Positions 1-64,000 of a stretch of DNA of 64,000 nucleotides are shown piece by piece (position 1 is the stretch's first letter; every line of letters begins with the position of its first letter). The DNA is from Cyanobium sp. CH-040. Lineage in GTDB: Bacteria; Cyanobacteriota; Cyanobacteriia; PCC-6307; Cyanobiaceae. The stretch spans positions 1-64,000 of the forward strand of contig NZ_JAGQCJ010000014.1 in NCBI RefSeq assembly GCF_024346135.1, written 5' to 3'. A program made the position numbers and the translations under genes. Below the pieces are notes generated by a model. It had not been told where the DNA came from, made no database searches, and saw nothing but the letters and a program-made list of their open reading frames with translations.

Positions 1-60
1 CACGGCCTCCGCCTTCTGCTGCGCCGTGAACCGGCGACGGGTCTTGGTGGGGTTCGACAT
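1..60 (-). CDS. IS3-family transposase OrfA, first 20 codons only
   Basis: An ATG at 58-60 on the minus strand opens a frame reading MSNPTKTRRRFTAQQKAEAV, which runs off the window. Basic N-termini of the type 'RRRFTxxQKxEAV' are typical of IS3-family OrfA proteins, whose N-terminal helix-turn-helix binds the element ends. Only the extreme N-terminus is present, so the subgroup cannot be named. Confidence 0.6.
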   Translation of the reverse strand, partial: MSNPTKTRRRFTAQQKAEAV

Positions 61-127
61 CGATGGACAGTCTGGTGGTCAGGACGTGACCCTTGTCGAC
101 TTGTCCTCAGAATCGGGGGAACCCCAC
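1..127 (-). mobile_element. End of an IS3-like insertion sequence, cut by the window edge
   Basis: The reading frame of hsdR stops matching its family at about position 128. The sequence from there to the window edge is a short non-coding leader followed by the start of an IS3-type OrfA. The putative element end, read on the minus strand, begins TGGGGTTCCCCCGATTCTGA near position 126. This is the only end visible, so neither the matching inverted repeat nor a target duplication can be checked. Assignment to IS3 rests on the first 20 residues of OrfA. Confidence 0.65.
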
Positions 128-1669
128 CTGGCGCATCGAGTACACGTGAAAAGGCTCGGGCCGGTTGGTGTCGCTGGCCGGCTCGGCGGGGTTGGGGCGT
201 CTGCCGAACAGCTCCAGCGTCTTGGCTTTGGGGGTAGCGGTGAAGGCCACGAAGGTGATGCCGGTGTCCTTGGCGCGGGCGGCCATCTGGGCGGCCAGCA
301 CGTCGTCCATGCTCACCTCGCCACCATCGTTCAGCTCGGCCAGCTCTTCTCCGCTGAGCACGGCCTTGAGTTTGGCGGCGGCCTCTCCGCTCTGGGAGCT
401 GTGCGCCTCATCGGCGATCACGGCGAAGCGTTTGCCCTGGGTGGCCGACAGCTTGCGCACCTCCTCCAGCGCGAAGGGGAAGGTCTGGATGGTGCAGACC
501 ACGATCTTCTTGTCGCCGGAGAGGGCCTCGGCGAGCTTGCTGCTCTTGCTGCCCTCATCATTGGTGATGCTGGCCACCACGCCGGTCGTGCGTTGGAAGT
601 CGAACAACGCCTCCTGGAGCTGGGTGTCGATCACGTTGCGATCGGAGACGACCAGCACCGTGTCGAACACCTTGCGGTTGTCGTCGTCGTGCAGTTCGGC
701 GAGGAAGTGGGCAGACCAGGCGATCGACTTGGTCTTCCCTGAACCGGCCGAGTGCTGCACCAGGAACTTGCCTCCCGCACCCTCAGCCAGCACAACAGCC
801 AGGAGCTTGCGGGTGACATCCAGCTGGTGGTAGCGGGGGAAGACCACCTCCTTGATCTGCTTCTTCTTGTCGCGGCTGGCCACCAGATAGCGGCCAAGGA
901 TCTCCAGCCAGCTGTGGCGTTCCCACACCTCCTCCCAGAGGTAGCCGGTGCGGTAGCCACGCTCGGGGTCGAGAGGGTTGCCGGCGCCGCCATCGTCGCC
1001 ACGGTTGAAGGGAAGGAAGGTGGTGCCTGGGCCGAGGAGCTTGGTCGTCATGCGCACCTCCCGGGTGCTCACGGCGAAATGCACCAGGGCACCACTGGGG
1101 AAGGAGAGCAGCGGTTCTGGGCTCTGCCCCTTGGGCCTGGGGTTGCGATCGAAGCGGTACTGATCCACCGCATCGTCGATCGACTGCGTGAAGTCGGTCT
1201 TCAGCTCGGCCGTGGCCACCGGGATGCCGTTGAGGAACAGCACGAGGTCGATGCTGTTCTCGTTGTGAGTGGAGTAGCGCAGCTGCCGCATCACCCTCAG
1301 CCGGTTGGCGGTGTACCGGCTGAGGATCTCGGGGTTAAGGGCGAGGGCCGGCTTGAACTGGGCCAGCTGCAGCGGCTTCCTGAGGCCAAGGAGGTCGATG
1401 CCCTGGCGGAGCACGTCCAGGGTGCCGCGCTGATCCAACTGAGCCCGCAGGCGGTTCAGCAGGGTGTCGGCCGCATTGGCGCCATGATTCTTCTGCAGCA
1501 CCTCCCAGGCGTCGGGTTGCGTTTCCTGGACCCAGGCCAGCAGGTCGGCGGGGAAGACAGCACGGGCTCGGTCGTAGGCAGCGGCATCGCCCTCGGCATA
1601 GAGCCAGCCATGAGCACGCAGGTGCTGAGCGATCTCGGCTTCGAAGTTGATCTCCTTGTGAAGGCTCAT
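107..1669 (-). pseudogene. hsdR: Type I restriction endonuclease HsdR, truncated by an IS insertion
   Basis: The frame encodes the N-terminal half of a type I R subunit, the ATP-dependent translocase and nuclease of the restriction complex. Visible parts are a PD-(D/E)xK nuclease core (D141, then AELK at about 154-157), Walker A AGSGKT at 308-313, DEAH at 420-423 and FTATP at 476-480. Family members continue past 'PFHVYSMRQ' for several hundred residues. Here the match stops at residue 514, and six foreign residues from the IS end lead to a stop at 107-109. The second RecA lobe, the helical domain and the C-terminus are missing, so restriction should be inactive. The start ATG overlaps the preceding DUF4268 stop codon as ATGA, showing translational coupling in one operon. 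Confidence 0.85.
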
Positions 1670-2610
1670 TGGTGCCCCACCGTGAGGGTCTTCAGCACAT
1701 GCCGTAGGGCCTGCTCCAGCTGGGTCATTGCTTCAACCAGCTTCGCCTGAATGGCTGGCCACTCCTCCTCGGGCGATCGATAACCGCCTGGGAGATCAAT
1801 CCGGAGGCGACAGGCACGGCGACTGTCGAGTCGCTGCCAACTGACCGGAAAGCTAATGGCGTTGTCGATCTGGGCCTGGGAGACCAGTAGCTCATCGAAG
1901 ATCCGAGTGTTCTCCTCCTCAGCATCCTTACCGCGATCGATGTACAGTTCTGCTCCGCACTCGCTTTGGGTGACGACGTAATTCAGGTTCAGCCCTCGGA
2001 TGCCTGAAGAGACACCAAGCCATGAGTAGGAACCTGGAGTGATGTGGGAATGAAGCTTTGCGCCGGGGTGTGCGACCAGAGCAGTCCACCAACGCTTGCG
2101 GATGTCGTATCGCTCCGCCAACTCCTGCTTGGCTCGCCCCGTTTCCTTCGCCTCTTCTGATGGGCCGACGATCAAGGTGAGGAGAGGTGCTGCAGGTGAA
2201 TCGCCAATCCGCACAGCCTCGACCTTCACTAGATAGAAGTCCGCATTGCCCGACTCATTCAGCCAAGCCATGGCAGCAACGTGTTCTGGCCTAGGTTCGG
2301 AAACGATCCAGATCCCACCCCTGGCGCTTCGGGCGGTGAGGTAGGTGATGAGCTTGCCCAGGTGGTCGTGGTTGCTCTTCTCAAGTTGGTTCTCGATCAC
2401 ATAGGTCGTGCCATCCTCGTCCTCAGCGACGAGATCAATGCTGAACGAACCCGCTGCCTGCTCCCGATCTGCCGTGACGAGATTGAGATCGAGGGAATCG
2501 TTGAGAATGTCGATGTTCTCCTGTAACCATTGGGTGAAGTCGTACGCTTCATGTTTCCAAACCTCACGCAGAGGAACCCGTTGGAGCTTGCCGATCGATG
2601 CGTGGATCAT
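1666..2610 (-). CDS. DUF4268-type, nuclease-like protein inside a type I RM operon
   Basis: This 314-residue protein has an N-terminal domain resembling PD-(D/E)xK nucleases: a strand 'SFSIDLVAED' with a key Asp, then 'TYVIENQLEKSNHDHLGK' supplying Glu and Gln in place of the usual ExK (roughly residues 54-86). The C-terminal half, from 'KRWWTALVAHPGAK' onward, fits the DUF4268 family. Proteins of this family recur beside type I restriction genes, but I know of no established role for them. It overlaps hsdS upstream and hsdR downstream by 4 bp each, so it is co-translated with the complex. A nuclease or accessory DNA-binding role is inference. Confidence 0.75.
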   Translation of the reverse strand: MIHASIGKLQRVPLREVWKHEAYDFTQWLQENIDILNDSLDLNLVTADREQAAGSFSIDLVAEDEDGTTYVIENQLEKSNHDHLGKLITYLTARSARGGIWIVSEPRPEHVAAMAWLNESGNADFYLVKVEAVRIGDSPAAPLLTLIVGPSEEAKETGRAKQELAERYDIRKRWWTALVAHPGAKLHSHITPGSYSWLGVSSGIRGLNLNYVVTQSECGAELYIDRGKDAEEENTRIFDELLVSQAQIDNAISFPVSWQRLDSRRACRLRIDLPGGYRSPEEEWPAIQAKLVEAMTQLEQALRHVLKTLTVGHQ

Positions 2611-3968
2611 GCGGCAACCTCAGCTGGAACGACACCACGCACGTCGATCTGGCCGCTAACGGCGGCGGAGATCAGAGCGGAGCGGCGCTCCTGCAGGAGG
2701 GCAACAGCTCTGGAAGCATCTGTCATCAGGTCATCAAGGTCCTTTGTAATAGCGGCAACCTTGTCGACGATTGCGTCTTGCTCACACAACGGAGGCAGAG
2801 GAGTGACGAGAGTTTTCACATCAGGCATTCCAATTGTCTTAAGAGTGGCCCCTGCCGTCAGTCGATCAAGCTCCGCAGTCATCGAACGCAAACGCAATAA
2901 CAGGTATTCAGGCCTTAGTTCCTCACTGCAAACCCAAGCGATGAAGTGTTGGGAAACTGCCATTGGCCTAGTGGTTATGGCACAGCGGCCGATAGTTGCA
3001 TCGCGTGAGAACACAACTACTCGTTCGGGCAATAGCCTAGCGGAAGAATTTTCTATGCCAAGCGAATTGATCGAGTAAGCTGTTTCGGTGATGTAGTCAT
3101 GATCTCTAAGATAGCCAGTGTCATTCAGGGACACCCAGGGGATGTCGCAGTTCTGCCAGTAGGCATTAATCTTCCGATCAGGTGTATGGCCACTCTCCAT
3201 GCGAGCAACGTGCTTCATTCGCTTGATCTCCCAATGCTCCGGCACCTTCCCCAGCCACTCCACCCCTGAGTCCTTCATAGGCACGTCTGGGTTCAACCCC
3301 TTGGTGACGGCATGGGAGATCGCGGCCTGGCGCTTCTCTTGGAGCAGCTCGATCAGCTGCTGCTGCTCGGCGATCAGTGCGTCGATCTTGGCGGTTTCGT
3401 GGTCGAGGAACGATAGAAGCTGGATCTGCTCGGCTTTCGGCGGAAGGGAAAGCGCAATTCGACCAATTATTCCTGCATTTAGGTTTGCAAGCCCAGTCGT
3501 AGAACTTGAATAGTAGTTAAACTGATGTCGAGAGATGTCACTATTTAGCCAGTACCAAACAAGTTTTGGAAGCAACATCGAGCAGGGTGTGATTCTCTGC
3601 ATGAAGTTCGAGTAGCAACAAGACAGCGCCTCGACTTCGTCTGTGACAAGGGAAGTCTTTCCAATGTGTAGACTGCTACCGCTTGATTTTGTAATCACCA
3701 GGTCCCCAGACTTAAGGGATGCTCCTTTTTTCTCTTTCTCGGACAGATAGCGATATGCCGGCTGATCGATTACCCATAGTCCGTCAACGGTCTGCTCTGT
3801 AGAGCGCAGAACAATTGTGTCACTCCTTCCTGTCGGCTCCTCTCCCCAAACCCCACCATTATTAGCAGTCAAACAGTTCTTGAGTTGTTTGACCTCCCAA
3901 TGCTCCGGCACCTCTCCCAGCCACTCAACGCCGCTATCCTTGTATGCCGGATACCTGGGAAAGCTCAT
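2607..3968 (-). CDS. hsdS: Type I restriction-modification specificity subunit HsdS
   Basis: HsdS chooses the bipartite DNA target for the methylase and restriction complex. The 453 residues show the classic duplicated layout: '[18 protein letters not shown]' opens the first target-recognition domain near residue 10, and '[18 protein letters not shown]' opens the second near residue 230. Each half ends in a conserved helical spacer containing '[17 protein letters not shown]' or '[17 protein letters not shown]'. The length is normal for the family. Base composition dips in the variable domains, as expected for parts exchanged by recombination. It overlaps hsdM and the DUF4268 gene by 4 bp each. 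Confidence 0.93.
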
Positions 3969-5989
3969 GCCGACAGCCCTCCGATCATCTCCAGGATCCG
4001 ATCCGTCACCTGCTTAAGCTCTGCGTCGATCACCTCCAAGGGCCGGGGTGGGGTGAACACATAGAAGTGGCGGTTGAAGGGGATCTCGTAGCCGACCTTG
4101 GTCTTGTCATGGTCGATCCAGGCATCCGGCACGTGGGGTAGCACCTCCCTTGCGAAGTAGGTCTCCACGTCTTCGGAGAGCGGCACGTTCTCCGTATCCC
4201 GCAGGCTACTGTCGGCCTGTGGCTTCCCCTTCGCCTTGCCCCGCTGGCCCAGCACCACGTTGCCGGCCTCGTCGCGCAGAGGCCGCTCCACCGTGATTGT
4301 GCGGTAGCCGAAGTCCTCGTTGCGGAAGATCTTGCTGATGGGCTTGCCGTCCTTCTCCACTTCCTCGAAGCGACCGAAGACCTGGGTGATCTCCTCGATG
4401 TGCTCAGGGCTCAACTCCTTGCGCTTGCTGCCCAGGCTCTTGCGCATCTTCTGCCAGAAGCCGCTGGCGTCGATCAGCTGCACCTTGCCCTTACGCGCTT
4501 CAGGCTTGCGGTTGGACAGGATCCAGATGTAGGTGCTGATGCCCGTGTTGTAGAACATGTCGGTGGGCAGAGCCACGATCGCCTCCAGCAGATCGTTCTC
4601 CAGCACGTAGCGGCGGATCTCGCTTTCGCCTGAGCCAGCTCCCCCGGTGAACAGTGGCGAGCCGTTCAGCACGATGCCGATGCGGCTGCCGCCTTCGCTC
4701 GCTGGGCGCATCTTGCTGATCAGGTGCAGCAGGAACAGCAGTGACCCATCGCTGACCCTAGGCAGGCCGGGGCCGAAGCGACCCTCGTAGCCCATCAGCT
4801 CGGCTTGCTTGCGGATCTCCTTCTCGATCTTCTTCCAGTCCACCCCGAATGGTGGATTGGAGAGCATGTAGTCGAACAGCAGCTCCTGAAGGCCGTCGTC
4901 GCTGAGCGTGTTGCCGAAGATGATGTTGCGGATGTCCTGGCCCTTGATCAGCATGTCGGCCTTGCAGATCGCGTAGGACTCCGGGTTCAGCTCCTGGCCG
5001 TACATCACCAGCCGGGCCAGCGGGTTGTGCTCCACCACGTGCTCCTCGCTGACGCTCAGCATCCCGCCGGTGCCCACGGCCGGGTCGTAGAGGGTACGCA
5101 CCACACCCGGCTTGCTGAGGGCGTCGTCGTCTTCGATGAACAGCAGGTTCACCATCAGCCGGATCACCTCCCGGGGGGTGAAGTGCTCCCCGGCGGTCTC
5201 GTTGGATTCCTCAGCGAACCTGCGGATCAGCTCCTCGAACACGGTGCCCATCTCGGCGTTGCTCACCACCTCCGGGTGCAGGTTGATCCCCGCGAAGCGT
5301 TCGGTGACCAGGTAGAGCAGGCCGGCCTTGGCCAGCTTGTCGATCTGGGTGTGGAACTCGAAGCTCTCGAAGATGTCCCGCACGGCGGGGGAGAACCCCT
5401 GCATGTAGGCCCGTAGGTTCTCGCCGATGTGGTCCTGGTCCCCCATCAGCCGCTTCATGTCGAGCGGTGAGGTGTTGTAGAAGAGCAGGCCGGCCCTCTT
5501 GAGCAGGAACGGCTCGGGGTTCAGGCCGGAGGCTTCCCGCAGCTCCTTCTCGGCCAGCACGTCGGCCTTGGTGGCCTCCAGCACACAGTCCAGCCGCCGC
5601 AGCAGGGTGAACGGCAGGATCACCTTGCCGAAGTCGCTGCGCTTGTAGTCGCCCCGCAGCAGGTCGGCGACTGCCCAGATGAAAGAGGAGAGGTTCTGCT
5701 TGCCGGTGGGCTGGGGGCCGACTGGTGCTGAAGCTGCCGTCATGCTGCGCTGAGGAGTGGACTGAACCGAGGGACCTAGTGAGGGTGGCGTGGCCGCCCC
5801 AGCCAGCGCAACAGAGCCCCCGCGCCCCCTGCCGTTCACCACGATGCCCTTGGCCACCAGCTCGGCCTTCACAGCGTCGTAGGTGGCCTCGTCCCAGTCC
5901 AGAAGCGCCCGCAGCTTGCCGTTCCCGGCTTGGCCCTGCAGGGCCTCCAGGGCACCGAGGAACTCGTCGAGCTGCTCCTGGTCGGGCAT
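3965..5989 (-). CDS. hsdM: Type I N6-adenine DNA methyltransferase HsdM with N-terminal winged-helix-like extension
   Basis: The methylase subunit transfers a methyl group from SAM to adenine at sites chosen by HsdS. Counting from the chosen ATG (674 residues), the SAM-binding motif DPAVGTGGM lies at 302-310 and the catalytic NPPF at 378-381, preceded by the usual helical domain from about 99. Residues 1-64 form a separate small domain ending in 'GRGRGGSV', which looks like the winged-helix-type extension seen in some type I subunits. The frame stays open upstream to 6220, but those codons read like non-coding DNA, so the ATG at 5989 is preferred. No strong ribosome-binding site precedes it. 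It is the first gene of the operon, and modification may persist although restriction is broken. Confidence 0.9.
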
Positions 5990-6534
5990 CAGGTGGGGGG
6001 TGACCCTGTGGGCATTTTGAGGAGGCCGGACGGATCTGCCTGCGATCAGAGCGACTTTGTCGGTTCCCACTGCATGCAGATGGGCAACCGCTAATCCCTG
6101 ATGGATCTCTGAACCGACGCGTCCATCCAAACAGAGTCCTGGGCCATTCTGGTCAGCATTGTTACTCTTCTGATCCATTAAATTCTCAGGCTCGGGGGCA
6201 ATGACACTGCCTAAGGCCATTCAGGCCATTAAGGCACAGCGCCTTGCAAGACTGCAATTATGGCCGACCTGATCAAAGTCTCAATCCGAGGCATCGCTAT
6301 AGAGCGAGTGACAAGACTCTTGAGTTAGACCTGAGGCAATTGACTATGAGGTATAGCCCCTTCTCTTGACCAGAGAAATAACGGCAGCGATAGTCTCAGT
6401 CAATTCGGATCTATCTGGGGCCGCTTATTTCTGCTAGCTTCTGGCTATTGCAGCAGATGCATCCTCGGCCGGGCGCACCCTTCTGGTCGACGACTTTTGC
6501 TGTCGGCAAATAAGCACTCTGTCCTAATTGAGCT
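5990..6534. other. Divergent intergenic region between hsdM and the primase-helicase gene
   Basis: About 545 bp without a convincing gene. It must hold the promoters for the restriction operon (leftward) and the replication gene (rightward). The part nearest 6535 is AT-rich. A TTGACT at 6340-6345 resembles a -35 box, but no well-spaced -10 was found. No repeats or palindromes stood out. Confidence 0.5.
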
Positions 6535-9399
6535 ATGACTGAACCTGGTAACGACACCTCATCTGAATCTGAAGAACACAATTCATCTTTATTTGAAGGG
6601 GAGCGTGTCTTCGACCTCTGGAAGCGAGGGGTCTTCCCCTCCCACTGGGCGATCATTCCTGTAGCAGGAAAGGACACCTACGTCTCAGGCTGGCAGAACG
6701 AAGCACTGTCTGAGAAGCAGTGCGAGTCTGAATACCGCGCCAAGAGCGCCTATCGCGGGCTCGGGGTGGTCACCGGTCGCCTCTCCCATGGCCTGGTGGC
6801 GATTGACATCGATGGGCCCGAGGCTGACGCGAGGCTGAAAGCCGTGCTCGGGGATGCCTACGAGCCGCTGGGCGAGGAGACGACGATGTCGTGGACGTCT
6901 GGAAAGCCAGGTCGGAGGCAGATTCTGTACCGGCTTCCGGAGTTCTTGTATAAGGAACTGGATCACGTCAATAAGTTAGTTTTGCGTCTGGACGGCACTT
7001 GGGGGCTGGAGCAGGACGACCTCCAGACCCGCAAGGCGGCTGAAAACGACTACGAAGAGGTCGTTATACGCTTCAACAAGTGCCAGAGCGTTCTTCCAAA
7101 CAGCCCGCATCCAGATACCAAGAAGCCGTACCGGTTCCTGAACTACAACGGGGGCAAGCCTGCTGAGGCCCCAGCCTGGCTGTGCGATGTGATGGGCTCG
7201 TTCCGCGAGCCTGTGGAGTTCCTCTCCGAGGAGGATCTGCGTGACCTGACCGACGAGGTTGGAGAAACCCTGCTGCCGCCGCCTCAGATCCGAGGCTGGT
7301 TCTTCAAGAAAGACGGCCCGGTCCAGAACGCATTGATACCGAGGCTGGAGGATCTGATCTTCAAGCACCCGAACTTCAAGAGGTGGAAGCCTCGCGGGGG
7401 TTCCCGGCCTCAGATGATGAACTACTGCCCCTGGCATGGTGGCTCGTCGGGGACAGCGTTCCAGTTCAACCCCGAGAACGGTTGCTGGGACTGCAAAGCC
7501 TGCGGGGTTGGTGGTGACGTCCTCGACTTCGTCCACAAGGTGGAGACCGGGGACATGGCTGTGGGCAAACCCACGGGCCCCGCCCTGGAGAAGTACGTCC
7601 AGCGGATCGTGACCGAACTCGGGTTCCACTACCCGGATGATGCGCTGCCGGTGCAGAAGACCACCGAGGTGCCGAAGGTCACCATGGGGGCGGATGAGTT
7701 CCTTGAGCAGTTGCTCAAGATCTACAAGGACAACAAGAACCCGGCTGTCCAGTTGGACAAGATGGCCCTGCTGGCGCTGGAAACAGGACGCCGGATGTCT
7801 GGCTTCCAGTGCATGGAGGCTCTCAACGAGTACCGCTACTTCAAGAAGAGCGAGGAGGCCAACAACGCTGAGTGGTGGGAGGGGGTCCAGAGACTCAACC
7901 CGGTGATCCCCGATCTACTGGTGAAGCCCTCCCAGGTGATCCTCCATGCCGCAGGCGGGCTCGGGAAGACCTCAACCTGCCTGGCCCTGGTCAGAGCGAT
8001 CCTGAACCGCAAGACGATGAAGGTCCGGGGCCTCGATGTCGAGGCAGCCGAAGGCAACGTCCTCTGGATCAGCAACGACCAGTCGGTCGGAAAGCTGCTG
8101 CAGGACTGCGAGGACAATGATATTGACTACAAGTCACATCGGTTCATTGTCAAGAGCTACTTCCAGCTCAACCATGTGCAGAAGATGCGGGAGTGGATCC
8201 TCAAGTACAAGCCAATCTTGGTGGTTGTAGACAGCCTCGGGAGTGCCTCCACCCGCATGCAGGCCGAGGAGCACAAGAAGGCGTTCGCCATGCCTCTCTA
8301 CGAGTACGCCGCGATGAACGGCAGCAACGACGAGGACGGCTTCCCGGCGACCTGCTTCTTGTGGATCCACCACGACAACGCTCAGGGAGAGCTTCGGGGG
8401 ACCCGCTACCTGGCCGCAGCGGTGGATGAGACCTGGCACCTCCGGAAGCCCACGGACGAGGAGCTGGAGAGCCTCAGGGAGCGGGGCAGGAAGGCGGAAG
8501 CCTGCCGGATGATCCAGATCGGGAAGTCCAGGCTCGGGAGGGAGGGGGACCTGTTGGTCAGCGAGAGGAATGTGGACTTTGAGTTCACGTTGGATGACTA
8601 CACGCCAACGCAGAGGAGGGAGAACAACGGGCAGGGGGATCCGGATCCTTACACGATGGTGCTGAAGGTCTTGAAAGACAGGACCGAGGATCCGGAGAAT
8701 GATCCAATGACGGTCGCTGAGATCTATGACGAGATCAAGTCGATGTGTATCGGGCTCGGGTTGAAGGTCCCTTCAGACAGGAGCGTGAGGAACTGGGTCG
8801 GCCGGTGGGTCAAGAAGGGGCTGGTGAAGGAAGGGAAGAAGCGGGTCTCAGGTGAGAAGGGGCGGCCAGCCCCCACCTACCGGGTCAACAGCTCCTCCCC
8901 CCTATATATGCACGATTATGAAGGTATTTTTTCCGAAAATACCCCAAATCAATTGGGGGAGAAGGGAAGTGATTTTCGGAACGACCCCAATTTCGGAAAG
9001 GCAGATCTTTCCGAAAATGCCCCTGATTCCGAAAATCCCGAGGACGTTCCAAGCGTCTCGGGTGGGACTCCCGAGACCGGTCAGGCATTTTCGGAAAGGG
9101 CGGCCGAAACCAGTGAGACCTGGGAATCGTTCCGTAAATCAGATCCCACGCCCCGCAATGGATCTCAGGCAATTTCGGAAAAAGGAGCGGTAGAGGCACA
9201 TATAGGGGGGTCTGGCCCCGAGAACGGCGAGTTCTACCCGGATGGGGTCACCCCGGTCTGGACCCCTGGTGGGGCGCCCATGACCGAAGACCAGTTCATG
9301 TGGGAGTTCTTCTACGACGACATGCTTCGAGATCTGGAAGCGGAGCGGCGGGCTGAAACCAAGAATGGGGAGGCTTTGACACAGTCGAGCTGTGGGTGA
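6535..9399 (+). CDS. Primase-polymerase / zinc finger / RecA-like helicase replication protein
   Basis: This 954-residue protein combines replication domains typical of mobile elements. Residues about 30-230 fit a bifunctional primase-polymerase (Prim-Pol) domain, with 'GLVAIDIDG' giving the two metal-binding Asp residues (91 and 93). Residues 298-323 form a CHC2-like zinc finger (CPWH, then CWDCKAC). A RepA/AAA_25-type ATPase follows, with Walker A AAGGLGKTS at about 472-480, Walker B ILVVVDS at about 561-567 and a sensor-like 'HHDNAQGELRGTRYLAAA'. A winged-helix-like part lies near 700-770, and the last 190 residues are low complexity. It probably primes and unwinds the element's own DNA. 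A tyrosine recombinase gene follows, suggesting an integrative element or satellite. The low-complexity tail coincides with the repeat array at 8927-9183. Confidence 0.85.
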   Translation: MTEPGNDTSSESEEHNSSLFEGERVFDLWKRGVFPSHWAIIPVAGKDTYVSGWQNEALSEKQCESEYRAKSAYRGLGVVTGRLSHGLVAIDIDGPEADARLKAVLGDAYEPLGEETTMSWTSGKPGRRQILYRLPEFLYKELDHVNKLVLRLDGTWGLEQDDLQTRKAAENDYEEVVIRFNKCQSVLPNSPHPDTKKPYRFLNYNGGKPAEAPAWLCDVMGSFREPVEFLSEEDLRDLTDEVGETLLPPPQIRGWFFKKDGPVQNALIPRLEDLIFKHPNFKRWKPRGGSRPQMMNYCPWHGGSSGTAFQFNPENGCWDCKACGVGGDVLDFVHKVETGDMAVGKPTGPALEKYVQRIVTELGFHYPDDALPVQKTTEVPKVTMGADEFLEQLLKIYKDNKNPAVQLDKMALLALETGRRMSGFQCMEALNEYRYFKKSEEANNAEWWEGVQRLNPVIPDLLVKPSQVILHAAGGLGKTSTCLALVRAILNRKTMKVRGLDVEAAEGNVLWISNDQSVGKLLQDCEDNDIDYKSHRFIVKSYFQLNHVQKMREWILKYKPILVVVDSLGSASTRMQAEEHKKAFAMPLYEYAAMNGSNDEDGFPATCFLWIHHDNAQGELRGTRYLAAAVDETWHLRKPTDEELESLRERGRKAEACRMIQIGKSRLGREGDLLVSERNVDFEFTLDDYTPTQRRENNGQGDPDPYTMVLKVLKDRTEDPENDPMTVAEIYDEIKSMCIGLGLKVPSDRSVRNWVGRWVKKGLVKEGKKRVSGEKGRPAPTYRVNSSSPLYMHDYEGIFSENTPNQLGEKGSDFRNDPNFGKADLSENAPDSENPEDVPSVSGGTPETGQAFSERAAETSETWESFRKSDPTPRNGSQAISEKGAVEAHIGGSGPENGEFYPDGVTPVWTPGGAPMTEDQFMWEFFYDDMLRDLEAERRAETKNGEALTQSSCG
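8897..9210. repeat. Long-range inverted repeat bracketing an iteron-like array
   Basis: CCCCCCTATATATGC at 8897-8911 and GCACATATAGGGGGG at 9196-9210 are inverted copies matching at 14 of 15 positions, about 285 bp apart. Both lie inside the coding sequence of the replication protein and exactly flank the cluster of TTTCCGAAAA-type motifs. Coincidence of both signals in one 314-bp stretch suggests a DNA-level function such as an origin or regulatory site, but this is inference. Confidence 0.7.
8927..9183. repeat. Iteron-like array of eight TTTCCGAAAA-type motifs
   Basis: The motif TTTCCGAAAA or its reverse TTTTCGGAAA, allowing trimmed ends, occurs at 8929-8940, 8973-8981, 8990-8999, 9008-9017, 9027-9036, 9088-9097, 9130-9138 (one mismatch, TTCCGTAAA) and 9172-9183. 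Four copies point each way. The centres of copies two to five are 18 bp apart; three of the other gaps are 41-43 bp. The array sits in the low-complexity coding tail of the primase-helicase gene. Iterons within or beside a rep gene are a known feature of plasmid and phage origins; calling this an origin is inference. Confidence 0.75.
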
Positions 9400-9747
9400 A
9401 AAATCCCAATCCTGCCTCGATAATCAGTCATATCCATCGCGCTGAGAGTCGATTCCAGACTCAACTATTGACTCGGTAAGAGGGTTGTTGGTTAGAAAGA
9501 ACTCGACTCAAACGGCCAGTCACTGGACTTAGATGTCAAGAGTTGAACCGCAGGGTCATCAATTCCTGTCGAGCGACTGCATTCCACGCCCTTGAGAAGT
9601 TGACAAGATCATCATCAAGGTGTTATCAATGAGCCCTGTTGTCTCAGGCAGTCTCACCCACGGATTGGCCTCCATTGACTCCTCAGATGTCCAAGCAACA
9701 CTGGCGAGTTGTTGTTATGATCGAAACACCAACTCCTTGAGCCTGCC
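9400..9747. other. Intergenic region between the replication gene and the recombinase
   Basis: About 350 bp with no recognised gene. The pentamer GACTC or its complement occurs at 9446-9450, 9458-9462, 9470-9474 and 9505-9509. Such clustering could mark recombinase arm sites, but the motif is too short to be persuasive. No terminator hairpin with a T-run was found. Confidence 0.35.
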
Positions 9748-10332
9748 ATGCCCAAGGTCTGTCGATCGGGCCAGGCTCGGACACTGACGCCCGCTGAGCT
9801 TGAACGGCTGGTGATGGCGATTCCATCCATGCCTGTACGGACCCTCTGCCAGGTCATGCGCTTCACAGGATCGCGGGTGCGGGAGACGACGCTCCTCACT
9901 TGGGCATGCCTGCATCACGATCGCATCGTCTTCAGGCGCGTGACCACCAAGACCAGCACCACCAGGGAGCCCCTGATCGGGCCGAGGCTGGCTGCTGAGC
10001 TCGTGGCCTACAGGGAGTGGTGGTGCACACTAATCGGAACCGCTCCAAGGCCCTCCGAGTACGTTTTCCCTTCCAGGACATCTACGACACAGTCGATCAG
10101 CCCTCAGGCGGTCGACAAGGCCCTGCGGAAGGCCATCAGGGTGGCAGGTCTGCCAACTGGTTGCAGCACCCACACTTTCCGGAGAAGTCTGGCGACTACC
10201 ATGGCCATGCAGGGGATTGATTTGAAAACCGTTCAACGGTTTACCGGCCACACAAACCTAAACATGCTGGCTCGATACATTGATGTTTCCCCCGAGCGCG
10301 AACTGTCAGCGTTAGCAACTATTGGGGGGTAA
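9748..10332 (+). CDS. Short tyrosine recombinase (catalytic domain only)
   Basis: The 194-residue protein is essentially the catalytic domain of a phage-type integrase. Active-site positions are visible: Arg in 'TGSRVRE' (43 or 45), HTFRR (H142, R145), GHTNLN (H168) and the nucleophile candidate in 'LARYID' (Y177). The usual N-terminal core-binding (SAM-like) domain is absent; proteins of this size exist, but many integrases have 300 residues or more. It follows the primase-helicase gene by 348 bp on the same strand, so it likely belongs to the same element. Only about the first ten residues precede the catalytic fold, so truncation from a longer gene is possible. Confidence 0.85.
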   Translation: MPKVCRSGQARTLTPAELERLVMAIPSMPVRTLCQVMRFTGSRVRETTLLTWACLHHDRIVFRRVTTKTSTTREPLIGPRLAAELVAYREWWCTLIGTAPRPSEYVFPSRTSTTQSISPQAVDKALRKAIRVAGLPTGCSTHTFRRSLATTMAMQGIDLKTVQRFTGHTNLNMLARYIDVSPERELSALATIGG

Positions 10333-10474
10333 CTCCGTGCCTGCCTAGAGGTTCTGTCTCCTCAGGTTGCTCACAGACAAGGGGATGTGAAGCAACTAGG
10401 GGTTGGGCCGCGACAAAAACCTCGACCCCACGCAACGCTACATGGCCTGCCCCACGCCCACGTGACGCCGATTA

Positions 10475-11846
10475 GGAGTTTGCAAAAAAGCCCTTTTTTA
10501 GGTCGCATCTTTCCTTCCCGCGGTCTGATTTCTGCCTGACTCAGCTGATCTAGCTGTGTCAGGTGTCCGGAGCCCTCAGTTGCGCTGTCTGGGGGACTAT
10601 TTCTGCTCCTCCGCTGCCACCGTCTGGCCACACCTCTGGGCAACTGGATGTTCATGACGCCTGCAGAGTAGGATTGAGAGGGTTGCCCAGCCCGATGAGG
10701 TTGTAGGCGATCACGTACAGGCCAAATACGGCGCTGACGTTCTCCTGGCCGCGCAACTTGAATTGCCGCAGGCCTGCGCACTACTTGATCCAGCCGAAGA
10801 CCTTCTCGATCCCCCGGCGGGCGTTGATCGACTGCGTGTAGCCCTTGTGACCGGTGGTGCGGCCATCGATCGCCGAGCCGCCGGGGCGAGCGGTGTTCTG
10901 GGCCACATGCGGCGTCACGCCCAGCCGGCGCATCTGGGCCACGAACCCTTGGGTGTCGTAGTTCTTGTCGGCGCCGATAGTCTTCTGGTGGGCCCCGCTC
11001 AGATCCGCGGCCATCGCCCTAGCCGCCTCCCGCTCGCCGTAGCCGTCCGCCAAGGTCACGCGACAATCAACGATCAGGTCATGGCGGTTGTCCATGAGCA
11101 CGTGGCCCCGACAGCTGAGAACTGCTGGATGGACGATGGACTTGCGGGCCAGCAGGGCGTCGGGGTCGGAGCTGGAGCGGTGGGTCTCGTTGCTGAGCTT
11201 GACGCCGCGAAAGTCTCCTTTGGCTCGCTTCTTCCCTGCTTTGGGTTGTCCAAATCCCTCTCCCGGCCCCGAGGGTGGTGGCGGTGGGTCGTCCTAGCCA
11301 TCGATCCGCTCCAGTGAGGCATGGGAGGCCCAGGCCTGCAGCAGGGTGCCATCCACCGAGAAATGCTCGTTGCTGAGCAGCGGTTTCACCTCCGGAGCCC
11401 CCATCAGCTTGTCAAGGAACCTGCCCATCACCTGCTCGTTCAAGAGCCGCTCACGGTTCGTGGTGAACGTCGTCGGGTGCCAGATCGGATCATCGGGACT
11501 CAACCCCACAAACCAGCGGAACAACAGGTTGTAGTTGAGCTGCTCCAGCAACAACCGTTCGGAGCAGATCCCGTAGAAGGCCTGCAGCAGGGAAGCCAGC
11601 AGCAACTGCTCCGGCGGAACCTATGGCCGGCCCTCGAAGGGGGAAAGCTGGCAGAAGGTGGGGTTGAGGCGATCGAGGGCCTGATGAGCCAGCTTCCAGA
11701 TCCGCCGCAGTGAATGGTTGGCCGGGATCCGCTCCTCGATCGACACGTAGGAGAACAGGGAGCCGCTGCGCTCCTGTTGACCTCGCATCAACGACTGAGC
11801 AGTTATCCCATTTTGGCAGTGGCGGCGGGGTGTTTCCGCGAACTCC
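10475..11846 (-). mobile_element. Complete but inactivated IS5-like insertion sequence
   Basis: Inverted ends GGAGTTTGCAAAAAAGCCC (from 10475) and GGAGTTCGCGGAAACACCC (reverse strand from 11846) agree at about 14 of 19 positions. The dinucleotide TA flanks both sides (10473-10474 and 11847-11848), consistent with a short target duplication. The element is 1372 bp and holds one transposase frame on the minus strand. Confidence 0.75.
10652..11788 (-). pseudogene. IS5-family transposase with three in-frame amber codons
   Basis: One uninterrupted frame runs from ATG at 11788 to TGA at 10652-10654 (378 codons). It is broken only by TAG codons at 11621-11623, 11294-11296 and 10781-10783. The protein matches a common IS5-family type: 'LFRWFVGL' early, 'FSVDGTLLQAWASH' around the first catalytic Asp, then 'IGADKNYDT' and 'RRGIEKVFGWIK' near the second Asp and the Glu. 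No frameshift or deletion was seen. The affected codons sit where relatives would be expected to carry Ser, a polar residue, and Gln. The element should be unable to move by itself. Confidence 0.8.
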
Positions 11847-12055
11847 TAATGAGCTCTGGTGGATATCTGTCACCCAACCTATCTATCACTTCTCATCACG
11901 TGGTCGTATTTGGTTTTCTAGGTTCTCCAGAAGGCTCGAGCGACTTTTCTGTCGACCGACACCCGTACAAACGAAAGAGCTCTATTACGATTTGCATCAA
12001 TGCATTGCTGGAATTCCAGGTTGCCTACAATTGCTTCGAGACGCAGGGATTTTGC

Positions 12056-12826
12056 ATGGCACGTGTTATCATCAAAAATCAATCTCCTTTCGCTACGATC
12101 AACGACATAAAGGCTGGGCTTAACGCAAATGGATCATGTGATCCTAGTCTCAAATACCTTGGTAGATTCGAGCTTGCTCCGGACGAAGAACGAGAGGTAG
12201 CACTTGTCGAGGAGAACACCGACCTTTACTGGAAAAATGTCCAAGAGTATTACTGGAGGCACCAGGCTGTAACCGGATCTGATGACATTGTCAATCTTGT
12301 AGCCTCGAGCATTGTCCAGTCCAGTATGCAAGTTGATATCTGTAATCGTGAAAGCCTAGTCTCAACTTCTGATCAATTGGCCGCCGCATCGGCAAATCTT
12401 TATCGCGATGGCAGATCTCCGGATATTTTTGCAAGCCTTGATGTTGGCAACGGCATCCTTTTTTCCATTGTCGGACGCAATCAAGATGGGTACCAGATCC
12501 GGCGCAATGGCACAGTGATTAGCTATGAGTGGCTATGGCCTCACGCTCGTGATCCTGGCAAGCTGTATGTTAATGAGATATCTACGCAGCTTGTGAGTAA
12601 TGGCGCCAATATTGCCTTTACATGGGGCAGGAATGATGATCTCATGTTTGCCATAGCAGTTCGAGGCAATAGCGTATTCTCTACCATAGGCGAATATTGG
12701 AAGCACCGAGCAGATAATGCAGTCAACGTTAAGCCAGTATGGGCAGGAGAAGGTTTGGCTCGCTTCTCACGTTTTGATGTTGACGAGTTTCTCAGATTTC
12801 AAGGCAACCGCTGGGTCAGATTGTAA
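12056..12826 (+). CDS. Hypothetical protein, low-GC orphan gene
   Basis: A 256-residue soluble-looking protein with no signal peptide or membrane segment. The frame is open further upstream, but that part crosses the end of the neighbouring IS at 11846, so the ATG at 12056 ('MARVIIKNQSPF') is preferred. The sequence is rich in Asn, Asp and Ser and contains 'NGILFSIVGRNQDGYQIRRN' and 'FTWGRNDDLMFAIAVRGN', two similar Gly-Arg-Asn segments that could be related beta-strand units. I do not recognise the family. The AT-rich composition contrasts with the core genes and fits recent transfer. It lies between two dead insertion sequences. Confidence 0.6.
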   Translation: MARVIIKNQSPFATINDIKAGLNANGSCDPSLKYLGRFELAPDEEREVALVEENTDLYWKNVQEYYWRHQAVTGSDDIVNLVASSIVQSSMQVDICNRESLVSTSDQLAAASANLYRDGRSPDIFASLDVGNGILFSIVGRNQDGYQIRRNGTVISYEWLWPHARDPGKLYVNEISTQLVSNGANIAFTWGRNDDLMFAIAVRGNSVFSTIGEYWKHRADNAVNVKPVWAGEGLARFSRFDVDEFLRFQGNRWVRL

Positions 12827-12851
12827 TTCTCTATCTCGGCTTTCCATTTAC

Positions 12852-13322
12852 ATGAGTTACCCTGGCTGGATGGCTAGGCCCCGTGCCGGTGTGGACTACT
12901 CGAAGTCGTTCGGGGAGATACAGGCGGGTTTCCGTACGGATGAGGACTGTCTGGCGTGGCTGCGCTGGCCCTTAGGGTTCGTGTCTACCCGTCTTGCGGT
13001 CACGCGGGCGGCTGGCAGCTCGTTGATGGCCGGTTCGAGTGTTCTGGCTGTTATGCCCGCACCTCGATTACGGCGGGCACAATCTTCGATCGCACATGCA
13101 CGCCGCTGACGGTGTGGTTCAACGCCTGCTGGCTCTTCGCGAGCGCCAAGGACGGCATCGCCGCGTTGAGCTTGAGGCGCACCCGGGAGATCGGCTTGAT
13201 TCAGACCGCGTGGATGATCCTGCACCGGCTGCGCTCGGTGTTGGTGCGTCCTGGACGGGAACGGCTGACAGGCACCGTGGAGGTCGATGAGACCTTCATC
13301 GGCGGCGAGGAGCCGGGACTAC
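12852..13322 (+). pseudogene. IS1595-like (ISXO2-type) transposase remnant
   Basis: From ATG at 12852 the frame reads 'RAGVDYSKSFGEIQAGFRTDEDCLAWLRWP', typical of ISXO2-like transposases. After about 12980 the match continues in the next frame with 'SCGHAGGWQLVDGRFECSGC' (a zinc-ribbon region), 'TAGTIFDRT' and 'TGTVEVDETFIGGEEPG' (with the first catalytic Asp). At least one frameshift is therefore present. The match ends abruptly at about 13322, where an IS1182-like end begins, so the C-terminal catalytic half is lost. Confidence 0.8.
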
Positions 13323-13735
13323 GGAGTTTGTTGCCAATAGGGCTCCAGGCCAGCACTCGCAGCGCAATCCGGCTGCGCTGATCTCGGTTGCCCTGGCCGT
13401 TTTCGTCCTAAGCCCCATCAATGTGGTGCGCATGCAGCCCGCGCCGATGCCGGCAAGGCTGTTTGCCCTCATCCCGTCGCTACTGCCAGCGCCTGCTGCT
13501 GAGATTGCCTGAACCTGAACAACTTGAGCAGGTTGTGCGTGGCGGCGATCAGGTGCCACTCGCCGTTCACCTTCTCCAGGCCGCGCAACAGAAAGCGCCG
13601 CAGGCCTCGCCCTTCCTTGATCTGGCCGTTCACCGGCTCCACGATCGCCTTGCGCTGGGCGTAGAGCGCGCTTCCTTTCTTGCTCCGGAGCCTGCGGGCC
13701 ATGCGGGTCCTGGCATCGGCATCCTTGTGTGCCCA
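13323..13735 (-). pseudogene. C-terminal remnant of an IS1182-like transposase
   Basis: On the minus strand, from about 13733 to the stop at 13469, the frame reads 'DADARTRMARRLRSKKGS' and 'RKAIVEPVNGQIKEGRGLRR', then 'NGEWHLIAATHNLLKLFRF'. This is the end of an IS1182-type transposase that includes the catalytic Glu region. Only about 88 codons are left. The left boundary GGAGTTTGTTGCC at 13323 resembles an element end and directly abuts the IS1595 remnant, implying insertion into it. The upstream part of the gene was replaced by an IS5-related end at about 13727. Confidence 0.75.
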
Positions 13736-13883
13736 AACGGGCCATTCACAGGTGCAAGGCAGCAGAAATGGGACATAAGATCACCCTTGTTGGGCACAGA
13801 TCAATCCCTGAGCACAGCTAGAGGAGCCAATCAGGCGATGTCTGATCTCAGGAGCCGACCAAGACATTGTTCTAAGAGCCTCC
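13727..13883 (+). mobile_element. Orphan right end of an IS5-like element, paralogous to 15649-15806
   Basis: These 157 bp match the non-coding right end of the intact IS5-like element at 15649-15806 throughout, by eye at roughly 80-85%. Shared blocks include GCCATTCAC near the start, CATAAGATCACC, GAGCACAG and GTCTGATCTCAGGAGCCG. Both end in AGAGC(C/T)TCC. No transposase frame precedes this copy, so it is a solo end left by a deletion or recombination. Confidence 0.75.
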
Positions 13884-13994
13884 AAAGGCTGAGACCCCAT
13901 CAAGTTATTACGTTTTGCGAAGCTTTTGGAGCTGGCAAGTTCCGAGAAAAAAAGATCTCTAGCATTTATTTAGTATCCAATTCTACAAACAAAA

Positions 13995-14333
13995 ATGATT
14001 GAGTTTAACGGTGTTAAAGTGTATGAGCAGGATGACCCTGCCCCTCCAGTCCCTTCCGGACTCGATCCAGACATCAAGGTTTATTCTAAATTTGGTTTCA
14101 AAGCTGTCTGTATCGACGATGAATATTTTTGGGAAGCAGCAACCGAGATAGACTTTCGACAATCCGAGGCAAAGCGCCTAGGATGCTCTCCCGAAGATAT
14201 AACTGTCAATATTTCTTCTTCTTGCAGCAATGCAACTCCTACTAGCTGCAGCGGCTTGTGCGTAGGCCCGCAGCCTTTCTGCACAAGAGTTTACAACCCT
14301 GACACAGGCCATTATTACTGCACATGCAGATAA
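13995..14333 (+). CDS. Small hypothetical protein with a cysteine-rich C-terminus
   Basis: A 112-residue acidic protein starting with 'MIEFNGVKVYEQDDPAPP'. The first 80 residues carry only two Cys. The last 40 hold six, spaced as C-x8-C-x3-C-x6-C-x11-C-x1-C ('SCSN...SCSGLC...PFCTR...YYCTCR'). There is no signal peptide. Such a tail could bind metal, form disulfides, or be the core of a modified peptide behind an acidic leader; no maturation gene is visible nearby, so none of these is supported. AT-rich and isolated between IS remnants, it is probably acquired. Confidence 0.5.
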   Translation: MIEFNGVKVYEQDDPAPPVPSGLDPDIKVYSKFGFKAVCIDDEYFWEAATEIDFRQSEAKRLGCSPEDITVNISSSCSNATPTSCSGLCVGPQPFCTRVYNPDTGHYYCTCR

Positions 14334-14588
14334 TTGGTTATTGCGTTCAACTGAAAACCCTTGGTTCTTCCCTTGACCGAAAATACATTTTACTAAGCGA
14401 GGCCTTGACAATTCACGGTCCCCGTTGAGTTTTATCGCGAGGCTACTTTTATGCCTTGCTGACATTTCTCGTTGATCAGTTGTCGAAGCTTTCCCTAATC
14501 GATTCGTCCGTGCTTTTACAGTTGTGTGAGTTGAGTAGAATATGTGCGCGGCAAGCCAACTATCGCTAGAGCCGACACCGCCTGCTAG
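14334..14588. other. Short intergenic stretch before the intact IS
   Basis: About 255 AT-rich bases with no recognised gene or repeat. It ends in the CTAG at 14585-14588 that is duplicated at the other side of the IS5-like element. Confidence 0.4.
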
Positions 14589-15806
14589 GGAAACCCTGGA
14601 AAACCCAGCCTGACCACGGGATAATGGTGCTGTGATCACAGGTCAGGACTTGGTTGATGGGCGGTAAGCAGCTGGGATTTGGCGATTACGAGCAGACCAC
14701 CGCCAAGAAGCGCACCAAGCGTGAGAAGTTCCTGGCTGAGATGGACGCGGTGGTGCCCTGGCAGGCCCTGATCGCTCTGATTGAGCACCACTACCCCAAG
14801 ACCAGCGGCAAAGGCGGCCGTCCGCCATACCCGCTGGCCACAATGCTGCGGATACACCTGATGCAGCAGTGGTATTCGCTCAGTGATCCAGCGATGGAGG
14901 ATGCCTTGATCGAAGTGCCGACGATGCGCCGGTTTGCGGGAATCGACATGCTCAGCGACCGGATCCCCGATGAGACGACGATCCTGGCCTTTAGGCACCT
15001 GCTGGAGAAGCACAACCTCGGCGAGCAGATTTTCGAGACCGTCAAGGTCCATCTCAGGGAACGGGGTATGGCCATGAAGCAGGGCACGATCATCGATGCC
15101 ACCTTGATCGCCGCCCCCAGCTCCACCAAGAACAAGGCTGGTGAGCGGGATCCGGAGATGCACCAGACCAAGAAGGGCAACCAGTGGTATTTCGGCATGA
15201 AGATCCACGCGGGCGTGGACAAAGACTCAGGCCTGATCCACTCCGTCGTCACCACTGCCGCCATCGTGCATGACCTCGCCCCAGCAGCTGAGCTGCTGCA
15301 TGGTGGGGAAAAGGTGGTCTACGCCGACGCTGGTTACCAGGGAATCGCCAAGAGGCCGGAGATGGCAGGCAAGACAACGGAGTTTCGGGTGGCCATGCGT
15401 CCCGGTAAGCGGCGAGCACTGCCCGATACACCTGATGGCCGGCTGGACGATTTGGTGGAGACAGCCAAGGCCCACATCCGCGCCAAAGGTGAGCATCCAT
15501 TCCGGGTGATCAAGCAACAGTTCGGCTTTCAGAAGACCCGCCTGCGCGGCCTCGCCAAGAACCGCTGCAAAATCAACGTGCTGGCAGCACTGACGAATCT
15601 GTTCCTCGCACGGCGTCAGTTGCTTGTGTCTTCATGATCAGGGGAGTGGTGTGCCCGTATGAGGCCATTCACGGGTGCAGGGCAGCGCAAAAGGGGCATA
15701 AGATCACCTTGATTGAGCACAGATCAGTCCCTGAGCACAGCCGTAGGAGCAATCCGGCGGTGTCTGATCTCAGGAGCCGCTCAAGCCCCTGTTGCTTAGA
15801 GCTTCC
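14589..15806 (+). mobile_element. Intact IS5-like insertion sequence with CTAG target duplication
   Basis: CTAG at 14585-14588 and at 15807-15810 bracket a 1218-bp element. CTAG fits the YTAR target duplication known for the IS5 group. The ends begin GGAAACCCTGG and, on the reverse strand, GGAAGCTCTAA, a weak inverted match. The transposase gene is intact. An unusually long 169-bp non-coding segment follows it, of which 157 bp recur as the solo end at 13727-13883. Confidence 0.8.
14657..15637 (+). CDS. IS5-family transposase, apparently intact
   Basis: A DDE transposase of 326 residues, the normal size for the IS5 group. Recognisable parts are the N-terminal DUF772-like region ('GGRPPYPLATMLRIHLMQQW', 'SDPAMEDAL'), the first catalytic Asp in 'IIDATLIAAPSS', the 'GMKIHAGVDKDSGL' strand, the second Asp in 'VVYADAGYQG' and a C-terminal helix 'EHPFRVIKQQFGF' that would carry the Glu. 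A TTG lies directly before the chosen ATG. No stop or frameshift was seen, so the element may still be mobile and could have donated the related end nearby. Confidence 0.9.
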   Translation: MGGKQLGFGDYEQTTAKKRTKREKFLAEMDAVVPWQALIALIEHHYPKTSGKGGRPPYPLATMLRIHLMQQWYSLSDPAMEDALIEVPTMRRFAGIDMLSDRIPDETTILAFRHLLEKHNLGEQIFETVKVHLRERGMAMKQGTIIDATLIAAPSSTKNKAGERDPEMHQTKKGNQWYFGMKIHAGVDKDSGLIHSVVTTAAIVHDLAPAAELLHGGEKVVYADAGYQGIAKRPEMAGKTTEFRVAMRPGKRRALPDTPDGRLDDLVETAKAHIRAKGEHPFRVIKQQFGFQKTRLRGLAKNRCKINVLAALTNLFLARRQLLVSS

Positions 15807-15817
15807 CTAGGCTTTCG

Positions 15818-16330
15818 ATGCACGTCGACAGAAAGCTAATGGATAATGCGGACTCGCTCCGAGAATGGGTAACACTCGTGATCGCAGCCTATGGCGCGCT
15901 CCTCAGCACGTTGAATTTCTGCCAGAGACTTAGGGACAAAGAAGAAAGGCTTATGCTCGTGCCAAGCAATTTGCAATTCGCGTGAGGCGTTGTTCGCCCT
16001 GGCATACATGCTATCAATGCAGGCGAGACAAGTATTGGAATTCGCGATGTGGGCTATTGCAACAAGTGGGCGCTAGCCAGGCGTCGAGCCAAACGAAGAA
16101 ATGCAGTAAAGGAAAGCCTGTGGTGGCTATACACAGCTCCCGGAAGTGAATGCTGCATCAACCCTGCAGATCCAGTGATTCTACCAAAGAAAGCCATAGA
16201 CATACCCTACGTAGGGCCAATCAGCAAAGACTCAGGCGAGGAGTTAGACTACTTTTATGTTCAGACGACCACCGGGAAGATGTTCAGGATTGAGCTATCC
16301 AGAATCCACAGAGAAATACTTGCTCTTTGA
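15818..16330 (+). pseudogene. Small membrane-anchored protein gene interrupted by one TGA
   Basis: A single frame runs from ATG at 15818 to the stop at 16328-16330, broken only by TGA at 15983-15985. The first part encodes an N-terminal hydrophobic helix ('EWVTLVIAAYGALLSTLNF') followed by charged residues. The part after the TGA reads smoothly ('VRPGIHAINAGETSIGIRD', then a basic 'ALARRRAKRRNAV' and an acidic C-terminus), so a CGA-to-TGA change in one gene is the simplest reading. Two separate genes, the second starting at 16049, remain possible. I do not recognise the family. The IS5 element inserted only 12 bp upstream and probably removed the promoter. Confidence 0.55.
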
Positions 16331-16686
16331 CTTGAGAGTTTTGTGATCAAGGCCGCTGAAGCAACTCTCGGAGGGAATTCGCGGTGACCGTCCAGTTGAA
16401 CCTGGTATGAGGCCGTCACAGAATTCTGGACCCTAGTGGTCAGCTCCTAACACTCCGCACAAGCCTGCGTCTAGGCATTAGAGAACATGCCTCGCCAGGT
16501 GGCCGACTGAGTGAGGATTCCAAGCCAATACTCCTCCACACAGAGAAGACCTGGACGGTCGCCCTACGAGAAAAGTATTTAAACGAGGAAACAATAAGTC
16601 TTGCCGTACTTTGTATTCGGAAACTTGGCCTGACCACAGGCCTTCCTGAGACACAGTCGTGAGATGATTCAAGGGCGCATTTTGAG
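16331..16686. other. Intergenic region without recognisable content
   Basis: About 355 bp between the interrupted membrane-protein gene and a small minus-strand gene. Short open frames on the minus strand look non-coding (Ser/Arg-rich, no initiation context). I see no repeat, hairpin or RNA gene. Confidence 0.4.
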
Positions 16687-17055
16687 TTAACCAGCAGATC
16701 CTAGAAGTCGGGCGAGAGCATCAAGATAACATTTGGCCACCCTTTCCGCCTGGTTTTCAAGATCCTCAATAATACTAGAGGTTACCTCGGCATCATTCTG
16801 GAGCCTCTGGATCCCTATTAACTCTAAGCTCTCGAATCCAGATAAGGAGTCCGAAAGCCCATGGAAGGCTCCATTGAGACCTTCGAGTATCTCAAAAATG
16901 GCATCATTTAGCTCCTGGAGATCATCAAGCTGCTCATAGTCGCCATGGACTTCGCACAGCGAGAGGATATGATGCCATGCTTCATCTCTGCACCTTCTAT
17001 GCTCAGTTCGCCAATTCTCCACAACGTTAAGTCTTGTCCATGAACCGTGACGCAT
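16687..17055 (-). CDS. Small hypothetical helical protein
   Basis: A 122-residue acidic protein, mostly alpha-helical by eye, with Leu/Glu-rich stretches such as 'DDLQELNDAIFEILEGLNGA' and 'IIEDLENQAERVAKCYLDAL' that could form coiled coils. The frame extends to 17178, but the earlier codons read poorly, so the ATG at 17055 ('MRHGSWTRLN') is preferred. No family is recognised and no neighbour suggests a role. It lies in the AT-rich part of the island. Confidence 0.45.
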   Translation of the reverse strand: MRHGSWTRLNVVENWRTEHRRCRDEAWHHILSLCEVHGDYEQLDDLQELNDAIFEILEGLNGAFHGLSDSLSGFESLELIGIQRLQNDAEVTSSIIEDLENQAERVAKCYLDALARLLGSAG

Positions 17056-17719
17056 CCTACGCGAAGTTACTTCGCCTCGGCACGGCCAGCTGCGCGAGAT
17101 CATCCGGCTGGCCCCACGCTTAATCGGGTTAGGAAGCTGGCCGGACTGGAGCTGGGACGACGCAACCTGGCAAAGCAAACGTCTCTAGAATCATAAGTTT
17201 GGGAGGCAGGGCAATTCCCAGATGTTTGTAACAGTCGGGGAATGGAGGCTGCGCCAACAGTTGTCAGTTGACAGGCCTTGGTGCGTAGGTCATAGAGTGT
17301 ATTCCTGCCAATTGGGATTTTTGAAACAACTCAGTTGTGTTTACCCAGCCGTGCGCTGGTGTGTCCGGTGTGCGATGTAAAGTCCCCCTTGGCTCACTGC
17401 ATAGCGTCGTCCTTTGCCTGTGTATAGTCATGGGACAGGCAGAGACACTGCAGAACAGATAGATGCAAATGTAGAAAGAACGCGAATACCTTTATGTCGA
17501 CGCAAGCTTTTTCTAAGTGTTCAACTTTGGGTAGGGACTCATAGCTGCACCAAAAGGACCAAATGTCAACTCCCTAGCTGTTCTGTCTCAGCGGGTTGCT
17601 CAGGCGCCAATGTGGGCTGAGAATGCTACGCCTTAAGGTGCGACGGACCAACACCGACCTCAGGCCTGCATGCACTCCAAGGCCATGGCACCCCTATCTC
17701 AACATAGACGCATGCAACT
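17056..17719. other. Intergenic region in the island
   Basis: About 660 bp with no gene I can support. Two overlapping plus-strand frames of 60-75 codons between 17414 and 17820 have poor codon use and no recognisable motif. No tRNA-like fragment that could serve as an attachment-site copy was found here. Confidence 0.4.
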
Positions 17720-18052
17720 CTAATGCGCGCGGCGACGAACACTTGTCCAGGCAGCCTGTTCCTCCCTTATCTTCTCAGGGCACCAAAGAACACGACTTGT
17801 CCTGCCTGGCAGTGTTTTAATAAAATGAACACCAGGCTTTAGCTTTCCAATCTGGCGAAGCCTATAGAGCGAAGCGCGCGAAATACCAACTTCAGCAGCG
17901 GCCTTCTCCGCACTCACCCAAGGCCCCGCATGTACTGCGGATGTCATGTGAAAGGTAAGTAGAGCTTGACAGCCTTCTGGAGATAGCGTCATTGCGCCGC
18001 TTTCGGCTGCGGCACCCTGCCTCACGCAGAGCCTAATAGGCGTTTGCCTCAC
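17720..18052 (-). CDS. Excisionase/AlpA-like helix-turn-helix protein
   Basis: A 110-residue protein whose C-terminal half is a MerR/AlpA-type winged helix: 'WVSAEKAAAEVGISRASLYR' forms the helix-turn-helix (about residues 45-64). It is followed by 'IGKLKPGVHFIKTLPGRTSR', where the wing would lie. Proteins like this act as excisionases or repressors beside integrases. It lies 78 bp downstream of the integrase gene on the same strand, matching that role, which is inferred from context and fold. An internal ATG at residue 21 ('MTLSPEG') could be the true start. Confidence 0.65.
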   Translation of the reverse strand: MRQTPIRLCVRQGAAAESGAMTLSPEGCQALLTFHMTSAVHAGPWVSAEKAAAEVGISRASLYRLRQIGKLKPGVHFIKTLPGRTSRVLWCPEKIREEQAAWTSVRRRAH

Positions 18053-18130
18053 ATCAGGCCCAGGCCGTGGGTTGCTGATGCGCCCGCCAGGAAGGACATC
18101 TGGCGTCCATAAACCCTACACGGGCCTGTC

Positions 18131-19327
18131 TCATTTCGTCAACTGCCGGTGGTTGAGACCCCTCCGGATGGCTTCGTCGATTGTCACCTTATCGACCCAG
18201 GAGCCGTAGACCGACTGATGCGTATTGACAGAGTGGCCCATCAATGCAGCAGCAACCCTGGGGCTTAGTGCATAGGTCTGATGTGCTCTTAGGGCGTAGC
18301 CATGCCGGAAGCCGTAGACAGTGCAGCCCATTCGTGCAAGTCGCTGCCAAGCCTCCTGGCGCACGAGGTAACGCCTGGCGGCATCGGCAACCCCTCCACC
18401 AAACGGGGGCAGCGCCTCTCCCGCCGTCAGCCGCTGCCGCAGCTCCCACTCCTCCTCCCACTCAGGATGAAGCGCCCTCAGTGGCCGAGGCTTGGTCACC
18501 CCGCCCCCGCTCCGCTTCTGGTAGTCACACCAGAGCTGACCATCGGGCCGGAGGCGCAAATGCAGTACTTCGACAGGCCGCAGCCCATAGGCAGCGATCA
18601 GCCGCAGTGCGTAGCCCCACCGCTGGCCAGCCGCATCACCGGGCAGAGCCTCCAGCAACCCCAGGATCTGCTCGTCGGTGAGCGGGACTGCCACCTCGTT
18701 CTTGGCCAGGGCTTCGCCAACGAAGCGGGTCAGGCTGCTCGGCGGTGTCCAGCGATCAGGCGGCAGGAGATCCTCGTCACAGGCCCAGCGCAGCATTGCT
18801 GCAACGTGCTGCACGGCGATCTGACGGCGGCGGGAACCTGCATCCCACTTTTCCCCGAGCTTGGAGAGCAACTCCTTGGCGTTGCTTGCCCTCTCGACCA
18901 CTTGGACCAGCCGCTTCTCGGTCTGCCTGTAGTCCTTCGCCCAGGTGGTGGGCTTGATCCGCCCGCTGCGGACCTTGTCCTCGCCGAAGCGGGTCCAGAG
19001 GGTGAGGAGGTCAGGGTTTTCCGCTGGAGGTGTGGGAGCCACCTTCTGGCCTCCGGTGAAGGGGGCCGCTGCCTCGGCCAGCGACGCTCCGCCTACAACC
19101 TGCTCGGCGATCCGCTCCACGGCCGCCTGAATCTCCCGAGCCTGGGCCGGAACCCACGCGAACGGCAGCACTACAGAGCGGCGGCTCCCGTCATCAAAGC
19201 GGACGAACAGCTTCGCCTTGCCCCTCATGGGGCTGATGCTCCAGGCTCGCCCGACGGAGACGAGGAGGTTGGCCCGCAGCCCTCGCACCCACAGAGCGGA
19301 GGCCGCATCCTGCTGCTTGGACGCCAT
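18131..19327 (-). CDS. Tyrosine-type site-specific integrase next to tRNA-Pro
   Basis: A 398-residue integrase. The N-terminal third carries an arm-binding-like basic region and 'VRFDDGSRR', followed by a core-binding helical domain around residues 105-205 ('LLTLWTRFGEDKVRSGRIKP'). The catalytic domain contains the first Arg in 'AYGLRPVEVLHL', the box-II segment 'YGFRHGYALRAH', 'LMGHSVNTHQ' and the nucleophile candidate in 'SVYGSW'. Its start lies 176 bp from the 5' end of tRNA-Pro, and it is transcribed away from the tRNA into the island. It most likely integrates and excises the island at this tRNA, together with the HTH gene downstream. Confidence 0.88.
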   Translation of the reverse strand: MASKQQDAASALWVRGLRANLLVSVGRAWSISPMRGKAKLFVRFDDGSRRSVVLPFAWVPAQAREIQAAVERIAEQVVGGASLAEAAAPFTGGQKVAPTPPAENPDLLTLWTRFGEDKVRSGRIKPTTWAKDYRQTEKRLVQVVERASNAKELLSKLGEKWDAGSRRRQIAVQHVAAMLRWACDEDLLPPDRWTPPSSLTRFVGEALAKNEVAVPLTDEQILGLLEALPGDAAGQRWGYALRLIAAYGLRPVEVLHLRLRPDGQLWCDYQKRSGGGVTKPRPLRALHPEWEEEWELRQRLTAGEALPPFGGGVADAARRYLVRQEAWQRLARMGCTVYGFRHGYALRAHQTYALSPRVAAALMGHSVNTHQSVYGSWVDKVTIDEAIRRGLNHRQLTK

Positions 19328-19503
19328 GAGAGCTGATAGCTGTGAGAGCTGGGTGAGAGCTGAGAGGAGCCTAATCGGGACGGACAGCGACGAGCTGCGA
19401 CAAGCGGGCCGCCAGAGGCACCCCAGTGACCAGAAGCCTTGCGGCGCCAGATATCAGGCCCCATCAGGCATGACAGGCAATCACCACGTATGGTGGTGGG
19501 CGG

Positions 19504-19577
19504 CGGGGCGTGGCGCAGCTTGGTAGCGCGGGTGCTTTGGGAGCACTAGGTCGCAGGTTCGAATCCTGTCGCCCCGA
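19504..19577 (+). tRNA. tRNA-Pro (anticodon UGG)
   Basis: The acceptor stem CGGGGCG (19504-19510) pairs with CGCCCCG (19570-19576), and A19577 is the discriminator base. The D-arm contains GGCGCAGCTTGGTAGCGC. The anticodon loop TTTGGGA gives UGG for proline, and GGTTCGAATCC forms the T-arm. CCA is not encoded. The gene is complete. An integrase gene sits directly 5' of it, so it is the likely island attachment site, although islands more usually lie on the 3' side of tRNA genes. Confidence 0.95.
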
Positions 19578-19695
19578 CTGACTTCTCAGGGATCTGCCCT
19601 CCACAGTGCGCACAAACCGCGCAAACCGGTAGGCCGATCCTTGCGCTGTTTCCTGGCGGGCTCCGGAGGCCGCAGAGGTGGGCGTGCAGGTTGCC

Positions 19696-20166
19696 TCAGT
19701 GTGCGCGGGGTGGCGCAAGGGCTACGCAAGCGGTTCCGCCGCGCTCCGCCGCCCATGCGCTCACCCGCGCGGTCACTTCGGCGTCCTTTGCGCCCTTCAC
19801 CACGTCCGCATCCACCACCAGCCGCAGGAAGTTCGATGGCGCGAAGATCGAGGCAGGGTGCACCTGCGCCCGACTCCTCGACTTCGATGGTTGCGCCGTC
19901 CATGGTCAGGGTGGTGGTGAGATCGCCGGCGTGCAGGAGCGATTCGATCAGGTCGCTTGATGGGTCCTGGCGCAGACAGTCCAGGAACAGCTCGCCCTCG
20001 TCCCCGGGAGTTCGCCGAAATCACCGGATCCCTCTTTGGCCATGAACAGCACCAAGCCAGGGTGCTTGGCCGGCTGCACAAGCGCTGCCTGCACCGCCCG
20101 CGACAGGCGGCCATCCTCGGCCCATCCAGACGAGGTGCAGCATTGGTAGCAACAGCTACATTTCAT
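19696..20166 (-). pseudogene. Frameshifted gene of unknown function
   Basis: Coding-like sequence continues through all three minus-strand frames. From 20166 it reads 'VQAALVQPAKHPGLVLFMAK' and 'EGSGDFGELPG'. Near 20005 it shifts to 'GELFLDCLRQDPSSDLIESL', 'TMDGATIEVEESGAGA'. Near 19860 it shifts again to 'SIFAPSNFLRLVVDADVVKG', ending at 19696-19698. Joined, these parts make a plausible soluble protein of about 155 residues with at least two frameshifts. I do not recognise the family. It lies just after tRNA-Pro in a stretch full of broken genes. Confidence 0.5.
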
Positions 20167-20230
20167 GTCCGGAGCCCGCCCGGCCCGTGCGCCGCGCCGC
20201 CGGCATTCCTAGGACTCAGGAAGCAGCAGA

Positions 20231-20626
20231 ATGGGCATGGCCACGAGCGACTTCCCTCGTCACTTCGAGGGCAGCCTGGATGAGTTCAAGCAACGGCAGC
20301 TCCTGTTCGCGCTCACCCGCCAGCTCGCCGAGGCCCAGTTCCTGCGCGGCGACCGGCAGCGCACGGAGCGGCTCTGGCAGGAAGCCGCGGCCGAGAACAT
20401 GGATCCGGAGCGGATCATCGCCCTGCTCTACGGCGTCGAGGACCTTGGCGACACCGCGGCCATGGACGAGCTGGATCGCCCCTTCCGTGACCAGCAGCGG
20501 CAAGCCGCCCTCAGGGCCCGCTCACCCCTCAGCCGGCTGTCGCACTTCACGCAGCGTTATCCGGCAGCTCCCCACCGCCAGAGAACCGCAGCGCGGGCCA
20601 TGGCATCAGCTGGTCGCAGCCACTGA
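20231..20626 (+). CDS. Hypothetical helical protein
   Basis: A 131-residue protein whose first 100 residues look well formed and helical ('FEGSLDEFKQRQLLFALTRQ', 'ENMDPERIIALLYGVEDLGD'). The last 30 residues are Arg/Ala-rich and less convincing, so the C-terminus may be a frameshift artefact. No signal peptide or motif of known function is visible. It is divergent from the frameshifted gene on its left, and it runs directly into a CopD-like fragment. Conserved cyanobacterial protein of unknown role is my best description. Confidence 0.55.
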   Translation: MGMATSDFPRHFEGSLDEFKQRQLLFALTRQLAEAQFLRGDRQRTERLWQEAAAENMDPERIIALLYGVEDLGDTAAMDELDRPFRDQQRQAALRARSPLSRLSHFTQRYPAAPHRQRTAARAMASAGRSH

Positions 20627-20805
20627 CCCGTGCTGTTCCGCTGCTGATCACGGTCCAGGCGCTGGCGGCCACGGTGTGGACCGGGGGCCATCTGGCGCTG
20701 GCCGGGGTTGTCACCCTGCATCGCAACATCTGCACCGGCTACGTCATGCCCCGGCCCGCTGCCCCCCGGGCGGATGGAGGCAGCGCAGCACCCACCACTT
20801 CTTGA
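20626..20805 (+). pseudogene. Fragment of a CopD-like membrane protein
   Basis: This frame reads 'VPLLITVQALAATVWTGGHL' followed by 'ALAGVV', resembling the first membrane helix and the WxGGH-type motif of CopD-family copper/heme-linked membrane proteins. After about 30 residues the similarity is lost, and a stop follows at 20803-20805. No in-frame start is obvious. I read it as a decayed fragment; the family call is tentative. Confidence 0.35.
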
Positions 20806-20959
20806 TGGTGGAACCTGCAGATCAGGAACACGATCAGGCAATGGGTGTTGATGCTCATTGCTTCGCACAAACGGCTGATCCGGCGTCCTCTTCATGGTCT
20901 TTGCAGGTCACAGGACTTGCCTCATGGGCAGCGCGGCCTATCTTGAGAGCGGCAAGGTT

Positions 20960-20990
20960 CAGCCCCGGTGAGCTCCCTGGGGCTGTTTTT
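20960..20990 (+). terminator. Intrinsic transcription terminator
   Basis: CAGCCCC (20960-20966) pairs with GGGGCTG (20979-20985) to make a 7-bp GC-rich stem, followed directly by TTTTT. This is the clearest rho-independent terminator in the window. It would end rightward transcription coming from the 20231 gene and the CopD-like fragment. Confidence 0.75.
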
Positions 20991-21203
20991 CTTTCTCGCT
21001 GCTGCCTTGCTGTCTGTACCTTGCTGTCTGTAGAGGTGAAGGTCTTCCCCTAGAGACAAATCAGCCCTGTCCAAGTCTATTCCGCAAATAGCACCTCAAC
21101 AGGCTCACTGCCGTCCAGCCTGAAGAGCCGCGCCAGGGATGGAGCCGCCGCCGCTCCTGCCCACCCCACGCAACGCCAGGATGGGCAAAACAGGACTGCC
21201 GCC

Positions 21204-21446
21204 GTGTTTCTGAACCCGTTCTGCCCCCTGAGCACCGCCAGGGTGCTGACCCTCAAGGCCACGGTGCTGCTGCTGCTCACCCTGCTGATCAAGGCCAGGG
21301 TGCAGATCAAGGCAGCCTCAGCCCTGGGCATCGTCCTGCTGCTGCTGCAGACCCTGGTGTTCCTGGCCGTCAGCGGTGGCCTGGTACTGGCCGCCGGTGG
21401 CGCAGCGCTGTTCGCGGCACAGCAGCGCCGGCCGGCGGCAGGCTGA
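21204..21446 (+). CDS. Small membrane protein of unknown function
   Basis: An 80-residue frame starting with GTG, with two hydrophobic helices ('ATVLLLLTLLIKARV' and 'SALGIVLLLLQTLVFLAVSG') and a short basic tail. Its stop lies 9 bp before the Nudix gene, so the two are probably co-transcribed. No family is recognised. The size and GTG start leave some doubt that it is translated. Confidence 0.45.
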   Translation: MFLNPFCPLSTARVLTLKATVLLLLTLLIKARVQIKAASALGIVLLLLQTLVFLAVSGGLVLAAGGAALFAAQQRRPAAG

Positions 21447-21455
21447 TCGGCAGCG

Positions 21456-21878
21456 ATGGCCGTTGAAGTCGCCCTGGCGATGCTGCAGCGGCACGGACGC
21501 TGGCTGATGCAGCTGCGCGACGAGATCCCCACCATCGTCGCCCCCGGCTGCTGGGGGCTCTTCGGCGGGCATCTCGATCCCGGCGAAACCCCCGAGCAGG
21601 CCCTGCGCCGGGAGCTGCTGGAGGAGATCAGCTGGCAGCCCCCCAGCCTGGAGCTGGCCATGGTGCATCACATCCACCGGCGCACCGCCCATGTGTTCCG
21701 CTCTGAGCTGTCGGTGCCGTTGGAGCAGCTGCGCTTGCTGGAAGGCCAGGACATGGCCCTGGTCAGCGCCGAGGAGTTGCTCGCAGGAACGATCTGGAGC
21801 AGCCGTCTGCAGGAGCACCGCCCCCTGGCCGATGGCCTGCTGGAGGTGATGCAGCAGGTGCTGGTGGAACCGGCCTGA
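21456..21878 (+). CDS. Nudix hydrolase
   Basis: A 140-residue Nudix-fold enzyme that would hydrolyse a nucleoside diphosphate linked to another group. The full Nudix box is present at residues 38-59: G38-x5-E44-x7-REL-x-EE, with Glu53, Glu56 and Glu57 as magnesium ligands. The N-terminus 'AVEVALAMLQRHGRWLMQLR' forms the typical first strands. The substrate cannot be deduced. It follows a small membrane-protein gene closely and appears intact, although surrounded by pseudogenes. Confidence 0.88.
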   Translation: MAVEVALAMLQRHGRWLMQLRDEIPTIVAPGCWGLFGGHLDPGETPEQALRRELLEEISWQPPSLELAMVHHIHRRTAHVFRSELSVPLEQLRLLEGQDMALVSAEELLAGTIWSSRLQEHRPLADGLLEVMQQVLVEPA

Positions 21879-22121
21879 AGCCAACACGGCCCGGCGCGTG
21901 CGAGAAAGCCGGGGACGGGCGGCAGTGGATCCGGATCTCCGGCGACACCTGGCTGTGAATGTGCTCCAGCAGCTCCGGCAGGCCAGGAACCGCACCGGCA
22001 TGGGCCATCGACCTCAGGGGGGGGCATGGTCAGGGCCACCGGGTCAAGCCATTGGCCGTGTCCACTGCAGCGGGGTGCCGCTGGTCAAGGGGGAACCGCC
22101 CTGCTCGCCCCACCGTTGGGC

Positions 22122-22280
22122 TCAGCGATCCGCCAGCACCAGCACCACCACCGAGCGCTGCTGGCGGGGCCCGTCGAACTCACGGAAGTCGAACTCACAG
22201 ATCTTGTAGATCCCGAGCAGGAGAAAGACCTGCTCATCCACCTCGGCCTTGCGTGCACCATGGGGATGAAGCGGCGAATC
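22122..22280 (-). pseudogene. C-terminal fragment of an unknown protein
   Basis: A stretch with clear coding character on the minus strand reads 'ARKAEVDEQVFLLLGIYKIC', 'EFDFREFDGPRQQRS' and 'VVVLVLADR' before the stop at 22122-22124. A stop lies just upstream, and no start fits, so only about 52 codons of a former gene remain. The family is not recognised. The rest of 21879-22289 shows nothing else. Confidence 0.4.
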
Positions 22281-22289
22281 TCCAAAGAC

Positions 22290-22943
22290 TTACCAGACGT
22301 GAAGGAGATGCGGGATGAACCCTGCCTCCCGGAGGCCCTCGATCAGCTCAAGCAGCGCCGCCAGGAAGACGAAGACCGTATCGTTGATGATGTGGCGGCG
22401 AAAGAGGACGGGATTGGCCTGCCACTGCCGGGGCTCGGAGAAACGCCTGAAGGAGGGGAAAAAAGCGGGCGTCTCCCGCACATAAGCCACATAGGCATCG
22501 CCAAACAGCTCGCGCAAGCGGATCCCTTCACGACGGATGATTCCGGGGTAATAGATCGCAAAAATCAGCCCGAAGAGCAGTGGATAGAATAGGGTCTCAG
22601 TGCAGAGGCCAATGCCAATCACTCCCAGGGCACTGCAGAAATACAGCGGATTGCGACTGAGAGAGTATGGCCCTTCAGTGGTAAGGATGGAATCCTTGCG
22701 GCCCGAAAGATAAAAGGAACACCAGATGCGGCCCGTGCAGGCAATCGCCACGAACACCAGGCCAAGCGCATAGAGAAGTGTTGCAAACGCGTCGTAATGC
22801 AGCTCCCAGTTGCTCTGGGTCATCCCGGCAATCAACAGCAGCAGGAGTCCCATCGCTTTGGACAGGCGGGTCCTGGCCCGTTCCCAGCGGCTCTTACCCG
22901 GAGATGCAAGCTTCTTGGATGCAAGGGAACTGTCGACCATCAA
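22290..22943 (-). CDS. Isoprenylcysteine carboxyl methyltransferase-like membrane protein
   Basis: A 217-residue protein with about four membrane helices. The stretch 'TTEGPYSLSRNPLYFCSALG' is the signature of the ICMT/PEMT-like methyltransferase superfamily, in which the conserved Arg-Asn-Pro region helps bind SAM. A second conserved part, 'REGIRLRELFGDAYVAYVRE', lies near residue 140. Bacterial members methylate lipids or other small molecules, and the substrate here is unknown. The C-terminal 'NDTVFVFLAALLELIEGLRE' is an extra helix. The gene stands alone on the minus strand. Confidence 0.8.
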   Translation of the reverse strand: MMVDSSLASKKLASPGKSRWERARTRLSKAMGLLLLLIAGMTQSNWELHYDAFATLLYALGLVFVAIACTGRIWCSFYLSGRKDSILTTEGPYSLSRNPLYFCSALGVIGIGLCTETLFYPLLFGLIFAIYYPGIIRREGIRLRELFGDAYVAYVRETPAFFPSFRRFSEPRQWQANPVLFRRHIINDTVFVFLAALLELIEGLREAGFIPHLLHVW

Positions 22944-23067
22944 CGCTTCATCTTCAATCCCTCAGCCTAATGGCCTGGCAACCTGCTCTCGATCGTGCCA
23001 AGCCGAAGCCCAGCATCCAGGCGAGGAGAGAGGCCTGGAAGACTCGTTCATGATTCGCTCCCGACAA

Positions 23068-23641
23068 TCAACTGCCGCACAATCCATGGCGACATGATCT
23101 GCAGGAGCTCGCGGTGATGGTCAATCCATAGGGGCGGAGGCGCCCTGGGCAGTAAGGCCAGGCATCGCCGGCATGACCAGCAGCAACTTCCACATCCACC
23201 GTCAGCACTGAGGCCACCGTCATGGTGGCGTCAATCATGCGAGCGACCTTCAGGCTCCTGGGATCCGGGGCCACGTTGACGGCACACCCACCGGCAGGCT
23301 GCTGAAGAAGCAAGCCACCAACGGCACCATGGCACCATCGCGCGCAACGTTCAACTCTGGCCAGTGCAGGTGAAGCGATTGACACTCAGCCTGAACCCGC
23401 CAGGCCGGGAAAACCCCTGCCCAGCCCCGCATACAACATCTGCATGGCAATCGAGGCCAGAGATGAGGGGGATGCCCAGGCAGTCAGAGACCAGCAGAGT
23501 GACCGCCACCGTGACAGCACAGATTCGGGCGATGGCCAGCTCGCTCTTGCGGTCTCCGGTTGTGAAGGAGAGAGAGATTGGCAGATTGCCTATCGGATTG
23601 GCGACCAGGAGCAGACCCACGGACGTCGCCGCAAGGGGCAT
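23068..23641 (-). pseudogene. MarC-family membrane protein, decayed
   Basis: From 23641 the frame reads 'LLLVANPIGNLPISLSFTTG', the hallmark N-terminal helix of MarC-family inner-membrane proteins, followed by 'RICAVTVAVTLLVSDCLGIP'. The match then jumps frame to 'GVFPAWRVQAEC' and 'GAMVPLVACFF', and again to 'VARMIDATMTVASVLTVDVE' near 23230. Several frameshifts and probably a small deletion are needed to join the pieces, so the gene is dead. Confidence 0.65.
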
Positions 23642-24063
23642 AAGGGGAAAAGCCGCGCATCATGGTTCCAGCTGTGTTGTCCGCCCAGCAGTCAACGCTT
23701 CACAGCCAGCGCAAGTTCTGAGCATGCAATTCATCCGCATGGGTAGGGTCATGGTCGGACGAGGAAAAGCCATCTGATTCACCCATCAGCAGCGCGGGGA
23801 GGTCTTCCTTCTGGCGGGGTGGGCGAGGGGGTGGCAGCGGAACGCAGCTCAGGCCGTCGGCGGCAGGAGCGAGCAGGGCCTCCAGGTGAGCCATGGCTAC
23901 TGGCGGATGGGCTGAAAATCTGGCCCCCTGCGTCCCACCCAGAGGGCCTGCCAGGCTGGCGCCATGACGGATGGGGCCAAGGCACCCGCCAGGAGAACCG
24001 CTTCCTGGTTCAGCCGGATCACGATGCCCAGGTCGGTGCCGCTGAACGAACTCCGCGTCTTGC
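23642..24063. other. Intergenic region with one gene fragment
   Basis: About 420 bp with no intact gene. On the minus strand from 23894 the sequence MAHLEALLAPAADG matches the first 14 residues of the gene at 28314-28670 (MARLEALLAPAADG). The DNA agrees at roughly 34 of 39 positions and then diverges at once. This is a gene-start fragment. The rest holds nothing recognised. Confidence 0.5.
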
Positions 24064-24555
24064 ATGACCCCCACCCATCCCAGTCCCGCCTGCGGCATCT
24101 GTCGGCTTCACGACGATGCCGCCAGTGCCGACGCCTACGAGATCGCGCGCACCGAACTCTGGCTGCTGCGGCACCATCCCGACCCGGCCCCCCTGGCCGG
24201 CTGGCTGCTGCTCGATGCTCGCCGCCACCTGGCCGGCCCGCTGGCCTTCAGCGACCGGGAGGCACTCAGCTGGGGCCAGGCCGTGCGGCATGCCAGCCAG
24301 CTGGTGCAGCGACTCACCGGCTGCGATCGGGTGTATGCCATCGCCTTCGGCGAGGGAGCGCCGCATCTCCATCTGCACCTGATCCCTCGCTGGAGCACCG
24401 ATCCACGCACGGCGGCCTGGAGCGTGGCCGACCTCTACAGGGCGGTGGCCGCCGGCCAGCGGCCAGCTGCCGATCCCCAGCGTGTCCAGGCACTGGTCGC
24501 CCGCAGCCGTGCGTGGGTCGAGAGCAGCCAGCTGGAGCAGGTCACGCCCCCATGA
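24064..24555 (+). CDS. HIT-family nucleotide hydrolase/transferase
   Basis: A 163-residue histidine-triad protein. The triad is 'PHLHLHLIPR' with H101, H103 and H105, the middle or last His acting as nucleophile on a nucleotide alpha-phosphate. An N-terminal 'ACGICRLH' gives a Cys pair (C10, C13) like the zinc site of some HIT proteins. The length is normal for the family. Likely substrates are AMP-linked compounds or dinucleoside polyphosphates, but this cannot be read from sequence. It is the first clearly intact core-type gene after the decayed stretch. Confidence 0.85.
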   Translation: MTPTHPSPACGICRLHDDAASADAYEIARTELWLLRHHPDPAPLAGWLLLDARRHLAGPLAFSDREALSWGQAVRHASQLVQRLTGCDRVYAIAFGEGAPHLHLHLIPRWSTDPRTAAWSVADLYRAVAAGQRPAADPQRVQALVARSRAWVESSQLEQVTPP

Positions 24556-24712
24556 CGACCCTGCTCCCGCAGTGCACCAAGGCCTCCGGATTCAGGCCCG
24601 GCGGCGGCGGCGGCATGGAGGTCGGAGGGAGAGGGCCAGTCGTGGCGATGGAGCCGAGGAACCACCGCCCTTGTTCCCTCCTCAGCGTGCGGGTTCCACT
24701 GGAAGACGGAAC

Positions 24713-25552
24713 ATGACCGATCCCTACGCCGGATGCGTGGATGTGAACGGCACGCGGCTGTACGTCGAGGTGGCGGGGGTGGGAGATCCGCTCGTGCTCA
24801 TTCATGGATTCGCGCTGGACGCCCGCTACTGGGATGGGCAGTTCGAGGCGTTCTCCCAGCACCATCGGGTGATCCGCTACGACCGCCGCGGCTACGGACG
24901 CTCGGCCAATCCCACCGCTGAGCCCTACTCCCATGTCGACGACCTGAAGGCACTGCTGGAGCATCTCGGCGCCGGGCCGGCCCATGTGCTCGGCCATTCG
25001 GACGGCGCCTATGTGGCGGTCGACTTCGCGCTGGAGCACCCCTGGTTGACGCGCTCCCTGATCGCCGTGGGCAGCGGCGCCCGGGGGGTGGACTGGCCCA
25101 CGGATCTGATGGCTCCCGTCGAGCGGGTGTTCAGCGCCGCCCGTGAACAGGCACGGCGGTTCGGACCACGGGCCGGCAACGAGGCTTTCCTCACGATCGA
25201 GATCCTCCGGACCTCGCTGGAGAATCCCGCAGTCTCAGCCCGTCTGAGAACCCTGTTGCTGGACTATCCGGGCTGGCACTGGTGCAACGCCGATCCGGAG
25301 ATCCCCCCCGATCCACCTGCCGCCCAACGGCTTGGCGAGCTCGGGGCACCGGTCTGCCTGATCGTCGGCGAACGCGAGCATCCCGGCAATCTGCTGGAGA
25401 TCGGGTTCACCTGCAGGCACATCCCCCAGGCCCGCCTGGTGGTGATTCCAGGCGCCGGCCATGCCGTCAACCTGGAGGCACCCGCCCGTTTCAACGAGAC
25501 CGTGCAGACCTTTCTGGAATCGGCCGGACCCGGGCAGGCCAGCGCCAGCTGA
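24713..25552 (+). CDS. Alpha/beta-fold hydrolase
   Basis: A 279-residue serine hydrolase. The oxyanion strand is 'LVLIHGF' near residue 27, the nucleophile elbow is GHSDG (S96), the acid candidate lies in 'LIVGEREHPG', and the catalytic His is in 'GAGHAVNLE'. The cap region contains several Trp residues. The frame is open upstream to 24482, but the ATG at 24713 fits the fold and the family start. The substrate is unknown; esterase, epoxide hydrolase and haloalkane-type enzymes share this pattern. It is convergent with the P-type ATPase gene, with only 2 bp between the stops. Confidence 0.85.
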   Translation: MTDPYAGCVDVNGTRLYVEVAGVGDPLVLIHGFALDARYWDGQFEAFSQHHRVIRYDRRGYGRSANPTAEPYSHVDDLKALLEHLGAGPAHVLGHSDGAYVAVDFALEHPWLTRSLIAVGSGARGVDWPTDLMAPVERVFSAAREQARRFGPRAGNEAFLTIEILRTSLENPAVSARLRTLLLDYPGWHWCNADPEIPPDPPAAQRLGELGAPVCLIVGEREHPGNLLEIGFTCRHIPQARLVVIPGAGHAVNLEAPARFNETVQTFLESAGPGQASAS

Positions 25553-25554
25553 AT

Positions 25555-27690
25555 TCAGCGCCAGCGCTGCCGCAGCAGGCGCAGACCGTTGGCGATCACC
25601 AGCAGGCTGGTGCCCATGTCCGCGAACACGGCCTGCCACATGGTGGCGCTGCCCAGCAGCGTCAGCACCAGGAACACCCCCTTGATCCCCAGCGCCAGGG
25701 CGATGTTCTGCCAGAGCACGCCCATCGTGCGGCGCGACAGGCCGATGGTGTCCACCAGACGCATCGGGTCGTCGTCCATCACCACCACATCGGCGGTCTC
25801 CATGGCCGTGTCGCTGCCGGCGGCGCCCATGGCGAAGCCGATCGCCGCGCCGGCCAGGGCCGGGGCGTCGTTGATGCCATCACCCACCATGCCCGTGGGG
25901 CCGCGGCGCTGCAGATCGGCAACCGCCGCCAGCTTCTGCTCGGGCAGCAGCTCGCTGTGCACCTGTTCGATGCCGACTTGCCGGGCGATCACCCGGGCAG
26001 TGAGGGCGTTGTCGCCGCTCAGCATCACCAGCTCCAGGCCCAGCTCCCGCAGGCGCCGCACCGCCGTCGCGGCACTGGGGCGGGGCTGGTCGGCCACGGC
26101 GATCAGGGCCAGCACACCACGCTCATCGGCCAGCAGGCTGACGCTGCGGCCCTGCCGCTCGTGGCGCGCCATCCGCTCCTCCAGCTGCGCAGGCGCCAGC
26201 CCCAGCTCTGCAATCCAGCGGTGGCTGGCCAGGCGCAGCGCTCGCCCGGCCACAATCCCGGCCACGCCGCGCCCGCCCGCGGCGCTGAGCGCCTCCACGG
26301 GCAGCCGTTCGCCATCGAGGCCGGCGGCGATCGCGCGGGCGATCGGGTGGTCGCTGCGGCTGGCCAGCGAGGCGGCCCACTGGCGCAGCTGCTCGATCGG
26401 CACCCGGCCGTCGATCGCCTCGAAGGCCTCCAGGCAGGGGCGCCCGGTGGTGAGCGTGCCGGTCTTGTCGAACGCCAGGGTGCGCAGGCGCCGGGCCTGC
26501 TCCAGGTACAGACCGCCCTTGATCACGATGCCGCGCCGGGCCGCGGCGGTGAGGCCGCTCACCAGGGTGACCGGGGTGGCGATCACCAGGGCGCAGGGGC
26601 AGGCGATCACCAGCAGCACCAGGGCGCGGTACACCGCCTCGAGCGGCGTCAGTCCCAGCAGCGGCGGTGCCAGCAGCGCCACCGCCAGGGCGAGCACGAA
26701 CACCGCGGGGGTGTAGCGCGCGGCGAAGCGATCCACGAAGCGCTGGATCGGCGCCCGCGAGGCCTGGGCCTCCTCCACCGCATGGATGATCCGCGCCAGG
26801 GTGCTGGTGGACACCGTGCTCGTGGCCTCGATCTCCAGGGAGCCGGAGGTGTTCAGGCTGCCGGCGAACACCGGATCACCCCGTTCCTTCTCCACCGGCA
26901 GGCTCTCTCCCGTCACCGGCGCCTGGTTGACGGCGCTGTGGCCGCTGCGCACCAGCCCGTCGAGGGGGATGCGCTCGCCGGGGTCCACCCGCAGCCGCTG
27001 GCCGACGGCCACGGCACTCACCGGGATGCGACTCCAGGTGCCGGGCTGCAGCTCGGCGGTGGTGTGCTCGGGGGCCAGCTGCATCAGGCGGCGGATGGCC
27101 TGGCGGGCGCGGTCCGCGGCCCGGGCCTCCAGCGCTTCCGCCAGGGCATAGAGCGCCATCACCATGCCCGCCTCGGGCCAGTGGCCGACCGCGAACGCGC
27201 CGGTGACCGCCACCGTCATCAGGGCATTGATGTTGAGCCGGCCCTGACGCAGGGCCGCCAGCCCCTTGCCATACACCGGCAGGCCCACCAGGGCGATGGC
27301 CGCCGCCGACAGCGCCAGCACCAGTCCCTGCACCGCCAGGGCCGGCGGCAGCAGATGGGCTGCTTCCGCGCCGGCAGCCAGCACCAGCGCCGTGGTCATC
27401 CGCACCCAGGGCAGCGCCTGAACGCTCGGAGCCGCAGGGCCAGAGGTCGTGAGCGGCCGCGGTGGATAGCCCAGCCGGCGCAGGATCGCCTCCGCTTCCG
27501 CCAGCGCCGCGGCATCGGCCCTGATCGCCAGGGTGCGGCTGGCCAGCTGAAAGCGCAGCTCCGCGATGCCGGCCACATCCCGGAGGGCATGGCGGATCTC
27601 GCTCTCCTCACTGGCGCAGTCCATGGCCTGGATCTGCCACAGCACCGCAGCCGGCTGTTCCGAGCCGCAACAGGAGGGCGAACGGGCCAT
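25555..27690 (-). CDS. P1B-type heavy-metal ATPase, probably Zn/Cd/Pb exporter
   Basis: A 711-residue metal-translocating ATPase of the plasma membrane. An N-terminal metal-binding domain has a divergent motif 'AMDCASEE', preceded by 'CCG'. The ion channel helix carries CPC ('LVIACPCALVIATPVTLVSG'). The phosphorylation site is DKTGTLTTG, 'SDHPIARAIA' contains the HP dipeptide, and 'GDGINDAPAL' is the hinge. The last helix 'FADMGTSLLVIANGLRLLR' has the Asp characteristic of Zn/Cd/Pb pumps (P1B-2) rather than copper pumps. An ATG at 27690 is preferred to an upstream GTG at 27720, whose only purine run abuts the start. No ArsR-type regulator lies beside it. Confidence 0.9.
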   Translation of the reverse strand: MARSPSCCGSEQPAAVLWQIQAMDCASEESEIRHALRDVAGIAELRFQLASRTLAIRADAAALAEAEAILRRLGYPPRPLTTSGPAAPSVQALPWVRMTTALVLAAGAEAAHLLPPALAVQGLVLALSAAAIALVGLPVYGKGLAALRQGRLNINALMTVAVTGAFAVGHWPEAGMVMALYALAEALEARAADRARQAIRRLMQLAPEHTTAELQPGTWSRIPVSAVAVGQRLRVDPGERIPLDGLVRSGHSAVNQAPVTGESLPVEKERGDPVFAGSLNTSGSLEIEATSTVSTSTLARIIHAVEEAQASRAPIQRFVDRFAARYTPAVFVLALAVALLAPPLLGLTPLEAVYRALVLLVIACPCALVIATPVTLVSGLTAAARRGIVIKGGLYLEQARRLRTLAFDKTGTLTTGRPCLEAFEAIDGRVPIEQLRQWAASLASRSDHPIARAIAAGLDGERLPVEALSAAGGRGVAGIVAGRALRLASHRWIAELGLAPAQLEERMARHERQGRSVSLLADERGVLALIAVADQPRPSAATAVRRLRELGLELVMLSGDNALTARVIARQVGIEQVHSELLPEQKLAAVADLQRRGPTGMVGDGINDAPALAGAAIGFAMGAAGSDTAMETADVVVMDDDPMRLVDTIGLSRRTMGVLWQNIALALGIKGVFLVLTLLGSATMWQAVFADMGTSLLVIANGLRLLRQRWR

Positions 27691-27742
27691 GACGTCCGGA
27701 GCGCTGGTTCTCAGCTTCACCCCTGGACGCCTGGGGCACCAC

Positions 27743-27976
27743 TCAGTCGGCGATCACACCCTGGCGGCGGAACAGGGCGTCGAGGTAATGCTGCACCACG
27801 GCGGGCTCCTTGCAGCCCTGCTGAAACAGGAACCCAGCCACCGCCGACTGCAGCAGCCGGTACTGGTCCCAATCGGGATGCGCAGCGATGAACCGCCGCA
27901 TGGCGTCGTACAGATCCTCCGGGAACTGGTTTTCCACACTCACGTGGGGTGCCATGGCATCCGGAATCGCCGTCAT
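27743..27976 (-). CDS. DUF2811 small cyanobacterial protein
   Basis: A 77-residue protein with 'VSVENQFPEDLYDAMRRFIA', 'HPDWDQYRLLQSAVAGFL' and 'QQGCKEPAVVQHYLDALF', matching the DUF2811 family that is common in cyanobacteria. Function is unknown. It is fully helical with no membrane segment. It lies 52 bp upstream of the P-type ATPase start on the same strand, so the two may be co-transcribed, but nothing links them functionally. Confidence 0.8.
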   Translation of the reverse strand: MTAIPDAMAPHVSVENQFPEDLYDAMRRFIAAHPDWDQYRLLQSAVAGFLFQQGCKEPAVVQHYLDALFRRQGVIAD

Positions 27977-28313
27977 TCAGGCAGTCGCGCTGATCCCCTC
28001 CATCAGCCCACAGCAACCGCCTGGGCGTCAACGGCCGAACCAGGCATGAGATCCACCCGGATCACGGCGGGATTCCTTGCGGTGCAGTCGCTCTCAGTGG
28101 TCTCCGGTAGCGGGCGCGACAGCAGCTGCCCCGCTGTCAAGGGCTTGGCGTTTTCCCCGCTCCCTGGCGCAGGAACTCATGGCGCCGTGAGTCTTGCCTG
28201 AAGGCCTGGGGAAAACCTGCGGAAAACGGGTGTCTCCAGGGGAAGCACGTGACCCTTCAGGGCTGCTGATCGGTGCTGTCGCCCCAGCCAAGCAATCGCG
28301 ATCACCGCCTGTT
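27977..28313. other. Intergenic region between two minus-strand genes
   Basis: About 340 bp with no gene. It should carry the promoter of the DUF2811-ATPase pair. No clear repeat, palindrome or terminator was seen. Confidence 0.4.
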
Positions 28314-28670
28314 TCAGGCCGCAGCGGCTTGACGAATCGGGCCATCGCGGTCGGAGCGGAAGCGCACCAGGGCGGCAGGCGCCGCCGCCTGCAGGCCGGC
28401 CAGCAGACGCTTCAGCACGGCGGTGCTGAGCGGCGCGCCGTTGCCCATGCCCTCCCGGCTGCTCACCAGCACTCCTAGGTCGCCTCCCGGACGGAACTCC
28501 AGCAGCACCTGCACCGTCAGCGCCCGCGGGCCGGTGGTCAGGGCAATCGAGGTGTTGCGGCTGTCCAGCCAGGTGAAGGTGCCGCCCAGATCCCCGGCCA
28601 GAGCAGCCATCGCGGCCCGCAGCCGCTCGCCATCGGCGGCAGGGGCGAGCAGAGCTTCCAGGCGGGCCAT
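28314..28670 (-). CDS. Hypothetical protein of 118 residues
   Basis: A soluble alpha/beta-looking protein: helix 'ARLEALLAPAADGERLRAAM', then strands 'GTFTWLDSRNTSIALTTG' and 'LTVQVLLEFRPGGDLGVLV', and a final helix 'TAVLKRLLAGLQAAA'. The frame is open to 28961, but the ATG at 28670 starts the part that reads as protein, and the same start is repeated as a fragment at 23894. I do not recognise the family. A role cannot be proposed. Confidence 0.6.
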   Translation of the reverse strand: MARLEALLAPAADGERLRAAMAALAGDLGGTFTWLDSRNTSIALTTGPRALTVQVLLEFRPGGDLGVLVSSREGMGNGAPLSTAVLKRLLAGLQAAAPAALVRFRSDRDGPIRQAAAA

Positions 28671-28831
28671 GGCGCAGGCAGGTGACCAGCCATTGTCACG
28701 GGATGGCGTGATCCCTGCCAGTGCTCTGCGGCCTGATCGCAGCTCGAGCGCAGGCGCACCCCTTCTCTCGCCCGAGATCAAATCCTTGCCCTGCCCGAAA
28801 CCGTGGCCGATCGGCCCGGCAGCGCTGGAAG

Positions 28832-29032
28832 TCAGGAAAGCTCCAGCAGCTCCTGCAATCGCTCCCGCATGCGATTCACGTCCTGGCGGCGGGGACTGCG
28901 CACATAGCCCCTCTGCTCCAGGCAAACCATCCGGCCCTGGTAAGCCAGAGTGGTCAGACAAACAGCCAGCAGTGCTTCACTGATCAGCGACAGAGTCCTG
29001 AGTTCCAAAAGCCGAATGCGACGGAGTGGCAT
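28832..29032 (-). CDS. Small hypothetical protein
   Basis: A 66-residue basic protein, 'LELRTLSLISEALLAVCLTT' forming one amphipathic or membrane-associated helix and 'RRQDVNRMRERLQELLELS' a C-terminal charged helix. Composition and codon use are reasonable for the genome. No family is recognised. Two short putative genes on opposite strands (this and the one at 29159) fill the space before the transglutaminase gene. Confidence 0.45.
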   Translation of the reverse strand: MPLRRIRLLELRTLSLISEALLAVCLTTLAYQGRMVCLEQRGYVRSPRRQDVNRMRERLQELLELS

Positions 29033-29158
29033 GAGGTTAAAAGCTCTATTTCAAGGCTCTGATGCCTAATTCACACACGCATGTTGCCGTTGAAACAGCT
29101 ACCGGTAGTGCGCCCAGGATCAACGCATGGGTACGGCCACGATGCGCCCGCAGGCAGG

Positions 29159-29293
29159 ATGGAGACACGGCAGCGGCAGCCGCGGAACCTGACCGCCACC
29201 CTGCAGGCGATGGAGCAGCAGCTGCGCCGGCATTCGGCCCTGGAGGATCTGGGGCCCCTGTTCGGCGCCGAGCCCCAGGGCCGCCAGCCCTGA
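29159..29293 (+). CDS. Possible very small protein (44 residues)
   Basis: ATG at 29159 opens a frame with a convincing amphipathic helix ('NLTATLQAMEQQLRRHSALE') and a stop 120 bp before the transglutaminase start. AGG lies 5 bp upstream of the start. The upstream frame extension to 29081 reads poorly. Too short for family assignment; it could be chance. Confidence 0.3.
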   Translation: METRQRQPRNLTATLQAMEQQLRRHSALEDLGPLFGAEPQGRQP

Positions 29294-29413
29294 AGCCGAG
29301 CACGGGCAACACGGTGCGCCAAGAACTGTGCACCAAGAACTGTGAGCCCGCCGTGATCTCCTGCGGAAGGCGACGCACCTTTGGGGAGGATTGGCCGGCA
29401 GGCACCCGCACGC

Positions 29414-30388
29414 ATGTTCTTTCACATTCGCCACGCCCTCCGGTACGCCTACGGGCGGGCGGTGTTCCTCGAGCCCACCACGCTGCGGCTCACCCCCCGT
29501 AGTGATCCAGCCCAGCGGCTGCTGCACCATGAGCTGCGGGTGACGCCGGAGCCGAGCGGCAGAACTCGCGTGCTCGAGGCCGACGGCACCGAAGCGGTGG
29601 TGCTCTGGTTCGCGGAGGTGCAGGAGCAGCTCACCCTCGAGGTGGACATGGTGGTGCGCACCCTCAGGGAGAACCCCTTCGACTGGATCATCACCCATCC
29701 GGCGGCCCTGGGCCTGCCGGCCTCCTACCCGCCGGATGAAGCCCTCTCCCTGGCGCCCTGCCTGGAGGGTGTGACGCCCATCGCCCATCCGGTGCGGGAG
29801 TGGGCGGCGGAACTGGCGGCAGCGGTGGACGGCTCCGCCAGCGCCTTCCTGATGCACCTGGCCGACACGATCCACCACGATTTCCATCACATCGGCAGAC
29901 CCGACGGCGAACCGATGCAGGCCGTGGAAACGCTGCGCAGCCGCTCCGGTGCCTGCCGCGACACCGCCATGCTCTACGTGCAGGCCTGCCGCAGCCTGGG
30001 CCTGGCCGCCCGCTTCGTGAGCGGCTACTCGATGCACCACCCGGAGGAGGTGAGCGAGCACGAACTGCACGCCTGGGCCGAGGTGTATCTGCCCGGGGGC
30101 GGCTGGCGCGGCTACGACCCCAGCCTCGGACTGGCGGTGGCCGACGGACACGTGGCGCTGGCGGCAGCCCCCGACCATCACCTGGCGGCACCCGTGAGCG
30201 GCCGCTACCGCGGCACGGGGGTGAACTCCTCGATGCGCTACGCGGTGGAGGTGCGCGCCGCCGAGAGCCTCGAAGCGCTGAAGACGCTCGATCGCGACCA
30301 TCCCCTGCAGATGCCGGCTCCGGAGCAGTGGCTCAGCGGCGAGGCCGCGGCAGGCACCGGCACTCAGGAGGATCCGAGCGAAAACTGA
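29414..30388 (+). CDS. Transglutaminase-like cysteine protease family protein
   Basis: A 324-residue protein of the bacterial transglutaminase-like family. Residues 1-85 match the N-terminal beta domain that usually precedes the catalytic part ('FFHIRHALRYAYGRAVFLEP'). The catalytic core has Cys181 in 'SGACRDTAM', His219 in 'ELHAWAEVYLP' and Asp235 in 'GYDPSLG', all three in the usual order. Such proteins act as peptidases or amidases, and genes for them are often linked to DUF2126 proteins; a DUF2126 gene lies 14 kb away at 44653. The frame opens at 29381, but the ATG at 29414 gives the family start. Its last 25 bp overlap the convergent amidotransferase gene. Confidence 0.88.
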   Translation: MFFHIRHALRYAYGRAVFLEPTTLRLTPRSDPAQRLLHHELRVTPEPSGRTRVLEADGTEAVVLWFAEVQEQLTLEVDMVVRTLRENPFDWIITHPAALGLPASYPPDEALSLAPCLEGVTPIAHPVREWAAELAAAVDGSASAFLMHLADTIHHDFHHIGRPDGEPMQAVETLRSRSGACRDTAMLYVQACRSLGLAARFVSGYSMHHPEEVSEHELHAWAEVYLPGGGWRGYDPSLGLAVADGHVALAAAPDHHLAAPVSGRYRGTGVNSSMRYAVEVRAAESLEALKTLDRDHPLQMPAPEQWLSGEAAAGTGTQEDPSEN

Positions 30389-31161
30389 CCTGACGCGCCC
30401 GGAGAAGCGGCTGCGGCGAGCTGGTCCAGGAGGTTGCCCAGCAGCAGGCGGTTGCGCGCTTCGATCACCTCGCCCCAGCGGTCCAGATCCGCCATCACCC
30501 GCTCCACCCCATCCGGGCCGTGGGCCCGCCGCACGAACGCCGGCACCGCCGCCACCCAGGAGCGGGCCAGGGCCGGGGTGATCTCGGCGTGGAACTGCAG
30601 CCCCCAGGCGCTGGGGCCGATGCGAAACGCCTGCTCCCGGCAGGCCAGCGACGATCCCAACACCACCGCCTCCGCGGGCAGGCGCACGCGGTCGCCGTGC
30701 CAGAAGAACACCGGCTCGCAGACCTGCAACCCAGCCAGCACGGGCTCCCGATCCGCGGCGGCGAGCCACTGCACCGCGCCGCAGCCCACCTGGGGCAGGG
30801 CCCTGGGCGGGTCCCCCTGCAGCAGGGGTTCCACCCGGCCGCCGGCAGCATGGGCGAGCATCTGCGCCCCCAGGCACAGCCCCAGCACGGGAGCCCGCTG
30901 CCGCAACCGGGCGGCGATCAACCCCAGCTCGGCGCCCATCCAGGGACAACCGGGATCCTCCCGGTCGGCCACGCCCATTGTGCCGCCGAGCACGACCAGG
31001 ATCTGACCCGGCACCTGAGGCGGTGGCAGGGGATCACCGCGATGCAGGCGGCACAGCCGCAGGGTCCAGCCCCGCGCCGCCACCAGCTCCGGCAGCGAGC
31101 CTGCACCCACCAGCTCCTGGTGCTGCAGAACGAGGATCTCGGGAACGACACGTGCCGGCAT
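30364..31161 (-). CDS. Class I glutamine amidotransferase
   Basis: A 265-residue stand-alone amidotransferase domain that would release ammonia from glutamine or hydrolyse a gamma-glutamyl compound. The nucleophile is Cys96 in 'VLGLCLGAQ', and the His-Glu pair is H191 and E193 in 'WGLQFHAEI'. The oxyanion strand 'ILVVLGGTMGVAD' precedes it. The GuaA-like pattern without a synthase domain fits the family often annotated as GMP synthase-like glutamine amidotransferase. The partner substrate is unknown. It converges on the transglutaminase gene with a 25-bp overlap. Confidence 0.88.
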   Translation of the reverse strand: MPARVVPEILVLQHQELVGAGSLPELVAARGWTLRLCRLHRGDPLPPPQVPGQILVVLGGTMGVADREDPGCPWMGAELGLIAARLRQRAPVLGLCLGAQMLAHAAGGRVEPLLQGDPPRALPQVGCGAVQWLAAADREPVLAGLQVCEPVFFWHGDRVRLPAEAVVLGSSLACREQAFRIGPSAWGLQFHAEITPALARSWVAAVPAFVRRAHGPDGVERVMADLDRWGEVIEARNRLLLGNLLDQLAAAASPGASGQFSLGSS

Positions 31162-31272
31162 GACGGTTCGCGGCCACGATCGGGACAGGAGTCTTCATTC
31201 TCATCGCTTTCACCAGCGCTGGATTGGATATCGATCCCGGTGAGCCTGGAGAAGCTCCGAAGATCCTGCGGC

Positions 31273-32109
31273 TCAGGTGGAAACGACCATGCCCTCCCGA
31301 GCAAAGGTTGTCTCAGGGAACACATCGCGACAGGACCTCTCGGCGGCGCGGAGAAAATCATCGTCGTGATCCGGGTCGTGGTGTGTAACCACAAGCTGCT
31401 TGACATTGGCCCTCATGGCCACCTCAAGAGCCTGTTCATAACTACTATGACCCCAGCCCCTTTTAGAGGGAAGTTCGGCCGATGAATATTGGCCGTCATG
31501 AATAAGAAGATCTGCGCCCTGAGCAAGCTCCACAATGTTTTGGTCGATGGTTTCTCCGTGCTCGATATCTGTACAAAACACAAAGGACTTGCCAGCTCGC
31601 TCGTAACGGTAGCTGTATGCGCCGCCTGGGTGACTATGCCTGACTGCCGTCAAGACGACAGGAACATCGTCTGGGGGGACAAGCGTTTGAGTACTATTCT
31701 CCATCAGCAGAAAATTAAAGTGGGCACCCATGTCTCCGAGAGCGACGGGGAAATAGATTTCCTGCATTTGCACAGCAAAGATATCCCTGAGTCGACTAAC
31801 CTTTTCACTGCCACCCTTGGCCAGAATATTAATAGTCATTTCAGGGTTGTAGGCAGGCGCGAAAAAAGGCAGGCCCTGGATATGATCCCAGTGAAAATGC
31901 GTAAACGCCAAAAAGATATCTTTTTGATCGGTGTCCATGGCGAGAAAGTCGGAGCCCAGCTGCCTGATGCCAGTTCCAGCATCGATGACACCGATTCGCC
32001 GTGTCTCTGGTGCCATGATCTGAATGCAGGTAGTATTCCCACCAAATTCAATGTACTTGTCACCTGAGACGGATATTGAGCCGCGAACACCGTAAAATTT
32101 AATCTGCAT
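31273..32109 (-). CDS. Metallo-beta-lactamase-fold hydrolase, first paralog
   Basis: A 278-residue MBL-fold metalloenzyme with HFHWDH at 71-76, then 'AVRHSHPGG', an Asp in 'SFVFCTDIEHG' and the final His in 'QLVVTHHDPDHDD'. All the metal ligands for a di-zinc site appear present. The start at 'MQIKFYGVRGSISVSG' is shared in form with the paralog at 36618. Proteins of this type are often placed beside nucleotide cyclases, and here one is divergent to a class III cyclase. A cyclic-nucleotide phosphodiesterase role is reasonable but inferred. Codon use is less GC-rich than in the flanking genes. Confidence 0.85.
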   Translation of the reverse strand: MQIKFYGVRGSISVSGDKYIEFGGNTTCIQIMAPETRRIGVIDAGTGIRQLGSDFLAMDTDQKDIFLAFTHFHWDHIQGLPFFAPAYNPEMTINILAKGGSEKVSRLRDIFAVQMQEIYFPVALGDMGAHFNFLLMENSTQTLVPPDDVPVVLTAVRHSHPGGAYSYRYERAGKSFVFCTDIEHGETIDQNIVELAQGADLLIHDGQYSSAELPSKRGWGHSSYEQALEVAMRANVKQLVVTHHDPDHDDDFLRAAERSCRDVFPETTFAREGMVVST

Positions 32110-32537
32110 TCGTCTGGCCGGCACGGCTTGGCGACTCCTCAATGTTAGCGATTGCCATGAAAGGCACAAGTCACAATGGCCACCAATCGACAGGCGCCGG
32201 GTTGGTGCACCGAATCCTGGATGACAGGGGCTCCATTGATGAATGAGTCAGCTGTGCCGATGGTCGCCAAGGCTACACGCCGGGGCTCGCATGAACGCAG
32301 GTGCTCTCCTCAAGTGGGGGAAGGTTCTCTCAGGTCGCGATTGCACAGGTCGCGATTGCAGGGATCAACAGGCTGGACGGCCGAGGAGAACCCAGAAGAT
32401 CCGATCAGGGGAGAATAAGGCTTGGGAAGGGCAGTGATCGGTAGCGATGCCACAACATTACCCCGATGCCACCATGATGATCACGAACCAGCAATAGAGT
32501 GGTGTCATGCAGTTTAATCCGATAAGAGGAGAGAATC
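32110..32537. other. Divergent promoter region of the MBL hydrolase and the cyclase
   Basis: About 430 bp that must carry promoters for both divergent genes. It contains a perfect 15-bp tandem repeat (32331-32360, listed separately). AGAGGAGAG at 32525-32533 is a strong ribosome-binding site for the GTG start at 32538. No gene is seen. Confidence 0.55.
32331..32360 (+). repeat. Perfect tandem repeat of CAGGTCGCGATTGCA
   Basis: Two adjacent identical 15-bp copies, 32331-32345 and 32346-32360. Each contains the 6-bp palindrome TCGCGA. They lie 178 bp before the cyclase start. They could be operator half-sites, or a slippage product with no function. Confidence 0.8.
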
Positions 32538-34373
32538 GTGAAGCCTGCAAAGTCAGAGCTCGGCGAAACCGGATCGAGCACGTCGCGACGGTACGCTTCG
32601 CCTGCTGAAGCGAGCCAACAAGGATATTCCAACTGTGCTGGGGCACTGCCCATGGGACCCTGGAGACGGCTGCACATTTCGCCGACACTGGCCTCCCTGC
32701 TGACTGGACTTGTGATCGTGTCAACCTTGATCACAGGTGCGGCTGTTCTCAGAGGATCCAGGATTCTGACCAAAGAGCGACAGGAGGAGCGTCTGAGAGA
32801 CATTGCTGAATTGGTTGCAGCAGAACTCGATCCAGATGAGCTGGCCAGAATTCAGAATCCCGATCAGATGGACGAGTCCTATTTCAGATTAATCAATAAG
32901 CGGTTGGTGGCAATCACAGAGAGCTCGAATCGCCCGAGGCTGAAAGGAATCAAATATGTCTATATCGTGAGAAAGGTGAAAGGAAAACCCATGGACAGAT
33001 ACTCAAGCTATGCAGTCGTGGTCGATGGCACTGCTCCCACTGAAGAGGGGTTTCTTGCGCCAGGGCAGATCATGCCAACATCCGACAGCACCGATGCACT
33101 GCACAGGGTGTGGGAGGCAAAGCAGTTTGTAATCGATCGCCATTTTGTTAAAGATCAGTGGGGAACCTGGCTTTCAGGCTATTTGCCATTGGAAAAGCGG
33201 GATGGCAGTTTTGAGGCAGTCTTAGGTATTGACATTGATGCCGAGAGTATCAACGAAGAGAGGCTTCATATCCTGATGCATTTAATGCGCGGTTTCGGAG
33301 TCGGACTGGTGCTGATCCTTCCTGGTGTTGTGCTCTTCGGTCGACGTCTGGCACGACCCCTACAACAGATTGAGCACCGTCATCAAGCTCTTTCAAGCCT
33401 GGATCTGGAAGGCCCAGAGATGAATAGCCCAATTGAAGCTCAGTGGATTCAGGAAATCCATGCGATCAACAGGTCACTACAGAAGATGCAAGGTGCGCTG
33501 GGAGCATTCAGCCGCTATGTACCTGTTGATCTGGTGAGAAGACTTGTCATCGGTGATGGGAGTATGTGCCTGGATGGTGAGACGCGTGAGTTGGCAATCA
33601 TGTTCAGCGATATCGTTGGCTTCACAAGTCTTTCTGAGAATTTAACGCCAAAAGAAACATTGTCCTTGCTCAATGAATACTTTGAGATTTTTGATCGCAC
33701 ATCCAAGGAGACCAATGGAACCCTGGATAAGTATATTGGTGATGCAGCCATGGTGTTCTGGGGAGCACCCGAACCAGTTCCCAATCCAGCGCTTCAGTGC
33801 CTCGAAGCTGCGTTGCGTTGTGACAGGGAGATCCAGATGCTCAATAAGACGTGGCATCTTAAAGGATTCAAAGTAACCTTTGAAACTTGCTTTGGGCTTG
33901 ACTTTGGAGAAGTCGTGGTCGGCAACATTGGCTCAAACGATCGCGTAAACTATACGATCGTTGGTGCAAGGGTTAATCTCTGCAGTCGCCTGGAACACCA
34001 GAATCGTGTCTATGGAACCAGGGTCCTTGCCACTCGGTCTTTCATTGATTCGCTAGGACCGCATAAAAACAACTATACAATTGTAAAGGTAGATGTCTGT
34101 CGCCTTCGCGGCTTTCACCAGTCAGTGGAGGTGTTTGAAATCCGTGGCCATTACACTCAGTCTTCGCCGGAGGAGCGGCACTTTGCAGATGTCGTTGAGA
34201 AGATCTGGAGCCGACCGCGAGGCCTGGATGCAACAAAAGACATCGAGCTACTGGATTCATTACCAAACAGATACCAACAAATTCCCTATATACGGCAGCT
34301 AAGGAATTGTCGGACTCCTCCACATAGTTCTGTCAATATCAGAGACTCCGGGAAAGCATCCGAACGAGATTGA
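32538..34373 (+). CDS. Membrane-bound class III adenylate/guanylate cyclase
   Basis: A 611-residue sensor cyclase. Membrane helices at about 51-72 and 252-268 enclose a roughly 180-residue extracytoplasmic sensor domain with 'YVYIVRKVKG' and 'AVLGIDIDAESI', which looks like a Cache-type fold. After a HAMP-like linker comes the catalytic domain: metal-binding Asp in FSDIVGF (356-362) and in 'YIGDAAMVFWG' (near 402), and the substrate Asn/Arg pair in 'VGARVNLCSRLE'. It would make cAMP (or cGMP) on sensing a periplasmic ligand. GTG at 32538 has a good ribosome-binding site. It is divergent from one MBL hydrolase and convergent with the amylase. AT-richer than the core genes. Confidence 0.92.
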   Translation: MKPAKSELGETGSSTSRRYASPAEASQQGYSNCAGALPMGPWRRLHISPTLASLLTGLVIVSTLITGAAVLRGSRILTKERQEERLRDIAELVAAELDPDELARIQNPDQMDESYFRLINKRLVAITESSNRPRLKGIKYVYIVRKVKGKPMDRYSSYAVVVDGTAPTEEGFLAPGQIMPTSDSTDALHRVWEAKQFVIDRHFVKDQWGTWLSGYLPLEKRDGSFEAVLGIDIDAESINEERLHILMHLMRGFGVGLVLILPGVVLFGRRLARPLQQIEHRHQALSSLDLEGPEMNSPIEAQWIQEIHAINRSLQKMQGALGAFSRYVPVDLVRRLVIGDGSMCLDGETRELAIMFSDIVGFTSLSENLTPKETLSLLNEYFEIFDRTSKETNGTLDKYIGDAAMVFWGAPEPVPNPALQCLEAALRCDREIQMLNKTWHLKGFKVTFETCFGLDFGEVVVGNIGSNDRVNYTIVGARVNLCSRLEHQNRVYGTRVLATRSFIDSLGPHKNNYTIVKVDVCRLRGFHQSVEVFEIRGHYTQSSPEERHFADVVEKIWSRPRGLDATKDIELLDSLPNRYQQIPYIRQLRNCRTPPHSSVNIRDSGKASERD

Positions 34374-34409
34374 CAACCTCAAAGATCACGGCAACCATTC
34401 GTCTTTCAT

Positions 34410-36260
34410 TCAGCAGTAACCCCATACACAGTCAAACTTGACCCTGCCGTCGGAAGGGAGAAGCAGAGTACGGCGGACTAAATTCTCATGTTCAAAGCTC
34501 TCATCAGCATTGAGAATTACAAACTTACAATGGATAACTTCACCCGCTGTCTGCGTAAAGGGAACTTCAGCAATCCAAGTGTTCCGATTGACGTATTCCA
34601 GTCCATACGCTTTGCTTAGATCCCATTCGCCCAGTTCAGGGCAATCACCGGTAATACAGAGCGATTGTCCCGGTCTGGTTTCAACACCATTGAGCTGAAA
34701 CACCGCAACAGTCTGACCACATACTCTTGATCCGGCATTGACAAGCACATGCATGGAAGCGGGTTTCAGCTGCAGATCCACAAGACTGCCATCACGTATA
34801 GGAAAGGACTCACCACTGATCACGCATTGATGCTGTCCATCTGGGATCGTGAGGTGCTTGACAGTGATCGTGGCTTGCTCTCCCTTGTTAAAAAGACACA
34901 GCGCCCATGAATCGCGATAGCGTCGTTCAAAGATATAGATATCTTCCGAGAGAAAACGCTCCTGACAGCCACCAAGACTGAGTGCTTGGACTGTTCGCCG
35001 AAGTCGCGACATCGCCGCGACCAGCTTGAATAGCCTAGAATCCGTGTCAAACGACGCCATCATTGGGCGGTTATAGGGATCTTGCCCGCCATCAGTGTTG
35101 TTGACAAGATATTGCTCAGTACCATAGAAGAGACAGGGTACCCCGCGAAGGGAAAACAGCAGAACGGTTGCCATTTCCAACATCCTCTCGTCAGGACATA
35201 TTGAAAGGAAGCGTGGCATATCGTGGTTGTCTATAAAGGTAACCAGCTCGTTTGCTCGCTTGTATACATAGTCAAAGCTAAGCAAATATTCAACGAGCCT
35301 AAAGCCACCAGATTGCTGACCGGAGAATGCAAATCTGATGGCATCACAAAGCCCAAAGTCAAGGATTGACATGCCAGTATCGTTGGCATACGCAACAGTC
35401 CGAGGATCCCATGGCTTACCAAATCCATATTCACCAAACATGAAGAGATTTGCTCGATGAGCCTTCATGTCTGAGGTGAACTCCTGCCAAAACCAGATCG
35501 GCATGTGCTTAAGAGTATCAACTCGGAGAGCATCAACACCCACATCAATCCAGCTCTTGATTGCAGACTTTATGAAGTTACGAAAGTCGATGTTCTTCTC
35601 ATTGAATGTTGCCAGTCCAGCCATCTCACCATGGATCAACTGGAACTCGTCGTCCCAGTCGGTTATTTCAGGATAGTGGTAGTAGAAGTTCTTGTCATCA
35701 TGATAGAAGTCAGCAATAAGCTTCCCATCGTCAAATACCTTCCCTTTGCTGCCGTTGATATCAGGCGAACTGTGGTTGCAAACGACATCCAGAATCAACT
35801 TGAGACCGGCCCCGTGAAGTGCCGCTACCAGGTCGGCCAAAGTCGATGAACGATCTAGCGTATTGCAATCATCGTGACGTATAAAGCGCGGGTTGATTCT
35901 ACGAAAGTCTTTGGTCCAATAACCATGCATGGGAGCACGGTCAAATTGCATATCGTCTACCTGTTCAAACAGAGGCGAGAGCCACACGGCGGTTACGCCA
36001 AGTTCTTTAAGATAGGGTACTTTCTGAATGATGCCATCAAGATTGCCGCCCCAGTACTTACCCCAATGCAGCCACATTTTGTCATACAGCCCTTCTTTCT
36101 CTCCTCGGTCCCATAGACCTGCCAGCTCCTCCTCATCACTTGTAGCATCATAAAAACGATCTACAATGACAAAGTAAATTACCTCTTCCCGGAAGTCAAG
36201 TTCACTAGTCGAGAGGTATCCAAGTTCTGATGCTGCCTGAGTGGCGCGATGCTCAGCCAT
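34410..36260 (-). CDS. GH13 alpha-amylase-like enzyme with C-terminal CBM20 starch-binding domain
   Basis: A 616-residue alpha-glucan enzyme. The four GH13 regions are clear: 'LILDVVCNHSSPD' (I), 'GVDALRVDTLKHMP' with nucleophile D248 (II), 'FMFGEYGFG' with acid/base E277 (III) and 'FIDNHDMPRF' with D347 (IV). Residues from about 525 to the end form a CBM20 domain ('GQSLCITGDCPELGEWDLSK'). The N-terminus 'EEVIYFVIVDRFYD' is like cyclodextrin glucanotransferases, but there is little room for the extra domain D. There is no signal peptide, so it should act on internal glycogen or starch-like glucan, or be exported in some other way. Confidence 0.9.
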   Translation of the reverse strand: MAEHRATQAASELGYLSTSELDFREEVIYFVIVDRFYDATSDEEELAGLWDRGEKEGLYDKMWLHWGKYWGGNLDGIIQKVPYLKELGVTAVWLSPLFEQVDDMQFDRAPMHGYWTKDFRRINPRFIRHDDCNTLDRSSTLADLVAALHGAGLKLILDVVCNHSSPDINGSKGKVFDDGKLIADFYHDDKNFYYHYPEITDWDDEFQLIHGEMAGLATFNEKNIDFRNFIKSAIKSWIDVGVDALRVDTLKHMPIWFWQEFTSDMKAHRANLFMFGEYGFGKPWDPRTVAYANDTGMSILDFGLCDAIRFAFSGQQSGGFRLVEYLLSFDYVYKRANELVTFIDNHDMPRFLSICPDERMLEMATVLLFSLRGVPCLFYGTEQYLVNNTDGGQDPYNRPMMASFDTDSRLFKLVAAMSRLRRTVQALSLGGCQERFLSEDIYIFERRYRDSWALCLFNKGEQATITVKHLTIPDGQHQCVISGESFPIRDGSLVDLQLKPASMHVLVNAGSRVCGQTVAVFQLNGVETRPGQSLCITGDCPELGEWDLSKAYGLEYVNRNTWIAEVPFTQTAGEVIHCKFVILNADESFEHENLVRRTLLLPSDGRVKFDCVWGYC

Positions 36261-36617
36261 CTGTGAGACCGTGCGCAGGGGTCATTCCCAAGCTATGGGC
36301 ATTGCATCAAACAATCGCAATCTGCAATGATTGAACGCAATCCAGCAGGGGCGGACAGCCGTTCGAGCCAGACACCTATCGACCTCATGTCAAGTCGACA
36401 GAGCAGACCATCCAGCCTCTGCAGATATGGATGACATCGTCAAGGGCTGATCAAGGGGTAGGACACGATGAGGTCGCCCAACCATCCAACGCCACCGGAG
36501 GCCAGCAAGCCTCACAGCACTCGGAGATTGCTTAAGGACACGTCCTCGCAATCAACGGATTGGAGCTCGAAAATATTATGCTTGGATCTGTTGGACTTCG
36601 CCAGCGCACGGGTCGTC
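36261..36617. other. Intergenic region upstream of the amylase gene
   Basis: About 355 bp lying between two minus-strand genes. It probably holds the amylase promoter, but no operator-like palindrome or recognisable promoter pair could be fixed. No gene seen. Confidence 0.4.
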
Positions 36618-37502
36618 TCAACCACTGCCATGGGCGACTCCCAGATTGATCACGGCCCCCTCTGCAGCCGCACTCACCCTGGGCAGACCGATCCGATCGG
36701 CGAATCCTCGGCGGAGCTGCTCCAGGGACTCATCGATGATCAGATCTGTTCGCATGGGGTCATGGTGTGTGAGAACCACATGTTTCACTCTCCCCAACCG
36801 GCACAGTTCCACAACATACTCGCCAACACTGTGACCCCATCCACGCTTGAGACTAAATTCGCCAGCATTATACTGAGCGTCATGAATTACGAGATCGGCA
36901 TCTGCCAGGAATTTTGCATGGGCGTAATCCCGTGGGTCAAGGATCTGACAGGAAGTTGAAACCTCATTGCCACAGGGTTCATGATCACACGCATAAACCA
37001 GAGCCACGCCATCAGCCTCAATGCGATAACCGAGTGTTGGACCAGGGTGGTTCAGAGATCGTGTGGTGACGGTCGCCCCACCAATCTGGAACGTCCCCTC
37101 CTGAAGATCATGAAAGTGAAGTCTGGCCGTCAGCTGATCCAGCGTGATCGGGAAGAATGGGGGCGACATCTGAATGGCAAAGGCCTCCCTGGCTGTTCCC
37201 TCCAAAGGTTTGGGAGCATAGATGTTCCAGAGACCGTCAGGTGCATAAAGAGGAGCAAAGAATGGCAAGCCCTGGATGTGATCCCAGTGCAGGTGGCTGA
37301 CAAGAATATGGCCTTGCTGCGACGGCGGCGATGAGGCCATCAGGCTTGCACCCAGGCCACAGGCACCGCTACCGATGTCAAGGATGAACAGTTCTCCCGC
37401 TTCGGTGCGCACCTCAACACATGTTGTGTTGCCGCCATAGCGGAGCGTGTGCGGCCCAGGCGTTGGAATCGACCCCCTGGTTCCCCAGAACCTGACCCAC
37501 AT
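36618..37502 (-). CDS. Metallo-beta-lactamase-fold hydrolase, second paralog
   Basis: A 294-residue MBL-fold enzyme clearly related to the one at 31273. Both start with V-R/K-F-x-G-x-R-G-S and share 'YGGNTTC' or 'FGGNTTC'. HLHWDH lies at 70-75, 'SLNHPGPTLGYRIE' gives the next His, 'LVYACDHEP' the Asp and 'VVLTHHDPMRTD' the last His. The two paralogs flank the cyclase and amylase genes. The start at 37502 (MWVRFWGTRGS) is chosen over a GTG-like extension because the fold begins there. Phosphodiesterase activity is inferred only from family and context. Confidence 0.85.
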   Translation of the reverse strand: MWVRFWGTRGSIPTPGPHTLRYGGNTTCVEVRTEAGELFILDIGSGACGLGASLMASSPPSQQGHILVSHLHWDHIQGLPFFAPLYAPDGLWNIYAPKPLEGTAREAFAIQMSPPFFPITLDQLTARLHFHDLQEGTFQIGGATVTTRSLNHPGPTLGYRIEADGVALVYACDHEPCGNEVSTSCQILDPRDYAHAKFLADADLVIHDAQYNAGEFSLKRGWGHSVGEYVVELCRLGRVKHVVLTHHDPMRTDLIIDESLEQLRRGFADRIGLPRVSAAAEGAVINLGVAHGSG

Positions 37503-37839
37503 GGCCAACATGGCAAGACAGGACAAATCTAGGGATATCAGCTACAAAATCCAACTCCTGCAGAGGAAGAGAAGACTTGCGCTAGGTTCCGTCGAGGTGT
37601 GTGGCGTTGAGCAGTTTGATGCGCCGCCGAACCAGTCCGCATGGATCCAGCAAGGTGGTGGCATATTGCAATCAGCTTGTCGCGATCCAGAGACCTGACC
37701 GTGACGAGCCTGGTTCAGGGTTGACAGACCCGGGGAGACGCCGGGGAGGTGGAGTCGGGGACTCTTGACAGGCAGCTGCAGCCTTCACAGAGGGCAACCG
37801 GCGGCAGGGGCAGGACCGGAACGATCCCGCCCCTCGGAC
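37503..37839. other. Intergenic region at the right edge of the low-GC cassette
   Basis: About 335 bp where composition changes from AT-richer (37503-37700) to the GC-rich background. No gene, tRNA fragment or direct repeat marking an insertion boundary was found. Confidence 0.4.
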
Positions 37840-38208
37840 TCACTCCTCCTCGTCGGCGCCGCCGATGGGAACCAGCTTGATCTGCTTGCGGCCCAGCTTG
37901 ATCTCGAATTCGTCGCCGGGCTGGAGCCCCAGCTGGGCGGTGTAGGCCTTGCCCACCAGCAGGTTGCCGTTGAACTGCACCTTGGTGACGTAGCTGAGCT
38001 TGCGGCCGCCCTTGCCCCGGCCCTGGCCGGCGCCATCGCCGAGACTCACGCCCTTGGCTTCCAGCAGCGCCTCGTAGAAGGCGGTGAAGTTGAGGCGCTC
38101 GGTGCCGTCCTTCTTGGTGCTCACATAGCCGCATTCGCGCACGAGCTCGGATTTTGACGCGTCGCCAAGCTCCTTCACCCGGGCGAGAAGTTCCTGTCCA
38201 GTCAGCAT
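37840..38208 (-). CDS. cyAbrB-type transcriptional regulator
   Basis: A 122-residue AbrB-like protein of the cyanobacterial cyAbrB class. The N-terminal half 'LTGQELLARVKELGDASKSE' and 'NFTAFYEALLEAKGVSLGD' matches the family-specific part. The C-terminal half is the AbrB fold: 'VQFNGNLLVGKAYTAQLGLQ' followed by 'PGDEFEIKLGRKQIKLV'. Members regulate carbon and nitrogen genes in cyanobacteria. A methionine four residues upstream (38220) is an equally possible start. The protein ends in a run of acidic residues. Confidence 0.88.
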   Translation of the reverse strand: MLTGQELLARVKELGDASKSELVRECGYVSTKKDGTERLNFTAFYEALLEAKGVSLGDGAGQGRGKGGRKLSYVTKVQFNGNLLVGKAYTAQLGLQPGDEFEIKLGRKQIKLVPIGGADEEE

Positions 38209-38687
38209 GGTTGACCCCATCAACATCCCGAGCATAGCCAATCACCGGACGATGCCATCCCGGCCGGATCGCCAGAGGTGGATCCGGATTCGGTTGATGC
38301 CTTGATCCGCCGCATCTGCCCCGTGGGGGAGTGACCTGTGATGGCGCAGGGCATACCGCGAACCGGACGCATCCGGCGGCCCTTCGCTGAGCGGAACCGC
38401 CGCCCAACGCCCCACCCGGGCGCCAGCGGCGCCGTCCCATGCGCGCGGTGAGCATGCTGCAGAACGGCAGCACCTGCCCATAGAGCCATCCCCGGATGCG
38501 CGGCGGTATCCGCAGCACGAGGGATCCGCAAACGGATTCCACTCCACACCGGTGCAGTTTGGTCTGGCCTGGCCTGAAGCGTGCCGCAGACACCATGCGC
38601 TGAGGCCCTGATCGGGGGACATGCAATCCCCACCCCTGCACCGGGGTTCAGCTGAGAGGATGGGGCGGACCCGCCCGCAGTTGGCCC
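38209..38687. other. Intergenic region between cyAbrB and Rrf2-type regulators
   Basis: About 480 bp separating two divergent regulator genes. GC-rich shadow frames cross it on both strands, but none has family features. It should hold both promoters. No clear palindrome was found. Confidence 0.4.
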
Positions 38688-39119
38688 GTGACGTTCAGCG
38701 CCAAGACCGAGTACGGCCTGGTGGCCCTGATCGAGCTTGCTGCCGTGGAGGCGCAGGGAACCCCCCTGCAGGTGGGAGAGATCTGCCGGCGTCAGCAGAT
38801 CCCCGATCGTTATCTGGAGCAGTTGCTCACCAGCCTGCGCAAGGCCGGAATCCTGAGCAGCGTCCGGGGCCCCCGGGGCGGCTTTCGCCTGGCCCGGGCG
38901 CCGGGCGAGATCACCGTGGCGGAGGTGATCACCTGCCTGGAGCGAGGCTCGCAACCGGAGCGCCAGGGCGACCGCAGCAGTGCGGCCTTCGGCGCGGTGA
39001 CCAGCCTGGCGCGCCAGCTGGAGCAGGAGCGCAGCCGGTTGCTCAACGCCACCACGTTGCAGCAGCTGCTCGAGGAGCGCGATGCCAGAGAACAGCCCCA
39101 GCAGATGTTCTACATCTGA
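38688..39119 (+). CDS. Rrf2-family transcriptional regulator without the iron-sulfur cysteines
   Basis: A 143-residue Rrf2 winged-helix protein beginning with GTG. The signature parts are 'KTEYGLVALIELA', the recognition helix 'QIPDRYLEQLLTSLRKAGIL' and the wing 'SSVRGPRGGFRLAR'. The region that binds an iron-sulfur cluster in IscR-like members lacks its cysteines, so it is likely a CymR-type regulator sensing something else. It precedes the antiporter gene by 77 bp on the same strand and may control it. Confidence 0.88.
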   Translation: MTFSAKTEYGLVALIELAAVEAQGTPLQVGEICRRQQIPDRYLEQLLTSLRKAGILSSVRGPRGGFRLARAPGEITVAEVITCLERGSQPERQGDRSSAAFGAVTSLARQLEQERSRLLNATTLQQLLEERDAREQPQQMFYI

Positions 39120-39196
39120 GCGTCAGCCGGTTCCGGGGTAGGCATCATCACGTCGATGACAGCGGCCCGGATGACCGCGATGCCTGAGCTCTCACC

Positions 39197-40384
39197 ATGG
39201 CCGTTCTGCTGATCAGCCTGGGCTCGATCCTGCTGCTGGCGCTGCTGGCCACGGCGCTGGCCGAGCGCGCGCCGCTGCCCCGGGTCACCCTGCTGCTGCT
39301 GCTGGGGGTGATCAGCGGTGCGCCCGTGCTCGCTCTGATCCCTGCCCAGCTGGTGGCGCAGTTCGGGGTGATCGCCAACATCACCCTGCTGATGGTGGGC
39401 TTCCTGATCGGCGGCAAGCTCAGCCACCACTCCCTGGCCCATGAGGGCCGCCAGGTGGTGCTGATCTCGCTGCTGGAGGCCGTGGGCACGGTGGCGAGCG
39501 TGGGCATGGGATTGATGCTGCTGGGGCTGGACTGGGCCCAGGCCACCGTGCTGGGCTGCATCGCCGCGGCGACGGCACCCACCGCCGTGCTCGACGTGGT
39601 CGCCCAGCTCACCGGCGGCAGCGGCCCCCGCCGCCGGTTCGCGGACCTGCTGCTGGGCATCACCGCCCTGGACGACGTCTGGGCCCTGCTGCTGTTCGGG
39701 ATCGGCCTGGCCCTGGCCCGGGCAAGCCAGGGCCAGGACCCCTCCCCCCTGCTGCCCCTGCTGTGGGCCTGCCGGGAGCTGGGCGGGGGCGCGCTGGTGG
39801 GACTGGCGGTGGGACTGCCGGCGGCCCTGCTCACCGGGCGCATCCGCGAGGGACAGCCGATGCTGCTGGAGGCGCTCGGGATCGTGCTGCTCTGCGGCGG
39901 GCTGGCGGCGCAGTTCCAGGTGTCCTACCTGGTGGCCGCGATGGTGATGGGGGCGGTGATCGCCAACCTCGCCCGCCATCACGACTACCCCTTTCATGCC
40001 ATCGAGGGCATCGAACTGCCGTTCATGGCCCTGTTCTTCGTGCTGGCGGGGGCTTCGCTCGATGTGGGCGGCCTGCGCCGGATCGGGGGCGTGGGCCTGG
40101 CCTATGTGCTTCTGCGCTGCCTCGGCAAGGTGGGAGGGGCTGCGACGGGGGCTCGCTGGGCCGGCACCGACCCACTCACCCGGCGCTGGGTGGGAGCTGC
40201 CCTGCTGCCCCAGGCCGGCTTGGCCGTGGGCATGGCACTGGTGGCTGCCGACCAGCTGGGGGAAGGGGCCGCGCCGGTGCTGAGCCTGGCCATCGGCTCC
40301 ACCGTGGCGTTCGAGCTGGTGGGGGCGCCGCTCGTGCGCCTGGCGCTCAGCCACTTCCGCGACACCCCCGAAGCGGTCGGCTGA
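39197..40384 (+). CDS. CPA2-type cation:proton antiporter
   Basis: A 395-residue membrane protein with about 12 helices, fitting the Na+(K+)/H+ exchanger domain. Typical segments are 'VTLLLLLGVISGAPVLALIP', 'ATVLGCIAAATAPTAVLDVV' (the broken-helix region), 'GITALDDVWALLLFG' with the functional Asp pair, and 'FFVLAGASLDVGGL'. There is no C-terminal TrkA/RCK domain, so it is the bare exchanger. The ion cannot be deduced. The RND adaptor gene follows after 47 bp. Confidence 0.9.
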   Translation: MAVLLISLGSILLLALLATALAERAPLPRVTLLLLLGVISGAPVLALIPAQLVAQFGVIANITLLMVGFLIGGKLSHHSLAHEGRQVVLISLLEAVGTVASVGMGLMLLGLDWAQATVLGCIAAATAPTAVLDVVAQLTGGSGPRRRFADLLLGITALDDVWALLLFGIGLALARASQGQDPSPLLPLLWACRELGGGALVGLAVGLPAALLTGRIREGQPMLLEALGIVLLCGGLAAQFQVSYLVAAMVMGAVIANLARHHDYPFHAIEGIELPFMALFFVLAGASLDVGGLRRIGGVGLAYVLLRCLGKVGGAATGARWAGTDPLTRRWVGAALLPQAGLAVGMALVAADQLGEGAAPVLSLAIGSTVAFELVGAPLVRLALSHFRDTPEAVG

Positions 40385-40431
40385 ACGGACTGCATACACT
40401 CGGCCCCAGCACCCGCTACCGGAGTGATCCC

Positions 40432-41604
40432 TTGGCGAGGAACCCAGCCCAGGCAGTGCTTCGCGGTGGGTCTGCCGGCCGGCGTCGGCTTGCCGGCTCG
40501 GCCGCGGCGGCGCTGATGGCGCTGCCCCTGCTGCTGGGCTGCCGTCCGGACCAGCAGGGCGGAGGGCCGTCGTCTCCCCCGCTCACGGTGGCCACCACCG
40601 CAGTGGCCCCCACCGCCTTCAGCACCGCGATCGACACGATCAGCACCCTGGAGGCGATCGAGGAGGTGCAGCTCTCCTCCCAGGCGGACGGACGCATCCG
40701 GGAGCTGCGCGTGCGCCAGGGCAGCCCGGTGCGGGAAGGGGACCTGCTGCTGGTGCTCGACCAGATCCAGGCCCGGGCCGACGTGGCCCGCCTGCAGGCC
40801 CAGGCCCGTACCGATCAGATCAACTACCAGCGCTACGCCTATCTGGCCCGACAGGGAGCCGTGAGTGCCGAGCAGCGCGATGAGTTCCGCCTGCGGGCGG
40901 TGGCTTCCCGCGAGCAGCTGGAGGCGGCCACGGCCGACCTGGGCTTCCGCAACGTGCGCGCCCCGATCAGCGGCATCGTCGCCGATCTGGAGGTGAAGGT
41001 GGGCGATGTGATCGAGGCCAACAGCCCCTTCACCCGCATCGTGCGCAATGACCGCCTGCAGGCCCGGCTCGAGGTGCCGGCGCTGCAGGCCGAGCGGGTA
41101 CGGCCGGGTCAGGCGGTGGTGCTGATCGACTCGGAGACGGAGCGCGAACTGGCGCGGGGGCAGCTGAGCACGGTGGATCCGCTCATCGACGGCGCCAGCC
41201 AGTTCCTGCTCGCCAAGGCCGAGTTCGACAACAGCGCCGGCAGCCTGCGCAGCGGACAGCGCAGCCGCGCCCGGCTGCTGCTGGAGGAACGCCAGGAGCT
41301 GGCGGTGCCCTTCCAGGCGGTGACCCAGCAGTCCGGCCAGGCCTTCGTGTTCGTGCCCGGCAGCCTGGCCGACCTGGAGCGCAGCCCGGGGCGGGTGGAT
41401 CTGCAGCGCCTGCGCGCCCTGCCGCCCGACACCCGCTTCGCGATCCAGGTGCCGGTGCGGCTCGGCTCCCTGCAGAACAACCGCTACCCGGTGCTCGCGG
41501 GCCTGAGTTCCGGCCAGGCGGTGATCACGTCCAACCTGATCAGCCTGCGCCACGGCCAGCCGATCCAGGTGAGCGGGTCCGCCTCGGCGGACACCGCGTC
41601 CTGA
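40432..41604 (+). CDS. RND efflux membrane-fusion (periplasmic adaptor) lipoprotein, first paralog
   Basis: A 390-residue adaptor that would link an inner-membrane RND pump to an outer-membrane channel. The TTG at 40432 is chosen because GGAG lies 7 bp upstream and the signal peptide follows, ending in the lipobox-like 'LPLLLGC'. The biotinyl-lipoyl-like halves are 'EVQLSSQADGRIRELRVRQG' and 'FRNVRAPISGIVADLEVKVG', separated by an alpha-hairpin. The C-terminus 'NNRYPVLAGLSSGQAVITSN' closely resembles that of the paralog at 61954. No pump gene lies beside it; the nearest is at 57918. Confidence 0.87.
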   Translation: MARNPAQAVLRGGSAGRRRLAGSAAAALMALPLLLGCRPDQQGGGPSSPPLTVATTAVAPTAFSTAIDTISTLEAIEEVQLSSQADGRIRELRVRQGSPVREGDLLLVLDQIQARADVARLQAQARTDQINYQRYAYLARQGAVSAEQRDEFRLRAVASREQLEAATADLGFRNVRAPISGIVADLEVKVGDVIEANSPFTRIVRNDRLQARLEVPALQAERVRPGQAVVLIDSETERELARGQLSTVDPLIDGASQFLLAKAEFDNSAGSLRSGQRSRARLLLEERQELAVPFQAVTQQSGQAFVFVPGSLADLERSPGRVDLQRLRALPPDTRFAIQVPVRLGSLQNNRYPVLAGLSSGQAVITSNLISLRHGQPIQVSGSASADTAS

Positions 41605-41638
41605 CAGGGCGGCCGCCCCGGGGCTAGAACCGCAGCGT

Positions 41639-42769
41639 ATGGTTCCGCCCCCGCCCGCCACCGTGACCCGCGCCCCCATCGGCGACAGCCTCGGGGCCCG
41701 CCTGCGCCAGCTGCACAGCCAGCTGCTGGAGGTGGTGCCGGCGGTGGACCGCATCGGCTGCGCCCTCTACGACCCCCGCGACGACCTGCTGCGCACCTTC
41801 GTGAACAGCACCCGCAGCGGCGTGCCGATCGAGGCCTACGAGTGGCGGCTGGCGGAGACCTCCGCCCTGCACCGGCTGGCCAGCGTCGGGGGCAGCCGCG
41901 TGATCGACGACATCCCGGCGGTGATCAAGGGCGACACGCCCCACTCCCGCTGGCTGCTGGAGCAGGGGTACCGCTCCTCCTTCACCGTGCCCCTGGCCCA
42001 CCGGGGCAGCTTCATCGGCTTTCTGTTCTTCGATTCCCTCCAGCCGGCGGCCTTCACAGCACCGGTGCAGCGCAGCCTGGAGCTGTTCGCCGTGCTGGTG
42101 ACGCTCACGATCGGCCAGGAGCTCGACCTAGTGCGTTCGATCGCCACCTCGGCCCAGGTGGCGCGGGAGTTCGCCAACCTGCGCGACACCGAGACCGGCG
42201 GGCATCTGGAGCGCATGGCCCACTACGCCCGCCTGATCGGCCGGGAGCTGCAGGCCAGCCATGGCCTCAGCGATGAGTACATCGAGCATCTCCACCTCTT
42301 CGCCCCCCTGCACGACATCGGCAAGATCGGCATCCCAGACGAGGTGCTGCTCAAACCCGGTCAGCTGGACGCCGAGCAGCGCCGCCTGATGGAGAGCCAT
42401 GTGCACATGGGTGTGCAGCTGCTGGAGAAGCTGATCGCCGATCTCGATCTGCAGGAGCGGGGCGAGGTGGCCATGATGCGCAACGTGGTGGCCGATCACC
42501 ATGAGTGCCTGGACGGATCGGGCTACCCACGTGGTCTGCGTGGCGAGGAGATCAGCCTGGAGGCGCGCATCATCGCCGTGGCCGACGTCTTCGACGCCCT
42601 CACCAGCCACCGGCCCTACAAGTCCCCCTGGACTCTGGAGGCCGCCCTGGATCAGCTGCAGCGGCTGGTGGAGCTCGGCAAGCTCGACGGCGACTGCGTG
42701 GCCGCCCTGCGGCGCCGCGGCCGTGAGGCGGAGGCGATCCGGGACCGCTTCCGCGACAGTGGACCGTGA
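41639..42769 (+). CDS. GAF / HD-GYP domain protein, probable cyclic di-GMP phosphodiesterase
   Basis: A 376-residue signalling protein. Residues about 20-165 form a GAF-type sensor ('IGCALYDPRDDLL', 'RSSFTVPLAHRGSFIGFLFF'). The HD-GYP domain follows, with HDIGKIGIPD at 225-234 and HHECLDGSGYP at 287-297; the later 'VADVFDALTSHRPYK' is also typical. All residues for metal binding and c-di-GMP hydrolysis appear intact. The GAF domain probably controls activity in response to a small molecule or redox state. It follows the adaptor gene by 34 bp. Confidence 0.9.
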   Translation: MVPPPPATVTRAPIGDSLGARLRQLHSQLLEVVPAVDRIGCALYDPRDDLLRTFVNSTRSGVPIEAYEWRLAETSALHRLASVGGSRVIDDIPAVIKGDTPHSRWLLEQGYRSSFTVPLAHRGSFIGFLFFDSLQPAAFTAPVQRSLELFAVLVTLTIGQELDLVRSIATSAQVAREFANLRDTETGGHLERMAHYARLIGRELQASHGLSDEYIEHLHLFAPLHDIGKIGIPDEVLLKPGQLDAEQRRLMESHVHMGVQLLEKLIADLDLQERGEVAMMRNVVADHHECLDGSGYPRGLRGEEISLEARIIAVADVFDALTSHRPYKSPWTLEAALDQLQRLVELGKLDGDCVAALRRRGREAEAIRDRFRDSGP

Positions 42770-42803
42770 TCGGGGCCACAGTGGGATCAGTCGCGGGGCA
42801 GCC

Positions 42804-43391
42804 ATGGGACTACGCACCGGTCTGAGCAGCGGTCTACGCAGGGGTCTACGCAGGGGAGTCGGGCGCTGGCTGCGGCGCCTGGGGGAACGGCTCGATCCCC
42901 AGGCGGTGTCCGAGATCGGCCTGGGCAGCCGCAAGCTGCCGGCCCTGGGAGAGCTCGATGCGGGGCCTGCCGCCGGCGATGAGGCCATCCCGTCGGTGCC
43001 CTGGCAGGGCGTGCGGGAGCGGGCCCTGGGCAAGAGCCTGGTGACCCTGCGCTCCGAAGCCCTCTACAGCCTGGGGGCCCTGCATGCCGCCCACCTGGCG
43101 GCGGCGGCCGTGTTCGACGACCGGCGGCTGGCGGCGGCGATCGCCCAGCGCAGCGGCGAGACGGTGAGCGACGAGACCCTCACCAAGCTGGCCGAGGCGG
43201 CCTCGATCTGGCACCGCGACAGCGCCTCGCTGGGCATGGCGCTCACGGCCGTGGGCTCCACCCAGGTGCCCGACATGGTGCTGGCCGAGGCCCTGCAGGT
43301 GGACGAGCAGGAGGCCGAGGCCCTCGAAGCGATGACCGAGGGCTATCAGATCGAGCTCAAGCGCCAGATCCTCGAGGAGGCCGATTCCTGA
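42804..43391 (+). CDS. Hypothetical protein, conserved-looking
   Basis: A 195-residue protein with a basic N-terminus of repeated Arg/Gly steps ('GLSSGLRRGLRRGVGRWLRR') followed by an acidic helical body ('LVTLRSEALYSLGALHAAHL', 'EALQVDEQEAEALEAMTEGY'). No membrane segment is strong. I do not recognise the family. It follows the HD-GYP gene by 34 bp on the same strand, so co-expression is likely. ATG at 42804 is the first start after the previous stop. Confidence 0.7.
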   Translation: MGLRTGLSSGLRRGLRRGVGRWLRRLGERLDPQAVSEIGLGSRKLPALGELDAGPAAGDEAIPSVPWQGVRERALGKSLVTLRSEALYSLGALHAAHLAAAAVFDDRRLAAAIAQRSGETVSDETLTKLAEAASIWHRDSASLGMALTAVGSTQVPDMVLAEALQVDEQEAEALEAMTEGYQIELKRQILEEADS

Positions 43392-43416
43392 GCACAGGAA
43401 CGCGGGCGACTGATCC

Positions 43417-44583
43417 TCAGCCGGTCATCTGATCCACCCTCATCAGGGCTGAGCCCAGCAGCTCGCTCACCTGCTGCAGCTGGCCCTTGCTGCCCATCAC
43501 CACCAGCAGCTGGCCCGGCTCCAGGCGCTGCTCCCGGCCCGGATTGGCCACCAGATCCTGCTCAGGAAGCCGGTAGCTGGCGCCTCGGTACTGCCGCTCG
43601 TTGGTCGCTTGCCGGCGAGGCTGGCGCACCGCCAGCACCAGCGCACCGGTGCGCCGGCCCAGCTCCAGGTCCCCCAGGCTCATGCCGTTGAGCCGGCCCA
43701 GATCCGTCGGGTCGTCACTGAGCAGGAACTCCTCCACCTCGCAGTCGCTGCCGGCCAGCAGATCCATGAAGGTCACGGCCATGGGTCGCAGGGCCGTCGC
43801 CGCCATCATCCGGCCGCCGCTCACGTACGGACTCACCACCTCATCGGCGCCGGCCAGACGCAGCTTGCGCTCGGCCTCGTCACTGTCGGAGCGGGCGATC
43901 AGGCGGCAGACCGGCGCCAGCCCGCGGGCGCTGAGCACCACATAGAGGTTGGAGGCATTGCTGGAGAGGGCCGCCACCAGGGAGCGGCAGCGGTGGATGC
44001 CGGCCTCCAGGAGGGTTTCGTCGAGGGTGGCGTCAGCCGCGAGCACCGGCAGCCCCTCCTGTTCGGCGGCCTCGCGGCGCTCCGGATCGGTCTCCACCAC
44101 CAGCAGCTCGACGCCCTCGCGACGCACCTGGGCGGCGATCTCCCGGCCGATGCGGCCATAGCCGCAGAGAATCACGTGATCTTGCATGGTGTTCAGCCAG
44201 CGACGGAAGCGGCGCTCGCGCAGGCGCCGGAAGTAGCCCGATTCACTCAGCCCCAGCACGCCCTGGATGCTGATCTGCACCACCACCAGGCCCCCCAGGA
44301 TCAGCAGGGCGGTGACCACCCGGCCGGAGGTGGAGAGAGGGTTGACCTCCCCGTAGCCGATGGTGCTGAGGGTGATCGCCACCATCCAGTAGCAGTCGCC
44401 CCAGTCCCAGCCCTCGGTGAGGCGGTAGCCCAGCGCCGCCAGATTCACGAGCACCGCCAGGGCAACCGGGGCTCGCCAAGGTCGCCGGATGCGTGTGGAG
44501 GGGGGACGGCGCCGGCGCCAGGAAGGGGGAGCCATCCGCGGAAGGGGGGCCTGTGGATCCGCTGCTCCGGACCTGCGGGCCAT
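43417..44583 (-). CDS. Potassium channel with RCK/TrkA-N regulatory domains
   Basis: A 388-residue two-helix K+ channel. The pore has the selectivity filter TIGYGEV at 74-80 between two membrane helices. The RCK domain starts with 'HVILCGYGRIGREIA' (NAD-binding GxGxxG at about 141-146) and includes 'VVETDPERREAAEQEGLPVL'. A C-terminal TrkA-C-like part ends the protein ('EPGQLLVVMGSKGQLQQVSE'). The first 35 residues are basic and probably disordered. The open frame runs on far upstream antisense to the DUF2126 gene, but coding stops being plausible beyond the ATG at 44583. Confidence 0.9.
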   Translation of the reverse strand: MARRSGAADPQAPLPRMAPPSWRRRRPPSTRIRRPWRAPVALAVLVNLAALGYRLTEGWDWGDCYWMVAITLSTIGYGEVNPLSTSGRVVTALLILGGLVVVQISIQGVLGLSESGYFRRLRERRFRRWLNTMQDHVILCGYGRIGREIAAQVRREGVELLVVETDPERREAAEQEGLPVLAADATLDETLLEAGIHRCRSLVAALSSNASNLYVVLSARGLAPVCRLIARSDSDEAERKLRLAGADEVVSPYVSGGRMMAATALRPMAVTFMDLLAGSDCEVEEFLLSDDPTDLGRLNGMSLGDLELGRRTGALVLAVRQPRRQATNERQYRGASYRLPEQDLVANPGREQRLEPGQLLVVMGSKGQLQQVSELLGSALMRVDQMTG

Positions 44584-44652
44584 TAAACCAACCCTGCCCA
44601 GGCAGCATGGGACCCAACGTGCGGGTCCACACCCGGGCCCCAACCATCGTCT

Positions 44653-48139
<3,487 letters not shown>

Positions 48140-48155
48140 TTCGCCCGCTCGCCTG

Positions 48156-49778
48156 ATGGAACTCACCCTCTGGACCTACGAAGGCCCGCCGCACGTGGGC
48201 GCGATGCGCATCGCCGCCTCGATGGAGGGCGTGCACTACGTGCTGCACGCACCCCAGGGCGACACCTACGCCGATCTCCTGTTCACGATGATCGAGCGGC
48301 GCGACAAGCGTCCGCCCGTGACCTACACCACCTTCCAGGCGCGGGATCTGGGCGGCGACACCGCCGAGCTGGTGAAGCGCACGATCGCCGAGGCGGTGGA
48401 GCGCTTCCAGCCCGAGGCCCTGCTGGTGGGCGAGAGCTGCACCGCCGAACTGATTCAGGACCAGCCCGGTGCCCTGGCCGCCGGCATGGACCTGGGCGGC
48501 GTGCCGGTGGTGAGCCTGGAGCTGCCGGCCTACTCCAAGAAGGAGAACTGGGGTGCTGCTGAAACCTTGTATCAACTGGTGCGGGGGCTGCTCAAGCCCC
48601 AGCTGCCGGCTCCGGGCACGCCCAAGCCCGATCCCACCCGCTGGCGCGCCGAGGGCCGGCGGCCGCGGGTCAATCTGCTGGGCCCCACGCTGCTGGGCTT
48701 CCGCTGCCGCGACGACGTGCGCGAGATCACGCAGCTGCTGTCCTGCTACGGCATCGATGTGGCGGTGGTGGCGCCGCTGGGGGCGCGCCCGGCCGACCTG
48801 ATGCGCATCCCAACGGCCGACGCCAACCTCTGCCTCTACCCGGAGGTGGCGGGCACGCTGTGCAGCTGGCTGGAGCGCAGCTTCGGGATGGCGGCGGTGC
48901 GCACCGTGCCGATCGGCATCGGCGCCACCGTGGCCTTCCTGCGGGAGCTGCACACGGTGCTGGGGATGGAGCTGCCGGCCGAGCTGCAGCCCGGCGCCGA
49001 CGGCGTGTGCGAGGCCGAACGCCGCTCCCGCCTGCCCTGGTATTCGCGCTCGGTGGATTCCACCTACCTCACCGGCAAGCGGGTGTTCATCTTCGGCGAC
49101 GCCAGCCACGCCATCGCCGCCGCCCGCGTCGCCAGCCGCGAGCTGGGCTTCCAGGTGGTGGGCCTGGGCAGCTACAGCCGCGAGCAGGCCCGGGAGGTGC
49201 GTGCTGCGGCCAAGGAGCTGGGCCTGGAGGCGCTGATCAGCGACGACTACCTGGCCGTGGAGGCCGCCATCGCCGAGGCGGCCCCCGAGCTGGTGCTCGG
49301 CACCCAGATGGAGCGCCACAGCGCCAAGCGCCTGGGCATTCCCTGCGCCGTGATCAGCACGCCGCTGCATGTGCAGGACGTGCCCGCCCGCTTTTCACCC
49401 CAGATGGGCTTCGAGGGGGCCAACGTGATCTTCGACAGCTGGGTGCACCCGCTGATGATGGGGCTGGAGGAACACCTGATCGGCATGTTCCGCCACGACT
49501 TCGAATTCGTGGAGGGCCACCGCAGCCACCTGGGCGAAGCTGCCCCCGCGCCGGCACCGGCACCGACCCAGGAGGCCGCGCCAGGCCATCCCACGGCCAT
49601 CACCCCGGGCAACGGCGAGCTGCGCTGGACCGCCGACGGCGAGGCGGAACTGGCCCGCATTCCCTTCTTCGTGCGCGGCAAGGTGCGGCGCAACACCGAG
49701 GCCTTCGCGCGGGAGCGGGGTCTGGCCTGCATCGACGGCGAAACCCTCTACGAGGCCAAGGCCCACTTCAGCCGATGA
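48156..49778 (+). CDS. chlB: Light-independent protochlorophyllide reductase subunit B
   Basis: ChlB is the second half of the NB component. The 540-residue protein begins '[20 protein letters not shown]', as in other ChlB proteins. It has '[20 protein letters not shown]', '[20 protein letters not shown]' and, near residues 340-400, '[20 protein letters not shown]'. The last 50 residues are the small C-terminal domain ('[20 protein letters not shown]'). It is joined by an Ala/Pro-rich linker (about 463-480) that is longer than strictly needed. The gene sits between chlN and chlL. Confidence 0.96.
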
Positions 49779-50959
<1,181 letters not shown>

Positions 50960-50968
50960 CGCCGGGCT

Positions 50969-51349
50969 TCAGGGGGTGGAGCCCAGATCCACACAGCCCT
51001 GCCGCTGGAACTGATCCACCTTCTCGCCCAGGCGATCGGCCGTCTGGGCCACCTGGTCCACCAGCTGGCCGTAGGTGGCGGCGTAGCGGGCGTAGGCGTC
51101 GGGATCGGCGTTGCGCAGCGTCTCGGCCTGGGCGGGATTGAGGCGGATGGTGCGCATCTCCCGCAGGCGCACGTCGAACTCCCCGCGCTTGAGCGCGCCG
51201 ATCTCGGCGCGCAGCTGGGCGCAGGCGGCCACGGCCCGCTGGTGGTACTGGCGGCGCAGCTGCCAGGCCAGCGCGAACACCCCCAGCACCGCCAGCAGGG
51301 CGGCCAGAACCGAGAGCCTGGCGCGCAGGGTGAGCGGTGGCGGTGCCAT
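50969..51349 (-). CDS. Hypothetical membrane-anchored protein
   Basis: A 126-residue protein with one N-terminal membrane helix ('LSVLAALLAVLGVFALAWQL') followed by a helical, charged body ('RLNPAQAETLRNADPDAYAR', 'QVAQTADRLGEKVDQFQRQG'). The short C-terminus carries a single Cys. The frame is open upstream, but the ATG at 51349 gives the anchored form. It lies 5 bp after the stop of the next gene in the same direction, forming a three-gene operon with 51355 and 52239. No family is recognised. Confidence 0.65.
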   Translation of the reverse strand: MAPPPLTLRARLSVLAALLAVLGVFALAWQLRRQYHQRAVAACAQLRAEIGALKRGEFDVRLREMRTIRLNPAQAETLRNADPDAYARYAATYGQLVDQVAQTADRLGEKVDQFQRQGCVDLGSTP

Positions 51350-51354
51350 GGGTC

Positions 51355-52242
51355 TCAGATCTCCGCGGCCGCCCGCTCCACCAGCCGACGCGCCACGGCC
51401 TGCGTGCCGGTGTGGCGGTAGGTGTCGGTGAAGACGTCGAGGAAGGTGGCCAGCTGATCGAAGCGGCCCTGCCAGGGCCCGAGGGTGGTCTCCAGGGCCC
51501 GCACCGCCTTCTGGCCGGTGAGGCCGAGGCCGCCCACGAAGCCGCCGGCCCAGCCCAGCCAGGTGTCCACACCGCGGCGGATGAAGTCCAGGTGGGCCGC
51601 CTCGCCCCGTCCCGGGATCAGGGAGGCCATACCGGCATATCCCGGCAGCTGGCGCAGGTCCGCCTGGCCCACCTGGCCGAGCAGCGCGTCCAGCCGCTCC
51701 AGCGCCTGATCGCCGAGGGGCAGCAGGGCGTCGAAGCACACCAGCGCCGCCATCCGCACCCGCGCCTCGCTGCCGTACTCCGCCAGGGCGGCGGCGAAGT
51801 CGCCGAAGCTGTCGCCCGGCAGGCCGTTCACCTGGGTGAATGCAAGCAGCTCGGCGGCCACCTTGAGCCCCAGATCGGCCGCCTGCAGGGTGTCGCTGGC
51901 CGGCGTGAGGTCGGCCACCCGCCGCAGCAGCGGCACCGCGCCGCCCACATTGGCCAGCAGCCGCAGCCCGCCGGCGGCCTGCTGGGAGCGGTTCACGGCC
52001 TCGTAGAGGCTCAGGGCCCGCCCGTAGCCCTCGTGACGGGCGCGGCTGAGGACATCGGCCCGGGCCCGCACCTGGGCGATCAGGGCCGGATCGTCGCTGC
52101 CCATCACCTCGCGGATCAGGGCGTCGGCGGAGGTGATGTTCTGCCAGTCCCCCGGCACCACCGTGCTGATGCCCCTGAGGGCCAGCACGGTGAGGTTGCG
52201 GCGGGGCAGGCGCTCCAGGCGCTCGAGAACGGTGGCGCTCAT
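51355..52242 (-). CDS. Hypothetical protein, 295 residues
   Basis: A mostly helical, Ala/Leu-rich protein with no clear catalytic motif. Notable parts are 'RRNLTVLALRGISTVVPGDW', 'DALIREVMGSDDPALIAQVR' and the glycine-rich 'WLGWAGGFVGGLGLTGQKAV', which could be a membrane-associated helix. It overlaps the gene at 52239 by 4 bp (ATGA), so the two are translationally coupled. I do not recognise the family, and no function is proposed. Confidence 0.7.
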   Translation of the reverse strand: MSATVLERLERLPRRNLTVLALRGISTVVPGDWQNITSADALIREVMGSDDPALIAQVRARADVLSRARHEGYGRALSLYEAVNRSQQAAGGLRLLANVGGAVPLLRRVADLTPASDTLQAADLGLKVAAELLAFTQVNGLPGDSFGDFAAALAEYGSEARVRMAALVCFDALLPLGDQALERLDALLGQVGQADLRQLPGYAGMASLIPGRGEAAHLDFIRRGVDTWLGWAGGFVGGLGLTGQKAVRALETTLGPWQGRFDQLATFLDVFTDTYRHTGTQAVARRLVERAAAEI

Positions 52243-52817
52243 GCGGCCTCAGCAGCGGATGGGAAAGCGGGCTGGGGAACGGGTTGGAGAGCGGGGCCGC
52301 GGTCGGCCTGGCGGCGGGGCAGGGCCGGCGCCTGCAGCGCCGCCAGCCCCTTCAGGTCGAAGGCGTCCAGGAGCTCATGGCGCTGGCTCACGTCCAGGCC
52401 GGCGCCCTGGCCGATCACCTTCACCTGGAAGCGCTCGGCCACCAGCAGGGCACTGGCCTGGGGGCCCTGCTCCACCACGGGCCAGCCCTGGATGCGGTCA
52501 TCGCTGGCGCTGAACTTATCCCGGGCCTCCGGGGCGGTGGCGGTGTCGGAGATGGCCAGCAGGGCCAGGGTGGCGTCGCCCTGCTTGAGGCGGGCCTCGC
52601 TGAAGCCCCGCTTCTCCTGGGTGAACACCAGCTGCTCGCCGGGGCCGGCCGGCGGGAACAGGCGGTTGAAGGCGGTGCCGTTCACCACATGGGCGGTGGG
52701 CACATCGGCCACTGTGCCGCCCGGCAGCCACTCGCCCAGCGGCAGCAGCACCAGGCCGGCGAGCAGCAGCCCCCCCAACAGCAGGAGGCCCAGCCCCCAG
52801 CGAACGACACGCCCCAT
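52239..52817 (-). CDS. Hypothetical membrane-anchored protein, first gene of a three-gene operon
   Basis: A 192-residue protein with an N-terminal membrane helix ('WGLGLLLLGGLLLAGLVLLP'), then a probably periplasmic domain containing 'VVNGTAFNRLFPPAGPGEQL' and 'VFTQEKRGFSEARLKQGDAT'. The C-terminal tail is Pro/Ala/Gln-rich. It would be secreted or anchored outside the cytoplasm. Translational coupling (ATGA) to 51355 suggests a shared function with that protein, but neither is recognised. Confidence 0.7.
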   Translation of the reverse strand: MGRVVRWGLGLLLLGGLLLAGLVLLPLGEWLPGGTVADVPTAHVVNGTAFNRLFPPAGPGEQLVFTQEKRGFSEARLKQGDATLALLAISDTATAPEARDKFSASDDRIQGWPVVEQGPQASALLVAERFQVKVIGQGAGLDVSQRHELLDAFDLKGLAALQAPALPRRQADRGPALQPVPQPAFPSAAEAA

Positions 52818-52943
52818 GGCAGCAGCGCAGATTCCGCGCCCTGCTTAGCCGCGGCCGGAGCCTGGCAGTGCCGAGGGCGTGTGGATCGTTGCAGATCTGC
52901 TTGGATTCAACGCGACGGCAACGGCCAGCGATCGGGGGGTCCA

Positions 52944-54536
52944 GTGAGCGTGACCAGCGCGCTGATCGACGCCCTGCGCAGCCCCGAGGCCTACGACCAT
53001 CCCGTGGACAGGATCACGGTGCTCGAGACCCACATCTCCTGGGTGCTGCTCACCGGCCCGGTGGCCTACAAGCTCCGCAAGCCCGTGGATCTGGGCTTCG
53101 TGAACTTCACCACCCTGGAGCGCCGGCTGCACGACTGCCGCGAGGAGCTGCGCCTCAACCGGCGCCTGGTGCACGACCTCTACCTGGGCCTGGCGGCCGT
53201 GGTGCCCACCGAGCAGGGGCCGCGCCTGCGGGAGCTGGCGGAAGACCGCAGCGACGCGGAGATCCTGGGAACCCCGCTGCAGGAGGTGGCGGTGCGCATG
53301 CGCCAGTTCCCCCAGGAGGCGCTGCTGCCGGCGGCCCTGGCCCGGGGAGAGGTGAGCGGGGCGCACGTCGACGACCTGGCCGAAACCCTGGCCCACTTCC
53401 ACGCCACCGCCGCCATCGCTCCCGCCGACGGGCCCTACGGCACCCCGACGGCGGTGCGGGAGCCGGTGGAGGCCAATGTCACCTGCCTGCGGGAGCGGGC
53501 CGCCGCCGCCCTGCAGCCACGGCTGGAGCGGCTGGCTGCCTGGAACGCCGCCGCCTTCACCGGCCTGGAGTCGCTGCTGCGCCAGCGGCTCGGGCAGGGC
53601 CGGGTGCGGGAGTGCCACGGCGATCTGCACCTGGGCAACATGCTGCTGCGCAGAGGCCGGATCGAGGTGTTCGACTGCCTCGAGTTCAGCCCCGCCCTGC
53701 GCTGGATCGACGTGATCAGCGACCTGGCCTTCCTGGTGATGGATCTGCAGCAGCGCGGCCATCCAGGCCTGGGGTCCCGACTGCTCAACCACTGGCTGGA
53801 GTGCAGCGGCGACTACGGCGGCCTGGCCCTGTGGCGCTGGACCGTGAGCTACAGGGCCCTGGTGCGCGCCAAGGTGGCGGCCCTCAGCGGCGACGGAAGC
53901 GGCGACGGCCCCGTGGCGGCCTACCTGGCGCTGGCCGAGGCCGCGATCACCCCGGCCCCCCAGGCCCTGCTGATCTGCCATGGACTGTCCGGCAGCGGCA
54001 AGTCGCACCACACCGGCCCCCTGGCCGCCGAGCTGGGAGCCATCCGCCTGCGCTCCGACGTGGAGCGCAAGCGGATGTTCGGCCTCTGGGGCATCCCAGC
54101 CCGGGCCAGCCGCAGCGGCGACCCCTACGCCACGGAGGTGAGCGAGGAGCTGTTCGGCGAGCGTCTGCCGGCCCTGGCGGCGGCGGTGCTGGCTGCGGGC
54201 TTCACGGTGATCGTGGATGCCTGCTTTCTGCGCCGCTGCGATCGGGCCGCCATGGCGGCGGTGGCGGAGCGGGCCGGGCTGCCGCTGCTGATCCTGGAGT
54301 TCAGCGTACCGGCGGCACTGCTGCGGGAGCGCATCGAGCAGCGCCAGCGCCGCGGCCGCGACCCCTCCGACGCCGATCTGGAGGTGCTGGAGCGCCAGTT
54401 CGGCTGGGATGAACCCCTCAGCGCCGCCGAGCTGCAGCACACCATCCCGGTCACGCCGGCGAGCGCGGTGGACGCCACGGCGGCGGCGGTGCGACCGCGC
54501 CTGCGCCTGGCCGCCCCGGAGCCCGGCAGGGCATGA
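52944..54536 (+). CDS. Aminoglycoside-phosphotransferase-like / P-loop kinase fusion protein
   Basis: A 530-residue two-domain protein starting with GTG at 52944. Residues about 1-330 resemble the APH-type kinase fold, with the catalytic loop HGDLHLGN at 225-232 and the metal-binding Asp in 'EVFDCLEFSP'. Residues from 340 form a P-loop kinase, with Walker A GLSGSGKS at 347-354 and 'IVDACFLRRCDRAAM' further on. This fusion is widespread in bacteria, but I know of no settled substrate. It is followed by a short-chain dehydrogenase gene 85 bp downstream. Confidence 0.87.
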   Translation: MSVTSALIDALRSPEAYDHPVDRITVLETHISWVLLTGPVAYKLRKPVDLGFVNFTTLERRLHDCREELRLNRRLVHDLYLGLAAVVPTEQGPRLRELAEDRSDAEILGTPLQEVAVRMRQFPQEALLPAALARGEVSGAHVDDLAETLAHFHATAAIAPADGPYGTPTAVREPVEANVTCLRERAAAALQPRLERLAAWNAAAFTGLESLLRQRLGQGRVRECHGDLHLGNMLLRRGRIEVFDCLEFSPALRWIDVISDLAFLVMDLQQRGHPGLGSRLLNHWLECSGDYGGLALWRWTVSYRALVRAKVAALSGDGSGDGPVAAYLALAEAAITPAPQALLICHGLSGSGKSHHTGPLAAELGAIRLRSDVERKRMFGLWGIPARASRSGDPYATEVSEELFGERLPALAAAVLAAGFTVIVDACFLRRCDRAAMAAVAERAGLPLLILEFSVPAALLRERIEQRQRRGRDPSDADLEVLERQFGWDEPLSAAELQHTIPVTPASAVDATAAAVRPRLRLAAPEPGRA

Positions 54537-54621
54537 CCAGGGATGCAACCCTGGAACGACCGGTCCACCTGGTGCATCGCTATCCGGCCAGCGCGCTCGT
54601 GCGGGCCGGCTCCGCAGACCC

Positions 54622-55368
54622 ATGACTGCCGCCCCACCCCAGCCCGCCAACGTCCCCAGCCCGCGCACGGTGCTGGTGAGCGGCGCCAGCCGCGGCATCG
54701 GCCGTGCCATCGCCGAGCGCCTGCTGGCCGATGGCCACCGCGTGAGTGCCGGCGTGCGCGATCCGGCCAGCGTGGCGGCGCTGGGCGCTGAAGAGCCGGA
54801 TCGCCTGCTCATCCAGCCCTACGAGGCCGGCGCCGGGGACGACGATCCCCGCGGCCCCCGGGCCTGGGTGGAGGCCACCGCGGAGCGCTGGGGTGGCGTG
54901 GATGCGGTGGTGCACTGCGCCGGGGTGTTCTCGCGGGTCGGGCTCCTCCATGCCGACGGGGAGGAGGAGGAGATCGCCCGGGTGCTGGACGTGAACCTGA
55001 TGGGCCCCTGGCGGCTGAGCCGGGCGGCCTGGCCGCTGCTCGCCGCCAGTGGCGAAGGGCGCGTGCTCACGCTGGTGTCGATGAGCGGCAAGCGGATGAA
55101 GGGGCGGCTGGCCGCCTACGGGGTGAGCAAGTTCGCCCTGCTGGCCCTCTGCCAGGCGATGCGCAACGAGGGCTGGGACGACGGCATCCGCGTCACGGCG
55201 ATCTGCCCCAGCTGGGTGAACACCGACATGGCCGCCGCCGTCACGGCGATCCCCCGTCAGGCCATGACCCAGCCGCAGGACCTGGCCGCCAGCGTCAGCC
55301 ATCTCCTTTCCCTGCCCGCGGCGGCGGTGCCGTTCGAGTTCAGCGTGAACTGCCAGCTGGAGGCCTGA
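54622..55368 (+). CDS. Short-chain dehydrogenase/reductase
   Basis: A 248-residue classical SDR. The cofactor motif GASRGIG lies at 21-27, 'VVHCAGVFSRVG' gives the NNAG-like segment, and the catalytic set is S153 ('LVSMSGKRM'), Y166 and K170 ('AAYGVSKFALLAL'). The residues after the second strand ('SAGVRDPASVAAL') suggest NADP as cofactor. The substrate is unknown. The frame is open earlier, but the ATG at 54622 is right for the fold. The potassium channel gene begins 5 bp after the stop. Confidence 0.9.
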   Translation: MTAAPPQPANVPSPRTVLVSGASRGIGRAIAERLLADGHRVSAGVRDPASVAALGAEEPDRLLIQPYEAGAGDDDPRGPRAWVEATAERWGGVDAVVHCAGVFSRVGLLHADGEEEEIARVLDVNLMGPWRLSRAAWPLLAASGEGRVLTLVSMSGKRMKGRLAAYGVSKFALLALCQAMRNEGWDDGIRVTAICPSWVNTDMAAAVTAIPRQAMTQPQDLAASVSHLLSLPAAAVPFEFSVNCQLEA

Positions 55369-55373
55369 ACCCC

Positions 55374-56117
55374 GTGGCCAGTGCAACCCGCCAGCACCAC
55401 TACCGACTGCTGCTGGTCGCCTGCATGGCGATGCTCGCCATCTTCACCTTTCCCGATCCCTGGAACCGGCTGGCCTCCCCCGGCTATCTGGCCCTGGGAG
55501 TGGTGATGCTGAGAGCCCTGGGGGGGGGCGGCGAGCGGAGCCGCCGGGGCACCCTCCACCGGCGGCTGTACCGGGGCACGGGCATCGCCACTCTGGCCGT
55601 GGGCGGGCTCTGGCTGCTCACCCCCCTGGAGTTGCGCGACACGGGGGTGCCGGTGGTGGTGCTCTGGGTCCTGTTCAGCCTCTGGAGCGCCCAGCGCCTG
55701 ATCCATCAGCTGGGCAAGGAGCGCAGCGTCGACGAGGCGGTGCTGAGCGGCGCCCTGGCGGGCTACCTGATGCTGGGTCTCTCCGGCGGCATCCTCAGCG
55801 CGGCCGTGGAGACCGTGGCCCCCGGCAGTTTCACCGGCGTCGACCTCACCCCGCACGGGCCTGACGGTCTGGATCCGGTTTGGAGGCTCGACTTCGTGAA
55901 GCTGAACTACTTCGCCTTCGTCTCGCTCACCACCACCGGCTACGGCGACATCCTGCCGATCACGCCTGCGGCGCAGATGCTGAGCATTGCCCTGGCGGTG
56001 GCCGGCAACAGCTACCTGGCCATCGTGCTGGGGGTGCTGATCGGGCGGTTCAGCATGCGCGGCAGCGATGACCGGAACAGCCATGACCGCGATGGCCTCG
56101 ACGACAGCCGCGACTGA
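55374..56117 (+). CDS. Two-pore-segment potassium channel-like membrane protein
   Basis: A 247-residue membrane protein starting with GTG. About four N-terminal helices precede a pore loop with the selectivity filter TTTGYGDI (186-193), followed by a last helix 'LSIALAVAGNSYLAIVLGVL'. The topology fits an ion-channel (Ion_trans_2) domain. There is no RCK domain, unlike the channel at 43417. The tail is acidic and Asp/Arg-rich. It closely follows the SDR gene, probably in one transcript. Confidence 0.85.
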   Translation: MASATRQHHYRLLLVACMAMLAIFTFPDPWNRLASPGYLALGVVMLRALGGGGERSRRGTLHRRLYRGTGIATLAVGGLWLLTPLELRDTGVPVVVLWVLFSLWSAQRLIHQLGKERSVDEAVLSGALAGYLMLGLSGGILSAAVETVAPGSFTGVDLTPHGPDGLDPVWRLDFVKLNYFAFVSLTTTGYGDILPITPAAQMLSIALAVAGNSYLAIVLGVLIGRFSMRGSDDRNSHDRDGLDDSRD

Positions 56118-56251
56118 AGCCAACAGTGCCCGGAGCAGGCGCGGCGGCTGGTTGTGAGCAAGGGTGACCGGTCGTTGACCGGGCACGGGCTGGTGCACAG
56201 AGTGGAGCAACGGCCCCTGAACGCTTCGCCGGGTTCTCCCTCCTCGACTCC

Positions 56252-56752
56252 ATGACTTCGCTCCGCTTGCTGGCGTTGCTCGGCTCCGCCATCTCGCTCG
56301 GCACCGTGGCCCTCCCCAGGGCCGCCGGCGCGCAGACCCTCTACTCGCTCGACACCACCTGCAGCATCCAGCGCATGGCCCCCGTGCCCTGCGTGGTGGA
56401 GGCCGTGGACGTGGGCGACGCCACCGAATACCGGCACCGGGTGGGCAACCGCACCCTGGTTTACCGCGTGTTCGATGAGCCCTATGTGCGGATCGAGGCC
56501 CTCAATCCCACCAGCAACACCTGGGGGCCGGTGCGCAACGCCACCATCCGCTTCTCCGCCAACGAGCTCTGCTTCAACGACCGCGCCTTCTGCGTGGTCA
56601 ACCCCAACTACCTCAACAGCGTGCGCGAGGAAGGGGGCCCGGCCCTGGCGGGCCGCGACCGGATGGGTCTGAGTTTCGGCAGCAACGGCCGCACCGAGAT
56701 CGCCTGCTTCGACGACGGCTGCACCCGTCTGCTGGAGGCCATCAACCGATGA
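56252..56752 (+). CDS. Secreted hypothetical protein
   Basis: A 166-residue protein with a clear signal peptide ('LLALLGSAISLGTVALPRAA', cleavage likely after AGA). The mature part is beta-rich with six Cys ('TCSIQ', 'VPCVVE', 'ELCFND', 'AFCVVN', 'IACFDDGC'), suggesting disulfide bonds in the periplasm. I do not recognise the family. Its stop overlaps the start of the next gene by 4 bp (ATGA), so the two are translationally coupled. Confidence 0.75.
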   Translation: MTSLRLLALLGSAISLGTVALPRAAGAQTLYSLDTTCSIQRMAPVPCVVEAVDVGDATEYRHRVGNRTLVYRVFDEPYVRIEALNPTSNTWGPVRNATIRFSANELCFNDRAFCVVNPNYLNSVREEGGPALAGRDRMGLSFGSNGRTEIACFDDGCTRLLEAINR

Positions 56753-57801
56753 ACCGCGTTCTCCGAGTGGGCACTCTGGTGGGGCTGAGCCTCTGCCTGG
56801 CTCTCGAGCCACTGCCGCTGATGGCCGGCTCCGGTCCTGGAGCCGGTACTGCCGTTCTCTCTGAAGACCTGCTGCTGGCCCGTCGGGGTGGCGGCGGCGG
56901 TGGCGGTGGCCGCGGTGGCGGTGGCGGCCGTAGCTACGGCCGCAGCACTGGCGGCAGCCGCAGCTCCTCCGGCCGCACCGGCTTCGGCAACTACAGCAAT
57001 GGCGGCAGCGCCTTCCGGGGCAGCAGCAAGCCCGCCGGTGGCTTCAGCAGCGGCAGCAAGAAGGCGACCTCCTCCGGCAGCCGGCAGGTCCAGGGTGGCC
57101 AGGGCTCCGGCAACCGACAGCAGAACGCCTCCTCCCGTCAGCAGGGACGTCAGGACCTGGCCGGAGACCGCCAGGGTCAGCGCTCCGACCGACAGGGCCA
57201 GCGCACCGACCAACGCAGCGATCGGCAGGGTCAGCGTGCCGACCAGCGCGGCGATCGCCAGGGTGAACGCACCGACCGCACCGAGATCCGCCAGGAGAAC
57301 CGCACGGACCGCTCCAGGAACCGCCAGGACGAGCGCAGCGACCGCGTCTCCGACCGCACCGACCTGCGCCGCGACCGCTCCGACAACCGCTGGGACAACT
57401 ACTGGTCGGGCTGGGCCCGGCCGGGCTGGGGCTATGCCCGCCCCTGGAACTACGGCTGGTATGGCGGCTGGAGTTCTCCCCCCTGGGGCTGGTGGGGCGC
57501 CAGCGCCGCGGCCTGGGGCGTCACCGCGCTCACCACCGCCGCGATCATCGACGCTGCCGTGGATGACGCCATCACCGATCAGGTCACCTACATCGCGGTG
57601 CCCAACACCAGCTATGAGCTCTACTACCCGAGCGTGGAACCCGCCGGCAGCCAGGGGGTGACCTTCGTGGTGAATACCGACACCGGCACGGTGGAGATGA
57701 GGGCGGATTGTCAGCAGGGAACCCTCGACGGACGGACACCCCGGACGTCTGAGGAGGCGGAGCTGCTCAATGCGGCCTGTGTCGTGGCCTACGGGGATTG
57801 A
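56749..57801 (+). CDS. Secreted repetitive Asp-Arg-Gln-rich protein
   Basis: A 350-residue protein. A hydrophobic signal-like segment opens it ('GTLVGLSLCLALEPLPLMAG'). Residues 45-65 are Gly/Arg-rich, 65-130 Ser/Gly-rich. About residues 135-220 are built from degenerate repeats of DRQGQR/DQRSDRQG/DERSDR units, then comes a Trp/Gly/Tyr-rich stretch ('WGYARPWNYGWYGGW') and a short globular end with two Cys ('ADCQQGT', 'NAACVVAY'). Similar low-complexity proteins are found in cyanobacterial envelopes, with roles unknown. It is coupled to the secreted protein gene before it. Confidence 0.7.
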   Translation: MNRVLRVGTLVGLSLCLALEPLPLMAGSGPGAGTAVLSEDLLLARRGGGGGGGGRGGGGGRSYGRSTGGSRSSSGRTGFGNYSNGGSAFRGSSKPAGGFSSGSKKATSSGSRQVQGGQGSGNRQQNASSRQQGRQDLAGDRQGQRSDRQGQRTDQRSDRQGQRADQRGDRQGERTDRTEIRQENRTDRSRNRQDERSDRVSDRTDLRRDRSDNRWDNYWSGWARPGWGYARPWNYGWYGGWSSPPWGWWGASAAAWGVTALTTAAIIDAAVDDAITDQVTYIAVPNTSYELYYPSVEPAGSQGVTFVVNTDTGTVEMRADCQQGTLDGRTPRTSEEAELLNAACVVAYGD

Positions 57802-57917
57802 AGACTCACGGCCATCGACACGGTCTCTGGGGAGCATCCCTTCATTCCATTCAGCAACACCGGATCGGGCCCACCTGCCGCGGTTCCTAATCTCAGGTTT
57901 CGCCGCAGAGGGTTGCG

Positions 57918-60900
57918 TTGAGCGTTTCCGATCGGTTCATCCGCAATCCGGTGCTCACCACGGTGTGCTCGCTGCTGATCCTGCTGATCGGTGGCGTGGC
58001 AATCCCGCTGCTGCCGCTGGAGAAGCTGCCCCAGCTGGCACCCACCCAGATCCAGGTCACCGCCACCAACATCGGTGCCGACGCCCGCACCACCTTCGAC
58101 ACCACCACGCGGACGCTGGAGAAGGAGATCAACGGTGTGGAGGATATGAAATACATCGCCTCCAACACCTCCTCGGATGGCATCAGCAATATCAACGTCT
58201 TCTTCCCCGTCGATGTTGACCGCAACATCGCCCAGGTCAACGTTCAGAACCGGGTCGCGCAGGCCGAACCCACCCTGCCGGAGGTGGTGAAGCAGACCGG
58301 GGTGACCGTGAAGGCCGCCTCGCCGAGCATCCTGGTGGCCTACGGCTTCTACGCCGACACCGGAGCCGACGGCGAACCCCTCTACGACCAGCTGTTCCTC
58401 AGCAACTTCGTCGATCAGAACCTGATCGACGAGATCCGGCGCGTGCCGGGCGTGGGCGACGTGAAGATCATCGGCGAACGCCGCTTCGCCATGCGCATCT
58501 GGCTCGATCCGGCGCGACTGGCCAGCGCCGGGCTGACGCCGATGGACGTGCAGCGCGCCCTGCTGGACCAGAACATCCAGGCCGGGGCCGGCCGTCTCGG
58601 GCAGGAGCCGAGTCCTGCGGGGCAGGAGGTGGCCATCCCCCTGGTGACGCAGAGCCGGTTCCGGAGCGTGGCCGACGCGGAGAACCTGGTGCTCAAGGTG
58701 GGTGACGACGGCACCCTCGTGAAGGTGAGCGATGTGGGCCGGGTGGAGCTGGGCGCAGAGAACTACGACGTCGACACCAGTCAGAGCGGACAGCCCTCCT
58801 CCTCCCTGTTCGTGTATCAGCTGCCCGGTGCCAATGCCCTCGACACGGGCAATCGGGTGAAGGCCAGGATCGAGGAGCTCTCGCAGACCTTTCCCGTCGG
58901 TCTGCGCTACGAGATTCCCTACGACTCCACGCTGTTCGTCACCACCTCCCTGGCGGATGTGACGGGGAACCTCCGCGATGCCATCATCATGGCCGTGCTC
59001 ACCATCCTGCTGTTTCTGCAGGATTGGCGCTCCACCATCGTGCCGGCCCTGGCGATGCCGGTGGCGATGGTGGGCGCCATGGCGGTGGTGCTGGGCCTGG
59101 GCTTCAGCATCAACCAGCTCACCATGTTCGGCATCATCCTGGCGATCGGTACCGTGACCGACGATGCCGTGGTGATCGTGCAGGCGATCAAGGCCAAGCT
59201 CAGCCAGGGCATGAAGCCCCTGCAGGCGGCCCTGGATTCGATGAACGAGCTGGCCTCGCCCACGATCACGGCAGCCCTGGTGCAGCTGGCGGTGTTCATC
59301 CCGGTGTGCTTCTTCCCCGGCACTACCGGCATCGTCTACCGCCAGTTCGCCGTCACCCTTGCGGCGGCGATCGTGTTCTCCACCTTCAACGCGCTCACCT
59401 TCTCGCCCACCCTCAGCGCCCTGTTCCTGCGGCCCGAGGGGGCCAGACCCGATGGGGTACAGCGGCTGCTGAATGCCGGGCTGGGCTGGCTGTTCGGGGG
59501 CTTCAATCGCCTCTTCGGCGGGCTGGTGGCCTGGTATGGCCGCACGATCGAGCAGCTGGTGCGCCTGCGCTATGTGGTGTTCGCCATCTTCGTGGCCGGT
59601 CTTTTGGCCACCTACCTGATGCTTACGATCGTGCCCACGGGGTTCATTCCCGACGAGGATCAGGGCCTGATGATCATCCAGGGTGAGTCCCCACCCACGG
59701 CGTCCCTGCCCTACACCCAGCGGCAGGTGGCGCAGGTGACGGAGATCCTCAGGGATTACCCCGACATTGAGAGTTTTCTGGGGGCAGCCGGCTACGGACT
59801 GGAGGGGAATGCCTACAACAAATATCTCTTCTTCATCCGCCTCAAGCCCTGGGATCAGCGGGCCAATGCCGACCAGTCGGTGTTCAGCCTGCTGCAGTCG
59901 ATCAACGCCCGGCTGCGCGCCGAGGTGAGCGGCTCCCTCGCCTTCGCGGCCAACATCCCGCCGGTGGACGGGGTGGGGGCCACCGGCGGCTTCGAGTTCC
60001 ATCTGCAGAACCGCGGCGGCCAGCCGATGGATGTGCTGATCGACAACGCCCAGGCCCTGATCGCCGCCAGCGTGGAGCGGCCGGAGCTGGGCCGGGTGAC
60101 CACCACCTTCACACCGGCCACCGAGCAGATGTCGATCACCCTGGATCGGGATCTGGCGAAGGCGCTGGATGTGGACGTGCAGGAGACCTTCGGCACCCTG
60201 CAGGCCTACCTGGGGGGAACCTATGTGAACGACTTCATCCTCGGCGCCGATCAGTACCGCGTCTACGTGCAGGCCGAAGCCGAGGAACGCCGACAGCCGG
60301 GTGACATCGGCGCCTTCTTCGTGCGCTCCCGCAGCGGTGATCTGGTGCAGCTGCAGACCCTGCTCAGCACCGAACCCTTCATAGCTCCGCCCACGATCAC
60401 CGCCTTCAACGTCTACGAATCGATCAAGATCCAGGGCGTGCCTGCTCCGGGCTACAGCTCCGGCCAGGCTCTCGCCGCCATGGAGGAACTGGCCGCCGCC
60501 ACCCTCGACCCCGGCTTCGGCTACGAGTGGGCCGGCCTTTCGCTGGAGGAAAGGAGCGCCGGTGGCGCCACCACGGCGATCTTCGCCCTGGCCTTCGTGC
60601 TGGTGTTCCTGGTGATGTCGGCCCAGTACGGCAGCTACGTGGACCCGATGATCATCCTGCTCACCGTGCCCCTGGCCACGCTCGGGGCCATGGTGGCGAT
60701 CTGGGGCCGCGCCACCCTGCTCCAGGCCGGCGGCTTCTGGCCCGTGATCAGCAACGACATCTTTGCCCAGGTGGGCCTGCTGATGCTGATTGGCATGGCC
60801 AGCAAGAACGCGATCCTGATCGTGGAGCAGGCCAACGAATACCTGTCGCTGGGCATGAGCCTCTCCCAGGCGGCGATCAACGCCGCCAAGGTGCGCTTCC

Positions 60901-61136
60901 AGCCGATCGTGATGACCGCCGCCTCCGGCCTGGTGGGCTACATCCCGCTGATGACCGCCTCCGGGGCCGGTGCCATCAGCCGCTGGTCGATCGGCACCGT
61001 GAGCTTCGGCGGCTACCTGGTGGCCACGGTGCTCAGCCTGGGGGTGGCACCGGTGATCTACGTCATCATCAAGGGGCTGGAACGCCGCTACCTCAGCGAC
61101 GAGGCACCGATGGACAGCAGCATCGAGCCGGCCTGA
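57918..61136 (+). CDS. RND-family multidrug-type efflux pump, inner-membrane permease
   Basis: A 1072-residue AcrB-type transporter, full length for the HAE1 subfamily. It starts at a TTG with 'MSVSDRFIRNPVLTTVCSLL' and has two repeats of one plus five membrane helices around large periplasmic loops. Helix 4 carries the proton-relay Asp-Asp in 'TVTDDAVVIVQAI', and the late 'GMASKNAILIVEQANEYLSL' is a signature of the family. 'VEDMKYIASNTSSDG' marks the porter domain. It would work with one of the two adaptors (40432 or 61954); the latter is nearby but convergent. Confidence 0.93.
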   Translation: MSVSDRFIRNPVLTTVCSLLILLIGGVAIPLLPLEKLPQLAPTQIQVTATNIGADARTTFDTTTRTLEKEINGVEDMKYIASNTSSDGISNINVFFPVDVDRNIAQVNVQNRVAQAEPTLPEVVKQTGVTVKAASPSILVAYGFYADTGADGEPLYDQLFLSNFVDQNLIDEIRRVPGVGDVKIIGERRFAMRIWLDPARLASAGLTPMDVQRALLDQNIQAGAGRLGQEPSPAGQEVAIPLVTQSRFRSVADAENLVLKVGDDGTLVKVSDVGRVELGAENYDVDTSQSGQPSSSLFVYQLPGANALDTGNRVKARIEELSQTFPVGLRYEIPYDSTLFVTTSLADVTGNLRDAIIMAVLTILLFLQDWRSTIVPALAMPVAMVGAMAVVLGLGFSINQLTMFGIILAIGTVTDDAVVIVQAIKAKLSQGMKPLQAALDSMNELASPTITAALVQLAVFIPVCFFPGTTGIVYRQFAVTLAAAIVFSTFNALTFSPTLSALFLRPEGARPDGVQRLLNAGLGWLFGGFNRLFGGLVAWYGRTIEQLVRLRYVVFAIFVAGLLATYLMLTIVPTGFIPDEDQGLMIIQGESPPTASLPYTQRQVAQVTEILRDYPDIESFLGAAGYGLEGNAYNKYLFFIRLKPWDQRANADQSVFSLLQSINARLRAEVSGSLAFAANIPPVDGVGATGGFEFHLQNRGGQPMDVLIDNAQALIAASVERPELGRVTTTFTPATEQMSITLDRDLAKALDVDVQETFGTLQAYLGGTYVNDFILGADQYRVYVQAEAEERRQPGDIGAFFVRSRSGDLVQLQTLLSTEPFIAPPTITAFNVYESIKIQGVPAPGYSSGQALAAMEELAAATLDPGFGYEWAGLSLEERSAGGATTAIFALAFVLVFLVMSAQYGSYVDPMIILLTVPLATLGAMVAIWGRATLLQAGGFWPVISNDIFAQVGLLMLIGMASKNAILIVEQANEYLSLGMSLSQAAINAAKVRFQPIVMTAASGLVGYIPLMTASGAGAISRWSIGTVSFGGYLVATVLSLGVAPVIYVIIKGLERRYLSDEAPMDSSIEPA

Positions 61137-61137
61137 G

Positions 61138-61419
61138 ATGAACCGGGCCAACCGCCAGCGCCTGTTCGCCGCCGTGATCGGGGCCGTGCTCGGTGCCGGG
61201 CTGGGGCGCTCGATCGAGCCTCTGGCGCAGGACCCGGCAGGTCGGGAGCGCTTCCGCAGCCCGGTGTACCAGCGTCTCTACCGGGCCTATCCCCGTGTGG
61301 GAGCCGGAATCGGTGCCCTGGTGGGGGCCGGCTTCGCCACGATCGCCCAGGCCCAGCGGCGCCGCCTCAGGCGGCGAACACCTCGATCAGACGGGCCATC
61401 AACAGGTTCGCGGCCTTGA
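61138..61419 (+). CDS. Small hypothetical protein with glycine-zipper helices
   Basis: A 93-residue protein with two hydrophobic glycine-rich helices ('FAAVIGAVLGAGLGRSI', 'GAGIGALVGAGFATIAQ') and a basic tail. The ATG lies 1 bp after the stop of the RND pump, so it is likely translated with it. Its last 53 bp overlap the convergent GUN4-domain gene. No family name is offered. Confidence 0.55.
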   Translation: MNRANRQRLFAAVIGAVLGAGLGRSIEPLAQDPAGRERFRSPVYQRLYRAYPRVGAGIGALVGAGFATIAQAQRRRLRRRTPRSDGPSTGSRP

Positions 61420-61957
61420 GGCCGTAGTCGCTGGCCCAGCAGCGCAGGGGCAGATGGCCAGGGGGCGCCAGTCCCTGCTCATCGAGGGCCGCGGCCACCG
61501 GCACCGTGAGCTCCTCGGGCAGCGCGAACCCCACCCCCGCAACCGTCGGCCAGGCCACCCTGCGCGTGAACTGCTCGAACAGGGCCGTGTCCTGGGCGAT
61601 CAGCGTGTCGCGGCTGCCGCCCAGCTCGCGGTACAGCCGCTGCTGCACGGCGAAACCCTGCCGGCCCTCGCTGCTGGTCTGCCAAAGCCCATCGATGATC
61701 GCCAGCATCGCCGCCGGACAGCGCTCCAGGGATTCCGGACTGACATCGCCGTCCCGGTCCATCAGCTGGTCGAGCAGCAGCCGGGCCGTCTCCCGGTCGG
61801 CGGCGTCGAGATCGCCGGCCGCCAGCAGATCCCGCAGGCGTGAGTAGCGCTGCACGTCACCCACCAGCAGCAGGGTTCCCCGCAGCTGCCCGAGCTCGGC
61901 CTCCAGCTCCGCCACCCTCTGCTCAAGCTGCAGCACGCGTTGGTCGAGATCGCTCAT
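61367..61957 (-). CDS. GUN4-domain protein
   Basis: A 196-residue protein. An N-terminal coiled coil ('DQRVLQLEQRVAELEAELGQ') precedes a GUN4-type domain: 'YSRLRDLLAAGDLDAADRET' with the usual 'LLLDQLM', and later 'FALQ'-like and 'CWASDYGLKAANLLMARLIE' segments. GUN4 proteins bind porphyrins and stimulate magnesium chelatase, but domain paralogs without that role exist in cyanobacteria. It overlaps the adaptor gene upstream by 4 bp (ATGA), so it is coupled to an RND component, an odd partner. Confidence 0.72.
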   Translation of the reverse strand: MSDLDQRVLQLEQRVAELEAELGQLRGTLLLVGDVQRYSRLRDLLAAGDLDAADRETARLLLDQLMDRDGDVSPESLERCPAAMLAIIDGLWQTSSEGRQGFAVQQRLYRELGGSRDTLIAQDTALFEQFTRRVAWPTVAGVGFALPEELTVPVAAALDEQGLAPPGHLPLRCWASDYGLKAANLLMARLIEVFAA

Positions 61958-63075
61958 GGCACGGTCACCGGGGTGCCGTGGCGCAGGCTGAACAGGTTGC
62001 TCACGATCACCGACTGGCCGGCCTGAAGGCCCTGGATCACCGGATAGCGGTTGTCCTGCAGCGGTCCGAGGGTCACTGGCAGCTTGAGCGCGAAGCGGGT
62101 ATCGGGCGGCAGCGCCCGCAGCGGCTCCAGGGGCACGTTGCCGGGCTGGGCTTCCAGCTCCTGCAGGCTGCCCACCACGAACACGAACGTCTGCCCGCTG
62201 GTGCGCGTGACCGCCACGGCCGGCACCGCCAGCTGGGACACGGAATCGATCACCAGACGGGTGCGCACCCGCTCGCCGTTGCGGAAGCGGCCGTCGGCAT
62301 TGTCCAGCTCGGCCTTGGCCAGGAACGACTGGGTGGCGTCGTTGACGCGGGGGTCGATCGACACCACCCGCCCCTCCACGACACCGTTGCCGCTGGGGGG
62401 ATTGACGAGCACGGGCTGGCCGGGACGCACCCGCTGGCCGAAGCGGGATGGCACGTCCACCCGGGCCAGCAGCCGGGTGGTGCGCTGGATGGTGGTGAAG
62501 GGCGTGCCGGCGCGGATCACGTCGCCCGGCTTCACCGCCACATCGCTCACCACCCCATCGATCGGCGCCCGCAGATCCTTGTAGGCCAGATCGGCCTGTT
62601 TGGCCTTCAGAGCCGCCTCCGCCGCCAGGAAGTTCTGGCGCAGGGCATCGCGCTGGATCGGGCTGGCCGCACCCTGCTGGGCCAGGAAGTCGAAGCGCTG
62701 GAAGTTGAGCCGGCTCTCATCCCGCTGGCCTTCCAGGGCCTTCACCTCCTCGCGCAGCTGGGTCTGATCGAGCACCACCAACAGCTGACCGGCACGCACC
62801 GCATCGCCCTGGCGGATGCGCAGGCTCTCGATGCGACCACCCGCCTGGGCCGCCAGGTTCACCTCCTCCGGGGCCTCCAGGGTGCTGATGGTGGTGATCT
62901 CCTCGGGAAAGGGGTGCATGATCACCGCGTCCGCCGTCACGGCCAGCGGCTTGGGCAGGGGGGTGGTGTCCGTAGGGGCGCAGCCGGCCGAGCTGACGGC
63001 CAGGCCGAGCAGCAGTGAACCCCAGGCCGACCACGCCCTGGGAGGGACTGCCGCTCCGGGGAGAGAACTGCGCAA
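61954..63075 (-). CDS. RND efflux membrane-fusion (periplasmic adaptor) lipoprotein, second paralog
   Basis: A 373-residue adaptor with a signal peptide ending in 'LGLAVSSAGC', a lipobox-like site. The lipoyl-like halves are 'VNLAAQAGGRIESLRIRQGD' and 'AYKDLRAPIDGVVSDVAVKP', with an alpha-hairpin between them ('NFLAAEAALKAKQADLAYKD'). The C-terminal 'DNRYPVIQGLQAGQSVIVSN' and 'LFSLRHGTPVTVP' match the adaptor at 40432. It is the likelier partner of the pump at 57918 by position, though on the other strand. It is the first gene of a pair with the GUN4-domain gene. Confidence 0.88.
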   Translation of the reverse strand: MRSSLPGAAVPPRAWSAWGSLLLGLAVSSAGCAPTDTTPLPKPLAVTADAVIMHPFPEEITTISTLEAPEEVNLAAQAGGRIESLRIRQGDAVRAGQLLVVLDQTQLREEVKALEGQRDESRLNFQRFDFLAQQGAASPIQRDALRQNFLAAEAALKAKQADLAYKDLRAPIDGVVSDVAVKPGDVIRAGTPFTTIQRTTRLLARVDVPSRFGQRVRPGQPVLVNPPSGNGVVEGRVVSIDPRVNDATQSFLAKAELDNADGRFRNGERVRTRLVIDSVSQLAVPAVAVTRTSGQTFVFVVGSLQELEAQPGNVPLEPLRALPPDTRFALKLPVTLGPLQDNRYPVIQGLQAGQSVIVSNLFSLRHGTPVTVP

Positions 63076-63133
63076 GTGCCGCCGCCTGCAGATGGGTTCA
63101 TTGTCCCGCCGGGAAGGGGCGGACTCCAGCCCG

Positions 63134-64000
63134 CTAGGGGGGAGCGATGGAAATGGATGCAGAGCAGCCTGAACTGCGGGCGCTGAAGGCGGCGATGGCG
63201 CTGGGCAGGGTCGGGAAGAACCGCTCCGGACCCAGGCGCTCGACGATGCCGGCCCGCTCCAGCAGGGCGTAGAGGTCCTGCTTCACGCGCGCCATGGCGA
63301 AGGTGATGTCGCGCTTGCGGAGTTCCACGGCGAAGTCCCGCAGGGCATCGGCGGCCGTGATGTCGATCTCGGCAATCGCTTCGGCGTTGAGCACGAACCA
63401 CTCCACCGGCGTCTGTTCCGCGGCAATCGCCTCGAGGGCCCGCCGCCGGAAGTTCTCGGCATTGGCGAAGCACAGCGGCGCGTCGTAGCGGTAGATCACC
63501 AGCCCCGGCACGGTGGTGGCCCCCTTCCAGTCGTTCACATCGTGGAGGCCGGCCAGGTTCGGCGCCGACCCCAGCACCGCATCGTGGGGGCGCATCAGGC
63601 GGGCGAGCAGATCCAGCATCGACAGCGCCACCGCCAGCCCCACGCCGATCAGGAGGTTGGTGGCCAGCACGCCGAACAGGGTGATCAGCGCCAGGTGGAA
63701 TTCACTGCGCTTGAACTGCCGCAGCCGGCGGAACTCCGGCACGTCGATCAGGCGCAGCGCCGCGTAGATCACGATCGCCCCCAGGGCCGCCTTGGGAAAC
63801 AGCGCCAGCACGGGCCTGAGGAACAGCAGCACGCTGATCACCACCGCGAAGGCCACCAGCGAGAACAGCTGAGAGCGGCTGCCGAGGGAATCGCCGATCG
63901 CCGTGCGGCTGCCGCTGCTGCTCACGGGAAACCCCTGCACCAGGCCACTGCCCAGATTCACCGTGCCCAGCGCCAGCAGCTCCTGGTTGGCATCGATGCG
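63134..64000 (-). CDS. SulP-family inorganic anion transporter with STAS domain, 5' end beyond the window
   Basis: The C-terminal 289 residues of a SulP-type anion transporter (sulfate or bicarbonate class). Membrane segments such as 'VAFAVVISVLLFLRPVLALF' and 'GVLATNLLIGVGLAVALSML' precede a cytoplasmic STAS domain ('VPGLVIYRYDAPLCFANAEN', 'AIAEIDITAADALRDFAVEL'). The frame continues unbroken to position 64000 ('RIDANQELLALGTVNLGSG'), so the start is outside the window. The segment 'GFPVSSSGSRTAIGDSLGSR' resembles cyanobacterial BicA-like and other SulP transporters. The transported ion cannot be told from this part. Confidence 0.9.
   Translation of the reverse strand, partial: RIDANQELLALGTVNLGSGLVQGFPVSSSGSRTAIGDSLGSRSQLFSLVAFAVVISVLLFLRPVLALFPKAALGAIVIYAALRLIDVPEFRRLRQFKRSEFHLALITLFGVLATNLLIGVGLAVALSMLDLLARLMRPHDAVLGSAPNLAGLHDVNDWKGATTVPGLVIYRYDAPLCFANAENFRRRALEAIAAEQTPVEWFVLNAEAIAEIDITAADALRDFAVELRKRDITFAMARVKQDLYALLERAGIVERLGPERFFPTLPSAIAAFSARSSGCSASISIAPP

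What the first reader, a model, noticed from the sequence alone, without database searches (positions are those of the whole stretch)
8897..9210. Hidden iteron array with flanking inverted repeat inside the 3' end of a primase-helicase gene
Eight TTTCCGAAAA-type motifs, four in each orientation, lie in 257 bp. Four consecutive copies have centres 18 bp apart. Inverted copies of CCCCCCTATATATGC (14 of 15 matching) bracket the whole set. The encoded protein is low complexity here, as expected if the DNA sequence rather than the protein is under selection. This looks like a replication origin embedded in its own initiator gene.
Basis: partly seen in the sequence, partly recalled or inferred. Interest (0 to 1): 0.78.

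Follow-up and report, generated by a model that had tools for sequence, protein, structure and literature searches.

The report
Self-encoded origin with co-evolving iterons
The end of a cyanobacterial mobile-element replication gene hides a cluster of short DNA repeats that is very likely its own start site for DNA copying, and in dozens of relatives the repeat sequence has changed in step with the protein's DNA-reading parts, giving a natural series of matched protein-DNA pairs.

Summary
The array is real. TTCCGAAA occurs 7 times in the 64-kb window, all at 8931-9180; its 9-mer form occurs 7 times in the 2.9-Mb genome, 5 of them here; none of 20,000 synonymous shuffles reaches 7. It lies in the disordered tail of a Prim-Pol/AAA_25 helicase with a C-terminal winged helix. 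Homologs from cyanobacterial genomes and IMG/VR contigs carry arrays at the same place, with conserved orientation and spacing but a different repeat sequence per lineage. In two homologs the whole array lies outside the reading frame, so selection acts on the DNA. Repeat and protein co-vary in two modules: the wing tracks the repeat's 5' half and the recognition helix its 3' half (partial Mantel r = 0.50 and 0.57, 0 of 5000 permutations each; cross terms near zero). A wing-based prediction found an array that the unsupervised search had missed. Best reading: a replication origin bound by the protein encoded around it, like lambda ori in O or PICI rep-ori, in a different initiator family and without a clear AT-rich core. 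Origin activity is inferred; GC skew gives no support.

The parts
6535..9399 (+). Prim-Pol / Zn-ribbon / AAA_25 (RecA-fold) helicase / C-terminal winged-helix protein, 954 aa; proposed self-acting initiator
6643..7179 (+). Prim-Pol domain (aa 37-215)
   Evidence: Pfam PF09250 E 9e-16
7888..8298 (+). AAA_25 RecA-fold ATPase/helicase (aa 452-588)
   Evidence: Pfam PF13481 E 9e-8
8644..8892 (+). C-terminal winged helix-turn-helix domain
   Evidence: AlphaFold model pLDDT 80; Foldseek best hits RTP-DNA, Orc1/Cdc6 origin-binding WH
8770..8805 (+). recognition helix PSDRSVRNWVGR, proposed reader of the 3' half of the iteron
8857..8880 (+). wing, K-GRPAPTY (AT-hook-like GRP), proposed reader of the 5' half (ATTTT)
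8897..8911 (+). left bracket CCCCCCTATATATGC; overlaps the 30-bp stretch of lowest G+C near the array (23%), candidate melting site
8930..8940 (-). iteron 1
8972..8982 (+). iteron 2
8989..8999 (+). iteron 3
9008..9018 (-). iteron 4
9026..9036 (-). iteron 5
9038..9077 (+). second element CCGAGGACG (9038-9046) and dyad GTCTCGGG-N7-CCCGAGAC (9055-9077) in the centre of the array
   Evidence: CCGAGGNCG is 1.75/kb in tails against 0.12/kb elsewhere on the coding strand
9087..9097 (+). iteron 6
9129..9139 (-). iteron 7 (degenerate, GTTCCGTAAAT)
9171..9181 (+). iteron 8
9196..9210 (+). right bracket GCACATATAGGGGGG (inverted copy of the left)
9748..10332 (+). short tyrosine recombinase next to the initiator; relatives lie next to the Prim-Pol gene in at least five other genomes

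Best explanation
The array is the replication origin of an integrative or phage-like element, lying in (and in some relatives just after) the 3' end of its own initiator gene. The C-terminal winged helix of the Prim-Pol/helicase binds six to nine iterons arranged in two opposed sets. It reads the repeat in two parts: the wing, often AT-hook-like (GRP), reads the 5' half, and the recognition helix reads the 3' half. Binding in both orientations would load and activate the fused helicase, and the fused Prim-Pol would make the first primers. Each lineage has a private repeat matched to its own winged helix, so related elements in one cell need not fire each other's origin. Shown by computation: the array, its recurrence and layout, selection on DNA rather than protein, and the two-module covariation. 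Inferred: binding, helicase loading, origin activity, and orthogonality between elements.
For: Array far above codon-preserving chance and unique in the genome. Homologs have arrays of 5-10 copies at the same place against shuffle maxima that are mostly 3-5. Orientation and spacing are conserved to the base while the sequence differs: L022, L081 and L086 all span -388 to -82 with ANTTAACGACA, GGTTTTGGTCA and GGTTTTGCTCA. The whole array, brackets and dyad lie after the stop codon in L045 and L076, and the array runs across it in L043. Iterons are otherwise almost absent from ten phage contigs of 57-72 kb: 44 of 45 exact hits are at the gene. Double dissociation wing~5' half and helix~3' half, controlled for helicase divergence. 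Leave-one-out: with near relatives removed (helicase distance > 0.4) and a similar wing available, 89% identity in the 5' half against 29% random. L043/L044, two copies in one Vulcanococcus limneticus genome, have similar wings, different helices and iterons that differ at one base. Predictions held for L076, L195 and the 5' half of L209. Phage copies sit next to DNA polymerase A or a Dda-like helicase.
Against: No binding or replication data. No consistent AT-rich unwinding region: arrays are 48-61% G+C and the lowest-G+C stretch varies in place. GC skew does not change sign at the array in nine testable phage contigs. The module boundaries were chosen after looking at the table, so the Mantel test is not fully blind. 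Predictions fail for wings or helices unlike any seen (L181 5' half), and L214 and L226 show no clear array.
Confidence: 0.85

Rival explanations
1. The array is a second control site (like P4 crr or a plasmid inc/handcuffing locus) that binds the initiator and limits copy number, while the true origin lies elsewhere.
For: Initiator-binding repeat sites that regulate rather than start replication are known from iteron plasmids (own knowledge). No AT-rich unwinding stretch is consistent here and skew does not switch.
Against: No second iteron cluster in the host genome nor in ten phage contigs of 57-72 kb. The array carries extra conserved parts (brackets, dyad, CCGAGGNCG) as expected of an origin.
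Confidence: 0.08
2. Operator for autoregulation of the gene or of the downstream gene, bound by the winged helix as a repressor.
For: Winged helices are often repressors; in L045 and L076 the array lies after this gene.
Against: In the window the array is 2.4 kb from the gene start and about 550 bp before the next gene; six to nine sites in a fixed two-way layout over 150-350 bp exceed a usual operator; in most homologs the sites are inside the transcribed gene.
Confidence: 0.03
3. Protein-level repeat: selection on the peptide tail, with DNA similarity as by-product.
For: The array is in coding sequence here, and some tail peptides recur (PED/PEG).
Against: Copies lie on both strands and in three frames; the tail is predicted disordered; arrays persist outside the frame in L045 and L076.
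Confidence: 0.01
4. Replication terminus or partition site bound by the winged helix (the best structural hit is the Bacillus replication terminator protein).
For: Foldseek rank 1 is RTP-DNA.
Against: Generic winged-helix similarity; origin binders (Orc1/Cdc6) score almost the same; the domain is fused to a primase and helicase, which fits initiation.
Confidence: 0.03

Closest known systems
Lambda O gene and ori-lambda (lambdoid phages)
   Same: Iterons inside the coding sequence of the protein that binds them (PMC7466680)
   Different: O is not a primase or helicase; lambda ori is in the middle of the gene with an adjacent AT-rich tract and near-identical iterons between phages; here both orientations are mixed, the site is at the 3' end and the sequence turns over between lineages
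PICI/SaPI pri-rep-ori
   Same: Primase/helicase initiator with iterons immediately 3' of the gene (PMC6092414)
   Different: PICI origins have two iteron sets flanking an AT-rich region; no such AT-rich centre here; here the array usually lies inside the reading frame; different domain make-up (Prim-Pol + AAA_25)
Phage P4 alpha protein with its repeat-containing origin
   Same: One protein carries primase, helicase and a winged helix that binds origin repeats (PMC4234260)
   Different: Toprim-type primase in P4 alpha; AEP Prim-Pol and RecA-type AAA_25 ATPase here; array inside the gene
pRN1 ORF904 and related phages (BIP-1)
   Same: AEP Prim-Pol, helicase and C-terminal winged helix; origin 3' of the gene (PMC4234260)
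   Different: pRN1 has an SF3 helicase and a stem-loop origin without iterons

Membership tests
Iteron-type, initiator-dependent replication origin | Multiple short repeats clustered beyond chance at an initiator gene | tested here: met
Iteron-type, initiator-dependent replication origin | Initiator has a DNA-binding domain whose specificity matches the repeats | tested here: met
   winged helix and covariation with repeat halves; computational only, no binding assay
Iteron-type, initiator-dependent replication origin | AT-rich unwinding element beside the iterons | tested here: inconclusive
   window has a 23% G+C 30-mer at the left bracket; relatives show no consistent place
Iteron-type, initiator-dependent replication origin | Supports autonomous replication | not testable with these tools
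   needs a plasmid assay; GC skew gave no support
Lambda-O-type self-embedded origin | Origin inside the initiator coding sequence | tested here: met
   array at codons 788-892 in the window; inside the ORF in most homologs, outside in L045 and L076
Lambda-O-type self-embedded origin | Initiator homologous to lambda O | tested here: not met
   Pfam gives Prim-Pol, Zn ribbon and AAA_25 only
PICI/SaPI rep-ori | Two iteron sets flanking an AT-rich region, 3' of rep | tested here: not met
   opposed iteron sets in the 3' end of the gene, but no AT-rich centre; the window centre is G+C-rich
Prim-Pol (AEP) replication proteins | Prim-Pol domain PF09250 | tested here: met
   E 9e-16, above the curated cut-off
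pRN1-type replication protein | SF3 helicase domain | tested here: not met
   AAA_25 (RecA-type) instead

The most novel reading that the evidence does not exclude
A family of cyanobacterial integrative elements and phages has diversified its origins into dozens of private specificities using a two-module reader: wing and recognition helix change independently, each re-setting one half of the repeat, and all six to nine copies are replaced in concert at fixed coordinates. It would be a natural, readable code linking winged-helix sequence to origin sequence.
Probability: 0.65. Interest if true: 0.8.

Novelty: new variant of a known kind. Interest (0 to 1): 0.7.

Why it matters
Iteron origins are usually studied one plasmid at a time. 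Here more than 20 distinct initiator/origin pairs share a few conserved layouts, so the rules by which an initiator recognises its origin, and by which new compatible replicons arise, can be tested directly by swapping a wing or a helix. It also supplies candidate orthogonal replicons for cyanobacteria and locates the likely replication start of many uncultured cyanophages from sequence alone.

Tried and rejected
Same-motif search in homologs: TTCCGAAA itself is not conserved; only after searching each homolog for its own repeat did the pattern appear. Single-protein scans of viral contigs and genome contigs found nothing; the 12-row alignment worked. Recognition helix alone as sole determinant: its partial correlation with the whole motif was weak (r 0.13); rejected in favour of two modules. 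A simple code at one helix residue (K with G, R with T, E/Q with C) was considered and dropped: L072 and L075 (R with G) contradict it. GC skew as origin evidence: no sign change. AT-rich unwinding region in the array centre: not found. Solved-structure sequence search: no hit. The unsupervised repeat finder was misled in some loci by the second element CCCCGAGG, corrected by hand.

Full report
OBSERVATION. The eight sites, four in each orientation, are present at the stated coordinates. All seven exact TTCCGAAA of the 64-kb window lie within 8931-9180. The 9-mer TTTCCGAAA occurs seven times in the 2.9-Mb genome, five of them here. Synonymous and codon-order shuffles never reach seven copies (0 of 20,000 for each of three nulls), and no other 8-mer does so in shuffled tails. 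The copies use three reading frames, so no single peptide repeat explains them. The bracketing inverted repeat is real (14 of 15), but on its own about 5% of synonymous shuffles contain one.

THE GENE. Residues 37-215 are Prim-Pol, 294-338 a zinc ribbon, 452-588 an AAA_25 RecA-type ATPase. Residues about 704-786 fold as a winged helix (AlphaFold pLDDT 80). Its best structural matches are the DNA complex of the Bacillus replication terminator protein and Orc1/Cdc6 origin binders; these are fold-level matches with 15-21% identity. Residues 788-921 are predicted disordered, and the array is encoded by residues 788-892.

RELATIVES. Fifteen homologous loci in twelve other genomes of the family, ten named loci in genome contigs (Vulcanococcus limneticus, Synechococcus sp. 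CS-1329 and BO 8801, MAGs of cyanobacteria) and more than 80 IMG/VR contigs were examined. The motif TTCCGAAA is not shared. Instead each lineage has its own repeat, 5-10 copies on both strands, against shuffle maxima mostly of 3-5. The layout recurs: a six-site form -+-+-+ with gaps near 43, 30, 40, 29, 44; a seven-site form -++-+-+ with gaps 41, 12, 20, 73, 20, 42; and a seven- to nine-site form spanning about 305-317 bp. The window (-++--+-+) is nearest to the second. Within the third form, L022, L081 and L086 have their first and last sites at exactly -388 and -82 from the stop, although their repeats differ. All copies of an array must therefore have changed together.

DNA, NOT PROTEIN. 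In L045 and L076 the six-site array lies wholly after the stop codon, with both brackets and the CCCCGAG...CGGGG-type dyad retained; in L043 it runs across the stop. Alternating purine-pyrimidine tracts flank the arrays: mean longest run 8.4 left and 7.6 right against 5.7 in control gene stretches (Mann-Whitney p 1e-11 and 0.004). A further element, CCGAGGNCG on the coding strand, is 1.75 per kb in tails and 0.12 per kb elsewhere. What these accessory elements bind is unknown.

TWO-MODULE COVARIATION. Aligning the winged helices beside the repeats shows that the wing goes with the first half of the repeat. KGGRP or QGGRP goes with GGTT in all readable cases, in several separate clades; K-GRP goes with A/T-rich halves such as ATTTT (the window); DKP mostly with GCAA; RRP/RKP with TGAA; KAP/KTP with ACGA. 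The recognition helix goes with the second half. Across 39 non-redundant homologs, controlling for helicase divergence and the other module, wing~5' half r = 0.50 and helix~3' half r = 0.57 (0 of 5000 permutations each), while helix~5' half (0.03) and wing~3' half (-0.02) are nil. Leave-one-out prediction agrees: with only distant relatives allowed, the nearest wing gives 54% identity in the 5' half (89% when a similar wing exists) against 29% random and 16% for the nearest helix; the nearest helix gives 85% in the 3' half against 75% random. Natural swaps include L043 and L044 in one genome (similar wing, different helix, one changed base, GGGACA/GCGACA) and L091 versus L082 (same helix, different wing, ATTTACGGACA versus GGTTTTGGACA).

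PREDICTION TESTS. The unsupervised finder had missed an array in L076. Its KGGRP wing predicted GGTTTT; six perfect GGTTTTGGTCA copies were found after the stop. Among loci fetched afterwards, L195 (DKP wing) has the predicted AGCAATGGACA; L168, L172 and L180 agree but are close to a training sequence; L209 (GGRP wing) has GGTTTG as predicted with a new 3' half; L212 (GR-GRP wing) has GAATTT like L023, although the automatic nearest-wing rule chose wrongly; L181 has the right 3' and the wrong 5' half; L214 and L226 show no clear array. The wing and helix intervals were fixed after inspecting the training table, so this evidence is strong but not fully blind.

CONTEXT. In host genomes the gene lies beside a short tyrosine recombinase; relatives of that recombinase adjoin the Prim-Pol gene in L007, L010, L002, L005/L045 and L013. 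In viral contigs it is followed by family A DNA polymerase, a Dda-like helicase or a KilA-N protein, with exonuclease, SSB-like and dNMP kinase genes nearby. Both are consistent with a replication module shared by integrative elements and phages. In ten phage contigs 44 of 45 exact iteron hits are at the gene.

MECHANISM. Most likely the winged helix of the Prim-Pol/helicase binds the opposed iterons, the fused helicase is loaded and the fused Prim-Pol primes. Binding, loading and firing are inferences. Against a textbook origin: no consistent AT-rich stretch and no GC-skew switch. I read the skew result as uninformative rather than contrary, since temperate or recombining elements need not show a switch.

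COMPARISON. An origin inside its initiator gene is known from lambda O (PMC7466680). Iterons just 3' of a primase/helicase gene are known from PICIs (PMC6092414), a winged-helix primase-helicase from P4, and a Prim-Pol/winged-helix protein with a 3' stem-loop origin from pRN1 (PMC4234260). The present system works like these but fails a defining feature of each one tested. I found no description of it in the open-access library searched, which does not hold most subscription papers. New variant of a known kind; the two-module series of matched pairs is the unusual part.

Noticed in passing
L034, L036, L032, L051 (distant AAA_25 proteins): Only distantly related AAA_25 helicases with a winged-helix-like C-terminal part also carry mixed-orientation repeat arrays in their 3' tails (GGAGTGTCA x9, TTGTCACGG x13, TTGATTCCA x7, CACCTAACAC x7), partly with 9-bp direct spacing; one is in the window's own genus and one in a Symploca MAG.
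   Followed up: partly
window 9038-9077 and homolog tails: Second recurrent DNA element CCGAGGNCG and a CCCCGAG...CTCGGGG-type dyad near the last iterons, kept outside the reading frame in L045 and L076; partner unknown.
   Followed up: partly
window 9748-10332: 194-aa tyrosine recombinase (catalytic part only) that travels with the Prim-Pol gene in several genomes and also occurs in genomes without it.
   Followed up: partly
window 107-6220: Type I restriction-modification genes (HsdR-like, DUF4268, HsdS, HsdM) next to the element; the contig begins here, so the left end of the element was not found.
   Followed up: no
C-termini of homologs, e.g. ends of L008, L002, L009: The very C-terminus often is an acidic/aromatic peptide (DPWAKFD, EDWSKYDEYFF, DTWEAFDAMFD), possibly a partner-binding tail.
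   Followed up: no
L112 contig (58,368 bp): The Prim-Pol gene runs across the two ends of the contig, suggesting a complete circularly permuted phage genome.
   Followed up: no
window 11297-11605 and 14654-15637: Transposase fragment (DUF772) and a DDE transposase downstream of the element.
   Followed up: no
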